From assembly GCA_003194525.1 (NCBI GenBank), contig NBIV01000307.1:16722-80721 (forward strand): 64,000 bases of DNA. The letters are read 5' to 3'. The position numbers and the translations under genes were made by a program. Shown piece after piece: positions 1-64,000 of this stretch (within the stretch, counting starts at the first letter, position 1; every line of letters begins with the position of its first letter). Below the pieces are notes generated by a model. That model did no database searches. It was not told where the DNA came from and saw nothing but the letters and a program-made list of their open reading frames with translations. Source of the DNA: Gracilariopsis chorda. Taxonomy: Eukaryota; Rhodophyta; Florideophyceae; Gracilariales; Gracilariaceae.

Positions 1-336
1 TCAGGTAGCTGAAGCATGCGACCGGGGCCATCATCCATATCCATAAATACACGCAGTGGGGCATCACCAAGTGCACAAATGATGATTTCACATGCCTTTT
101 CGAGCTTCGCAGCTATACGGCAGGGGGTCTGGGTAGCAATAGAACCAGACGCTTGTGTCATTATAGCACTGGATGAATCCTCCGAAATTGACGTGACAAC
201 ATTCCAGACACCGTTAATTCGATAAGCGGCACGTAGAAAGTGTCGCCATAGGGTTTAATCTTCGCCCCCGCTTACCGTGGAAGCGCGGGATTTTCACACC
301 AGAAGTCCTTTCTGACTCAACCTCGGAGTCTGACAT
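1..336 (-). pseudogene. copia-like Gag fragment (copy A), cut by window edge
   Basis: Minus-strand remnant of a Ty1/copia Gag. A start codon at 334-336 opens with MSDSEVESERTSGVKIPRFHG. The reading then needs a frameshift near 270-285 and meets a TAA at 255-257, after which the frame is open to the window edge and reads TLWRHFLRAAYRINGVWNVV and, near the edge, DMDDGPGRMLQL. The same block occurs in the Gag of copy C (6405-6890), where it reads DEDPGRMLQLLY, so the two are paralogous. The rest of Gag lies outside the window to the left. The frameshift and stop show a dead copy. Assignment rests on Gag pattern and on the linked copia integrase in copies B and C. Confidence 0.6.
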
Positions 337-985
337 GGTTCCAGAAGAAGTTCAGTAACCAAAATAGAAACAAATAATGCACGAAAATGAAGCAGAGTGA
401 GGGACTAAATGCTTAGAATCGCTATCAAAATATACAAAAGGCCGTTTGAGAGGTGCAGCTTTGGACTAATAGTGGATGTCACACTATGAGGGTGATACTG
501 GATTGGAGTATTCTCAACCCTCAACAGCGAGGGCGCCAGAGGAAACCGTGTAAACAAGTCTCAACGCTTGTCCAGAGGCGTCTGGTACGCGAACCACGGC
601 GGAGTTCAGGTCCTCGACGCCCGGAGTATACTCACAAGTGGCTCTGAAGGGCACTCGGAAACGAAAATAAAAGATGAAAATTCGTAAAAGCGGGCGCACT
701 GACAGGAGAAACTACCTCCGCTACCCTAAAAGTTGAACCCCTGGACCCTTATGGCTCTCTCCAGGTGCGAGATGCAATTTTCCTCGACCTGCCCTACTCT
801 GCGCACTTCAAGAGCAGGGTGCTCAATCCGTACGAGAACGTCCCAGGTAGGTTACTAACAAGCGCGATATGTTTTCACCAGTTGACCCCTGCTGGTCTCT
901 TGCAGGATATCAGCTGGATATTACGCGCGCACGCAAAAATAAAAGAAGTTGAAATGGAAAGAATTCTGCAAGTACCGACGCTGTC
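337..985 (-). repeat. copia leader region, copy A
   Basis: Untranslated leader between the Gag start (336) and the primer-binding site (986). It is alignable by eye with 6960-7460 of copy C: both carry the block around 'tggctctctccaggtgc' (753 and 7309) and the block ending 'gtgctcaatccgtac' (819 and 7371), with the same spacing. No coding function is assigned. Confidence 0.5.
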
Positions 986-996
986 GGCCCATAACC
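986..996 (-). promoter_or_regulatory. putative primer-binding site, half-tRNA (initiator Met) type
   Basis: The minus strand reads GGTTATGGGCC. This complements the anticodon stem-loop region of eukaryotic initiator tRNA-Met (GGCCCATAACC) rather than a tRNA 3' end. Many Ty1/copia elements use this internal half-tRNA priming. It directly abuts a TGTTG...(plus strand) sequence at 997, as expected where a 5' LTR ends in CAACA. Confidence 0.55.
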
Positions 997-1317
997 TGTT
1001 GATATGAAATGATGTTGATAGATGATGTTGGACTTCAACGGAAATGAATAGAAAAGAAAGAAAGAAAATAAAGAGTTTACTGGGTACTGCGACTTTAGAG
1101 ACTTATATAGCACCTTTACTTCGCACTACCACTACAATAAAACCCTACACCACTAAGTGGGGACACCCAATACTACCAATCACAATCAAACAAAACACAA
1201 TAAGGGTTGCACCCACTGATTACAGCTTAGTAAAACCATGCATAACAACATAACAACACATTACAACAATGCACACCAAGTGAACCAAGCAGCCAACAAC
1301 GCACAATAAGTGAACTG

Positions 1318-1760
1318 AACATGCCAAAATTGTGCCAGCATGTGACAACGGTGTGTAAATACTTACTTGCATCATCATGACTATGACAAAGCACAAATTC
1401 ACACGCCACCGCATCCAGGTACATACCTTAGGTGTGTTGCGTGCATGGCACGTGCTTAATTGCACAACTGCACCTATGCAAGACCCGCATGTACCTGTAA
1501 ACCAGATGTAGCCACACATATTCTTAAGTACCATGCCCATTCACGTTATGCCAAGTGGCGAGTACCATGCCTATGACTCACAGGATGCACAACACTTGTA
1601 ACCATTACATTGCATCTGAGTATATGCAGTAGCCAATTATGTGCCTGTTTCACGTTGGGTTTGAGAACACACACATATGCGCTTTTGCAAAGCGGCTCTT
1701 ACAAACAGCTTTCCGTTGTATGAAACTTTGTTTCCAGGTGCTGCACCATCATGTCCCAGG
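1318..1760. repeat. dispersed repeat R1, copy 1
   Basis: Diverged copy of a block also seen at 2089-2500 and 4196-4660. Shared landmarks are 'gtacctgtaaaccagatgta' (1491) against 'gtacctgtaaaccggatgta' (4371), and 'catatgcgcttttgcaaag' (1674 and 4552). It probably belongs to a copia LTR. Confidence 0.5.
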
Positions 1761-2088
1761 ACTACCAGGCACTCGACCATAGGCTAATATCAACAGCTCT
1801 GAAGCAGACTCGGAAAACAAAATAAATTCGTAATGTTAGAATTTGAAGCGGAAGTGAAAGAAATTTAGGAGGATGCAAGGGACGTTCGCCATCTCTGACC
1901 CATATTTACTTCGGAGGTTTGTCAATCACAACTTTTATAGAACTTCTATCTGCCTCCAATTTCTGACTCCAACTCAGAGTAAATCTAGTCTGCAGAGCAG
2001 AGACACTCAAGTTGACCAATCATCGTGTAACATAACAGAGTCCTGTAAACACAAACTCACAACAACTTAAAAAAGCCATGCACAGCAA

Positions 2089-2500
2089 TGTGCCAGCGTA
2101 GCACAACAAGGTCCCATCGTAGCGCAACAATTTATGTGCCTACACACCATAGTGACAAAGCACCAATTCACATGTCAACACATGCCAACACATCCCAATT
2201 CATCCATGCACGTCACCGTAAGTCACACAACGACATGTGTGTCATAACCAACCAGCTCACTTCAGCACATTAATTCACTCGTCTCCAATAACATCATATA
2301 CCTGTAAACTTCATGACAGATATATTACTCTGCAACAAAGTAACATTGCTGTACCACTTATGCCTTGTGTCCATCTACCGTACCTGGGTGTCCTGTACAC
2401 TGTGCTCAATGTACTAACTGCAGACATGTATGTGCCACCCTGTTTCACTCACGCACAGTGGGTTTCGGTGACACCAAAACACAGCATCCAAATAACACTG
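2089..2500. repeat. dispersed repeat R1, copy 2 (most diverged)
   Basis: Weak copy of R1. 'gacaaagcaccaattcacat' matches 'gacaaagcacaaattcacac' of copy 1, and 'atacctgtaaac' recurs downstream at the same relative position. Boundaries are approximate. Confidence 0.35.
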
Positions 2501-2648
2501 ATAAAGGACATTGAAAACAATATCACAGAGTGACTTCCAACACTCTCCCTCTATCACTGACTTAAATCTTTACAACCTACACTCTTTTTTTTTACTTCTT
2601 TCATCTTCTTTTTATTTCTAGGAAAGCGCAGTTTTATTATCATCATCA

Positions 2649-4190
2649 TTAAAGGTCCAATGCACTTTCTCCATCCATATAGTTTGTGAGATATGGTACC
2701 TCTAGTAACGTAGTCGCATCAAAAGTGACATGCTGGGACCTTACTATACGACGAATTTCAGAGTCATCAGCGATCAAAACCTCCTGAACACCATGCTCTG
2801 GAGTCTGCAAGTACACTCCTTCAGATGGACCAGACTCGAACTTGGTGTAGAAGTCTATTTTCAAAACATATGCTGCGCATCTGAACACTTTAATATACTT
2901 CAACGACCGCTTATCACGCATCAGTAACAGGTATAGAGTCAATCCGGTGGTGTTGTGAGCAGTTCTTAAGCGAACACATATAACATATTTCAATGCATAC
3001 GGCCATTGACATTCTGGCAAGTGGTCGTGAATCAGCAAAAGTCGAGCAGCTTTTTCCGAAGTGCGATTGATGTGCTCCAAAATGGCATTATGTTACGGGG
3101 TGTAGGGAGGTCAAAACGATGTCCTTTGCATAAAGTTAGGAGGGTTTTCTTGTAGCGCAATGTGATCGTCCATATTCTCCGAGTGAAAATTCTGAACCAG
3201 CACGTGCGCCCTTTCAAGGTGCTGGAGGTTGTGTCTCATGCAGAAGAACACTTCACCGATATCAAACCTATGCCACATGAAGCCTAGCAGGGCATAACAA
3301 GACCGTTCATCGATAAACGCTGACGCATATTGAAAAAGATGTGAAAAAGATGGCAGGAAAGGACCAATATTGTCCAACTGCACATTATCATATATTTGCG
3401 TTTGAACTTTCCCAAAAACGGAAATCTATGCGCCTGGCCCAGTCTACATGGCCAACATCCCTCGTTCATCTGCCTTAGCATTGGTAATCCATCAATTTTC
3501 TCAGGTACCTTTTCAAGGTCTCGTGGGTTCATTTGTGCAGGTCAGTGGTACCACAGCTTTGTGAAATCTATATCGTAAGCAGATCAGAGCCTTTTGTGGT
3601 CGGTATGCTCGATTGGACCCCGTAGTGTTTACAACCTAGAGCGCACGTCCTGCTGAGCACATCCAGTATCAAAGCCGTCTTTGCGTGTAAGGCAAACCTC
3701 AATGGCACCCAACTTCGATTGAATGCCTTACTCGGCTGTACGAACAACAGAGACCAAGTTGTATCCAAGATTTGGGACGAGTAGTACATCGGTCAATCGA
3801 AGGTTAGCCTCAACGAATGGCATTACAACATCACCTTGTTGTATGACGGTGAACATGGTGTCATTAGCAAGCTCAATAGACCTCGAAGATATATCAACCA
3901 TTGTTTTGGGTACAATCGTGAATACAGAACAAAAGAAAGCGGGCGTGGCATCGCTGTCCACATAGGTATTCATGCCAATAAACGCAACTTCGAGCAATGT
4001 TGACGTCTCGATACCCATTCCGGCTATCTCAATATTGGATCCTCTTCTTGAGGACGTCCCAGCCTGCTTAAAATTATCTTTAGAACTAGCTTTGAATTAT
4101 TCCAACATGAGTTTCGGTAAATGATTGTCCGGATTGTCGGGATTCAAATTGCATTGGTCCTGTGTATTGCCGTGATAAAGCACGGTAGGT
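2649..4190 (-). pseudogene. copia-like pol relic, copy B (Gag knuckle, protease, integrase)
   Basis: Read on the minus strand in several frames. The segment at 4097-4175 gives the tail of a Gag zinc knuckle (NTQDQCNLNPDNPDNH). 3728-4018 gives a copia protease and pre-integrase region (YVDSDATPAF, where the catalytic Ser-Gly of DSGA is changed, then NLRLTDVLLVPNLGYNLVSV). 3111-3532 gives integrase core fragments (ASAFIDERSCYA). 2649-3080 gives the integrase C-terminal region (KVFRCAAYVLKIDF, then GVYLQTPEHG and HVTFDAT). Frame changes between every segment and the damaged protease motif show a dead element. It stops before the reverse transcriptase. The Gag side is broken off where repeat R1 begins near 4196. 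Confidence 0.65.
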
Positions 4191-4195
4191 GAAAG

Positions 4196-4660
4196 AATCA
4201 TGCCAACAATTTGCCACCATGTCACAGCCCTGTATAATGACTTACTTTGGTCATCATGATCATGAAAATGCACACACTCACATGACAACGCATCCATATC
4301 GATACCCTAAGTCCTTTGGGTCCATTGCACATGCTGCCACACACAGTAACACGTCTCCAACAACGTGATGTACCTGTAAACCGGATGTAACCATATAGAA
4401 TCCCAAGTACGTTGTCCATACATGCTATGCGAAGTAGTCCATGCTGTACCAACGACCCATACACTTCATACTACTTGTAAGCCATGTATTGCATAATGGG
4501 AAATGTAGTAGCCAATCAAAAGCCCGGTTTTCGTATGGTTCGAGAACACGCGCATATGCGCTTTTGCAAAGGAGGTGCTTAAAAGTGCCTATAGTTATAT
4601 GCAACTTTCTTTCGAAGTAGTTTACCATGATCTCTTATGGCTACCACGCAATAGAACATC
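4196..4660. repeat. dispersed repeat R1, copy 3
   Basis: Third copy of R1, placed between the truncated Gag of copy B and the truncated pol of copy C. It shares with copy 1 'catgccaa', 'catcatgat', 'cctgtaaacc' and a 19-base identical stretch near 4552. The position suggests an LTR or recombination junction joining two damaged copies. Confidence 0.45.
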
Positions 4661-4662
4661 TG

Positions 4663-6890
4663 TCACAATGAACACTTCTCCTCGAGTTCCTGGCTAAATC
4701 CGTATCGTTTTATCATTATTGCTCCTGTTCTATGGAGTGAGTGGCTTAGGGAGTGTGTCCATATCATTTTCTTCACTTGTAACTTCTTTGGGGTGGGGTG
4801 CTTCTCCTGATGTATGATTGCTAGGAACACCCCTAGCTCCACAGACATTACGAGTGGGGAGCTTATCGGAAATCCAGCCATAGTTCTTCAACCCAAACCT
4901 ACTAAATTCAATGCCTGAGGCACTTTCGTCATCCATATTGTTTTCGAGGTATGGTGAACAAGGGAATGTGTATTCATCAAGAGTGACATGCCAAGACAAC
5001 ATAATTCCAAGAACTACACAGGCTTCAGTGACCAGAACTTCATAAATACCATGCACCAGAGCCCGCAATTACACTACTTGAATTGCATGAGACTCGAACG
5101 CGGTGTCTTGGTTTATTTCAATACATATCTTGCGCATCCAAATACTTTAGCATACTTCCACTACTGCTTATTTACAGTCATTGACAGGTATAGAGTCAAC
5201 CCGGTGGTGGAGTGTCGAACTATATCACAAATATAATCAAACTATTTTAATACATACAGCCATAGAGATATTGGCATGTTGGCCTGAGCCAGTAGATCAA
5301 GAAAAGCGTCTCTCATCGTGTTATTGGTGGGCTCTGCAATCGCGTTATGTCCTGGGATGCAGTAAGGAAACAGAACATTATCTTTAGACCATTTGTGGTT
5401 AGTTTTTGAAGAGAAATGTTCAGCTCTGCAATGTTTCTATGAAAATTCTTAGCATGCTCTCCTACAAATCTTTGCTGAAGCGCATGTGCTCTGTCAAACT
5501 GCGGGAGATTTTGCGCTAGCCCAAAAAACACTGCAGTAAATCCAGACTTATGGCCCACGAATTTCTTATGCTCAACTGAACTTGGCAGAGTGTATAAACA
5601 GGGATATATGTCTCTTTGACCACATCGAATCTCTAACCCATATTTGTGTACACCGCGAACCTCACTCGCACAGGAAAAGGACAAAATGACTTTTTTGGCG
5701 GGAAAGCCTAGGGACACCAAGTTGTACCCAAGATGCTGGACTGGAAGTACCTTTATCAACCTTCGGTTAGCACCTGGTAAAGGGCGTTTTACATCTTCTT
5801 TTTCTTCAGCGTAGACCGTGTTGTTGTTAGCGACCTTATTTTTTCTTTGCTTTATGTCCAGCAATTGTTTTCGGGACAGATGCAGAACCACAACTGAAGA
5901 CGTGGGATAGGGAATGGCGTGCTGTGTAGGCTTCTTTGATATTTCACGCAGAAGAGAGCACTGCAGACTTCGCAGAAGACATTACAGCGATTTCAATCTT
6001 AGGTTGCTTTGGTGATGACCTCCCAGAGTGCTTGGAAGTGTCACTGGAACTAGTTTTTAGTTGTTTGAAGATACCTCAAAGCAGATGATTGTTTGGATGG
6101 TAAGGATTCGTACGACATCGGTCCTGCGTGTGATAAACTCTGTCACAAACGCTGCAATGATAAGTTTTTGGTTCCGAAGGCATATTTGAGGCCGGGCGAC
6201 TTGTTTTTTGATGTGGAATCTGATTTACCTCCATCAATTATGTACCCATTTGAGGATATGGGGTTTCCACTTGAAGGGCTACTGCCCTCGCTTCTGCTCC
6301 TTATAAAGAGCATTGTATTAGTCTATTAGGCTATTCGTGACGTATTCCCAAGTACGTTTTGAGATATTCGATGTTTGAAGTGCCGTATTCATTGACGTCA
6401 CTGATCAGATGGGGTCAATAGAGGCTACCAGCATTGGTTCTTTGGTAGATATGGAAATAGCAGCATCCTTTACCATTTGATCTAGTTGCGAGAATAGGGA
6501 CATAAACTGATCGACATAGTCCCACATATTCTGGCCATTACACGACCATCGAAATAGCTGTGTCTGTACAGCAATACGTGACACTGACCTGTTAGACGTA
6601 TAGCTTATATAAAGAAGTTGAAGCATACGCCCAGGGTCTTCATCGACGTATATAACAACACGAAAAGAGGCATCTGGAAGTGGGCATATCAAAATCGCAC
6701 ATGCCGTTTTTCGTTTCCTACGTACACCGGAGGTGGTCTGTGGGGGGCTCAAACCCGATGACTGGGTCATGGTAGCAATGGATGACCCCTCCGAGCCTTA
6801 CATTACAACATTACATACCATTTTGATGCTACATGCAGACGGTAGACGATATCGCCATAGCGCATAATCCTCACAATGTTTACCATGGAA
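4663..6890 (-). pseudogene. copia-like gag-pol relic, copy C
   Basis: Minus-strand copia relic, more complete at its 5' end than copies A and B. Gag at 6405-6770 reads VDEDPGRMLQLLYISY, SRIAVQTQLFRW and KEPMLVASIDP, typical of copia/UBN2-type Gag. A zinc knuckle lies near 6105-6180 (CSVCDRVYHTQDRC, a CX2CX4HX4C pattern). The protease/pre-integrase part at 5700-5790 contains HLGYNLVSLGFPAKK. Integrase remnants cover 5200-5560, and the integrase C-terminal linker is at 4880-5068 (SWHVTLDEYTFPCSPYLENN), equivalent to the end of copy B. Several frame changes are needed and no reverse transcriptase follows. Copies B and C end at nearly the same point in pol, which suggests shared breakage. Confidence 0.65.
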
Positions 6891-6959
6891 CTTTCACACA
6901 AGGGAGGGTTTCGGACTCAAATTTGCAGTCCAATGCTACTCCAAAAGGAGTTCAAATAC

Positions 6960-8311
6960 CAAATTTAATAACAAAAATGTAGCAGAGTGGGTTACTCGAT
7001 GCTTTAAGTCCACACTCAGATGGGAATGAAATATGGTTCATCGCGGTACAGCCCTTTACTGGTAGCTCATGTCCAACTGAGAAAGAAATCTGGAGTGGAG
7101 TTTTGTTCACACTTAACAGCGTGGATGCCAGTGGAGACCGTTTAACAAAGTCTCAATGCTTTAAAAGGTACTCTGTGCCTGGAGTATTCTCATGAGCAGC
7201 TGCTTAGCACAGTCAGGTAGAGGCAACAAAATAAATTGTAAAAGCTGGTGCATTGACAGAAAAATCTACCTCCATTACCATAAGGGTTGACCCCATGGGC
7301 TGTATTGGCTCTCTCCAGGTGCAAAGTGCAATTTTCTTTGATCAGCTCTACTCTGCACAAGTCAAGACCAGCGTGCTCAATCCGTACAAAAGCTCTCATA
7401 AAGGTTACTAAACAGAGCAATATGCGATTGGAAGTTGACCGCTGCTGGGCTTCTGCTCGAAATGAACTCAATTATTGTGTGCTGAAATAAAAGAGCAGGG
7501 ACCCGAACAGTCGCAGGTCGGTTTACCAGATACAAGTCTGTGGGAGAGCGAACGTACGTGAATGATGGTTCAGTAGTAATGGGGTGTCCAGGTGACTCCT
7601 TATGGGTGGCAAGATATTGGGCTGAACCTTCAGTTGGCAGCCATTTACACGCTAAACATGCCTAAGAAATGTGGAATAACTGCCGAACCGGCGCAATATT
7701 CATTTATTAGTGTATGTTTGCTGCAATTAGAGCTGGAGATGGGCAGAAGCAGGCTACTGGGGAGGAAATAAAGTGTAATAGAGGTCTATCTCAGATAGTA
7801 TATATTCCGGCACAGCCGACGTATATGTATGGGATTTCTGACGGCCCCCAGTACCAAGTAAATTCAGGTGTCACCGTACCATATGGTGTAACCTATAGTT
7901 TCAGCTCGCACCTTATACTGCATGCTCAAATATGCAGCTATCTCAGCACTGTAAAACATTACGGTGTCTAGCCACCAACGGTCAGCGCGCAAGCACTAGT
8001 TGCACCTGAAGTAGTTGTCCGACCGCTGCCACTGCCTACGCCCAGCGCTTACTCACTGTCACCCGGTCTGCTCACACTCTCGCAACAGTCTTCCGTTTTG
8101 AGATATTCAGGAAACCACCAAACACCACTTGCCGAGGCTACGGCTGACCGAATGGCTCTGCACACTCCCAAGGTAGCCCTTCTACCCACTAATTCCCTGA
8201 AAGCTATGTCTACTTTCACCACCGAAACTATGTCTCAACAAACGTCGCTCACCACGCAAGAACAAATCTAAGTGAAATAAGTTCGACGTCTGCCCTATGT
8301 CGACTCTCTTG
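6960..8311 (-). repeat. copia leader region, copy C
   Basis: 6960-7460 is the counterpart of 337-950 in copy A (about 80% alike by eye in the best blocks). 7470-8311 continues to the primer-binding site; its only landmarks are tRNA-like ones at its end. No convincing gene is seen in 7470-8311. Confidence 0.4.
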
Positions 8312-8321
8312 CCCCATAACC
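8312..8321 (-). promoter_or_regulatory. putative primer-binding site of copia copy C
   Basis: The minus strand reads GGTTATGGGG, matching the initiator tRNA-Met anticodon arm except for one base of the pattern seen at 986-996. It is followed on the plus strand by TGTTATTGACAAATG at 8322, comparable to TGTTGATATGAAATG at 997, as expected for an adjoining LTR end. Confidence 0.45.
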
Positions 8322-8890
8322 TGTTATTGACAAATGAAGTTGGGATCTGACAAGAATGAGAAAGATAAGAAGACGTGGAGACAAGAGTAATAGTTTTCAG
8401 CCTTGGGGTGGTTTACTTGGAGCTGCAACATCTGCAACCTATATGGCTTATCACTTTGAAGTTATAAAGCAAGGACCGTTTTCCAATCGGGAGTTTCAAA
8501 TATTCTAGGGAGTTGGCATTATTAGGCTTCTTGGCCTTTGTAGATGCCGCTCTAGAGGGCGTGAACATGTTCATCTATGATCCAGACGCTCGGATGCATA
8601 CGTCTTATAACTACCGTAGTTACGATCGTCTGTTCTCGTTACCGGTCTGTTTGGTGAAGATCACCCACCAGATTGGGCTACAGAATATTCTTTCTGGGTC
8701 CACGTTCCGCCTGGACAATGCTAAGGCATTTTGCATATACCTCGTAGATACAGTTTGGTGTTGTACGCCGGGATAACTGTGGTACGACTTCGATGGCGAG
8801 TGTATCGCTACAATCCATGGTCATATTATTAGCTGCCCAGTCCTGTTAATAGCCGCCCAGCTACCGCTCGGCTGTTGCTGACTTCTTGCA
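8322..8890. other. unassigned, probably decayed LTR
   Basis: Starts like the LTR beside copy A, but similarity fades after about 80 bases. No gene or clear repeat was recognised in the rest. Confidence 0.25.
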
Positions 8891-8892
8891 GT

Positions 8893-9839
8893 TTAGTTTA
8901 GAAGGATATTAAACTTCTTTATTACGTCTGGAGCGGATATTTCAGCACTGACTACGCCGATGCGCCCTCGATCGTGGCTTTTGGTCTTCCTCTGAGCAGT
9001 CTGGCACAGGTAGCTTCGTCGATGCCTCGTTCGGTTGGGCCGCTGGCCCCACCCAAATTCAACTTGGTTCCCGTGCCTGCACCTACTACCATGCTTGCAC
9101 CGCTTCATTAGTGCACAGAAGCAGAAGTCCAAACTCATTTGGGCATGGAACCTAATTCTCAAGAGGTTTTCGCGGTCCATTGCACAATCTGTGAGACATT
9201 CATGGATTTGCCCTCATCTCGCTTTGTAAACTTTGTCTTTCTGCTGGTACTTGAATCCAGCTTGCTCACAAGAGCAAATACATACTGCTTCGTACTGCTC
9301 AGTCTCAGATGAATCTTACGGAGAGCATTCCCAGTCATTCCATTATAAGGTTGGAAATATATGATCATTGCAACAGAACTACCAATGGGTTCGTCCTGGA
9401 GACCACAACGGACGCTTGTCACATTCTCGCCACTGCCATTGCGTGGCATCAACGGGCCTGTTATTAAAGGCTGCTGATCTGGGACGCATCCAATCTCGAA
9501 CATTGCGACGTGATGGCGGAGACTGAAAGTATTGCCAAGGAGGCCGTTACGAGCCTTTAGAATGCCAATGCGTCCGGCGGCTGCTCTTTCTTCCAGGCAT
9601 CCTATGTCGGCTGCCAATCTGAGTGGTGTTGGTGCCTCCATGAGTGGTGAGCCAAACGGTTGTAGTGATGACCCTGCAGTTGCTGCTAATGCAGTTTTCG
9701 TGGTTACGGCCGATCGGGATAGGCACATACTAGAAGCTCCCGCGTAGCGGACACCCTTTGTTGTCATGTCTGAGCCCGATACCTTCCATTTGCCAGGTAT
9801 TAGGGACGGTATCCTTGTGTCTATCCCGATCCGGTGCAT
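8893..9839 (-). other. unrecognised minus-strand reading frames, possibly old Gag
   Basis: Two overlapping minus-strand frames: 9159-9839 (226 codons from an ATG at 9837-9839) and 8893-9180 in a different frame. The second contains scattered Cys/His (CKHGSRCRH). No family motif is recognisable. The position, between gypsy relics of the same orientation, makes an old Gag possible, but the composition does not prove it. Confidence 0.2.
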
Positions 9840-9845
9840 TCTCAA

Positions 9846-10333
9846 TCAAACTTTGGCTTTTTTAACGTGTACTTGGTGGCCGTTGTGAGGGGCTTTAGTG
9901 CGCGATGGGCGTTTTCCCGTCGTACTATGTTCATTTCTTTCAAGAACCTTGTGATTATTGCGTGTTATCGGCGTTCATGTATGATGCAGTTTAGCAAGTG
10001 GAACCGCGTTTTTTGCTAGTTCTACAGTCGCTGCTTGCGTATAATGGTGTATTATGCAACTTCGGGCACACAACACCCCGGCTTGGTCATAGAACAGCCA
10101 TTTGGCGGCTTGGTTGTTTTTTCCAGTCGGTTTTTCAACGCTTGATTCCGCCACCGTCGTGATGGCTTTCTCGTTTATGTTTGTAGGACGCGTGTGGTCC
10201 GACCTCTCAAGTTTCGGAATTGGTGCGTTTGTTCGTCGCTTCTGACAACGACACTATCTTATGATGACATGGTGAGGATGGGAGCAAGCCCGTATGTGTC
10301 ATAGTCATATCTGCATCCGAATCCATAGCCTCA
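9846..10333. other. no gene recognised
   Basis: About 490 bases between the unrecognised frames and the integrase end of the gypsy relic. Nothing supportable was seen; the 3' LTR of the relic should lie here but no pair was found. Confidence 0.3.
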
Positions 10334-12260
10334 TTACTTCGTTTCGTTCGGTATCTCTCGATGACCGACCATTCCGTCAACATCAAGAGGGTGCAGTGTT
10401 GAGTCCGTCGTGGGAGGGTTGGTGGGCTCCGCTGCAAAGAAAACTTCGGGATCGATCCCTGGTACATTGGTATACCATAAATGGGCCTTATCGGTTGTTG
10501 TTATGGATGAAGAGGCCTCTTGGAACGCTCGGCGTGGTGCCCAGGTTACTTGGTTAAATCTGACAGGACTTTTTATTCTGTCTTCATCTATGAGAGTGTT
10601 GTCGTCTGTAGCAGTCATGACCAGAAATTGCCGGTAGGGTTTGGGAAGGTGTTTATGATACTTGCCGGTATGTTCATCGACGTGTTTTTCGGGGGCTGTC
10701 AACATTCACCTCGGGTAGTCGACATAGATTTGGACGCCGGTGTTCAATGTGGGAAACTTCCGTACCGTTTTATCAAAATCTCTCTTATATTGGCATTGAA
10801 GCTGTGTGGTTTTCGTCTGAGCGGGTGAAAGAGCATCTCCAATTTGGGCTAGGATATACGGTTTTACCTGTGACGTGGTGGCTTTCTTCTGGTCATGCTC
10901 CAATATGGCTGTTCGAGATTTCTCGACTCAGAGACTGGCCAGGTGCCATGAGACCACCAACTCAAACGTTTTTTTCCCCATTTTTCGGTGCATTTGCACA
11001 TCCTATCTGCAACTTAGCATTTGCTCTTATTCGCTCCATTCGGTCTGGTGATCTGCTACATAGTGACGAAGACGCTCTCCGAGCATCGTATTGAACGCTT
11101 GGGCATGCTCGTTGGATTAAGAATGGTAACCCATAGCATTCAAATTCTTAATTCTAAGCATACTGCACACCGCCTCGAATGATTCCAAGACTATTTTACT
11201 TCTGTCGTCCGTCTGCAGATAGAGTGGTATTCTGTACTTATAAACCTTTTTGAAGAGAGCGTGGAACATGACTGTGGCAGTAGTAGACTTCAAGGGAGCT
11301 TCTCTGCAGAGCCGTGAACTGATCTATACTGAACAGGATCTACTGGTAATTTTTGGGCTAAGTGGTAAATGGGCCAAGGATGTCAATGGAAGCAAATTCT
11401 GTAGAACCAGTTGCGGGAAAGAGGTTTGAAAGAGTATGGTGGAGTTGGTGCCTTCTATTTGCGGAGAAACAAGTGAGACAATTCCATCTGGTCTGAAATA
11501 CGTTTTTGCTATTCCGGGATGGTAATAGTCCGTTACAGTGTGTAATACATCTTCACTGCGGTGGGGTGTCAGACACGCCACGCAAAGTTGGACTGGTACA
11601 ATAACCTGAACTGCAGGGTTTCCAGTACGTTCCAGTGGAGAGCTCCGTTTAGCAGAGCGTCCAGTATCAATACCCTATTTGGTTTATATTGAATAAGCAT
11701 CTGCCGTCTCCGACATTTATCCATGCGCATTTGCAAAGACGATCATCCTCTTGTTCCCGAAGGAGTATTTCACCATAATGTAGGCGACGTCCTGCATTTC
11801 GTATTTGACTTGGAGTACTGGTAGAAGTCCTATCGCGCTCGACTTCGGTTTCGGGCGGTCCACTATTGCAGTCTCCTTCCTGCCGTTCCAAAATACAGTA
11901 ACCACGGTACATTCGTTTTCTGAATCAATCGCAGTGCCCGTGAAGACGCACGGTACTTCATCTTCCTGTGAATCAGTGATATTTCCAACCGTACAAACTC
12001 TACGAAGTGCTTCGGCCTCTTCGTGCTTCCTATCTCGTCGGTGAAATACCTCAAACGCGTACTCCATGAGACGTAGCATCCATCCCGTCAACATTTCAGA
12101 CACATCTGCAAATTTGAGAATCCATCGCAACCCATGATGGTTTGTACGGAGTACGAACGGTGTACCTTCCAAGTATGGTCGTAATTGTTTTAGATTTAGG
12201 AAATATTTACCTTTATTAGAGTGTACTTGGCTTCAGCATTAGTTCCAACTTGTCTTCCAC
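10334..12260 (-). pseudogene. Ty3/gypsy pol relic E (RNase H, integrase)
   Basis: Minus-strand, multi-frame relic. RNase H at 12260-11900 reads LEGTPF, VLRTNHHGLRWIL and LRLMEYAFEVFHR; the usual TDH aspartate of the RNase H core is Asn here. An integrase zinc-domain fragment lies near 11580-11480 and a core fragment near 11410-11080 (ASIDILGP, then a frame with NEHAQAFNTMLGERLRH). The C-terminal integrase domain is at 10903-10334 (YKRDFDKTVRKFPTLNTG, then KYHKHLPKPYRQFLVM and IDEDRIKSPV), the SH3-like module of gypsy integrases. Stops and shifts are frequent. No reverse transcriptase was seen to the right. This lineage is distinct from the 18-36 kb element. Confidence 0.65.
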
Positions 12261-14880
12261 ACCTCCGTTTATACTACTCGACCTCCTGAAGAAGTCGTTT
12301 AGCTCTTTGCCATATCTAGGTGGCCTTATAGCTGAGTTGACATCTTTCTGACATTGTCTGATTACGAAATCATAACATGCTTACGTCAGAGATGTCCCGG
12401 CCGACCACGTGGAAAACGTGGGCTTCCAAGTACACGGCGGCTATTACTTACAACGTTGACGAACACCTCACGTGGTAGAGCAATGATCGAACGGTCATGA
12501 AAGCTTCCCGAAAGGTCCGTGCCAAGTCATCACCGGCACCCTGGGTATATGCCGGATCTTGAAGACCCTGACTGGCGCTGATACTGGCCTTGTCATATAA
12601 GATTTCATCAGCGCCAGTGGAATTCGTCAAGTCCTCAAACGAATAGGTCTGGCATTGAAACCAGTAAACCACCCACATACGGAGGCCATCGAGAAAGACA
12701 AAGCATAATGCTGTTAAACACGGATGATTCTCATCGACTAGTCACAGTGATAGAACTAAAGTAGCCCCTCTATGTAAATCACGCCAAATGCTACGAGCCT
12801 CAAATTGGATCATCACCATCTACTTCCAATCACTTCAACCCATGCACCTCTACTCGTACCATTGACAGCATCGCTAGTATGTATTGCGCATACGTGAAGC
12901 TTGTGACTGTCCAGCCTTTGTGGATTATGCTACACGAAATTCTTCAAATTTTTCATGAGATGCTGAGATCGAGATCATACCAACAGTTGATTTCTGATCA
13001 TTTATGTTTTTCCAGTAAGCTCAATACTCTGATCCACGTTACTGCCGTCTTCTTCGTCGGTGTACACCAAAATCAACACATCCTCTGACCCACCGGCAAC
13101 ACCGCCGCAGCCAGTACCCATGAACCCTGCCGACCCTAAAACCCTCGTAGATGACTGAAAAACTATCTTTTGAATCCCATGTTCTATCATCCGAACCTGT
13201 CCATAACCTCGTTTTGCTTGAACCCCGGACGCCTTTTAGTCAACTTCCATCTCTCGAACCAGTACAAAAGGCCTCAGAAGCCCCAGTCGAACGTCAAGAA
13301 GCCCTGTTGTGGACAAACCGGCAAGGATCCATACAGTCAGGGGATGTATTCGTCAAGCGTGCTACTCAGCTAATCAAAAACACAGACGAGTGTTACCGAT
13401 AACTGACGCGGAGAACATTACCGCTTACCATGTAGTAAATGATCGCATCCATTTCTAGAGAAAGAGTACAATTTGACGTCACCTTCATACATCTTTGTTT
13501 CATGACTGCAATATACCCTTGAACCGTCCCGGAAAACTCGAGGAAAAACTTCACGATACCGAACACCAAAAAAAGATGTTTTCGAAAACGTCACCTCCTG
13601 GTTGTCATATTTGCCTTGTACCTTGGTTTGAAGGTGAAAGCATTACGAAGACCACTGCAAGGGCCTTGGACAACAAATAGCTAAAATGAAGGAAGAAAGA
13701 TGTCAGCAAAGTCACTTTAGCAGCCATTTTTAGCCCTCTAAACACAATTCTTTGAAAAAGAAGAATTGCTCGTTCTACCCTTTAAGCTACATTTTTGGGC
13801 TGTTTGCAAGCACCCAATGCGCAAAAAATACCATGTTTTTTCAAAAGAGAAGTAGCCGTACAGGTATTTGTTTCTTCTCCATCTCTTGGTCTATGATAAA
13901 CTTGACTGAATGAACTCTACTCTTGCCACTCCAATACGCGTCTACGTTTTTTACCCGAAAGGGTTCGAACACGAAACCTTGAAACTCCAATATCCTGCCT
14001 GAAACTACTTGATTCGTAGAACATTTTTATTCCGGCAGGGTGCTGAAAAAACCCGCATTATGATTACCAAGATCCAAAGTTTTGGCCCGATATCTTGACT
14101 TAGTTGGCAATATGTTCCTGTTTCACTTGCTTCTGCCCACGTTCAAGGAATTCAAGCATTTTTAAGGCTTTCCCACACTTCCATGTACACCAGAACATCC
14201 CAAGTTTTGCACATGCGCTGGAAGATACAAATGGTAAAATGGAAATACTGGAAAGAGAAACAGAACAGAAAATCGCATCCCTCGAGTCTGCTCTTACCCT
14301 CCTTTTTAGTTCTAGAGGCGAATAGTCTTCTAATCCAAAGATCAATAGACCTCATGTGTTTGCTGGAAAGCACAACACTGAGAGTTGGACAACCCATGTC
14401 CGAAACTATGTTGAAGGAACATCAAAGGAGACTGCACTCCCCATAGCACCCAGCTATATTGGTGAAACTGCTCACGAGTGATACCTCGCCCAAGTGAAAA
14501 ATGGAAGAGCCCTTACTACTCTCTACAATTCATTTGACGGTCCAAAGATTCGCCCCAGGGTATTGAACAAGGAAGAAACTGCTCCCAATGAACTGAGCTA
14601 GTGAAAACAGATGGAAGACGTCCACCATACAATGAACAGTTCTTGAAGATTATACTCGATACTACTAGTAATACTAGTATGCAATAAAAGGGAGATGGAT
14701 ACAAAAGAAGTCTGAAGAGCTATACTTGAAAATGAATTTGTACCAAGAAATACAAATTTGTTACGACCGCGATGGGAGATTATAAAAGAGATCAATCAGC
14801 GTAAAGAAGAGAGGGTTCAGTAATTCATCACACCAACAGGCTCTCACTGGCAGAATAACGGACCTGTACCACTAAAAATT
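12261..14880. other. no gene recognised; degenerate sequence
   Basis: About 2.6 kb with only short reading frames on both strands. The plus strand near 13120-13690 has a run of Pro/Ser-rich short frames that could be an ancient Gag of relic D downstream, but no motif supports this. Nothing else was seen. Confidence 0.3.
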
Positions 14881-17800
14881 GGAAACGTGGAGTTAGAGAC
14901 GCTTACCATGGAATCGAGGACACACTGCCGCAAGCAAGGACTTTGTGTCCATTACAAAGAACAAGGGCACAGTTCAAACCATCTGCGCTGCCCGAAAAAC
15001 GCCCAGAGAAGCCAGATGATATGCCGCCAGCACCAGTTGAAATCACCGTACAAATAGAACAAACTGAGATCTCCACAAATAATATTAAGGTCGTAATACT
15101 CACGGAACACCCGAGTGCGAGCAACAAAATTTGATCACAAGAAATACAGACGTTTATACTCAAGTTCGCATAAAGCCGTTGAACAGAGGCCCCAGAACTG
15201 ATATTTGCCAAAGTAAGCATAGACAAGAAAATTTCTAAAGTGTTGTTTGGTATCGGATGTGAAATCAGCTACCTTTCAAATCTTTCGTTAAATGCGTGAC
15301 CATTCCAACAGTCGAACCAATCTACCCAGCAGAGATGGCGAACGCATCAACTACTGCAGTAGAAGAGTCTGAAAAAGAATATGTAACATTAGAAACTGGA
15401 GATCTAAAATGGAAAAGACGGATCTTTATCTCCTCACTGTACCCATATGACGCAATCTTCAAAAAACCCTTGCTCCGATAGTACAAGCTTTACGGTAACC
15501 CTCAAAAAAAAGACATATCATTTCTTAATGATAACAAAAAATTTGTCATTCACTCTAAATGGAAAAGAAACAACAAAACCACAATAATCAACACTACCCA
15601 GAAATGTTTACAAAAAATAGATACCAGTAGTTGCAGTTCTTGTACGACCACGAAACAAACCAGATGAAATAGAAGTAAAAGACTCGAACCTAAAGTCGTT
15701 GTGAAGTGCATATGTTTCTAGATCATCTTCCAAAAAAACTACACCCGAAACGAGAATCAGACTTCAGAACTGACCTACTATCCGATTCTACACCACTCAA
15801 GCAAGAAATTTATGGAATGTGAGATAAAAAACATATACAACTACGTGAGGAGCTCGACGAATTACTTCAACAAGTTTTCTTCCAATCAAGCGCATCTCCT
15901 TTGGGTGCACCGGTACTGTTCGTGGCGAAGAAAAATTGGTCATTAACGCTACGCCTAGACTACCGGAAGTCAAATATACTAATAATGAAAAAAAACTCTT
16001 ATACCGAGAATTGACGATATATTTGATGAGATAAGTGGAGCTAGAATATTCTTGGAAAGAGATCTCCATTCCGGTTATCATCATACTACGCTTTCCGAGC
16101 ACTCGGTTCCTAGAACAGACCGTTATATAATATAAGGTCACTTTGAGTTCTTTGTCCTTCCCTACATTCTGAACAATGCGCCAGCTTCATATATGAGCCT
16201 TATGAACAGCGTACTACACGAATACATAGATATATTCGTTTTAGTATATGTAAATGACATTATAATTTATAGTACACACAAAGAGGACTATATCAATCAT
16301 CTTGAATGGGTACTTGATGAACTCCACAAGCACAAGCGTTATTGGAAGCTTCCAAGTTGTGAGTTCAGGAAAGAGAGAGTCGAGTAGCTAGGAGACATTG
16401 TGGTTGCAGGAGGTATACCCGTCGAGGCGCAGAGAGTTGATGCAATCTTCATTTAGAGTACTTTGGAAACCATAACTGACGTTCAGGCAATTATCAGGTT
16501 AGTAAGTTACTAAACATGGTTTATAAAGAACGCTTCCGCAATATCAAAAACCTTAACCCAACTATGCAGAAATTGAAGTATGAATGCGATCCAGAACAAG
16601 TTAAGAGTTTTGAGTTTCTGAAGAAACCTATCACAAGAACCCCGGTACTCAGATATTATGACCCAAGCTACCCATTATCGTTACTATCGACGTTTCTCAA
16701 TACCCCATTGGAGCCTTCATGAAAGATGTTGAAAATAATGTTAAAAGACCTATACCATTTTCGTCAGGAGCATTGAACGCGGCAGACTAAAGGTATGCCA
16801 CATATGAGAGAGAATGCTTGGGAATAATAGACACGCTAAGGGTATTGCAAGTGTCTCTTCATGGCCAGAAGCACATCCTTTGTACAGACCACTACCTTTC
16901 GAAGTATCTTGAATCTTGATGTAAGAGGGAGTGAACCACCCACTCAATAAGTCTCAACCGAGCTTATCCCAAAAATAGCTACGCTGGGTGGAAAAATATG
17001 TGGTCTTTGACTTTTGTTTTCAGCCGATCAAAGGGAAATCTAACTTTGTCGTGGATGCCCTTTCAAGATACCCAATACAATCTCAGAACCCTGAAGTGAT
17101 AAACCTTTCATTACACCAGGAAGGAGGTTTCAGAAATTCTAAACTTAGTGGGATACCCAGCTTGATGAAGTATCCAAAAAACTAAGTGCGCATTCATCAA
17201 TGGATAACTAAACCACCAAGAGTTTAAAAGCTTAAAAACTCTCCACAGGGCACATTAAACAAGCAAAAAGGACGTCGATATAAAGAAGAACAATGTTGCA
17301 TACCAAAAGAATTAGTAAAACTGAAGATGATACAGGATTACCACCATCAGCCGATATGAGGGTACCTAGCATTCAAAGAAAGACATATGAAAATATTCGA
17401 AGGCTATACCAATGAACATGGTTCCTTCAAACGAGAAAAGATTACTTAGTCTTATCAATAAAGTGTGAAGATACAAAATCAGGAACCATGAACACCCAGG
17501 GTCAACTACAAGCCGTACCTCTGCCGAAATGCAAGTAGTCACAAATTGCACTGGCATTCATCACACAGCTTCTTGAAACGAAAGATGGGAATAGTCCATT
17601 GTACGTAGTAGTAGAACGCTTATGGAAGTCAATCCCAATTATCCCATCCACATCAAATTTCACTGCAATGAGATAAAGACATCAACAGCATATCATCCAA
17701 AGAAAGATGCTCAAACCGAGGTAAAGGATAGAAAAATTGAAAAAATGATTGGAACATACGCCAATCCCAAGCAATACAATAGAGATGGACACCTCACAGA

Positions 17801-18190
17801 ATTCGAAGTCGCACACATCTGATCAGGGAACTCAACTACAAGTTTCACACCATTTCTTCAAACGTATGGTGAACACACGAGAGAACTACTGCTTGATACT
17901 CTCATCTGAGAGAATGATGTACGTAACAGGCTTCTTAAAAACATGGAACAAGCAAGAAGAGAAAAAGAACACAGATTGAAGCACAGAATCGCTACTCTAA
18001 GTCATACACCGGCAATACTAGATCCTCTTGCAAATTTAGAGTTGGACAAAAGGTCATGTTGTACAAAACCGCAAATAATTGCGGACCACATATGAAAGAA
18101 ATTCAAGCTACAAATACAATAATGTAGGCCGTTCAGAAACATCGACACTGAGCAACGTGGCCTAGTAACATTTCTTAAGTACTTAGCCAC
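14881..18190 (+). pseudogene. Ty3/gypsy pol relic D (knuckle, RT, RNase H, integrase)
   Basis: Plus-strand relic in domain order. A damaged zinc knuckle starts at 14944 (CVHYKEQGHSSNHLRC, second Cys replaced by Tyr). The RT runs about 15820-16390: ELDELLQQ, then SPLGAPVLFVAKKNW, GHFEFFVLP, and LVYVNDIIIYS, where the catalytic YxDD is YVND (16247-16258). RNase H at 16738-16920 contains RYATYERECLGIIDTL and LCTDHYLSKYLES. A tether and integrase follow at 17000-17830 (VVDALSRYP; STAYHPKKDAQTEV). Many stops, and loss of the active-site Asp, show it is long dead. Its 3' end stops just before the LTR at 18229, so the younger element probably inserted into or beside it. Confidence 0.7.
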
Positions 18191-18228
18191 ACACTGAAGT
18201 CAAAGACTTATGATTTCTTCCATGTTAG

Positions 18229-19067
18229 TGTGGAGCAACGCTTTCGCGTTAGTGAGGAAGGACTCCCATTCATGGGAAAGGTCCGTGACGGGAGTGATGT
18301 AATACCGCAGTTATGAAATTGATCCCTCTCGGGACGTGGCAAGAGCACCTGAGTGCAATGGCAAACCTGGGCAGGTGTCATAGTTCAGCTCTGGTGACAG
18401 ATGGTACGGTTCCAATTTTGGATGGTTAAATTAACGGTTGGCACAACTTGTGGCCCAGATAGTGGGAACTCCACGTGTATGGACCTCGAGAGGTGTGCAC
18501 CAAATTACTTAATTATTTCAGTTTATTGTCGTGAAACCTACTTAGGTAATGGCGGCTCCGCCGTCAGCTTCACCAGTAAATGGCAACCTTGGTTCTCGTT
18601 CGAGAAATACTCTTTGCAGAGGAAGGCTCTGGTACGATAGGCCATCGTAGGGATCACGACTCCTTGTGGAGAGTATCCAAGAGTGGATTCAGTGTACTAT
18701 CCCCTAGGGAACACTCAGGCCTCACTACTGTTACAGTATCACGGTGTTCGGTATTGTTATGTATTCCACTGTCAATCTTGGACTCCGCCCCGTATCGGGT
18801 TCATTCTCGTGGTGTGTATCGCAACTCTCCTTTGGGAAACTCCCATACCGCCTGTGTGGATTCGCTCCCGTCTCCGGGTCTATTGCCGCTGTGTGCACGC
18901 CCCATCGCCGGTTCACGTCGTGTTTCTCTTCCCTTTTAGGGCCCCCTTTCTCCCTCGCAGGATCCCCCGCTCAACACTCTCGTGTGATCCACTCCTAGAG
19001 ACACACCACATTTTCTGGGCCATTCCCGAACCTCTGCAGGTATAGCCAGAACCACTTTGGTCTTACA
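18229..19067 (+). repeat. 5' LTR of element 1
   Basis: Begins TGTGGAGCAACGCTTTC and ends TTGGTCTTACA (TG...CA ends). It shares with the 3' LTR long blocks around 'gtgggaactccacgtg', the 'gagaaatactctttgcagag' region and the last 40 bases. The first 150-200 bases (U3) differ strongly between the two LTRs. Confidence 0.85.
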
Positions 19068-19272
19068 CGCCAACTCGTACCCTAGAAATCGGGATTCTAC
19101 TCTTTCGAGTTGTGTCGGTTTGTTCCCATTGCTGGGTTTCTAGTTGTTGTACAATTCTTGGCCTGGATACTCACTTGAGTTTTTCTGCACTTCTGTGAAG
19201 TTTTTGTCTGCTTATTCGTTTTCCAGAAGTCTCAGGATCGTTAGTTACCGATATCGGTTGTCATGGTACAGT

Positions 19273-21338
19273 ATGGCACCAATCGCTCCGGGAGCTTGGA
19301 ATGGTTCTACTCGCCCCGCTGGGTCGGCCGAACAGGCTAGCCCCAGATCGAGGATGTCCGTTCCAGAGGGCCGGGATGAGATCAAAATTGATCAGGATCT
19401 TCAGAGAGCACCTTCACCTGCTTCAGTACTCTGTGAGGTTGCTACCGTCGGTCAAACGTTAGTTGTGGAAATGCCGTCCGTGGCTAACCGAAGTCGGTCT
19501 GATGCCGCTGAGCTCCTTCGTTTGGAAACTTGCGTGGACATCGCAACCGCAGCCCACGTCGAGCTCCTTAAGGAGGTCACCGAACTCCGTCGTAAGGTGG
19601 ATGACGCCCGAATTCGGGATGTTTCAGAAGACATACGTGTCCTGAGGCAGGATGTGAATTCCATAATGGAAAGTCATGGTTCCCCTGGGGTCTTCGTTCA
19701 GGAGTACCACACATCTGTGGAAGAATTCCGCAATCGAGCGGATCGTTCTGATGCCCGTTTGGCTAATCTCGAAGAGATGTTCCGTCTGGACGCGGAAGTC
19801 GATGCCAAACTGGCCAAACCCGATCATTCGGAGACGTCTAAACACCGCTCCATGAAACGGAATTGTCACCGCTCCAAGAAGGAAGTTCACCTCCAACAGG
19901 ATTTGTCTGACTCAGATTCTGATTCTTCGTCTTCGAGTTCGTCTTCTGAATCCGTTGAATCGGAAAAGAAAGCGAAATGACGCAAATCGCGTGCTACTCG
20001 CTCGGAAGCGACTCAGCCCACACAGAGGGATATCCATACCCGTGTGAAGGGTCGACGACACTTGGGAATCAAGGAGCTGGAATCCACAAATCCGCTCTAT
20101 TGGAAGTCGCTATCATACCGTTATTACCGGTTAAAGAAGACGTCTACAGAACGTTCATCTCGTGGAACGGGCAAGGTCAAGGACTTTATCAAGCGTCTAA
20201 GTATTACCCTACAGAAAAGGGAGTTCAGAGGCGAAGAAACAATTTTGGTACTTGATTTCCTTGCTGGGTTGTCCGCGAAGCGGATATTCTGGGCATGAGT
20301 GAAGCTCAAGCGTAGTTGACGCTACCCTACTTTCTGAAGGGTTCTGCGGAAGATCAATTTCAGTCCGTCCGCGGATCCTCGAGGGCCTCGGAAGGAGAAG
20401 TTACGTGTTGGCCCGAAGCGGTTCATTACCTCCTCAGGTCATACGCAACACCGAATGCGGTTCAAGCTGCAATTCTCGCTTTGAGAGACACTCGTCAACG
20501 ACCGACATAGTCCGAAACGGAATTTTCAACTCGCTTGAATAAGGCGTTTCACCAATGCGGTAATGTGCATTCTCATCAAGAGAAGTGTACCATGTTTGTT
20601 GATGGTTTAGATCCTTCGATTAGGGCTTTGGTTGCCCAATATCGGGAGGAGAACCGCAAGGCGCAGTACATGTATTTAGTCCACTATGCTCAGGCAGAAG
20701 GCGATACGTTCCGAGCACGGAAGAATCCGAAATCTCTGACAACGAGAGCACTCCTCTCCGATGGTTCGGACTCGTCTTCGTCCCTGCTACGGATTACTAC
20801 CAGTCATGGTGGGAAAGATGGCATCCATTTCCTTGAAAGCAATCCCCAATCGTTCGGTACGTCTCAACTGCCGTCAACCTCAGTTCCAAAAACGGAAGAC
20901 GATCAGAGCTTGTATGTCAACCCTCGAAGGGTACCGACAGTTCCAATCGCTTATGCGAATCAAGCTACTGGTTTTTCCCGACCGGGATGGAGGGACACTA
21001 CACCGCATACACCGCGTCAACCTCATCCACACCGTGTGGACACACGTCTACATCCGAGTCCGGAACAGTTCATCTGCTTTTTATGTTACCTCTCAGGTCA
21101 TAAAACACCGTACTGTACATTCTCACTTCGGGACGGTTCGAAAATTATCGCGCAGTACGAAGCCCTGACTGCTGAACAGAAAGCCAGAGTGCCTAGTCGA
21201 TCCTATGAGGAACAGAAGCTACTTCGAGCTCACCTTGGTTCACAGGTTTCAGGTTTCACACCCGCGAACGGGAAACAATCCATTTCCTCCGGAGGGGCAG
21301 TCCCACCGCCAGCTGTGGAGCCTACTTCGAAAAACTAG
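19273..21338 (+). pseudogene. Gag of element 1, interrupted
   Basis: ATG at 19273 (MAPIAPGAW). The N-terminal third is a probable coiled coil (VELLKEVTELRRKVDDARIR). Next comes an Asp/Ser-rich acidic tract near 19905-19970 and a basic Gag core (GTGKVKDFIKRL; YLLRSYATPNAVQAAILALR). A CCHC zinc knuckle follows near 21076-21120 (CFLCYLSGHKTPYC, intact CX2CX4HX4C). The reading is broken by TGA at 19978-19980, a frameshift near 20270, TAG at about 20312 and TAG at 20508-20510. Comparison with element 2 shows each break falls inside conserved sequence. TAG at 21336-21338 may be the natural gag end, since element 2 also stops there. Gag would form the virus-like particle core and bind element RNA. 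Confidence 0.75.
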
Positions 21339-21382
21339 ACTTCGGAGTCTCCCCTACGGGAGGGGCGTCTTCTGAGCCGAAG

Positions 21383-22265
21383 TTGAAGACGCCCGAAGCG
21401 TCACAGCCTCGCTCCCCTGTGGTCAAGATCCTCTTGAGGAATATGGCTACTTCCGACGCGGACTCTGAACACCTTGGTGTTTTACGTCGCCCGTGGATAC
21501 GGTCCCGTAACCTCCGTATTCCGGATCGAGTCCTAGTTATGGCCAAGCGAAACTATAAAGTTTACGCCGACTTTGGCATATCTAACCAGTTTATGGTTCG
21601 TCATTTTTCTGTCCTGGATACAGGGGCTGCACCGAATCTGATCCGGTTGGATTTGCTACCGCTTTCTCTGCGAGAACGAATTCAGCATGGTCCAGGATTG
21701 GATATCGCAGATCCCAACAATAACCTGTTTCGTACGGTTGGTAACATTTCCCTCTGTGTGAGGTTGGGCACCTTATTGGTTCAGTTAGACTTTTTGGTCT
21801 GTGACGCACTTGCCGCACTGGTCATACTCGGTTGTGACTTTTGCGATCGATTTATCGAGGCAATCCGACCTCGGATGAAGACTGTTGAATTGAAAGACGG
21901 TTCCACTGTTCCCATTGTTCGGAAGCCTTTGAAGTCCGCTGCACGGAAACGCGTACCGCTACCGGTGGCTCAAGAAGTTCCAAACATGGATACAGCTTCT
22001 ACTTAGCTTCGCGTAGCGAAATCGATTGCTATTCAGCCGGAGACCCAAGCATCGGTAACGGTCACTACCAAGCAGCATGGTTTGCGTGTTGTTCAACCCT
22101 TGTCATCTCTCTATGAACAGAAGCAGCTCGCTCTAGCGAATGGTGTTGTTTCCGTAGAACCGGATACACCCTTTCGGGTACTTATTGCTAACTTTGGGTC
22201 AACCACTCAGTGGTTAGTCAAAAACCAAGTGCTGGTTTCGGTTCCTCCACGCCCACAAGCGCTCA
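21383..22265 (+). pseudogene. pol of element 1, 5' part: aspartic protease and linker
   Basis: Open frame with no ATG of its own, as expected for a pol part expressed by fusion or shift from gag. The retropepsin motif is VLDTGAAPNLIR, with the catalytic DTG at 21617-21625, and the second half contains LVILGCDFCDRFIEAI. TAG at 22004-22006 interrupts it; the same frame then continues to 22265, where the Helitron begins inside the codons for QALIPTKIP. Element 2 has the same layout without the insert. The protease would release mature Gag and Pol proteins. Confidence 0.75.
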
Positions 22266-22386
22266 TCCCCCCACTTATACTAAAGACAATGATTGTCCGT
22301 CTGTCTGTGTGTCTGTCAGCTAACGCTCACTCATTGGCTGAAAAATCGGCAAGGAGGCTGCCAAGTGGAAAGGTGGAAGGAGGCTG

Positions 22387-22460
22387 CCAAGTGGAAACGT
22401 GGCGTTTTATGCGCTCCAAGAGGCATCTTGGACCGCATAATGCGACACGTTTCCACCTGG
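22387..22460. repeat. long imperfect inverted repeat near Helitron 5' end
   Basis: CCAAGTGGAAACGTGGCG... pairs with ...GACACGTTTCCACCTGG across about 27 bases per arm, and the loop holds a second perfect hairpin TCCAAGA-GGCA-TCTTGGA. It is repeated in unit 2 at 28541-28614. Just upstream is a partial duplication of the left arm (22350-22400). Confidence 0.75.
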
Positions 22461-22544
22461 CGCCTTTTGCACGCCACAGTAGCCTAGCCATTTGACCAAA
22501 GTAGCCCACCCGTTACACTACAGTAACCGAGCCGTTGCAGTGTA

Positions 22545-22590
22545 GTGCACATGACCGTTTTGATTACCATTTTTCAACGGTCATGTGCAC
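22545..22590. repeat. perfect 15-bp inverted repeat in Helitron 5' region
   Basis: GTGCACATGACCGTT at 22545-22559 and AACGGTCATGTGCAC at 22576-22590, separated by 16 bases. The copy in unit 2 (28699-28744) has two arm mismatches. Possible replication or expression control element of the Helitron. Confidence 0.8.
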
Positions 22591-23289
22591 AAATCGCCTT
22601 GCACGCTATACAAATGCGTGCAATGCACTCGCCCACTGAGCACTCGCGTTCTCCTTCGCTGTGGTTAACTTACGGTGTGGGTTCTAGCACTCTGGGCGAG
22701 TCAGGACGTCTGAAAAAGGTACGCTGGCGGTACCAGCGGGATCTGTTAAGTTTAAATTTCTCACCAAATAACGCGTTCGTCATCCAGATTTAATTGGTTC
22801 GGCAACCATTTCTGGGTGGCGTTCACGTGAAGTACGATAGCTCCCCACAAAACGTGCTTTGCGCAGAAGGAGTAGCCCTTGAAAAGTCTAGAAAGGAGAC
22901 AACAGAGTACGAGTCGAGCAACAGCGGCTCTGTCTGGATCTAAAGAACTGTTAAAGGGAAACGGTCTTCGGACTAAAGTACGTCCAGCACAGAGTCGCCT
23001 TGCGAATTTGGGATTGTGAATCTCGCGGTCCTGGCAGACTCTCCAGGCACGACCCCCTGCTTACTCTGTACAGGTCAGTTCCCAATCTAGGCGGTTTCTT
23101 TGTGGTCAAGATATTCTATCTTCACTGCAACGATCCACAACTTCGGTGCTAGGTGCATAAAAGGGTTTGACAGCCCGTATCACAATTTTTCTCGACTACA
23201 TCCTTTGTTTTTCTTTTTTCCTTCTTTTTTTTGGTTTGCCGGTATTTGGACAGTTTGTCTTTTGTTTCGTGTGCTTTAGTTGTTTTACA

Positions 23290-26200
23290 ATGCCTCAATC
23301 TCAGCCCAGTGCTTCAGGCGATGCCACACGTGAACAGAACCGTCAACGTACTGCGGCAAGACGTCGAGCAGAGTCCAGTGAGCAACAGGCAGAGAGGAGA
23401 TGTCGTGATAGAGAGCGAGCAGCCATACGGAGGGCAAATGAAACTGAGGAACAGCTTGAAGCACGAAGAGCGGCTAATAGGGAACGTGCGCGAAGAAGAA
23501 GGGCTAGAGCTTCTGCCCCGCACACTGATGACGTTCGTGAGGCCGACGGTACAGCCACTGCTTCGGCACGAGCTTCAGAGACGCCAGATAATCGCACAAA
23601 TCTTCAGGCAAACGATCGTGACGCCCATCGTGCTGCAAAGCAACAGGATGACCCCGCTGCTGAGCATTCTCGCCATCAATCTGAAATAACATCTAGACAG
23701 GCATCGCGAGAGCTCGAGAGCGCAGCTCAGAGGCAACAGCGTCTTGAATCTCAGCGCGAGAGCCAAAATGTGGCCGGCAGATTGTTTGACTCCGATGATG
23801 TCGACGACAGCGGCTACATGGACCTGGGTCTCATGAATGTGGAGTGCCGCGTTTGCAAGGAACTGCATTTCAAACAGGACAGGGTTGTGAGCAGCTCCCG
23901 CTCGCAACCTCTTTTCTCGCAGTGCTGCGCAAAGGGGCATCTTAGCTTCCCTGCGCTTCTGGAGCCTCCGCGTCTTCCTCGCCAACTGCTGACTGCGACT
24001 GGGCCCCGAGAAAACCACTTTCGTGTTGAGATCCGTGCTTACAACACATTTATGTCTATGGCTTCCGTCAAGGCAAACTGGGTGAGCCGTGGTTCAGGAG
24101 ACTCTACCTTCAATCCTACGATCACCATGCAGGGACAGATATATCACTACATGGGTCCGCTCATTCCCGCTCAGGGTGTCCAGCCCGCATTTTGTCCTTA
24201 TAAATTCATGAAACCGACTATGACGCGCAGTCTGCGAGGCTAGCGGGGTTGCTGCCCCGCCTCCAACCGGAACTGCTGTCTCAGTTGGCTGCCATGCTGC
24301 ACACGGGGAATGCATACGTGCAGATATTCTGCAGCCTGCACGAGTGGGCTATCACCGATACGCCAGCAAATAAGTATCAGATCGTGATCCATGCTGATAG
24401 ACGGCCCCGTGGCGACCATGTTTGTCGCAACAACGGGCCCGAGGCGTCGCAGGTAGCCGCCATTATTCCAGGGAATGAGGACGGCGAGATTGGGACGCGC
24501 GATATTGTTGTGTGTAGGCGTGGAGAGCTGACTGTAAATGGTGATGAGGTGCTGGGCACTATCCCCGTCAGTCACAGATCGTACGATTCCTTGAGCTACG
24601 TTCTTTTGTTCCCATGCGGCCAGGACGGATGGCACCCTGAGAAGAGGTATTGCCCACCAAAAGCCTCGCGAGAGAAGAAGGTGATTCCGCTGATGTATTA
24701 TTCGTGGCAGCTTTTCGAGAGACCGACCGAGCTCAGTACGATTCTACTCAGCAAACGGCTCTTCCAGAAGTACATGGTTGACCAGTTCTGCAAGGTTGAG
24801 TCGGAGCGTTTGTCTTACTTACGACACAACCAGGACAGACTTTGAGCTGCGGAATATACATCCCTGCTGGAGAGCCTGGGTGACTCTCTGCTGGGCGTGG
24901 ATGAGGCAGATGCTGTTCGTGCTGGAAGACTGTTCGTGTTGCCTTCCACATTTGTAGGAGGTGACTGATACATGAGACAGCAAATGCACGACATCATCGC
25001 CATATCCAACACCATTGGGTACCCCGATATCTTTCTCACGATGAAGTGCAATCCGAACTGGCCTGAGATCAACAGAGCGCTGTTAGATGGTCAGCGCGCT
25101 CCCAATTGACCCGATCTTTGTGCTCGAGTGTTTCGTCTCATGATGAAAGCCTTGATGTCGTTTGTTATCGATGAACAGTTCTTTGGAGCCATTCTTGCTC
25201 ACTTCCAGGTAATCGAGTTCCAAAAGCGAGGCCTACCGCACGCGCACATTATCTTCTTCCTCAACAAAGATGCAAAGCAGCAGCTCCGAGACCCTGCTCA
25301 CATTGACGAGCTCATCTCACCTGAGATTCCTCCTTCTTCCGACGCCACCTTACAGGAGTTGGTGCTCAAGCACTTGATTCACACTCCGTGCGGTGCAGGG
25401 AACCGGTCAGCGCTGTACATGCGCGAGCTGACCTGCTTGAAGCACTTTCCGAAGCCGTTTCGCTCCGAAACTGCACGGCTTGAGATTGAGTACTACATCA
25501 GCTACCGAAGACGCGCTACTTCCGAGGTCGGGGTGTCTGTGGAACAAAGTGGCAGGGTCGGCCGTCGACAGGGCGTAGTGACGTTGGACTATTCGTGGGT
25601 GGTTCCACATTTCCCAGAGCTTCTCCGCCGGTTTGCATGCCCCATCAACGTTGAGCTATGCGTATCGCGACTTGGCGGTATCAAGTACCTCTTCAAGTAT
25701 GTGTGCAAGAGTTCCGACAGAGTCACCATGGAGATTTTAGATGAGAACGGACGCCATGACGAGATCCAGAACTTCCAGGACGAACAGTACGTGTCAGCCT
25801 CCGAAGCAGTGTGGCGGATGCTTGCGTTCGACATTGTCGATCGCAATCCACCCGTCGTGCGGCTTGAAGTACACTTGAAAGATCACCATACGGTGTTCTT
25901 CCGGGAAGGCGACGAGCACTCTGCTGCTAACAGAGAGGGGGCAGGAACCAAGCTGACTGAGTGGTTTGTGGCCAACCAAAAGTACCCCGGGGCACAGCAT
26001 CTCCCTTATGCCCAGTTTTCGAAGTACTTTACTTGGAACCAATCAAACAAATGCTGGAAGCCGCGTTCATGTCTCCGACGTCGTTCGGTGTCTCGAAGCC
26101 AGCCCACCTCTTCCTCAGCGGCCGCTGCAGCAGCCGATCAATACGACATCACTGGCAGCGGTGCGCATTTAGTTGGGCGCATTTACACTGCCAGTCCACG

Positions 26201-28173
26201 AGAGGGTGAGGGGTACTACCTCCGCTTACTCTTGACCCACACAGCGGGAGCTACTTCCTTTCAGCATCCCCGCACCGTGGATGGTCAGCAGTGTGGTAGC
26301 TTCAGGGAGGCCTGCCTCAAGAAGCTTCTTGCCGACGACAGCGAGTGGAGACGGGCACTACGCGAGTCCTTTCGCTCCTCATTTGTTCCGCTCTCTCATA
26401 TGTTTGCCACCATCTTGCTTTACTGCGAGCAGTCTGACCCCCGTTCTCTGTGGGAGCAGCATCTATCGATGTTCCTGCAGGATATACGCGTTCGATATCG
26501 CGGCATGATGCATGCACTGGCAGACGACGAAAGAGCCAGCTCTTACGTTCTCTTAGAAGTGCAAAAGGCATTGCAAGAAATGGGTGGCCCACCGGCGTCT
26601 CTGTCATCGTACGGTCTTCCGTCACCCAGAACTTACCGGAAATGCGCGCTCCAGCTCGGTCTCCGCAGCAAATCAAGTCGGAGCTGAACGACATTGTGCA
26701 AGCTGCCCTCCCTCTCTTCAATGAGCGTCATCGTCTGGCGTTCAATACTGTCGTGGGGGCCATCTTTCCTGGCGTGTCCGCGGAGAGCTTGCAGGGTCTT
26801 GGTTGTCCTTCTACGCCAACGCAGCCAACCACTCGCGTCTTCTTCTTGGATGCTACGGGTGGAACCGGGAAGACCTTCCTCTCCAAGGCAATTCAGGCCA
26901 CGTTACGCCTTCTTGGCAAGTCCTTCCTTACGGTAGCCACGTCTGCTGTAGCAGCCATACTCCTTGAGGGCGGTCGGACGGCCCACTCCGTGTTCAGGAT
27001 TCCCATCCCAGCCACCGCTGAGAGCAGGTGCAACATCCCGGTCAACTCGCACCTGGCCACTGGGATGAGGAACGTCGACCTCATTATCTGGGACGAGATC
27101 GTAATGTGTCATCGCTTCTGCGTCAAAGCCGTAGACCGCACTCTCCGTGACATAACGCGCTCGCAGCTCCCCTTTGGAGGCAAGTTCGTATTGCTTTCTG
27201 GCCACTTTCGAAAGATTCTCGCCGTTGTTCGTGGCGGCTCTCGATCAGTGATTGTCAACGCATGCATCAAACGCTCAAGTCTCTTTTCTCACTTTCGCAT
27301 CTTGAGATTGACTGAGAACATGCGCCTTTCTGCGCTCCGTCGAGACTCCACAGTGACATAGGAGGCACTGCAGTTTCCAAACACGCTCTTGCGGATTGGA
27401 GAGGGCAGACTGCCAGGCACTGTCCCGCCAAAGCACCCCTTTACCCTGCCAGAGTCCGTACAATGTGTGGAGTCGTTCCGCACCATGGTCCGTATGGTCT
27501 TTCATGGTATCGCTCAAAGTTACATAGATGCGGATTGGCTAAAGTCAACGGTGATTATAACCGCACAAAACAATCGCTTACCAGAGCTCAACGACTATGT
27601 AGGCCACATGATACCTGGAGCGTATCGCACGTACCTCAGTGCGGACAAGGTGAGCGACAACGACGGTGCCGCGCTGCAGTACCCTGTCGAGATGCTCAAC
27701 ACTCTGACTGCCGCTCAGCGCTGCCGGACCACCGCCTCAAACTCAAAAAGGGCTTTGTGGTTATGCTCCTTCGCTACTTGGATCCCTCAAACGGCCACGT
27801 CAATGGTGCCATCTATACCGTAGAAGACATGCAAAGCAACGCACTGTTTCTTCGGCTCGCTTCTGGAGTAAATCATGGCAACGCAATATGCCTGCCGCGC
27901 ATGCCCTGTGGACTTGGAGACGACAAATTTCCGGTTCCCAAATTCACTCGCACCAAGTTCCCAGTACGTGTCTGTTTTGCCATCACTACCAATAAAGCAC
28001 AGGGTCAGTCGTATAGTGGTCGCATCGGACTGGATTTGCGTGATGGCTGTTTCACGCATGGCCAGCTGTACGTCGCCCTTTCTCGGACCACCAACCCGTC
28101 CAACATCGTGGCATGTCTCCCCGCTGGTAGCACCTCTACCACTAATGTAGTGTACCCTGAAGTTCTTTCGTAG
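23290..28173 (+). pseudogene. Helitron Rep-helicase (RepHel), broken
   Basis: ATG at 23290 opens an Arg/Glu-rich N-terminus (ERRCRDRERAAIRRANET), then a Cys-bearing N-terminal Helitron domain (CRVCKELHF; YNTFMSM; GQIYHYMGPLIP). The HUH nuclease motif is GLPHAHII (25230-25250), and the two-tyrosine motif is YLFKYVCK (25686-25709), both intact. A PIF1-like helicase follows with Walker A DATGGTGKT (about 26850-26876), Walker B IIWDE, and motif VI HGQLYVALSR near 28050. Breaks are frameshifts near 24205, 26630 and 27725, TGA at 24843, 24966 and 25107, and TAG at 27359. The last frame ends with TAG at 28171-28173. The enzyme would nick and unwind DNA for rolling-circle transposition. Confidence 0.85.
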
Positions 28174-28334
28174 ACGAACTTGATAGCTTTAAGTAAACCT
28201 CTTCTTTTTTCTTTCATTTTCTTCTTTTCTTCTCTCTTCTCACTCCCCAATAATACTTGCATTCTACATACAAATTACCCAAATCACGCTACCCAAATAC
28301 TCCTTTCAATCTAATGCTTCTTTTACTCCTTAAC

Positions 28335-28349
28335 GAGTGCGAAGCACGC
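28335..28349. repeat. 3' terminal hairpin of Helitron unit 1
   Basis: GAGTGC-GAA-GCACGC, one mismatch in a 6-bp stem with a GAA loop, followed by AATGGAGCCACTTG to the unit end at 28363. Helitron 3' ends carry such a hairpin as a termination signal. Confidence 0.75.
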
Positions 28350-28540
28350 AATGGAGCCACTTGTCCCCCGACTTATACTAAAGCGGAAGTTTGTCCGTAT
28401 GTCTGTGTGTCTGGCAGCTAACGCTCACTCATTGTCCGAAAAATTGGCATCCCCCTTTGCTAAAGACAATGATTGTCCGTCTGTCTGTCTATGTGTCAGC
28501 TAACGCTCACTCATTGGCTGCAAAACCGAGAAGGAGGCTG

Positions 28541-28614
28541 CCAAGTGGAAACGTGGCGTTTTATGCGCTCCAAGAGGCATCTTGCACCCTATAATGCGAC
28601 ACGTTTCCACCTGG
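28541..28614. repeat. subterminal inverted repeat, unit 2 copy
   Basis: Same imperfect palindrome as 22387-22460, with the inner hairpin slightly decayed (TCCAAGA-GGCA-TCTTGCA). Confidence 0.7.
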
Positions 28615-28770
28615 CGCCTTTTGCATGCCACAGTAGCCTACCCGTTTGACCAAAGTAGCGCACCCGTTACACTACAGTAACCGAGCCGTTGCAGCGGGGT
28701 GTACATGACCGTTTTAATTATTATTTTTCAACCGTCATGTGCACCAATGGCATTGCACGCTCTACTACAC

Positions 28771-28938
28771 CATGGTTATTAATAACCAATGAAATGGAAC
28801 TACAATAAAGCGTGCCATGTCAATTAAAATGGTTATGCACACCAATGAAATGGCACTACACTAAAGCGTGCCATGTCATTCCCCATGGTTATGCACACCA
28901 ATAAAATGGCACTAAACTAAAGCTCGCCATGTCATTTG
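28771..28938. repeat. three tandem copies of a ~56-bp unit
   Basis: Each unit runs atggttat(gcacacc)aatgaaatgg...actaaagcgtgccatgtcatt, starting near 28772, 28829 and 28885. Each contains a GGCAC...GTGCC mini-inverted repeat (variant in copy 1). Part of the Helitron unit 2 interior. Confidence 0.7.
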
Positions 28939-29537
28939 CGCGCTGAGCGCTCCCATTTTCTTTGCTTTAGTTATCCTACAAATATATTATTGCTCGACAT
29001 AAGTATACACGCATTTACTTGCCGGCACGTCTATACTCTAAACCATAGAGCAGTACGCAGTGATCTCTTAACCCAAGCTCCACATCACCATGCTCTATAC
29101 GATGATGCTAGGCGCGACAATGGTCAGAGGAACAAGGCTATGCGACAATGCTATGCGATGCTCTACCCTGCTGCGGTAAGAGGGACATGGCTATGCGTAA
29201 TGATTCGATGCGCGACGATGCTAGGCACGACGATGCTCTACACTGCTGCAGTATACGCGAAGGTTTTACTTGCGCATGGTAGCATAATTTACTGCATAAT
29301 TGCCACACGGAGTGCTGCCTTCTACGATGCTCAGCGCAACAAAGCTTTGCTTGACCATGTTCTACATGAACACTATATGCGCCACAGTGGAATACGCGAC
29401 GATTCTACTTCCGTCTACCAAGCAACGCTCTACAGCTTCATCCTCAAAGCTCGATGCCATAGAAGCCAGAATCCTTGAGCAGCACGCCATTTTGCCCTAT
29501 ATGAGGTTCTGCACAAAAATGATCGACGAAGCCAGAC

Positions 29538-29627
29538 GACACGATGCTGGGCGCGACGATCCTAAGCGCTACAATGCTCGGCGCGACGATGCTAGGCGCA
29601 ATGATTCGCGTGGCGACGATGCTAGGT
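29538..29627. repeat. degenerate 15-bp tandem repeat (gcgcgacgatgctag)
   Basis: Imperfect copies of GCGCGACGATGCTAG follow one another; more scattered copies occur at 29095-29240. The reading frames here (28936-29478 and 29300-29665) are products of the repeat and have no family likeness. Confidence 0.6.
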
Positions 29628-29918
29628 GTCAGTGTACAGATTTATGCTCAACTTCGATGCAATAGAAGCCACAATACCTTTCCACACCAGTCTGCACAGG
29701 CTGTCCGATGCTCTGATGGCAATGAAAAGCATATTAAAGACGGCAACGCCACTCTGTTCAATAATGCTATGTGCGAAAACGCTACGAACGACTATGTTTT
29801 GCACGATGGTGGCACTTTCCTTCCAAATGTTAGGATACACAGATCTCATCTACACGCCTGAAACGTAGCGTGACATAGCAGCCTCTGCAGACTGCATGCC
29901 GAGGCCGTGGGGCAGTCT

Positions 29919-29946
29919 GCACGTGGGGCGTGAAACGCCCACGTGC
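29919..29946. repeat. GAA-loop hairpin inside Helitron unit 2 (first)
   Basis: GCACGTGGGGCGT-GAA-ACGCCCACGTGC, one unpaired G in a 12-bp stem. It has the same GAA loop and GCGT/ACGC core as the Helitron 3' terminal hairpins. Confidence 0.7.
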
Positions 29947-30001
29947 AAAGCATACCATTGCCATACCAGCATCTACGAACTGCATGCAGCGGCGGTGGGG
30001 T

Positions 30002-30038
30002 GCTCTGCACGCGGGCGTGAAACGCCCGCGTGCAGAGC
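30002..30038. repeat. GAA-loop hairpin inside Helitron unit 2 (second), perfect 17-bp stem
   Basis: GCTCTGCACGCGGGCGT-GAA-ACGCCCGCGTGCAGAGC, fully paired. It lies about 55 bases after the first such hairpin, with similar sequence between them; the pair looks like a tandem duplication that diverged. Confidence 0.85.
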
Positions 30039-30482
30039 ATGCTATTACCAATGCCTTCGATCATGCGTTGCATGACGGAGCTGAAAGCACAATTTCTATG
30101 CACACAACCGCCATTTTTACTTATTTGGTAAATCAGACCCAGTGCCCAGTACGTGTCTGTTTAGTGGTCGCATCGGACTGGATTTGGGGGATGGCTGTTT
30201 CACGCATGGCCAGCTGTACGTCGCCTGTTCTCGGACAAACAACCCGTCCAACATCGTGGCCTGTCTCCCTGCTGGTAGCACCTCTACCAATAATGTAGTG
30301 TACCCCGAAGTTCTCTCGTAGACGGACTTGATAGCTTTAAGTAAACATCTTCTTTTTTCTTTCATTTTTTTCTTTTCTTCTCCCTTCTTACTCCCCAACC
30401 ATACTTGCATTCTACAAAAAAATTACCCAGAACCCGCTATCCAAATACTCCTTTCACTCTAATGTTTCTTTTACTCCTTAAC

Positions 30483-30497
30483 GCGTGCGAAGCACGC
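30483..30497. repeat. 3' terminal hairpin of Helitron unit 2
   Basis: GCGTGC-GAA-GCACGC, perfect 6-bp stem, followed by AATGGAGCCACTTG to 30511. Same placement as the unit 1 hairpin. Confidence 0.8.
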
Positions 30498-30511
30498 AAT
30501 GGAGCCACTTG

Positions 30512-33500
30512 TACCGACGAAGATACCTGTCTCGGAGGTTCTCGGGATAACAGACCCTAAGGGGGGGGAGGAGACCGCTCAATTGACCGCTCAATTCGGT
30601 GATGGTAATGGACAACAACCTCACGAGGTGAGTTCGGGTACCGCACCCCTCGAAACCTCGGAAGTAGGCTACCAACTGGTACAGAACAGAAGAATCCTGT
30701 TGAGGAATTAGCAAAATTGGACTTGACTCATGTCCCAGAATCCCATCGGGAGAAGCTCAGGGGCATGCTGAAAGAATTCACTCCCATGTGGGATGGTTCC
30801 TTGGGAAAGATAGGAATTACAGAGCACCTCATCGAACTCCTTCCGAAAGCTCAGACTGTTTCACAACACCCTTATAGGGCTGGCCCGAAAGCACGGGAAG
30901 AGGAGAAATCTCAAGTCGAGAAGATGTTACGCGCTGGCGTCATTGAGCCTGCTCAGTCCGCTTGGGCGTCGCCAGTCGTGCTAGCTCCAAAACCGGATGG
31001 ATCGTGGTGCTTTTGTATTGACTACCGGCGTCTCAATACGGTCACGGTTAAGGACGTTTACCCAATTCCACGAATGGATGAATGTATCGACTCCCTTGGG
31101 GATGCTAATGTGTTCACTACCCTTGATGCAAATTGGGGTTATTGGCAAGTTCCTATCAGGAAAGAGGACCGAGAGAAGACGGCTTTCGTATGTCATCAAG
31201 GATTGTTCCGATTTCGGAGAATGCCTTTCGGGCTTACGAACGCTCCTGCTACATTTCAAAGGGCAATCGACATACTGCTAGCTCCATTCAAATGGAAAAC
31301 GTGTCTTGTTTACCTCGACGATATAATCGTTTTCTCCAATAACTTGGATGAGCACTTATCCCACGTTCGGGAAGTAATGAAGGTACTGCGCGACGCAGGT
31401 ATAACTCTGAAACTCAAGAAGTGTGAGTTCTTTACCGAATCGGTGAAATATCTGGGTCATATCATCCGTCCCGGAAAGCTTTTGATCGATCAAGTGAGAG
31501 TCAATTCCTTGAAGGAAGCGAAGCACCCAACTACTCAGACTGAGCTGCGTTCCTTTGTAGGATTGTGTAACGTGTACCGTCGTTTCGTTCCGAACTTTGC
31601 GGAGATTGCTACACCTTTGAACAGGTTACTGACCAAAGGTCAACCAGTCAAACTGAACCCTTTCGGGGACACGGAGTCATCCGCTTTCACGGAATTGGTG
31701 AACGCCGTGACGTCCGCACCGATTTTGGCATTACCCACTCTGGGTCTTCCATACGAAGTCGATACCGACGCTAGTGCTAACCAAATTGGTTGTGCGTTGT
31801 TTCAAACCAATGAAGATGGTGAATGACACCCCATCGGGTTTTGGTCGCGATCTCTAAACGTGCATGAACGTAATTATTCCGTCTCGGAGGAGGGGTGTCT
31901 CGCCGTTGTGTGGGCACTCTCTACTCTACGACATTATTTGATGGGTGTTCACTTTACCGTACATACGGACCATTCCTGCCTCCGTTGGCTTATGGAAATT
32001 ACCGAACCGTCGGGCCGGTTGATGCGTTGGCGTCTCCGACTGTCGGAATTTGATTTCGATATTCTGTACAGGAAGGGTACCCTGAACACTCAGACAGATG
32101 CGTTATCCCGTTTGGGAACCAATTCTGAAGCACTTCCGACTGCGGACTTGGACATACCATGTTTTATGGTGAAAGACTTGGATGACGGAGCCGAAATCCT
32201 TTTGGATGATATATGTGACGACATACTCGTCACGAGAGATGTAGAACCACCTATTGGTTCTTTTATACCCATTACTTCCGAGGAGTTAATACGTGAGCAA
32301 CAGACAGATCCGTTCTGTACTCAGATCTGTGCTCGCGTCAATGGAGGATGTCAGATACCGTTTTCGGTTAACTATCAAGGCTACCTTGTCAGGTTTGTTA
32401 ACTCAAACCCACAAATCGTGGTGCCTCACTCGCTACAGCAGCGAATTCTTCACTTGGTACATTATGTGAAGGTTGGCGCTCATCCTGGTGGAAGAAAACT
32501 GTATCTCACATTGAGAAGGGATTTCTACTGGCCAGCTATGGCATTCGACTGCTACGCGGTGCGCCGTTCCTGTACAGGATGTGCGAAGAATGACGTTAAG
32601 CTACGCAAATACTCTAAAGAGTTAACGTTATACCCTGCCAGGGCACCGTTGGAATTCGTGGCCATCGATCTCCTCGGAGAACTGATTAGAACTCCCCGTG
32701 GGAATCGGTACCTATTGGTAATCACAGCCCGATTCTCCAAATGGGTTCGGACAGTTCCGCTCAAGCGGATTACGGCAAGTATTGTCGCAAAGGCGTTCGT
32801 CACCCATTGGGTATTCGTTTATGGACCACCCGTACAGGTGCTTTCCGATAACGGACCTCAATTCACGTCGAAGTTCTTTCAAGACGTTTGCCGTATCCTG
32901 GATATAAGGAATCTGTTGTAACAACGTACCACCCTCAGGGTAATGGTCAGGTGGAAAGGTTTAACCGAACGATGCTTAAAGCATTACCGTCCTTCGTTGC
33001 TGATCGCCCGAAGGATTGGGACCTGTACACAGACGCAATCACATATGCGTACAATACCCAAGTGCATAGGGTTACGTCTTTATCACCATTCGAACTGGTA
33101 CTGTCGCGTTTACCGCCGCCGGTTTCTATCGAAACACAGCCAACACTGGCAACTTACCCTTCGCCGGTTTTTTATTGCGAGTACTGGAAAGGATGGCTAA
33201 AGAAGATGGTTCCGGTTGCACGGAAAGCTATGGAAAGGCGCAAAACGCTTACAAGCGTAACTTCGATCAGAAGATTCGGAGCCCTTTACCGGAAATTCGG
33301 GCGAACGATTTTGTCTTCCTTGGAAAGGAATACTACAATCCTAAGAAGGAAGGTCACCATAAGCTTTCTCCAATCATGGATGGACCGTACCGTGTGGTAT
33401 CAGTCGCACAGGACACTGTCGTGTTGGACATTAAATCTCAACACGAGAAGATATCACGCGACCGCGTTACTCGGGCACCCACTCCAAATCTGGAAGTGTT

Positions 33501-33999
33501 GAACTCACCTACAACCCTTTCAGGGAATGCTGACACGGTTGACCAGCCTTATGGTAATGGACAGCCGCATCCGGCAATTCTTCCGCACCCGGATCACGGA
33601 CTAACTGATCTGCCGCCTACCGCTTCCAACAATGGAAATGCTGATCCGCTACACCCCGAACGGGTTCGGCACAACGACTCTCAGAGAGTAACACCCCCAC
33701 AGGAGGTTTTCAGCAGACCCTTGGCTCCGCCTAAGGAGGTGGAGGAGAACACCGTTTCGGTTTCGGCGTCGCCCGCTGCAACCACGAATGGTAACGCTCC
33801 TGCCAAAGAGACAGTTGTCCCTACTGGGAATTCGCTGCAAACTCGCGCATCACGCGATGGCACCGCAGAACCGGTAAGAAAAAAAGTCAGAAGCGATGAA
33901 AACAGTCCTGCAAAGGATGATGAACAGAACGATGAAACAAACCAATCTGGTAACCTGTCATGTGATACTTCTCGCATTCGCGATTGTGCTACTGGGTAA
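30512..33999 (+). pseudogene. pol of element 1, 3' part: RT, RNase H, integrase
   Basis: Continues pol after the Helitron. RT: AGVIEPAQSAWASPVVLAPK, RRMPFGLTNAPATFQ and VYLDDIIVFS, with the catalytic YLDD at 31311-31322. RNase H: VDTDASANQIG, EEGCLAVVWAL and VHTDHSCLRW, acidic residues kept. Integrase: HX...H and CTGC zinc domain (32450-32585), then D,D,E in VAIDLLG, LSDNGPQF and NGQVERFNRT, and an SH3-like end (LPEIRANDFVFLG; HHKLSPIMDGPYRV). Breaks are a frameshift between 30650 and 30690, TGA at 31824-31826, and frameshifts near 32905 and 33172. All catalytic residues are present, so death came from the frame breaks. A Pro/Asn-rich tail leads to TAA at 33997. Confidence 0.85.
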
Positions 34000-34594
34000 C
34001 CGAAGAAGACGGTATCCGAAGACCCGAATCGGGTAGTGTCTGCCGACCGGCACGCGGGAGAACTCGATGGCCAGGACGGGGATCCAGCTTGGAACGACGT
34101 CTGGAACTGGGAGTAAGTGAACTCCGAAGGAGATGCGAAACCATGATTGGTGGACAATTGGACCATGAAGGACCCGCTCAGGGTGTGCATTACGTCATAA
34201 CGCGGTGGCGTGCGATCGCGCTTGTGAAATGAATGGCGCTCCGTGACTCCCTGCCAGGAACGGACAAACCCTAGACGGGCACGTGCCAGAATTGTGGCGC
34301 ACAAGCGAACCTTCCGGCCAATCGGATTTTTCGGAAATTTCCCCGTGGACCGGCGGTCCGCCGCCCTTGCACAGGGAGTGTCGAAGAGGTGCACCACCGT
34401 CAGAACAGTCTTCGCGCTGAAGCGGTTCATCGCCTGAATTGCCGAAGCTACCGTTCGTCGGTTAGGACTCCGTTACGGAAGAAACAATACTTCCTGGACT
34501 CAGGAAAGCGAGACCTTTCGAGTGAACCCATTCGGGTGAGCGACGCGCTTCCGAGACCGGAATATAGCCGCCAGACACTCTGAAGCTGACCATA

Positions 34595-34864
34595 GTGGTT
34601 CTATTGCCTCTTCCTTCGCCAGAGATGGCACGGCAAAGTTCCAAACTGGATTTCTACCGCATGGAGTTCGTGGTTAAACGCACTGTGTGTCATGAAGTTA
34701 CCCCGGAGGGTGAGTGGTTCTATCAAATCCGTTGGTACGGATACTCTCCCGAAGAGGATACGTTGGAGCCAGTCAAACACCTCCCGAGGTCTAAGATCAT
34801 ATCCTATCACCGACGGATGCGGTTGGCTCTACCTCCAAATTTGGATGAAGCACTAGTTGGCTAA
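34595..34864 (+). pseudogene. chromodomain of element 1
   Basis: An open frame separate from the integrase frame holds a chromodomain at about 34649-34810: FYRMEFVVKRTVCHEV, then WFYQIRWYGYSPEEDTLEP. The positions of the aromatic cage that binds methylated histone lysine are Phe (MEFVV), Trp (IRW) and Tyr (YGY), so the cage is kept; the usual TWEP is TLEP. Chromodomains at the end of gypsy integrases define chromoviruses and steer insertion to heterochromatin. The 600 bases between the integrase tail (33999) and this domain are full of stops, so the link to pol is broken or was always indirect. Confidence 0.75.
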
Positions 34865-35160
34865 TCCGAACCTGGAAACACTACGTTACCACGATGGTCG
34901 TTCTTGGGGAGACTCTCGCGAGTGCGACCCATGTTGGAAGGGGAAACAAGAAGGGGAATACCGGAAACGGTTCAGAACAACAAACCGGAAACGGTTACAG
35001 AAGCAGGGAAACTGAAGAAATTGGATCCTGGAATAGGAAGAATGAAGTGGAAAGAAGATCTCAGAAGAGAAGAAGAAGAAGCGAAGAATTACCACTAACT
35101 GGTTGTACTAATTCACAAGTCTATCTGTCTACCGCAAGGGTCGCCGTCACCATCAATTGG

Positions 35161-35589
35161 TTAGCCACCCGTACTTGGTCCGGCTCCGGATGAGGCTCCC
35201 GCTCCGCTGGGCGGATTGGTTGGACCTACACCAAAGTTGGCGGCGAACGCCAGCATCTGGTCGATATCCGTCATTGCCGGAGGGAGCGGGACCCCGAACC
35301 TTTGCAAAGTTTGTCGAAGAGTCGCAGCTTGCGGCGTCAATACCGGCCCCAGTTGCGGAAGAACATTCCAGCCCGTCGGAGCTTGAGAACCTGCCACAGG
35401 TGTTGTTTCGGTCCCACCGACAGCTATACCACCAGGTGGTACGGCCACGAGCGGCGCAGACGACCCAATGGGTAATTCAGGCTCCTCCGTCACTGTCGGG
35501 AGAGGATTGGAAGGAAACCCAGGAGGGTCGTCAGTGAGAGGGGCTTGTGAGGAAGAACTCCCCAAGGGATTGGTATGGGACGGCTGCAT
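35161..35589 (-). other. antisense reading frame between chromodomain and 3' LTR
   Basis: An ATG at 35587-35589 opens 142 uninterrupted codons on the strand opposite to element 1, ending in TAA. The product is Pro/Gly/Ser/Thr-rich with a short ordered-looking stretch (LRQTLQRFGVPLPPAMTDI) and no stops, although the sense frames around it are broken. No family is recognised. It may be an accessory antisense gene of the element, as known in some retroelements, or a chance frame in GC-rich sequence. Confidence 0.3.
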
Positions 35590-35778
35590 TCCTGAGACAG
35601 GAGAGTGTGCGTTGGCAGATGTGTGTATATCCGGAGGCGGAAGATGCTCGGAAGACTAGGAAGGTGGTTGGTGCGTGTGCTGAACCGAGATGTCCGGTGA
35701 GCCCATGATGGGAGTCGTACTATATATACGCTTTCGCGTCACGTGAAATCCCGCGTCGCGGTGTGGCTTTCCCGGCTT

Positions 35779-35791
35779 AAGGAGGGGGAGA
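35779..35791 (+). promoter_or_regulatory. polypurine tract of element 1
   Basis: AAGGAGGGGGAGA directly before the TG of the 3' LTR (35792). This is where plus-strand DNA synthesis primes in LTR retrotransposons. Confidence 0.85.
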
Positions 35792-36638
35792 TGTGGAGCA
35801 ACGCTTTCCTGTCGGTTGGGAGTTGTTCCTATTCATAGGAGTATTCACTGGTGGATTGGTTCGATAGCTCATTTATGAGTTGATCCCTCGCGGGATAGCG
35901 ATGAGGTGGCACTTGGGGGACCTGGACAGGTATTACTAGTGGCATTCTGGTGACAAATTGTACGCTGTACGCGTGCGGTAATTTCGGTTCCAATTTTGGA
36001 TATTTAATTTTATGGTTATCGCCACTTGTGGCCCAGAAAGTGGGAACTCCACGTGCATGGACCTCAAGAGGTGTGCACCAAATTAGTTAATTTATTTAGT
36101 TTATTGTGGTGCAAACCTACTTAGGTAATCACGGCCTCGCCGTCAGCACCACCAGTAAATGGTAACTTTGGTTCTCTTTCGAGATATACTCTTTGCAGAG
36201 TAAGGCTCTGGTAAGAAAGGCCCTCGTAGGGATTACGACTCCTCGCGGAGAGTATCCACGGGTGGATTCCGTCTACCATCCCCTTGGGAACATTCAGGCG
36301 TCACTAATGCTACAGTATCACCGTGTTCGGTATTGGTTATTTGTTCCACTGTCAGTCTTGGACTCCGCCCCAGTATTGGGTTCTTCGTCGTGGTGTTTAC
36401 CACATTCCCGTTTGGGATTCGTTCTTTATTTTGGTTTGCACCGTCGCCTGGTCTGTTGCCGCGTTTTGCACGACCCGTCGCCGGTTCTGTTGGGTATTCC
36501 CTTTTTCCTTTTGCTTTCCTTCACAGGATATCGTGTCATTATACACTCACGTGTGTACCATCCGTCCCTGGAGTTTACCCTTTTTCTGGGCCATTCCCGA
36601 ACCTCTGCAGGTATAGCCAGAACCACGTTGGTCTTACA
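35792..36638 (+). repeat. 3' LTR of element 1
   Basis: TGTGGAGCAACGCTTTCC... to ...TTGGTCTTACA. About 8 bases longer than the 5' LTR. The distal part matches the 5' LTR well, while the U3 third is strongly different. Apparent reading frames in both LTRs are non-coding. Confidence 0.85.
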
Positions 36639-36869
36639 AGCCAGCCTTTACGTGGCGCAGAGGGCTCTCTCAACTGAGAGACCATCCCATAGGGAGCAAG
36701 GTCTCGAACACCTTGAGGGTACTTCCTGCTTCCGGGTTTTGCTCTACACAGATGACAGCCACGAAATGTAATGCTGCTGCACTCTATGAAGGCTGGAGAA
36801 CTTTGCATAGTTCGATTTGATTGGGAGTCGATGAGAACAAAGATTTGCAGATTAGAGAGCGTCGGACAC

Positions 36870-37690
36870 TTTCCATTTACGGACCAAGATAACAGAGAGC
36901 AGAACTAATCCGGAAGACTGTTTTGCTGGTAATTGATGAAGCTTCAATCTGTCCAGAAATGCTCTTTGATATTTTGTAAACTGTCCTGAAGGACCTAAAA
37001 TCCTCCACGAAAGACTTTAGAGGCATGGTCATAGTTATGGCTGGCGACTGTATGGAACTGCTTTCAGTGGTTCCAAGAATGAGAATAGTATCCAAGAAGG
37101 ATGGCACAATTCGTCTTTTTCGAGTGAGTCCCCTACGGGAGCTTCCATGGTACTGTTGCGAGCTTTGGGACAGATAAATTAAAGCTCTTCGCCTTACAGA
37201 ACAGATTCGTGCACCAAATGATCCAGTGCTTCCCAGACGTTTGCTCAGTCTTGATCTTGGGACGTTTCCAGAATCTGCAAAGCTTCCACTCATGTGTACA
37301 TAAGATGTACACGAAGCATATAAGTTGCTGTGAAAATTGTTTACAACACGGAAAAACCAAGAAGTAAAGCTCAAGCAATTGATTGTTTTGCCAAACAATA
37401 AGTTAGTTGAGGAACGTAACCAGAACAAAATTGGGTATTTCGCAAACAGGATGTTTGACTTGAAATTTGCAACGACAATCGTTCCCAATCGAGGTCAAAA
37501 CGGTGAAAACGTTCACAAAAATAGTATCATTGGACCTGAACGGACGTATAATTACGCTCCAACGAGAGTCTTGCATTATCATTTGGAACTGAAATTGGGT
37601 ATTTCTGTTATGGTGACTCGAAATATACTTCATCATCCGCACTTGCTGCATGGAAAGATGTTAATCGTTCCTGATATTTGCGCGGATTGA
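36870..37690 (+). pseudogene. PIF1-like helicase relic (second Helitron lineage?)
   Basis: The plus strand reads LLVIDEASICPEMLFDIL (Walker B region, 36920-36980), then DFRGMVIVMAGDCMELLSVV, equivalent to the GD..Q.LPV motif of PIF1 helicases. After a stop, 37337-37690 contains NNKLVEERNQNKIG and HLELKLGISVMVTRNILH (pattern LKxGxPVMLLRN), then HGKMLIVPDICAD. The sequence is AT-rich and far from the Helitron at 26.8-28.1 kb, so it derives from another, older element. No Rep part or termini were found. Confidence 0.55.
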
Positions 37691-39608
37691 TTCGCATTTC
37701 AGGAATAGAAGAACATGAGGAAACTCGGCAAAGATTTTTACTGTACTGCGTTGAATTTTTCTTTGAATTTGAAAATGTGAAAATGAAACGTCCACCGGTT
37801 TCGATCAGATTGGAATTTGCAAGAACAATGCATAAAGTGTAAGCAAAAAGGCTGAAGAAAAAATGATAACTAACTTTTAGACAAACTGTTTTGGTCGGGT
37901 CAGTTCTTTGTTGGGGTTTTGCGTGTTAAAACATCTTATGATGTGCTCTTGATTCATAGTGAAGGAGATATGTCCCGAAATGCACAATTGTTTCATCGAA
38001 TGCTATTAAGTATCAACATTCTTGTTTTATAAGAGGTCGTAGAATTTCCAGATAGCCTTTATTAGTTTGAAATAATTTAGTTTATGCATAAACCAGAATC
38101 TGTGCGACCATCTTATGCAAACTCTCAGCCGTGACGCAAAGCCCCGCCTGTGGCCAACTGCTACCTTTTCCTCTTAGAGCATCTTTACCAGATTACCATA
38201 CTCGCTTCTCTAATGAAAAAGTTCTGGCCAGGTGCTGAATGTTAATTGGGTATATCTACTGCTCTAATTCTCTGCAAAAGTGCCGAAATAGAATCTCAGT
38301 CCAACTCTACCGCAATACTCTCATATAACCTATTGAACACAGTTGTATTACATTCGCATGGTGTGTTCAAGGTAAATAGTTACTGCAGTTAAAACATGTT
38401 TGCTGTCACCAACCCAAGTGGGATGGCAAGCGCACACTGAAAAGATTGAGACAAAGAACATCTGAATGCCTGCAGAAATATTGGTGAAGTGGTACTGTTT
38501 TATGTTCACCACACTTCGACAATTATATTTAACTTCCGGTGCGCGCGGTTTTTGGGGACTCTTCTCAGTAAAACAGCGGTTAATATTGTCTTGGAATACT
38601 CTGCCTGTCTGATCCGTACTGGCTATTGAATGTTCAGACATTGCCGTCAATCCGAGAGCAAGAACACAATGTTATTCTGCATCCCAGTTCTTTTCGCGTC
38701 ACATGGTTGACAGGATGCAAGTGCGGCCAGAAAGGTTGCATATTGCGTAGTAAGTAGCATTGAAGCTTTGGGGGTTTGCATTGGTTTGCAATTTTGCCGG
38801 GAGACTACAAATGCGTCACTAGCCAATCTAGTGGGGGTTCGTGTTGTATCTATACGATACAATAGAATAAAACGTCGTTCTAATGAGGGGTCTAATAGAA
38901 CCAGATCGTGCTCTACTTTATTGGGAATTTTTTTTGAATAGATTAGAAACCGTGCAGTAGAATGCCCTTTTTTTGGGGGAGGCTGAAAATTGGTCATTAG
39001 AATAGAGAATAGACGTTCGGTAGAGATGCTCTAATTAGTGAAAGTATTGGGAGATTGCACAAATCTTTTTTAATTTCGAGTTTGTAACTAAAATCCAAAA
39101 GTATGACGTGTACTGACTATTGACTTCAATATTTGATTGCACATGAATTAAGGATGCTTCCAAGACGTTAACTGGAATTTTGTCTCTTTGTTTTTGTTTC
39201 TTTCTGTTTGTTCTCACATGGGGCACTTTTGATCTTCGCATTTTGCATTCATTTGTACTTTCGGTCCACTGTGCTTATCTGCACGGGCCTTTCACCTACG
39301 AAGGGCACCATTTTTATTCTACTTCATCGTTTAACTGCGGCCACCCTGCATCACGGTCTGGTGATGGTGCCACACAGTTTTCAAGATCTGTCAAAAACCC
39401 ACCGACTTTTGACACATCTTGAATATTGCACACAACTAAGCCACAGTGTAGTCGAGCCGTCTTCCTTTGCACGACTTCGAGTTTATTGGACGCAGAATTG
39501 CTCGAGACAAGCGGAACGGAAGGCAAGTGGGGGTATGTTTGTAGTCTACGGAGCCTATTCTAGCATCCAACAGGGTAGAGCAATGGAGGAGATGAGTATC
39601 CGCGCACC
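37691..39608. other. no gene recognised, AT-rich
   Basis: About 1.9 kb of AT-rich sequence with only short frames (for example 38647-38997 minus and 39208-39615 plus) and no motif. Probably decayed transposon plus the 3' flank of the proline-rich gene. Confidence 0.3.
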
Positions 39609-40383
39609 TCAATAACGGTTTCCGAAAAACTTCTTTGTAGTTTCGCTGCTCAGAAGCTTGTTAGCGTTCTCTTCAAATGCGGCCTTGGGATCCTTGAGGG
39701 TGTCCTTAAGCAGATTCTTCAGACCGCCACTGTTTTGTGGGGGTTTGTAACCGGGCTCTGGCGGCGGAGGAGGCTTGCCCGTATACCCGGGCATGCCGTT
39801 CGGGGGAGGCGGAGCCGCCCCCCGTACCCGCCACCGTACCCCCCGGAGCGGGCTGTACGGCTAGGGTGGACGCTTGAACTGCGTTGGTAGGCGGCGGCGG
39901 GGCCGCACCGGTGTAGCCCGGCGCGGTGTAGCCCGGCGCGGTGTAGCCCGGCGCGGTGTAGCCCGGTGCGGTGTAGCCCGGCGCGGTGTAGCCCGGGGCC
40001 CCGGACGGGGTCGAGTTGACGTGCGGCGCAAGCGGGGCGGAGCCGGGGTAGCCCGGCGGTATGCCAGCCGGAGCGCCAGGGGGAGGGGAATGGGTGGTGT
40101 GCGGGGTGGGGCCGCCGGGCGGCGGAGGTGGCGGCGTGCCACCATATCCCGTAGGTGCCCCGACTGTGTGAGGAGCGGGCGGTGCGTAGCCACCACCGGG
40201 CGGCGGGGGCACTCCGGAATAGGGTGGCGGTGGTACACCAGGATACGGCATTGGCTGGGGGGCATAAGGCACGGGCGGCGCTGTGCCATAGGGAGCGCTG
40301 TACGGATACGGGTAAGGCGTGAGCGGCGGCCCGCCGATTGGGGTGCCGTACGGCGGGCGACGGTTCGGCGGCGGCGGCGGCAT
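39609..40383 (-). CDS. proline-rich PGYTA-repeat protein, apparent 1-nt frameshift
   Basis: ATG at 40381-40383 starts a Pro/Gly/Tyr-rich protein (MPPPPPNRRPPYGTPIGG). It has YPYPY and PPPPYSGVPPPP blocks, then six consecutive PGYTA/PGYTG pentads (39911-39998). In the frame as written the sequence degenerates after residue ~185 into SPERHARVYGQASS. The next frame carries a clearly matching continuation, APPPPNGMPGYTGKPPPPPE, ending in a charged tail (LKNLLKDTLKDPKAAF to FFGNRY, stop at 39609). The shift falls on a run of six C at 39818-39823, so a 1-base indel or assembly error there would give one protein of about 257 residues. The domain architecture (flexible Pro-rich body, short helical tail) suggests a scaffold or membrane-associated protein; function unknown. 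Confidence 0.6.
39911..39998. repeat. 15-bp coding tandem repeat
   Basis: GTGTAGCCCGGCGCG repeated about six times with single-base variants (one T at 39966). On the minus strand it encodes the PGYTA pentads. Confidence 0.85.
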
Positions 40384-40727
40384 CGGTGATGGGGCTTAGG
40401 GACGGGCTTGCGGGGACGTTGAGGTGGTGGTGAACAAAACTGGATGTGCGTGTTTTACACAGTTGGCGACTGGGGCGACACACTGGGCGAAGATGCAACC
40501 TCCAGTGGAGCATGCCTCGCGATTCGCCGAGCACGTACACCTGTATCTAAATACCAAACAATGGCGCACGACAACCGTGCCATGATATCCTACACCACCC
40601 ACACGCATTTGACCATTTTCTACAATATCTCTTTTTGCTGTGAAGCAGCGCTTTTCAGGACACAGTCCAATCCCGTTCCATCTAGTTGAATCGTGTTTAG
40701 TCGGAGCCTCTCCAGTTGTAGCGTCTC
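40384..40727. other. intergenic, upstream of proline-rich gene and downstream of GRP94
   Basis: 344 bases between the start of the proline-rich gene and the stop of GRP94, both on the minus strand. No further gene; short frames only. Confidence 0.4.
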
Positions 40728-43262
40728 CTACAACTCGTCCTTCTCCTCACTGTCATCACCTGCCGGTGCCTCTTCATTATCGCTGCGTGCTGCCTCAGCC
40801 TCAAATTTGGCGAACTCCGCCGCCAAATCTTCGCCGCTAACCTCCTCACTGTCATCGCCTTCCTCGTTTTCTTCCTTGTTATCTTCCCCCTCCTCCGCCT
40901 CCGGATATTCTTCCACAACTTCTTCGTCAGCGTCCACTCCCACACTCTCTCCAATCCATTTGTACATTCTCTTCGCGAAGACCGCGTTATCCTGTATCAG
41001 GTACCCAGATGAAATGAGAGCGGTGTCATACACCAGATGTCCCAGTTCTGCCGCCCGTTCGTCCTGTCCTCCATCCGCAACCATGTGTAACATTTCCTTA
41101 ACGAGGGGATGATGTGGATTTAGCTCCATGATCTTTGCCTTAGGAGTCATGTACGAGAAAGAGTCAGGATCGGCAAAAGCCTGCGCTTTCATGATTATCT
41201 CCATTCGCGCCGAGTATCCGTACTGGTCGGTCGACAAGACGCAAACACTCTGGCTCAGTCGGTTCGAAATTTTCACCTTGGACACCTTGTCTCCAAGCTT
41301 CTCCTTCAGGAACTTGGTTAGCGGCTTGAACTTCTTCTTTAGAGCCTTGCTCTTCGTCTTCTCCTCTTCCTGATCCTTTTCCCCGAACTTGAAGTTGTCC
41401 TTCGAAATTGACATGAACTTAGTACCGTCATAATCTGGCAGATTCATTATCATGTGCTCGTCAATCGGTTCTGTCAGATACAGCACTTCGTACCCCTTCT
41501 TCAGCAGCTTTTCCAGGAAAGGGCTTTCTTGTACTGAGGCAAGGTCTGATCCAGAGTGGTAGTAAATATGATCCTGATCCTTCTTCATCCTGTCCATGTA
41601 ATTGTCAAGCGATGCCCAGTCATAAGGATCATCCGTGTTCGTCTTGGAGGTTCGGAATCGCAATAGTTTGGCGATACGTCCCCTGTTAGACGTATCCTCA
41701 ATCACACCCAACTTGATGCTCTTGCCATACTTGTTCCAAAAGTCAATGTATTTACTCTTCGGCTTGCCAGCCTTTTCATCGCCGTCCTTCTCCTCGTCTT
41801 CGTCTTCCTTCTTCTCCACTTCTTCTTCATCCTGTTTCATCAGTGAGCGGAACATTTCCAACCCCTTTCGGATGAGCTTTCTCTTGATGATGTCGAGAGT
41901 TTTGCTCTGTTGCAACATTTCTCTTGACACGTTGATGGGGATGTCATCACTGTCCACAATACCAACCAGGAAGCCAAGGTATCTTGGCAAAAGCGCATAC
42001 TCAAACTTGTCCGTCACAAGCACACGTCTCACGTACAGTTTGATCGCCTCCTTTTCCTCCTCTGTCGTGCCGCTGTACAGCCCAACAGGAGGTTTATCGG
42101 GAATGTACAATATGCTTCTGAATTCCACATCACCCTCGCCCTTAAAGTGCGACCGTGCGAGTGGCTTTCCAGGTAGCTTGGCAATGCCTTCATAGAAACT
42201 AGTGTACTCTTCTTCGGATATGTCATTCGGATCACGGGTCCAGATAGGCTTGTTTTCATTCAAAAGCGTCCAGCTTTTCCTCTCTTCTGTCTTTGTCTTG
42301 GGCTTCTTGTCGTCCTCACCGTCACCATCAGAAACCTTGATGTCTTCATCGTCACTGTCAGTTTCTTCATCTTTCTCTTCAGATGTATCCGTCTCTTCGT
42401 CTCCCTTCGGCTTCTCCTCTTCGCTGGAAGCTTGCTCTCCTTCTTCAGCATCTTCCTCTACTTGAACCTCGACCACCTCCGTCGTCTCGAAGAAGATGGG
42501 GAAGTTTATGAACTGAGAGTAACGCTTGATAAGATCCTTGAGTTTAGCTTCATCTAAGTATTCTTGCGCATCATCCTTGAGGTGAAGCGTCAGCCTGGTT
42601 CCTCTCAGCAATGGCTCACCGTCCTTGTCTTCGTAGATGGTGAAGGTTTGCTCTGCCCCGCTTTCCCACACATACTGCTTGTCGTCATTGTGCTTGGTAG
42701 TGACAGTGACATGATCGGCAACAAGGTATGCGGAATAGAATCCCACACCGAACTGACCAATTAGGTTCGAAGTATCTTTTGCTTCTGCAGCCTTCTTCAG
42801 GAAAGCGTTGGTTCCGCTTTTAGCTATGGTGCCAAGATTCTTGATAAGATCATCTCGAGTCATTCCAATTCCTGAATCGGTGATCTCAAGGGTACCGGCG
42901 TGCTTATCAGCGCGTACCTTGATTTCCAGTTTGGCAGCGTCGCCCTCACCCAACAGCTTGGAATCGGACAATGCCAGGAAGCGGATCTTATCCAAAGCAT
43001 CAGACGCGTTAGATATGAGCTCTCGGAGGAACACATCGCGATTGGAATATAGTGAATTGATGATGATGTCCATAAGCCGATTCACTTCAGCCTGAAACTG
43101 GAACTTCTGAGCATCAGGGTGTGCTGATAAGGGCTCCGTTTGGATCTTTGCCGATTCTACGTTGCCAATGTTGATGCTGGTGTCAGAAATGGACACAGCG
43201 AACAAGGCAGACAAGACAACGAGAAGACCGAAGACTCTCCAAGCCATCTTCGATGTAGACAT
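40728..43262 (-). CDS. GRP94: endoplasmin (GRP94), ER HSP90 chaperone
   Basis: 844 residues in a single exon; the ER paralogue of HSP90 (human GRP94 is about 803). Residues 1-26 form a signal peptide (WRVFGLLVVLSALFAV). The HSP90 signature YSNRDVFLRELISNASDA lies at 72-89 with catalytic Glu81 and is followed by the ATP-binding DSGIGM (Asp129). An acidic charged linker spans about 275-345, then the middle domain (TRDPNDISEEEYTSFY; SREMLQQSKTLDIIKRK) and the C-terminal dimerisation domain. The last residues EKDEL are a KDEL retention signal. It folds secretory and membrane proteins in the ER lumen using ATP. The linker is Glu/Asp/Lys-rich and longer than usual. Start chosen at the only ATG before the signal peptide. 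Confidence 0.97.
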   Translation of the reverse strand: MSTSKMAWRVFGLLVVLSALFAVSISDTSINIGNVESAKIQTEPLSAHPDAQKFQFQAEVNRLMDIIINSLYSNRDVFLRELISNASDALDKIRFLALSDSKLLGEGDAAKLEIKVRADKHAGTLEITDSGIGMTRDDLIKNLGTIAKSGTNAFLKKAAEAKDTSNLIGQFGVGFYSAYLVADHVTVTTKHNDDKQYVWESGAEQTFTIYEDKDGEPLLRGTRLTLHLKDDAQEYLDEAKLKDLIKRYSQFINFPIFFETTEVVEVQVEEDAEEGEQASSEEEKPKGDEETDTSEEKDEETDSDDEDIKVSDGDGEDDKKPKTKTEERKSWTLLNENKPIWTRDPNDISEEEYTSFYEGIAKLPGKPLARSHFKGEGDVEFRSILYIPDKPPVGLYSGTTEEEKEAIKLYVRRVLVTDKFEYALLPRYLGFLVGIVDSDDIPINVSREMLQQSKTLDIIKRKLIRKGLEMFRSLMKQDEEEVEKKEDEDEEKDGDEKAGKPKSKYIDFWNKYGKSIKLGVIEDTSNRGRIAKLLRFRTSKTNTDDPYDWASLDNYMDRMKKDQDHIYYHSGSDLASVQESPFLEKLLKKGYEVLYLTEPIDEHMIMNLPDYDGTKFMSISKDNFKFGEKDQEEEKTKSKALKKKFKPLTKFLKEKLGDKVSKVKISNRLSQSVCVLSTDQYGYSARMEIIMKAQAFADPDSFSYMTPKAKIMELNPHHPLVKEMLHMVADGGQDERAAELGHLVYDTALISSGYLIQDNAVFAKRMYKWIGESVGVDADEEVVEEYPEAEEGEDNKEENEEGDDSEEVSGEDLAAEFAKFEAEAARSDNEEAPAGDDSEEKDEL

Positions 43263-43757
43263 ATCCTTACGACCAAATGACTATCGGATAAAGAAGACCG
43301 CGACGATGAGGTTGGTATGTTGCCAGCACATATATGGACAAAGCACGTTTATAGAAGCTTCTGCACCTAACGGGCGTTGCAGATTTGTACGAAGGGTACT
43401 TGCTTACGCTGATCGGGTCCAGCAGGATGGATACGTTTGTCGAAATCAGTCATAATCTGGATTTCAGCTGGATCAATCGTTTGCATCCCGCATGATGTGC
43501 TGTGCAGTCAATATGGGCGTTCCAGACTCTTGATTGAATGCCAGACACATGTCTGAATTGGACCTTAAATTAATTTACGCTTTGCTGCAGAAGGATTAAA
43601 AAAAACGAACCCGATGACTTAGGGTTGCCTGCACGAGCGTGAACCAAGCGAGATGCACGCTGATGCACCTTTAGCGCCCCGAAACACCATCAAACTTTGG
43701 TCAAAGATGCGCGATGCGTGATGGGAGGGCAGTCAATCAAGGTAAGCAAGAGATAGA
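43263..43757. promoter_or_regulatory. GRP94 upstream region with HSE-like and TATA-like sites
   Basis: Read towards the minus-strand gene: AGAAGCTTCT at 43354-43363 fits a two-unit heat-shock element (GAAnnTTC), and an ATATAT box lies at 43331-43336, about 70 bases before the ATG at 43262. This spacing and order suit a stress-induced chaperone promoter. No ERSE-type CCAAT(N9)CCACG was found. Confidence 0.3.
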
Positions 43758-43990
43758 CTAAGCCACCCTCGTAGATCTTCCAGCTAGTCTGGCTCTTTCA
43801 TTTCTCAAATACTTCACCAAGGGTACCTTAGCGTTTCCTTTTTTCTTACTTTCACGTTTGAAGCCCTCTACCGACGCACGACAGCATGTGACGTTAGAGC
43901 GGAAAAGGAAATGTCGAGTAGACCGACTGATACTTCCCAGACGGCTGCAGCATGGGGCAACGAACAAGGCAACATGGTGTCGCCAGAGGA

Positions 43991-44017
43991 GCCACCATAC
44001 ATGTAGTGTATGGTGGC
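43991..44017. other. perfect 11-bp hairpin downstream of pseudokinase gene
   Basis: GCCACCATACA-TGTAG-TGTATGGTGGC, 66 bases after the stop of the minus-strand kinase-like gene. Could shape the mRNA 3' end. Confidence 0.5.
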
Positions 44018-44082
44018 GAGAATGTGCTATGGAGAGGAAACGCCTTGGCCCCCTTGACCATCCGCCTGAGTGAAAGGTCTTC

Positions 44083-45285
44083 TTATTGATCGTTCCATTC
44101 CGCATCTACGGTATCGAGAAAAGTTTCTAAAGTAGCTATGGTTTTCTGCATGCCTTTGTTCTCCTCCACATCCACGCTCAACGGTTTTTGTTTGCAGTTT
44201 GCCAACATGCGTGCTATCGACAGCTCCACGGTAGGCCTGTCCTGATCTGCACCATTCCACTGATCATAAGAAAACAGATCTGTAGAGTAGTCATCAATGC
44301 TTATGAGTGGTGCTTGAATAGCAACGTCATTCCTCAGCGTGAGGCTACTGATTATGTCTTGTCTGTACGAGTCGGCTGTAACATCAGCACACCTTTCGAA
44401 ATACTCCGCAACAGCAGCCAGACAAGCTGTTGCGGAGGCGTCCGCAACAAAGCGATGTTCCAGAAGTTCTGCGCATGTGGGAATTGGTGCTTGGGTAAAC
44501 AGCCGTGCAAGAAAACTGTTCAACTGTGCTGACCACTTGGTTGGATTTGCCATGTGCGGCACTTGCATACCGGAGCGCCACGATCTTGCAATAGAAGCTC
44601 CTCCATCCACAAGTGTGAGTATAGATATCCCCAAGTCCCATATATCTGCAGAGTGAATGCCTCGTTTATACTTGAGGGAAACGTTTGCGGGGAGAGGCCA
44701 TAGCTTTGTTCCAGAGCAAGATCGGCGTGTTTGGACGCTTTCATTCAACACTGGGTAAATACCAATATCATCGATACAGACAGAAGCGTCCTCACAAATG
44801 TAAATGCTCGCGGGTCGTATTGAGAAGTGACAAATGTGATGGTCATCGTGAAGAGTGCGTAAGGCGAACAAAGTTTTGTTCACAATGTATGATACTATTG
44901 ACTCCGGATCAGCAAACTGAATGTGTTCAAATAGGACTCTAGCTGACACTTGTCTCCGTCGCTCCGAGACAAGCCAAGCCTCCGGACCCCTCTTCCAAAC
45001 GCCGACATATTTGAGAATAGCTGGTGAGTGGACTTTATCCTTCATACGAGCGATAACGGTATTCAGTGCCTCATATTCGCTTTCGGATATACACAAGATG
45101 CGAATGGAGACGTCTTGATAGCCTATTTGTTCTTGGTACGATGGGCGGACAGTCGCGGATATGACTGTTCCAAAGTCGTGTTCATCGCTGACCACCACAC
45201 CTGGAACAAAAACTTCCATTGGGTCTAGAGTACAGAGCCCGGAGGCGCGCAAAGCGTCATGTGACGCAATTGATTCTGTGGACAT
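44083..45285 (-). CDS. STE20-like pseudokinase
   Basis: 400 residues, ATG at 45283-45285, one exon. The body of a kinase fold is visible at about 50-280: DVSIRILCI at the VAIK position (Lys replaced by Arg62), HICHFSIRPASIYI at the catalytic loop, where HRDxKxxN has become H-F-S-x-R-x-x-S (Asp to Ser155, Asn to Ser160), DDIG at the DFG (Asp173 kept), and SADIWDLGISILTL, typical of helix F in STE20/GCK kinases. The N-lobe lacks a clear Gly-rich loop. A C-terminal region of about 100 residues is unrecognised. With Lys, catalytic Asp and Asn all changed it is unlikely to phosphorylate. STRAD-like allosteric pseudokinases of the same group are a model, not proof. Confidence 0.7.
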   Translation of the reverse strand: MSTESIASHDALRASGLCTLDPMEVFVPGVVVSDEHDFGTVISATVRPSYQEQIGYQDVSIRILCISESEYEALNTVIARMKDKVHSPAILKYVGVWKRGPEAWLVSERRRQVSARVLFEHIQFADPESIVSYIVNKTLFALRTLHDDHHICHFSIRPASIYICEDASVCIDDIGIYPVLNESVQTRRSCSGTKLWPLPANVSLKYKRGIHSADIWDLGISILTLVDGGASIARSWRSGMQVPHMANPTKWSAQLNSFLARLFTQAPIPTCAELLEHRFVADASATACLAAVAEYFERCADVTADSYRQDIISSLTLRNDVAIQAPLISIDDYSTDLFSYDQWNGADQDRPTVELSIARMLANCKQKPLSVDVEENKGMQKTIATLETFLDTVDAEWNDQ

Positions 45286-45745
45286 GGTGGCATTTCACAA
45301 TTCCACAATTCCTCGGAGTTGTCGTGAACCAAACTCAGTAGTAGTTGACTTGGATCACATCAGAGTTGCTCGGAGCGCAACCTAGCTGCCATATCGAGAG
45401 CCCCGTAATCTCAAAAATGCAAACATGGGTACTACACTTCGGAGAGGTGGAGGGATGTTGCAGGACCGTACGAGTTACTAGGAAAGACAATTCGGATACG
45501 TGTTGTACCGTCGCAGTATCTCAAATGGATTGTAAGGTTAGTGGTAGCGGTCCACTAACCCTTTAACCCTTATCCTTTGTACTGTACGTGTAGTGCAATC
45601 GTGGATGGCAGCTATTACAGCGGGTCCGACTGATCAATGGGTATCATTGTAGCAGCTAACGTTCGTTCGTTGGTAAAGGGTTAGCTATCCTTAGCGAGAA
45701 CCCCTGCCCTTAGCTTTCGTTGATAGCTTCAGTACACTGGTGGTG
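45286..45745. other. intergenic with hairpin and possible small MITE
   Basis: Between pseudokinase (5' end) and BUD31 (3' end). Contains GGTTAGTGG-tagcggt-CCACTAACC (45536-45560) and, next to it, TTAA-CCCTTATCC (from 45563) facing GGTAAAGGG-TTAG (45672-45684). The latter resembles a ~114-bp element with piggyBac-like CCCTT ends at a TTAA site. Confidence 0.35.
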
Positions 45746-46456
45746 CTAGTCCGAAGCGGAACCAGCAGCTGTGTCGTTCTTAGAATCTCGTTGGGATGTC
45801 TGTTTAGTATCCTTTTGAGCTTCTTGTGCAGGCATTTCACTTCCCGAAGCTTCATTTGCAGATGCCGCGGGGTCCTCAGCTCCCTGAGACTGATTTTCGT
45901 CTTTTCGATTAGAGTCTGGCTGGGGCGGATTGACAAGTTCAGCCTTACCAGGATCAATGTCCGCAATCCTGTCCTTTACAATCTGAGGCACAGGATCATC
46001 CCACCAAATCGGACCACCGTCACCGGAAGCGCAACTAACACATCCAGTGAGAACGTTAGGCAATATCTGGCCGCGGCGTTGCTTGAGCGGAGTTCGACAA
46101 ACGCCAACTCCGCCGAAATTCATGTTACTCTTTGTAACAACCTGTAAACTGCACAAGCGTTCGTATCCCGGTCTCCTCCACTTTGCAATCAACTTGCCGT
46201 CTGCAATCTTCTCCTTGATGAGATAGTCCAGAAGCTTTTTGGAAATTTTGTGTTGTTTGAAGTGCATGTCAAAGAGGTAGCGGTTTTTCTGATAGTGAAG
46301 CTTGTGCATGGGCCATGCTATTTCATTTCTTCTCTTATCGTCTGGTGGGGCGTTGAGGGCTTCGCGGGTTTGGGCTTCGAACTCTTCCAGGGTGGGCAGC
46401 ACTTTTTCTATGCCTGGCGGCGCTTTGCGGGTTTTCTTGATCAGGCGCCAGGACAT
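45746..46456 (-). CDS. BUD31: BUD31/G10 spliceosomal protein, with zinc cysteines lost
   Basis: 236 residues from the ATG at 46454-46456 (MSWRLIKKTRKAPPG); an upstream in-frame Met 21 codons earlier is not needed. The family core spans 1-145: PTLEEFEAQTREAL, NEIAWPMHKLHYQKNRYLFD, ISKKLLDYLIKEKIADGKLI, AKWRRPGYERLC. BUD31 is a core splicing factor of the Bact complex. Homologues are about 144 residues with about nine Cys in three zinc sites. Here only C102, C120, C139 and C142 remain: the second Cys of the LCCLRC pair region and several of the CxC and CTHCGC clusters are replaced. A ~90-residue acidic, low-complexity C-terminal extension (SQGAEDPAASANEASGSEM) is absent from usual homologues. 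Still clearly the orthologue. Confidence 0.9.
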   Translation of the reverse strand: MSWRLIKKTRKAPPGIEKVLPTLEEFEAQTREALNAPPDDKRRNEIAWPMHKLHYQKNRYLFDMHFKQHKISKKLLDYLIKEKIADGKLIAKWRRPGYERLCSLQVVTKSNMNFGGVGVCRTPLKQRRGQILPNVLTGCVSCASGDGGPIWWDDPVPQIVKDRIADIDPGKAELVNPPQPDSNRKDENQSQGAEDPAASANEASGSEMPAQEAQKDTKQTSQRDSKNDTAAGSASD

Positions 46457-47022
46457 GGTTTTGCGTCTGAAATAGCACTGAATAAACGAGGACTCCGCGA
46501 AAACTTCACAGAGAAACAATATTGCAAACTGGTGGAGATGTGCGCCTCGGAGATGCGACAGCGTTCGGCTTTCCCAGTGATAGGTACCTTTGGTACTGGC
46601 GATAGGGGTTTATGGGGAAAAGAAAGGCGTAGCATTCGACAAGTATTGATGATCAAGTAGCATTCTTTAGCTATGGATGCACAGCCGTGCACGTGGATGA
46701 CAACGAGCGCGCATCTCACTGCAGGACGCGACGCATACAGTCCCGTATTCTGCTACAGTAGCCTTCACTGTTCAGGCGGTTGTCACTCCACCCCACCTAT
46801 GATAGACGGACACCGTTCGTGGCTCATGCCGTGTGTTCCTATATAGGCCAGCTTGTTTCCGAAATCGGACTCGCAACACAGACGCGAAAGGGAAGGCAAA
46901 AACTCTACTCTCTTTGATCCAGCTCTTCTTGTGCCGCTCCAAACCGCAGTCCGTCGGAAAGCTTCTTCCGCGCCAACTCGCCACACACAAGTGCCATCTC
47001 TCTCCGAGCCGTGCGCAAAACA
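46457..47022. promoter_or_regulatory. divergent intergenic region, BUD31 / MED22
   Basis: 566 bases separate two genes transcribed away from each other, so it must hold both promoters. CTATATAGG at 46838-46846 is a TATA-like box on the MED22 side, about 180 bases before its ATG. No shared element was identified. Confidence 0.35.
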
Positions 47023-47511
47023 ATGACGTCCCGCAGTCATAACCAGGGCGCTACCCTACCCATCGGTCATGATCCCACCCCCCAACGCACCATCCCGACA
47101 GCCGTAGAGCTCCGCGAAACCTATCATAACCGTCTCGACACCGAAATCGATCGCGCCATGACGGCCTTCCAAGATCTTATCGCCTCGTGTGAAATTAGCG
47201 ACCGTACAAGTAACGCTCGAGCCGAATATCAGACCCAAGTCGAAGCAGCCAATCTGGCAAACTCAGCTGACCAGCTGTTGAGGCTTATCTCCGAGCTGAA
47301 GATTGCCGCCATCACCCAAAACATACCAGAAATCAAGTCTGAAAACCGCACCATGCAAGTGTTCTTCGACCAAACCGGCCGGAAGATGCTCAAAGAGATC
47401 CTCACTTTACGTGATGAAACCGCTAAGACGCTTCGACTGTTGGAGAAGCACTACTACGAAAGTTCTACGACTTGGTATCCGGATCAGCCCAGCCCGGAAC
47501 CATCGCAATGA
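47023..47511 (+). CDS. MED22: Mediator complex subunit 22 (MED22)
   Basis: 162 residues from the ATG at 47023 (MTSRSHNQG). The MED22/Surf5 helical core covers residues ~28-140: ELRETYHNRLDTEIDRAM, a family start (LLQSYNKRL in animals), RAEYQTQVEAANLANSADQL and LLRLISELKIAAITQNIPEI, and an ending EEYYxS-like EKHYYESS. MED22 sits in the Mediator head and pairs with MED11 in a four-helix bundle that contacts general transcription factors. Length is close to the family (about 140 in animals). A short Pro-rich tail (YPDQPSPEPSQ) follows. Neighbour BUD31 is divergent and the AMSH-like gene follows on the same strand 185 bases on. Confidence 0.85.
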   Translation: MTSRSHNQGATLPIGHDPTPQRTIPTAVELRETYHNRLDTEIDRAMTAFQDLIASCEISDRTSNARAEYQTQVEAANLANSADQLLRLISELKIAAITQNIPEIKSENRTMQVFFDQTGRKMLKEILTLRDETAKTLRLLEKHYYESSTTWYPDQPSPEPSQ

Positions 47512-47696
47512 AACACTTCCATGGCAATTAATTCACCAATTCACATTTTCCGGCAGCCAACAACAGACGGTGAGGTGCTGTTCACCACACTCTTTTCTTT
47601 TCTCGACACGACTCTACTCACGTTCCGCTCTGTGTTCATCATCTTGGCGCTGTCTCCTGCATAACACTCCCCCAGAGAGTCGTTCTACACAGTACT

Positions 47697-48497
47697 ATGC
47701 CGCTCGAGGACCTTTTCGACCGATCGCCCGTTCTGCCCCCAGATCCCAATATATCCCTAGCCCGCTACCTCCACACAATACGTCAAAACTATCAAGCCGC
47801 CATCACTCAGCCCGATGCACAACGTTCCGCTTTGTTGCACATTCGTCTGCTACAACTCATATGCAAGACTCTGCCAACCCATCCAGAGTACTCGTTACCG
47901 GAGAACAAGCCCTTACTGAAAGAACTCCGTTCCATCGCGCACAAAAGCTTCGAGGCTTTGGAAGTGTTCGACGAACCTGTACACCACCGCGAACCATCGC
48001 GAGTTGATATGTCCGCTTCTCTTCTTGACCTTTTCGAACGTATAGCTTCGGACAGCACAACGCGTGGCCACTCTACAATCGGTTTGTTGGGCGGAAGAAT
48101 GTTGCCACAACCGCATGTAGCCGCCTTGGTCATGCCTTCTCAAACATGTGGCACAATATGTTCTTCATTGCGCTATGAAAACGATGTATCTCAATTGATG
48201 GAAGTCAAGGACCTGCTATGTTTCGGACTGATACACATTAGTCCAACACAACCAGAGATGGGCCTGCCCGTAGAGCTGGAAAGCTATCTGTCACACTATT
48301 CTAATAGTGTTCCGGAGGCGTTTGCTATCGTAATTGTGCCCGCTTCTGAGAAACGCGTACGTTTCTACTCTTGTGGGAATGACGGTAAGGTTGGTGTTGC
48401 ACACCATGTCGACGTTAGAAATGATGGCGTACCCAGCTTTAAACTGTACGACCTGCGGCCCTTGGCTATCGCCCGTGACGAGCAGCAGGAACGATGA
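47697..48497 (+). CDS. AMSH-like MPN protein lacking JAMM catalytic residues
   Basis: 266 residues, ATG at 47697. Residues 18-65 match the USP8-dimer/MIT-like region of AMSH proteins (NISLARYLHTIRQNYQAAI, then KTLPTHPEYS). Residues 120-235 match the AMSH MPN+ domain (GLLGGRM; RYENDVSQLMEVKDLLCFGLIHISPTQPEM). AMSH enzymes cleave Lys63-linked ubiquitin on endosomes with a zinc held by E...HxH...D. Here the first His is kept (H180), the second is Ser182, the conserved Ser is Leu190, the Asp is Glu193, and the upstream Glu is Ser126. The insertion loops with the Cys/His structural zinc are also absent. It should be a catalytically dead member acting by binding; whether an active paralogue exists elsewhere cannot be seen. 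Confidence 0.8.
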   Translation: MPLEDLFDRSPVLPPDPNISLARYLHTIRQNYQAAITQPDAQRSALLHIRLLQLICKTLPTHPEYSLPENKPLLKELRSIAHKSFEALEVFDEPVHHREPSRVDMSASLLDLFERIASDSTTRGHSTIGLLGGRMLPQPHVAALVMPSQTCGTICSSLRYENDVSQLMEVKDLLCFGLIHISPTQPEMGLPVELESYLSHYSNSVPEAFAIVIVPASEKRVRFYSCGNDGKVGVAHHVDVRNDGVPSFKLYDLRPLAIARDEQQER

Positions 48498-48755
48498 CGA
48501 CGGGTACAAAGCAAATCACATTGCAAGTTAACTGGCTGGCGTGCTTTCTCTCAGTGATAGTGATGCCCCATGATCAGCCACCAAGCAGGGCACAACGGGC
48601 GGGACATGTTGCTCATTGTACATTTCAGTAGAATCGTGCAATAAGATCCAAAGCGCTCATAAATAGTTACCCACGTCAGTTTAATGTTTTACTTGAGACG
48701 GTAAAGACCTCGCTAAGCTTTCGAACAAGGTTACAGGTAATGTGACAAATTTCAA

Positions 48756-49913
48756 TTATCTTCTCTTACGGCGCTTCTTAGACTTGGAGGCCTTCTTTGG
48801 AGCTTCCGTGCCGTTAGATCTGAAGCCGTCGGCAACATCCAGTCGCGAAGAAGGAAGAGAAGAAGTTTCTGATGTTGTTGCGGATGCATCGGAGGGAGTG
48901 GCTGCCGACGCTGCAAGGTCGGGGAATCGGGATCGGATAAAGAGGGTTTGTGCGGTAGTGAGCAGGTTATTTGTTACCCAGTACACTCCAAGACCCGACG
49001 GTACGTTGAGTGCAAACCATCCGATGAGAAAGGGCATAAACTTGAGAATGGCATTTGCTTGCTGTTGGCTGGGATCCTGCGTTTGAGGAGACATGACGCG
49101 TTGAGAAATGACTTGGGTGAATACCAGAATGGTCGGGAGTACAAGGTAACAGGCGGCATCATGCCAGCCCACGGGCGGAGCCCCGTTTTGGAGCGGGAAC
49201 AACCATGTGCTGATTCCTTGTCCAGTTTTGCTAACCGGGCCTTGCAAACTGGGCAGCCAGAGGAAGGACTCGTTGAGCAGGTTATCAGCGGCAAGATTGA
49301 GCACAGAACGATACAAAGCAATCCAAACTGGAATCTGAACGATAACTGGTAGACAACCAGCCAGCGGGTTGATCTGCTCGTCTTTGTAAAGTTGGGCGGT
49401 CATCTGATTCATAACAGCGGGGTTATCTTTGTAGTCGGCCTGAATTTTCTTTAGACGAGGCGCGATAGCCTGCATACGCATCGTGGACTCCATCTGACGG
49501 AAGTTGAGAGGGAAGGTGACAGCCTTGATGATTACGGTGAAAAGGATGATGGACACACCGTACGGGCCAGGAACTCCAGCAGCGGAAAGGCGGCCATGCA
49601 AGTAAACGATGGCGTTTTCAACGAAGTTGAGGAGGGAATCCCACCAGCCGGACTTCTTGGCCTCGACGGCGGTTTCCGTAACAGTGGTTGAGACGTCGGA
49701 AATCGCAGTTGCGGCGTCAGAGAGCAGTAACTGAATCGAGTTAAGATCTATGTGGGGCGTGACTGCGAAGGCTTGCGTAAGATGGTGCGCTGTGTGTGGG
49801 TCTAAGGCCATGCGCGTGGTAGTCTGGGGACGATGAGAGGCACGGCGCGAGGAAATAGAGACGCCCTGCGTTGTGCGCAGTGGCAGCGTGGTGGGAGTAG
49901 CGAAGGCGAACAT
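48756..49913 (-). CDS. ALB3: ALB3/YidC/Oxa1 membrane insertase, plastid targeted
   Basis: 385 residues, ATG at 49911-49913, one exon. The N-terminus MFAFATPTTLPLRTTQGVS is Ser/Thr/Arg-rich with an early Phe, as in red-algal plastid transit peptides. The insertase core at about 115-345 has the hydrophobic segments GPYGVSIILFTVIIKAV, LAGCLPVIVQIPVWIAL, ACYLVLPTILVFTQVI and KFMPFLIGWFALNVPSGLGVYWV, and the family loop FPLNFRQMESTMRMQAI. The C-terminus is basic (KKASKSKKRRKRR), as in ALB3 tails that contact cpSRP43 or ribosomes. It integrates light-harvesting and photosystem proteins into thylakoids. A cluster of acidic residues before the first segment is variable in the family. Convergent with the AMSH-like gene, 258 bases apart. 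Confidence 0.92.
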   Translation of the reverse strand: MFAFATPTTLPLRTTQGVSISSRRASHRPQTTTRMALDPHTAHHLTQAFAVTPHIDLNSIQLLLSDAATAISDVSTTVTETAVEAKKSGWWDSLLNFVENAIVYLHGRLSAAGVPGPYGVSIILFTVIIKAVTFPLNFRQMESTMRMQAIAPRLKKIQADYKDNPAVMNQMTAQLYKDEQINPLAGCLPVIVQIPVWIALYRSVLNLAADNLLNESFLWLPSLQGPVSKTGQGISTWLFPLQNGAPPVGWHDAACYLVLPTILVFTQVISQRVMSPQTQDPSQQQANAILKFMPFLIGWFALNVPSGLGVYWVTNNLLTTAQTLFIRSRFPDLAASAATPSDASATTSETSSLPSSRLDVADGFRSNGTEAPKKASKSKKRRKRR

Positions 49914-51029
49914 GGCGGTGAGTTAGCAATTAGCAACTGCGGAGAGGGAGGAAAGAAGATTGGGGAAGAAAAGGACGACGGCGGCGACGGAGGCGGCCGC
50001 GGGCTTGAAGGGTGGCAGGGGGAGGCGCGAGTGAAGTGGAGCATGGTTGGAGATGATCTCGGCGGGCAGTGGCGTTTTTGGCTTTTCTGAGATCGCCGAC
50101 GCATGCGCACTGAGCGCTGTGGCGTCGCCTGTCCACACGTCGTGTGGCGGCTGTTCAAGTTGAGATACGCCCCCATCTTTGCGATATGCCGTTTCGCCGC
50201 TGCCGTCCTCTCCGTTGGCTCCGCTCTATGGAGCACATTGCCTTCTGCAAAGAGCACTTGCTCCACATGCCCAGTGGAAGAAGCAACCGACCCATTGCGA
50301 GGCGACTTTTGCTGCTCTTTCTGCGTATACGTGGTTTTGGTGGCCTACTGTCGCGGAGCAAAAGAGGTCATCCAGTTTCAAAGAGCACCCCACCGAGTGA
50401 AGTAGCTCTCCCGCGAAAAGACACTCTTCCGAAGTGAAGTATGTCGCGAAAGATATCCTTTCCTACTACAGAGCAATCAAACGCAGCTACTTTGGTTTTG
50501 TCCCGTTTACCATGTGTCTGCGTTATTCGCGCCCCTACTAGTTTATCGTACGAAAACCGTCATCCATATCGATGGGAGAGTTAGATTAGAAAATTGTTAT
50601 CTGCTCGATGCTGCACATAAGAAACGCTCCCTCGTGCACGTTCAAGTTCCATCTCAATGAACTGATCGTTACAAGACGAAGGAAGAGGTATTGTGGTGTT
50701 TGCTGGGATACGGTGGCTTTCTTCTCTTCCTCTCAACGTCTCCAAAAACAACGAACATGAATCTTCTGAAACATACATATATCACCACAACCCGTCGGTA
50801 TCATCACCATCACTGCAACTCCTTGCAAGCAGCGGTGTTTTGCTAGGACGTTACAGTTGAGCCCACCCCTGGCATCCTAAGCCATCAGTTCAGACCAGCA
50901 AACAAATGGCGCCTTGATCAAAACGTTACCGGTCTGTAAACGGCCCTTTCACAAGCTCCTTCCGTACAGCTGTTCAGAGTGTGTTGTATCCCCTGCTATA
51001 AACAAACATGCTCTGTTTGTACAGAACAG
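49914..51029. other. intergenic, ALB3 upstream and zinc transporter downstream
   Basis: About 1.1 kb, GC-rich near ALB3 (49980-50020 purine/GC blocks). A 100-codon ATG frame at 50103-50405 plus and an overlapping frame on the other strand have no family likeness. No supported gene. Confidence 0.35.
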
Positions 51030-52232
51030 TCACACGATGTCGTCGTCTTCACGTACGAATTCATAGCCATTTGCTCCCACATTCGTGTCTGAACGATCAC
51101 TAGCAATTGACTCACCATCGTCCCTTTCATCTGCATCGTTGATTTGCACAGTGACGTTCTCAACACCAAACTGCGCAAAAACTTCCTCAACCTGCTTCTT
51201 CACATCTTTGTGACTCGCGTCATCATCAACGATCACCACAACTGTGCCTATCAGACAACCAGTCGTCAGCGTCCACACGTGCAATCTGCGCACGCTCATT
51301 ACGCCGTTTATAGCAATAAGATCGTCAGCAATACCTTCCACGACACCTCGTGGAGCCGACTGCATTAATGTTGCCACCGTTTCTTTGCAGATCCCAATGT
51401 TCATCACAACAATCACCCCGACAATTACCACAGTCAATGCTGGGTCCAAGACTGCAAAGTTTGGAATCTTCCACATAATAACACCGCCAACGAGCACGAC
51501 TACATTTTCAATGCAGTCCGCTATGACATGTGCTCGCAAGGCACGCAGGTTGAGGCTCTTGCTGCTTGTGCCCCGTGCCAGCACCAAAGCCATTCCCACA
51601 TTGGAAACCAGCGTGATGGCTTCTGCAAGCGCTACGAGCATTCCATCCACCTGGATTTGCTCCCCGTTGTAAATTCTCCATAATCGTCGAACACCGGTTG
51701 CAAACAATTTGGCGCACAATAGCGCGAGCGCGAGCACGCTCAGCAATGCCGATAGCACCTCCGCGCGCGCATAGCCATATGACATTCTTTTGGTGGCTTT
51801 GCGGCGGGAAATGAGAGCAGACACGAGCGAAATTATAACGGTCAGACCGTCCAGTGCGGTGTGCAAAGCCTCCACCATGAGCGCGGACGAGCGTGCTACT
51901 ATGCCGAACATGAGTTGTAGCACAAAGGTTAAGCACAGGATGGTGAAAGCTATTTGCAGTGATCGGGTATCCGACCGGAGACGGGTTTCCAGCGAGTGGG
52001 CGTGCGGCATATATTGACGCCAACCGGTGTGGGAATGCGAACATGAGTGGTGGTCGTCATGACAATGTTCGTGGTTGTGCCCGTGGTGAGTTGCATCGTT
52101 TGGCGAGTGATGATGATGGGAGTGAGACGCTTGCGGCACGCTGTGTTCATGGTCTGCCTCACCGTGCTCATGGTGGTGAGATTTTGCGGTACCAGTGGTA
52201 CGGGAAGGGCCCTCAAGGGTATCCACCGCCAT
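51030..52232 (-). CDS. CDF zinc transporter (ZnT-like) with His-rich N-terminus
   Basis: 400 residues; start set at the ATG 52230-52232 because the longer frame begins with a non-ATG codon. Residues ~17-75 hold more than 20 His (SHHHEHGEADHEH; HGHNHEHCHDD), a zinc-binding tail seen in several ZnT proteins. Six hydrophobic segments follow from ~94. The transport site is formed by H124-x3-D128 in segment 2 (HTALDGL) and H235-x3-D239 in segment 5 (HVIADCIEN), both intact. SYGYARAEVLSALLS is the family signature. The C-terminal cytosolic domain (VRRLHVWTLTTGCLIGTVVVIV) is also typical, followed by an acidic tail. It exports zinc from the cytosol into a compartment or out of the cell by proton exchange; the organelle is not predictable. 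Confidence 0.92.
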   Translation of the reverse strand: MAVDTLEGPSRTTGTAKSHHHEHGEADHEHSVPQASHSHHHHSPNDATHHGHNHEHCHDDHHSCSHSHTGWRQYMPHAHSLETRLRSDTRSLQIAFTILCLTFVLQLMFGIVARSSALMVEALHTALDGLTVIISLVSALISRRKATKRMSYGYARAEVLSALLSVLALALLCAKLFATGVRRLWRIYNGEQIQVDGMLVALAEAITLVSNVGMALVLARGTSSKSLNLRALRAHVIADCIENVVVLVGGVIMWKIPNFAVLDPALTVVIVGVIVVMNIGICKETVATLMQSAPRGVVEGIADDLIAINGVMSVRRLHVWTLTTGCLIGTVVVIVDDDASHKDVKKQVEEVFAQFGVENVTVQINDADERDDGESIASDRSDTNVGANGYEFVREDDDIV

Positions 52233-53593
52233 TGGATGCAGAGCTCGCAAGTACAGTTAACAAGCAGAGGCTGGGAAGCGGAACTTGAAATACTGCTGTA
52301 GCCGGCGGTGCTCAGGAAGAAAGGTGAAGAGCAAGTTGAACGGGTAAACGTACGACACAACAGACAGAATTGCTGATAATGCTAGAGACGACCTCAAGTG
52401 AGTTGGGCGTGGATTAAACTTGTTGGTACGCCTGAAGAAATGTTGATAAACAGTAGACTCGAGAAACTGGCGACGGATAAGGCGCAAGATATAGCTGCGG
52501 ACGATGCTGGTAGAAGATGATGGATGTGGTCGCTGGCATGGCCTGAAGAAGACCTGCGTCTCACACAGATGATGGGTAGGGACGTGTCACGTGCCTGACG
52601 AGCATTATGTGCGACGCACGCACCGTTTTGACATTCGGAGCATTTTGAAGTGCAAATCCGGACGTGCCAATTTCGACGGTTTCTTCAGATAACCCCACTG
52701 GTCTGTAAATCATATGATTTGTCAGATTCGTTGCCAAAGCGCAAGGAATGAACCTTCCATCGACGGCTGTCGATTCGTTGCAAGCCGGCTGGATGGCCCG
52801 TCCTGGAATGAATTCTATGCCGTACCGTGAGAGGCCGTCTAGAGTTTCCGCTAAGCGTGGTTCTCAAACCGACAGTGGAGGTAGGAAAAGAGAGAGAGAG
52901 AGAGAGGACCGGTCTTGTACAAATGCTCGAAGGAGAGAAGAATGCACATTGGACTCTCACTATTCTTCTAAGCATACTCGCGACGCCCTCAGCTACGCTT
53001 ATTACCGTATGACTGACACGGTCCTGTACTTCCAACGAAAGGATTATTTACCACTACGTGTGCATGAAAGGCGGCCATCAATTCCTGGCGGAATGCAATT
53101 TTCGCAACGCTTAAGACTTTTGAGCTTTAATGCTTCAAGCTTTAGGACAGGATAGGCTGAAGGTAAGGGAATATCTTCATAATGCAGTTTTGCTGTCACT
53201 TGTTCTATGTGACAAACATAAGAAGACGCCTTCCCTGACGATTTGAGGATGCCCGCTCTAAAACCTCATACTTCCCTCGGCGCCTGCAGCAATTCTAGCC
53301 TGAGAATAATATATCCATGTTGATAAGAGATTGCCTTGTAAATGCTCGCAATGTAGCTCATCCCAGTTAGCGCTCGAGCATCGGACGACGAACCATTTGC
53401 AAGTGAAGCTTAATTACTGGTTGTGACCTGCTGCATAAACCCATCCACCGGTCAAACAGGTGGACGTCACCGGCTTAAAATTTGTTTGTGCGCGAACATG
53501 AGCATCGCGACTCAATCCTGGTGGCTGCAACAGAGAATGCTCTTCGAAAACCGCCTATCATCGCCACTATTCTCCATCTCTCATTCCGCAGTT
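52233..53593. other. intergenic, no supported gene
   Basis: About 1.36 kb between divergent-looking ends (zinc transporter start and 827-residue gene stop). Contains an AG dinucleotide run at 52889-52906. A 135-codon frame at 52748-53155 spans that run and looks unsupported. 53160-53593 has nothing recognisable. Confidence 0.35.
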
Positions 53594-56077
53594 TTAGTTC
53601 CCTTTCGATCCCCTTGTGTTCAACTCCGACATAAACTCCGATATCAAAAATAACATTGTTTGCATACTTTCCACTTCACCTTTCATATCATCGTCAAACG
53701 TCCTCCCCTCTCGATTTACGTTGAGCAGCATATCTACAGCGTTCGACACGACAAGTCTCGCTTGTTTCGTATGCTCCTTCACATCCGATACGGAAACATC
53801 GCGACCCCGTTTAAAAGCCGAAGCTTTCTTCTTATATGCCCTCATCTCCCGATCAATTTTCAGTTTCACTACCATAACCTCGCCTCCGCCATGAGTCTCA
53901 CTACTACCGTCCGCCCATTGTATAAGCTTAAGAGTGCTTTTGATCTTCGACAAAACGGTCTTGTGGATCTTGCGCTGCATATCTTGTTTTTGCCTTGAGC
54001 ATGGAGGGGCATGCAATCGTATTATCGTCATTGCGGCGTGATAATAAGTCAAGCTTGTTAGCACGGCATAACGCCCTTCGGAATTAGTTTTGAGTGCATT
54101 GGTGGACGACACCGCCAGCTCCAGCACATCACAAAGACATCGTATGTCTGTCGTGGACTGAGAATCACCAAGAGCCGCAGCATTCCTCGAAATAAAGGCG
54201 GCTATTGCTGGATATGCAGCCAATTCTTGCTTGTCAAAGTAAGTCGCAGTGCAGTTACATACTAACTGAAGTTCAGCGGAACTCATTCCGGAAGGCTTTA
54301 AACTATTTAACGCACAACACAGCTCTTCCAAGTGCACAGGCTCTTTGATATGTTCCAGTGCCATATCTGTTGTGGTTTTCGAATCAAATAGGTACGGAAG
54401 AAGCACATGGGACCATGTGTAAACATCACCACGGTTGCTTTGCTCCTGAACATACACTTTCATTGAAGCAAAACGCTTATCGACTTCTTCAGGTCCTGTG
54501 AGCATAGTGAATACATCCTGAACTAATGCTGTCTGTTGCTTGACACCGTGCTCATTGCCTTGCGACAAATCGGATGTACTGCTCGTATGCAGATGAACAG
54601 AGAGAGAGGAAAGTAGGCGTAGTGTTACTTGATCTTTTGCCGTGCCCATGCCCGTCATATCCTTGCTGCCTAGCATCTCTAGAGATCTCTGCATTACATG
54701 AGACAAGCATCTTTTTGACCCATGGCGGGTATAGTGCATAGCCAGCAGTTCGGTTGCCAGAGGAATCCAGCGACGTTCAGCATGATTTGAATTAAGAGCA
54801 ATTGATAGACGAAGATAAGCCACAACCTCAGTTAGGAGACGGTCCTGTGCAGGTTCGTCGAGCGCATTGTCATACAAAGCACACACGCTCTGATTTGAAA
54901 TATGTGCGCAAGCCGGGTTCGGTGAGCTGGTCTGACAAAGAAGACTGTTCACGATACGAAAGCGATCATCTCTGTCCTTACGGAGTCTGCATGCCGCCAC
55001 AATGTTGCTCGCCACCACTGAACTAATCGTATCAAGAAACACGTTATCGGATTCCATATCTCGCAGTGATACAAGCTCCGGGTAGGCGGGGTCGCACAGT
55101 TGGAACAACAACGGAAGCAGCGATTTCCTGAACCAAGTCCAGCGCCATTCTCCTAAATCGCTGTGAGGTGTGATGTCTCCTTCTTGTAATCGATCAGGAC
55201 AAGATTCTGAGCGCATAACGTGAACAACAGCCAGTATCAGATAAGAATGAACAGAACCAGGTGTGCGAAAGCATTCATCAAAGAACTTGATCTTGTAGAA
55301 AGACTCAACACTTTGCTTAAAGAGAACCGAAACTCTGTGCAGGCTATTCACTTCAGGAAGGCAGTGCAAAAGCCTTATTATGCATCGCAAAGTCAGGCTT
55401 AGATATGGGCAAACTTCGGTTCGAATGTTTTCAAGATTAGATGAGTCCAGTAAGTTATCGAACATCAAAGTATGCGACGCAAGAGCGATGAGCAGCATAC
55501 TGTTCGCAAGCATTTCGCCATAGCTGTCAACGCAAGCGCCGTCAAAATTGTTCAGCTTCGCAAAGGCCTTCGCGCACTTCGCAGCATTGATGCAATAGAA
55601 CTTTGTTATCCTGACACAACGACTAACATATGCTGGGTCTGGGCGTTTGGGTCCATTCTGCAAGGACAGCACCTCGATAAGCATCTTTATAGCGCTGCGC
55701 AAAGCGCAAGTGATTATTTGTACCGCCACTGCTGGGGAGGAGGACGCATCTTCTCTTAGAAAAGCAGCAACCAATGCCTTCCATGCGGCGGAGGAAAGAA
55801 CCAGAACGTCAACGGCAACTTCAAGGATCTTGATTGAAGCGCTGAGTATGCAAATGTTCAGCAGGCCAGTAATCGCGGTAGGGGATGGGTGTTGGAGCAA
55901 ATCGGAGAGAACCGCTTTGGCCGCGTTGACGGAAGACGGTGTCGCTCCGCTTGGTAGAGCTGCATTTTCTATTATGCGTGAAACAACTGAGATCGCCTCC
56001 TCTACGCTGACGTCCTCATGACTGGTGGAGAACCTTTCCAGTTTCCGAACATCCTCTTCAGAAACTGCGGAATTCAT
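53594..56077 (-). CDS. unrecognised 827-residue helical protein
   Basis: ATG at 56075-56077, stop at 53594, no intron visible. The sequence is almost all predicted amphipathic helix with many Leu/Ala/Val/Ser (AITGLLNICILSASIKILEVAVDVLVLSS is one of several such stretches), no transmembrane segments, signal or catalytic motif. This pattern suits a HEAT/ARM-like solenoid scaffold. A basic Lys/Arg cluster occurs near 735-760 (REMRAYKKKASAFKRGRD), possibly a nuclear signal. Length and intact frame in a gene-dense island, with host-like composition, argue for a real gene. No family can be named from the sequence alone. Confidence 0.75.
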   Translation of the reverse strand: MNSAVSEEDVRKLERFSTSHEDVSVEEAISVVSRIIENAALPSGATPSSVNAAKAVLSDLLQHPSPTAITGLLNICILSASIKILEVAVDVLVLSSAAWKALVAAFLREDASSSPAVAVQIITCALRSAIKMLIEVLSLQNGPKRPDPAYVSRCVRITKFYCINAAKCAKAFAKLNNFDGACVDSYGEMLANSMLLIALASHTLMFDNLLDSSNLENIRTEVCPYLSLTLRCIIRLLHCLPEVNSLHRVSVLFKQSVESFYKIKFFDECFRTPGSVHSYLILAVVHVMRSESCPDRLQEGDITPHSDLGEWRWTWFRKSLLPLLFQLCDPAYPELVSLRDMESDNVFLDTISSVVASNIVAACRLRKDRDDRFRIVNSLLCQTSSPNPACAHISNQSVCALYDNALDEPAQDRLLTEVVAYLRLSIALNSNHAERRWIPLATELLAMHYTRHGSKRCLSHVMQRSLEMLGSKDMTGMGTAKDQVTLRLLSSLSVHLHTSSTSDLSQGNEHGVKQQTALVQDVFTMLTGPEEVDKRFASMKVYVQEQSNRGDVYTWSHVLLPYLFDSKTTTDMALEHIKEPVHLEELCCALNSLKPSGMSSAELQLVCNCTATYFDKQELAAYPAIAAFISRNAAALGDSQSTTDIRCLCDVLELAVSSTNALKTNSEGRYAVLTSLTYYHAAMTIIRLHAPPCSRQKQDMQRKIHKTVLSKIKSTLKLIQWADGSSETHGGGEVMVVKLKIDREMRAYKKKASAFKRGRDVSVSDVKEHTKQARLVVSNAVDMLLNVNREGRTFDDDMKGEVESMQTMLFLISEFMSELNTRGSKGN

Positions 56078-56625
56078 ATCGTCGTGATGAAGCGCCTGCG
56101 AGTGAGGTCAAGACCTTTCGGGTAGATGGAGCTCTATGGAAAAATGCGGTACGCTCTTGCGAATGTACAAGAAGTCCAAGTTACGCAAGCTCTCAAGGAC
56201 ATCCCATTCAGAACTACTTCGAACAGCAAATCGCAACAAAGACTATTCAAAGCCGGAGAGACAAGCCAGTACTCTGTTACAGCTCTACTCAGGATGCATA
56301 GTGTTCAAAAAGAGGAGTCGGTGATGGTGGGTGTATCCCTGTCTTGCGACTAGGGGTGCCTCGCGAAGGTCGGGCACTGATAAGCGGAAATGAACTCGGG
56401 GAAGGAAAGAAATGCATAGCTGCTCCGTGTTTCGTTTGGGCTTTCTGTGCACGAAGGTGCTGTTGTCGGGCGCTATTTGAAGACCAAAAAGTTGTTGTCA
56501 TTTGTTTTATCTACGAAGGGTATGTAGAAGGGTAACAATACGAACTCTCTCGACGAGGAAGTCAACAAATTCTTGCACGTCTGGAGATCTCTCCGTCTCT
56601 CTTTTAGGGGAAGCGGTCTAACCCT
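56078..56625. other. intergenic, upstream of the 827-residue gene
   Basis: About 550 bases. Holds the promoter of the minus-strand gene and then the left boundary of the transposase element. Small frames at 56126-56353 and 56344-56535 are unsupported. Confidence 0.35.
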
Positions 56626-59600
56626 TTAACCCTTTAAGGTTACACGTCTCCAGATCTCTCTAGTACAGTAAATCTAGTAGTGAATGCCGCGTATCTACAG
56701 ATCTCCAGTATTATCCCCGTGCTCACAGAGTGAGCATTTTAGTTCACCCAAAAGTGGGGTGAGTTTTGGAGAATTTTGGCGAATTCTCGGTTGCAGAGAG
56801 AACGTCCCTCGACGACGGGTGATGTTCATTCTGTGTGTCTCCCAGATATTCTCTAACCCTCTCCGACGGTAAGCCCTATTCCTTGACGATCTCGAGAGAG
56901 CATTTGCTTCCGTACTCGAAGACTGACCAGTTATGTCTCATGAACCAAATCCCATTCTGCCTTGCACAGACGCTCTTCGCAATGCAGAAACCGGCAACCG
57001 AACACTTTCAGTCGACAACTACACTGCAGAGGTTGACAGAATTTCTGTGTACGCCCATAGCCGTTCTGGAGAGATGCCTGCAACGTCGCCGCAGCGTTCA
57101 CAAGGTACCTCTGGCCAGGTAGCCGACAGTGTTACGGGGATGCAAACAGCGACTGTTGCCAATGAATCTCCAGGAGGTCAACACCAACACGCACTAATAC
57201 GTTGTAATCGGTCGGCCTCAGAGAACACTAACCCCGAAAACGTGAACGGCAACTACACCAGTGAGTCTGACAAGAAATACAGCGCCACAGAAAGTAGTTC
57301 TGAACAATATGATAACTTTGAATCAAATTTGTTTACTCCTTCAGATATGGTTATCGATGACAATGAAGTACAAGATTTGCACACCAATAATGCACACCAG
57401 CACATACCCAATGCGCTGGAGGCCACACAAATTGCTACAGAAGACTACTGGGCCGGCTTGTTTGTGGAACCAAGTGAGCTTGTGAATGGTGCTCTAGAAC
57501 TTGAAGGGAGTGCTACAGATGAGGGTTCATCTACGCCGATGTTAACAGCTGCACAGCGCAGTGATGCTCAACGTGTTGGCGGTTTAAGGGGTTGGAAGTA
57601 TGCGGACGCGTTTGGTTCTGTCGAACTTTTTCTTGATGATGCTGATGGTCTTTTGGGTACTCGTTTTGTGCAGGAAGCTAATGCTGTTGTCGAGAAGGTC
57701 AAACGAGAGGTACGAAGAGCTCGAAATAAGACAGATGAAATTGATGAAATGACGATTTCGCGATTGGATGTGCTCAACATTTTCTTGCCTGTAAGCGTAC
57801 TCGAGAAACTCAAATGGCATGTAAACGGTGCTCTCTCAGAGAGACGTATCGAGCAAGCAACAACAGAAGAGCTCCGTGGATGTATAGTAGCACATGTGCT
57901 AGCTGCATCGTACGTGGTCAGTGTTTCTACCATGACTTCAAGGGATCAGAAAGACTTTTACTTTCAGACTGGTATACAAGGCAAACGCTACAACGAAATA
58001 TGGTCGGCATTTAGCGGTACGAAGGAACTACGTCAGTCCTACGAGGAGCATGGAGCAGGATACTCAAACAAGCCAGTACAAGGAAATCAACTGATTACGG
58101 AAATGGAGCAAGACCTGGCTGGTGTAAACAGAAATTTGGTGTACGTACCAGGACACACGATATTCAGCCTTGATGACGATCATCAGCGTTTACGGTCTCG
58201 TGCTGTAACGCAGCTCACTAACCTTTCCCACATAAACAACCCTGCTAAAGCACTTGGGCCTGTGAATAACGCTCTTTGTTCGGCATTGACTTCGGCATTC
58301 ATTGCAAGTCACCACTCAAGACCAGGGGAGAAAATGATTGATGTCTGGGAGCGGCTTGTGCAACTAGTTCAGGGCGCAGCAACACGAGGCTCAATTCAGG
58401 CCATGGTGGATGCAATATTTGCGGCGGATCGTGGATATAACGGAGCCGAACCCATTAACTTTATCAACGACAGACTTGGTGCGACAGGAATCGGTACGCA
58501 CAAGCGAAGTCTTGATTACCCGTTTGTTTTTGGGGAGGGTCCGGTGCGGAAAAAGCACAAGGGCATGGTGGTACAGGAAAAAGGGTGCAGAGCGGTGTAC
58601 AGTGCAACGCGATCAGCAAAGGAGAAGTCTGGGAGAGAGGTGTAGGCCATGGTTTACCGTGAGAGCTTCTCAGGCCGAGTTGCCTCAGTGTATCATAACA
58701 ATCAGAAGTTGTTCGGAGCAGATCGGTTCACATTGATCCCAAAGACAGAGTTCACTTGACGTTGTCTAACGGAGGAAGACATTCGGGACTTGAACTTCGT
58801 GTATTATGTTGGACAGGATAATGAAGGCCATAGTCGTGGGCCAGCTGCTCACTCCACTCGGACATGCCCCTTATATGTTTTCTTTGCCCTGAACAGAGTA
58901 GAGCAGTATACCATACTACAATCAGAGGATCCCGGATGGTTTCTTGCGCGGGCATTTCGGTTCACATCTAGGACGACTCATGGTTTTCTTACAGCTTTTT
59001 GTACAGACTTTGAAGAGAGTCTTAGGTGTGCCGCAGAAGGATTGAAAGGAAAGGTTATTATGCAGGGCGCAACAGCGTTACCGACAGAGAGAGACGCTGC
59101 CGAACAGATACTACGAAGTAAGTGGAAAGAGGTGATCATTGTTTTTGGAATGCGGGAAACGAATATTAATAGGGATGAGAATGGCGGAAATGAAGCAGTT
59201 CAGCAAGTAATGGAGGCAACAGCGGACACTTTGCGTCTCCTACGGAAGGAAGAATTGCTCACAATTCTTCGGAGAGTAGGGCAGCGCCAACCCTCATCGT
59301 TTCTTAAGCAGCAATTAATTGACAAAGTTCTAGACCTACAGAAAGCGGTAGCAGATGGATCACTCACATTATCGGTTCCAGCACAAGCGGCGCCAGAACT
59401 GAGTGAGACGCAGCAATGGGCGTTTCGTACGGAAACGTTTCGCAAACGGTTGTTTGAGGCGTCGCTTGGAGCATGGTTTATGAAGCCTTTGACTGTTACA
59501 TCTGGAATGAAAGAAGGATCTGAGAATGAAAGCAAAGTATTAAAGCTGCTCCCAAATTTCTTCGCAAAGAACCTTGTGTCACGAGGCGAAGCATTCCAGG

Positions 59601-59773
59601 CTGACTATAATATGCGTGAGAACTACAACAGGAGCATCACTATCGAATATATTAGGACTGTGGGTTTATTGGGAGGTGTGATGCAAGGAGTAACTCGGTC
59701 ATGCGAGGTGCGGAAATCACCAAGTCGATACGCGACGGTTCATACGTCACACGTGTTTCGGTAACCCGAGGGT
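56626..59773 (+). mobile_element. DDE transposon, piggyBac/IS4-like, right end missing
   Basis: The left edge is inferred at TTAA (56626-56629) followed by CCCTTTAAGGTTACACG, which resembles piggyBac-type CCC... ends at a TTAA target. The transposase gene fills 56933-59764. The right terminus was not found; the LTR of element 2 begins at 59774, ten bases after the last stop, so that element probably inserted here and removed or displaced the end. Subterminal AGATCTC motifs recur at 56585, 56650 and 56700. Confidence 0.45.
56933..59764 (+). pseudogene. DDE transposase, one frame with two in-frame stops
   Basis: ATG at 56933. The first ~190 residues are disordered and acidic. The body begins near residue 210 (QRVGGLRGWKYADAFGSVEL). 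TTEELRGCIVAHVLAASYV resembles the entry region of piggyBac-type transposases. FSLDDDHQRL and AADRGYNGAEPINFINDRLG could carry DDE acidic residues; the latter continues ATGIGTHKRSLDYPFVFGEGP. After residue 570 a TAG (58643-58645) is followed in the same frame by AMVYRESFSGRVASVYHNNQ, then TGA at 58757-58759, then RCLTEEDIRDLNFVYYVGQDN to TAA at 59762-59764, about 940 codons in all. Similarity of style across both stops shows one protein. Superfamily assignment is tentative. Confidence 0.55.
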
Positions 59774-60240
59774 TGTCACAAGGGGACACTGAGCGATGCA
59801 CGAGCGGGTGCGGTTCATACGTGGATTTCCACTTTATTTGGGATGTGCACAGTAGGTGCTGGCCACGGGCCATCTACTTAGAATTATCTAGATATTTCTA
59901 ATATTATTTACTGTAGCTAGTGCGGCACTCCGCAGTACTTAGTGACGGGAAGGGTCGCACCTCAGTAAACTGGAAGATCATCGGGGACGGAACCCAAGTT
60001 CCTAGTTCCTGGAGCCTTAACCGGACCTCCGGACTAGTTATAACTTGCGGTCTCCCGCTAAGCTTCCACCCCACACGGATTCCCGTGCTACACCCGTGCT
60101 CACGCGACCGAACCCCGGTTACCCGGACAGAAGCACCCCTAGGCCTTGCCGCCGCAAGCGGCACCCCTATTATCAGGGTAATTCGTGGACATCCACATCG
60201 CTACCGAGTGGCCTCGCGCCCCTAGTGGTTGTACCACACG
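59774..60240 (+). repeat. putative 5' LTR of element 2
   Basis: TG start at 59774. A CA end candidate lies at the ACCACA near 60233-60238. Its sequence is unlike the LTRs of element 1. A 12-bp direct repeat CGGTTCATACGT occurs at 59736 and 59811, one copy on each side of the proposed LTR start, so the start could be further left. Confidence 0.4.
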
Positions 60241-60452
60241 AATTGGTCTCCCGACCTAGAAGTGTGCTTCATCATTGTCTCGTGGATTGCCACGTTTGGA
60301 ATCCGGTTACGGAAGTACCGAGTCATCTCGAGTCTGACGGCTGAAAAGAGCCATAGCTCGATTTTCATACTTGTTCTCCGCCTGCCGGACTCTACACGGG
60401 ACGTCCAGAAGACTGGGACAATATCGCAACAGGTTGCACAGAGGTACTGGAG

Positions 60453-62601
60453 ATGGTCCAGACTCGAAGTCAGTCGAGTTCCGGACAACCCGGTCCCTCT
60501 GCACAACCCTCGCCGACGCAGCGGCTTGGAACTTCGGTCGAAGCCGGGAACCGCCTTTATAGGCAAGCCGTACGATCAAGGGCCCGATCAACTGGCGCCA
60601 TCCCAGCAGAGGCTGAAGTACCCGCTCCGGAAGCGAACATGGCGGCTAACGCCGCAGGAACCTCCACTGAGGACAAGTTACGCACAGAGGTGCAACGACT
60701 CCAGAAGGAGTCCGACTCCCATCGAACCCGTCTCACGGAAATGGAATTGCAGATTACTGCGTTGACTGGTGCCTTGGACCGCCTGCGTGTGGAACACCAC
60801 GCCTTGGCGAGCCGAGCCCACGATCCGCAGATCACGGCTACTGTTCGGACACTCCGAGAGGACCTCAATCAGGTCATGGAACGCCAAGGCAATGCCTCCG
60901 GGGTAATATCGGGACTACCCGTTGACGTCGAGGAAGTCCTCACCCGGGTCAACCCTCGCCTTGAGAGGCTGGAAGCAGCGGTACACACGCAGAGTGCTGC
61001 TAACATCCCGCTCGAGACGGAGGTGGAACGACCCACACCCGTGGAAACCCGTTCGAAGAAGTCGAAATCGAAACGTGGAAAGATGCGGAGGTCCGCCTTG
61101 AATTCAGATTCGGAAGATTCCGAGGAATCCGAGGAGAGCCGATCAAGTTCAGAAAAATCTGAAGAGGAATCGTCAGAGGAATCTTCCTCTGACGATGACA
61201 CTCGTAAATCGAGTAAGAAATCTAAGCACCGCGGAACATCCGCTTGGGTACGCCGCAAGAGAGGCCCGGCAAAGAAGGGACTCAAGGTGCTACCTTGTAC
61301 TAATCCGCTTTATCGGAGAATTATAGACTACCGTCTGTATCGTTTGAAAATACGCAAACTCAAGCGAACGAGTCGCGAAACGGGAAGAGTTAAGGATCAG
61401 ATCAAGAGACTGAAGATAGGAATGAGTGATCTCAAGTTCGACGGGAAGGACCCGATCTTAATCTTTGATTTCCTTTACCGGTTTGTGACCGAGGCAGACA
61501 TGCTTGGTATGAGCGAAGCGCAGGCTTTCGTGGCTCTACCACATTTCTTGACAGGGTTTGCCCTACAACAGTATCGAGCAGTGAGCGGCTCGCTCACGGT
61601 CGACGAAGGTGGAGTCACCAACTGGCCTGAGGGCGTGCAATATCTCCTGCGAAGTTACGCAACCTCCAATGCCAACCGCGAGGCTATCCTCACCCTTCGG
61701 GATGTAACCCAGAAGCCTGGAGAAAAGGAGGTAGAATACAGCTCAAGGCTGAATAACGCAGCCACCAGGTGCGGGGAACGTGCAATCCACGGATGAGAAG
61801 ATGACGCTATTCGTCGATGGGTTAGATCCAGTGATCAAATCGTTGGTGGCTCGTCAGCGAGCAAAGCATGCCAGCATGACCTTTTTGGAACTCGTCTAAT
61901 ATGCCCAAGCAGAAGGGGATGCGGTCCGTGCCCGCGGACAACAGCGCCGTACAACGGCATTCGTAACGCCCAAGGACTCACCGGTTCGTTCGGATAAACC
62001 AAAGGCCAGAGCCCTATATGCTGAGACCGTCGAGGATTCTCGGTCGTCATCCCTGATGCCACGGGACCAAAGCCACACGCTGGAAGAAGCGTTTCATTAC
62101 CTGGATTATCCAGACACCTCAGTTCCGACGACGGAGTTGCCAACTACAGATACCCCTACGGAGGAGTCCGAGCTCCTCCTAGCTGATATCAGACGTCAGC
62201 GTCAGGCTGGAGTGGTTCCCCCACAAGGCGGGTTCACGCCCAGTAAGCCTGGATGGGTGGACCAACGCGGAAATTACCGCTCAGCAGCTGCATTTCGGCC
62301 CCGCCGAGAAGGGCTCATCTGCCACGTGTGCTACGGGAGGCACCACTTAGCAGCGGAGCGTACTCTACCTGCTCGAGATTTGGAACGAGTTATCTCGAAT
62401 TATGAGTCACTGACAGACGCTGAACGCAGCAGAGTACCGGCCACCATGTATTGGAAAGCCAAGGCGTTCGTCGCCGGTGACCCGAACCGCGTGGGCGGAA
62501 TTCCGACGACCCAGAATGTGGAGCATTCTCAAGCCGGACAGATTCGCGGCCCGCCCGCAGTGGCCATAACGGCATATGCTCCGAATAAGTCGGAAAACTA
62601 A
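60453..62601 (+). pseudogene. Gag of element 2, interrupted
   Basis: ATG at 60453 (MVQTRSQSSSGQPGPSAQP). A coiled coil (TEVQRLQKESDSHRTRLTEM) is followed by a Ser/Glu/Asp-rich acidic tract (SEDSEESEESRSSSEKSEE), a basic segment, and a capsid-like core (FLYRFVTEADMLGMSEAQAF; YLLRSYATSNANREAILTLR). The frame breaks near 61775 (its own stop is TGA 61794-61796), resumes in another frame (LFVDGLDPVIKSLVARQR), and meets a TAA near 61898 before continuing to TAA at 62601. The zinc knuckle CHVCYGRHHLAAER has its last Cys replaced by Arg, unlike element 1. Same architecture as element 1 gag. Confidence 0.75.
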
Positions 62602-62642
62602 CGGGGGGAGCCCCAAGGGAGTCGGCACAGTCCGATTCCATT

Positions 62643-64000
62643 GTGCCGGCTGAGGGGGACCGACCTCCCCGCTCCCCGGTATGGAGGCCCAAGGTTCTCC
62701 TTAGGCCAGGAAAGTCCGGCTCGACCGGAAGTCAAACGCAGTTCGACTGCGGATTAAGTCGACCATGGCGACGATACCAGTGCCCTGGGAGACGAACAGA
62801 CCCTATTATGGTTATGGCTAAACGTAACTATTAAGTATACGCCGATATCGGCACAAATCGACACTTGTTGTCGCGACGTCTTGCGGTACTCGATACCGGC
62901 GCAGGACCGAATTTTATCAGGGTATCTGAACTCAGCCCTCATGATCGGACCCGCATTCGAAGCGGTCCTCTACCGGATGTCCGGGACGCAAACAAGAAGC
63001 CTCTAGAATGTGTAGGTACCATACGCCTCGTCGTCCGTTTGGGAAACCATGTCGTCATGTTGGAGTTCATTGTCTGCTCGACACTGGCTGCCCAAGTTGT
63101 TCTGGGATGTGACTACTGTGACCGCTATGTGGAAGCAATAAGACCCCGCCTTCGGGAAGTAGAGATGGATGACGGAAGCACCGTACCAATAGTGCGCAGA
63201 CCCCTGCAACCGGCTGCCAATTCAGGGCCGTTGCCCCCATCCCAGAACGCTGGACCTAGTGGGAGAACCTCTCCAAAGATTAAGGTAGCGGAACAGGTGG
63301 AGCTTCCTCCAAAATCTCAGACGTGGGTCACCGTAACCACACAACGCCACGGACTTATCGTGATTCAACCCTTATCACACACGTACGAACGTAATGGAAT
63401 TACCGCCGCCAACGGCGTTGCCCAGGTACAACCTAACAGACCTTTCCGATTGTTGATTAGCAACTTCACCAATCACCCTGTGAAACTTCACAAGAATCAG
63501 ATGGTTGCCGTGTCTTTACCACATCCCACGGTACTCATACCGACGCACATTTCCCTAGCGGAAGTATTAGGGATATCCCTGCCGGACGAGATCTCGCTGT
63601 CAACTTCCGCTGAACTGGAGCAAGTACCGACACCGGGAGACCGGGAATTAGCTAAAGCGCTCCCGTCAGTTGACGAATTGGACCTCTCCCATGTATCGGA
63701 GGAGTACCGGGATCGCTTACGCAGATTACTGCAGAAATACTCGTCCATGTGGGATGGGAACCTCGGCGAAATCGCCGCAACAGAGCATCATATTGATCTC
63801 GTCCCGGGTACAAGACCCATTGCACAGCATCCCTACAGAGCTGGACCCCGAACGCGAGAAATCGAACAACAGCATGTGGATGACATGCTTGAAAAGGGGG
63901 TCATTGAGCCCGCACAATCCGCTTGGGCCTCCCCAGTGGTGCTCGTCCCGAAGACGGATGGTTCATTACGCTTTTGCGTGGATTACAGGAAACTGAACGC
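62643..64000 (+). pseudogene. pol of element 2: protease and start of RT, partial
   Basis: Open after TAA at 62832-62834 (NY*VYADIG, where element 1 has NYKVYADFG) through the window end, 388 codons with no other stop. Protease motif VLDTGAGPNFIR (DTG at 62892-62900), then VVLGCDYCDRYVEAI. The linker corresponds to element 1 across its Helitron site (VLIPTHISLAEVLGISL). RT begins near 63880 (KGVIEPAQSAWASPVVLVPK) and continues SLRFCVDYRKLN at the edge. Only the single TAA is seen, so it may have been recently active. Confidence 0.8.

Follow-up and report, generated by a model that had tools for sequence, protein, structure and literature searches.

AMSH is a ubiquitin-chain-trimming enzyme of endosomal sorting, usually described as an ESCRT-linked K63 deubiquitinase, and the human protein is about 424 aa long. 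Rfu1 of yeast, which has no MPN domain, carries an N-terminus that we take to resemble that of AMSH. In AMSH-LP the zinc ligands are H347, H349 and D360, the base is E292, and the Ins-2 segment touches Gln62 and Glu64 of the proximal K63 ubiquitin (excerpt of PMC9313428). The MIT domain of AMSH binds 10 of the 12 human ESCRT-III proteins (excerpt of PMC9477494), the MIT domain of AMSH3 competes with SKD1/Vps4 (excerpt of PMC12051064) and the fission yeast Sst2/AMSH has been found on endosome-like spots (excerpt of PMC2935449).

The MPN-minus scaffolds, including Rpn8, CSN6, eIF3f, Abraxas and Abro1, have MPN homology without the JAMM motif; as described in the available part of PMC9313428, the Ins-2 segment of MPN-minus members is extremely short, some of them have a scaffold role in complexes, and these scaffolds belong to complexes of several subunits that include an MPN-plus partner, whereas members of the AMSH branch cleave without such partners. 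Non-catalytic regulators of the endosomal deubiquitination step also exist, as exemplified by Rfu1, which inhibits the endosomal deubiquitinase Doa4 (excerpt of PMC7653365).

Locus and family assignment

The AMSH-like gene considered here belongs to the red alga Gracilariopsis chorda and was analysed in a window of 64,000 nucleotides, by which the whole stretch of DNA is meant. The gene (47697..48497, plus strand) is complete and consists of a single exon with an ATG start, 266 codons and zero internal stops; its product of 266 aa is shorter than human AMSH. Upstream of the ATG the frame stays open for 41 further codons with no in-frame Met. The gene lies on the right side of the window, where genes are dense, flanked by Med22 (47023-47511, plus strand; PF06179, E 4.9e-12) and, on the other side, by an OxaI/YidC-type gene (48756-49913, minus strand; PF02096, E 6.3e-51), and genes for BUD31, a kinase, HSP90 and a cation efflux protein, each formed by one ORF, lie close to it; a Pfam family is absent for 4 of the 10 ORFs examined around the gene.

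Other features of the window were recorded alongside. The C-terminus of the BUD31 splicing factor (45746-46456, minus strand) runs about 90 residues past the Pfam domain, and ORFs of 827, 570 and 447 aa at 53594-56077 (minus), 56933-58645 (plus) and 60453-61796 (plus) have no Pfam match at E<=0.001. The transposon domains found are confined to the left part of the window and the cellular genes to the right part: overlapping ORFs with Helitron-like N-terminal and PIF1 helicase domains at 25128-27361 (plus) represent a Helitron-type transposon, and reverse transcriptase, RNase H and integrase over two adjoining ORFs at 30717-32921 (plus) represent a retroelement with a Ty3/gypsy look.

The family assignment is due to the MPN domain core (residues 105-230; 48009..48386, plus strand). 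In a phmmer search against PDB chain sequences all 14 distinct matches at E<=10 were AMSH-LP, STAMBP or Sst2, with a best E of 1.4e-9, and spanned these residues, so that among PDB sequences at this threshold the domain is nearer to AMSH than to other MPN families; identity over the aligned part is 36/124 to AMSH-LP and 33/115 to STAMBP. The comparison covered AMSH/STAMBP, AMSH-LP and Sst2, plant AMSH1-3 being left aside. As the AF2 model has low confidence over the MPN part, the MPN fold is assigned from sequence homology. As in AMSH/STAMBP, AMSH-LP and Sst2, the domain appears to follow an MIT-like N-terminus, a putative MIT/USP8-dimer-like helical bundle of about residues 1-93 (47697..47975, plus strand). 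The N-terminal 113 aa gave only two PDB matches at E<=10, both to the MIT domain of STAMBP and both weak (E 0.53 and 0.54), and in the list of fold matches VPS35 equals or exceeds STAMBP, all entries being below about 13, the level asked of helical bundles. Pfam assigned no family to the protein at E<=10. The bundle seems to be kept. The STAM-binding motif, a further difference from the three known proteins, was not found by the pattern PX[VI][DN]RXXKP.

These data agree with an earlier note on this DNA, which had described an intact reading frame in a gene-dense region and an AMSH-family MPN region; its description of the USP8-dimer region as recognisable stands as far as the weak PDB sequence and fold matches go, Pfam being silent.

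The JAMM columns and the Ins-2 segment

In contrast to AMSH/STAMBP, AMSH-LP and Sst2, the AMSH-like protein has lost catalytic and zinc residues of the JAMM motif. The alignment with AMSH-LP, which has one gap at residue 140/141, one at 200 and none between, places Ser126, His180, Ser182, Leu190 and Glu193 in the columns of E292, H347, H349, S357 and D360, the E292 column being read from the mutant chain 2znv, where this residue is Ala. In particular, Ser126 (48072..48074) replaces the catalytic Glu, His180 is kept and followed by Ile181 and by Ser182 in place of the second His (48234..48242), and Leu190 and Glu193 are located in a stretch (48264..48281) that also contains Glu195, aligned with H362 of AMSH-LP; all lie on the plus strand. 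The motif ExnHxHx7Sx2D is not intact, four of its five residues being replaced. The earlier note had listed the same four replacements, with His180 as the only residue kept, and the PDB alignments confirm this list; the case that it named against itself, motif positions aligning elsewhere in the protein, was not seen and is rejected, since no HxH occurs anywhere in the 266 aa. A sequencing error behind the loss of the motif is rejected as well, because the four codons differ from those of the expected residues by at least 8 nucleotides (minimum distances of 3, 2, 2 and 1 by hand count).

The isopeptidase chemistry has probably been lost, with the general base Glu changed to Ser, a zinc ligand His to Ser, the motif Ser to Leu and the Asp ligand to Glu. 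Judged by its sequence the protein is an MPN-minus protein, that is, it has an MPN domain without the JAMM motif, in common with Rpn8, CSN6, eIF3f, Abraxas and Abro1.

The Ins-2 region, between the AIVIVP strand and DLR, counts 36 residues (48342..48449, plus strand) and appears about 16 residues short, compared with the approximately 52 inferred for AMSH-LP from its chain length of 178 if that chain ends at DLR. The non-catalytic second zinc of AMSH-LP has H362 among its ligands. The segment that in AMSH contains Ins-2 and the second zinc appears to be shortened. The C-terminal 65 aa alone had no match in the PDB. A shortened Ins-2 segment fits the short Ins-2 of the MPN-minus members, as far as these are described in the excerpt of PMC9313428.

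MPN genes and ESCRT proteins in the genome

The search for a second, active AMSH, a check suggested by the earlier note, was carried out in six frames, exon by exon and without introns, on a draft assembly of 91.3 Mb in 1081 contigs, and none was found by the JAB and Prok-JAB profiles, the self-search or a DNA pattern. The JAB profile gave nine matches, eight of them over the cut-off, and missed the AMSH-like protein itself; none of the nine reads as AMSH. Rpn11 (L002) and CSN5 (L003), both with an HxHx7SxxD motif, Rpn8 (L005), Prp8 (L009) and Npl4 (L010; below the cut-off, E 0.0098) were named from sequence, the last three from sequence only, and eIF3f (L004), CSN6 (L006) and eIF3h (L008) from PDB matches. 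The ninth, L007, is a BRCC36/MYSM1-like JAMM protein whose closest PDB match is BRCC36 (E 1.8e-7), Rpn11-like and CSN5 chains matching too; its resemblance to MYSM1 is our assumption. L007 has the MPN domain in common with the AMSH-like protein and, unlike it, keeps HSHP and the following S and D (by eye). At L007:1006-2136 (minus strand) nine rather than seven residues separate the second His of HSHP from Ser (HSHPDETFTTEPSRVD), the locus being BRCC36-like or MYSM1/MPND-like.

Prok-JAB detected L007, Rpn11 and CSN5 again and one match below the cut-off (G000:C199, L015, E 0.0025), which was dropped owing to 2 stops and a Q run in 90 codons, its score being perhaps due to a GWHSH that arose by chance. 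Against its own genome, the full-length AMSH-like protein (E<=0.001) and its MPN part (E<=10) matched only themselves, and the DNA pattern HTHP[TS]Qx[AG], run without a positive control, had 0 matches. The AMSH-like protein is the only AMSH relative detected in the genome by the six-frame search of the draft assembly. Viral contigs and genome contigs, a collection without eukaryotic relatives of the alga, contained no relatives of the protein; the DNA pattern GWIHTHP[TS] had 0 matches in the viral contigs and a single match in the genome contigs (L016, on a Bacteroidia MAG contig), which was rejected as chance, lying on the minus strand opposite a 203-aa plus-strand ORF and in no ORF of at least 80 aa.

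The genome also encodes proteins of the ESCRT setting: BRO1 gave two matches and Snf7 eight, all over the cut-off, and UEV four, two of them over it. Two Snf7-family loci about 10 kb apart on G000:C119 (L019 and L020) have identical last 120 residues, so that either the gene was recently duplicated in tandem or the assembly contains one locus twice. USP8_dimer of Pfam matched neither the genome nor any control and is uninformative; VHS likewise had no match in genome or control, which is not evidence of the absence of STAM/ESCRT-0. Phycobilisome linker proteins gave seven matches, all over the cut-off, as fits a red alga. Since the MIT-like bundle seems to be kept and Bro1, Snf7 and UEV proteins are present, the AMSH-like protein is plausible as a putative ESCRT binder.

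Alternative readings and proposed role

An active AMSH may have been missed, being split by introns, outside the assembly or too divergent, so that the AMSH-like gene would be an extra pseudo-paralogue; the exon-by-exon search of 1081 contigs, the failure of the JAB model on the AMSH-like protein itself and the uncontrolled pattern leave room for this, but the same model picked up nine other MPN genes, the MPN part matched only itself and the pattern gave no match, and we consider this reading unlikely. Even less probable is a pseudogene in decay or an assembly error, in which a once-active AMSH gene would lately have lost constraint. Four of the five active-site residues have changed, and the codon score of the gene (0.017 bits/codon) is lower than those of six neighbouring ORFs (0.039-0.251), which trained the table, and of Med22 (0.11), outside the training set. 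However, the other five frames score only -0.19 to -0.09, and both the N-terminal part (0.041) and the MPN part (0.001) exceed their two other forward frames, which in the MPN half score -0.18 and -0.195. Moreover, the frame is open despite the nucleotide differences in the motif codons, and the protein has both its N-terminal part and the DLR at its C-terminus. Neutral drift was simulated with the present ORF as stand-in start and no indels, which favours decay, at 8 drift levels. The probability of an open frame multiplied by that of change in all four codons reached at most 5.5e-4, at 0.2 substitutions per site, and multiplied by that of at least 8 changed nucleotides at most 1.5e-5, at 0.5 per site, where few of 4000 runs kept an open frame. 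As these products are so low, relaxed decay is unlikely, and selection on the AMSH-like protein, judged from one sequence rather than from dN/dS, is the simpler reading. Within one genome, the open coding frame, the simulation and the search for an active AMSH support the retained pseudoenzyme that the earlier note had proposed.

With regard to function, the protein might still be an enzyme if its metal site were of another make-up, formed for instance by His180, Glu193 and a new ligand such as His125. The kept His and the conservative change of the Asp ligand speak for this reading; with the catalytic Glu and the second His lost and no HxH in the protein, it is hardly credible. A dead MPN domain might instead still bind ubiquitin and, as a reader, shield or deliver K63 chains at endosomes. 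In favour of this, the surroundings of the active-site loop are partly kept (PTQ, V-L, PEA and AIV), with 8/21 identities over residues 176-196, and the E292A mutant of AMSH-LP was crystallised with ubiquitin (2znv; excerpt of PMC9313428). However, after PTQ the Thr-Ala-Phe of AMSH-LP is replaced by Pro-Glu-Met, and the reading is weakened by the apparent shortening of the Ins-2 flap, the contact with the proximal K63 ubiquitin in AMSH-LP according to the same excerpt. K63-chain reading by the MPN domain is therefore possible but rather doubtful, and less likely than a role as ESCRT-III adaptor.

The favoured reading, which we hold to be reasonably probable, is that an MPN-minus AMSH has been retained and works as an adaptor tethered to ESCRT-III, or as a competitor. 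Like that of AMSH, the N-terminal MIT-like bundle would bind ESCRT-III subunits by their tails, and it may be in competition for ESCRT-III with Vps4 and further MIT proteins; the dead MPN domain would be a protein-protein scaffold that recruits or restrains another deubiquitinase at endosomes. Compared with the MPN-minus scaffolds of multi-subunit complexes, the protein would be peculiar in belonging to the AMSH branch. By analogy with Rfu1 (excerpt of PMC7653365), it would regulate the endosomal deubiquitination step without catalytic activity. Both retention and the adaptor reading are based on one genome. Only tentatively can this be extended to a red algal lineage without AMSH activity, whose sole AMSH would have turned into a non-catalytic ESCRT-III adaptor controlling an endosomal deubiquitinase; regulators like Rfu1 would then have arisen twice, by independent routes.

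No description of an AMSH pseudoenzyme was found in titles and abstract openings of the matching open-licence PMC papers. The existence of a genome with a dead AMSH as its sole one would demonstrate that keeping the tether and the MPN fold can pay off even without the chemistry, and would offer a natural separation-of-function case for the roles of AMSH apart from cleavage.
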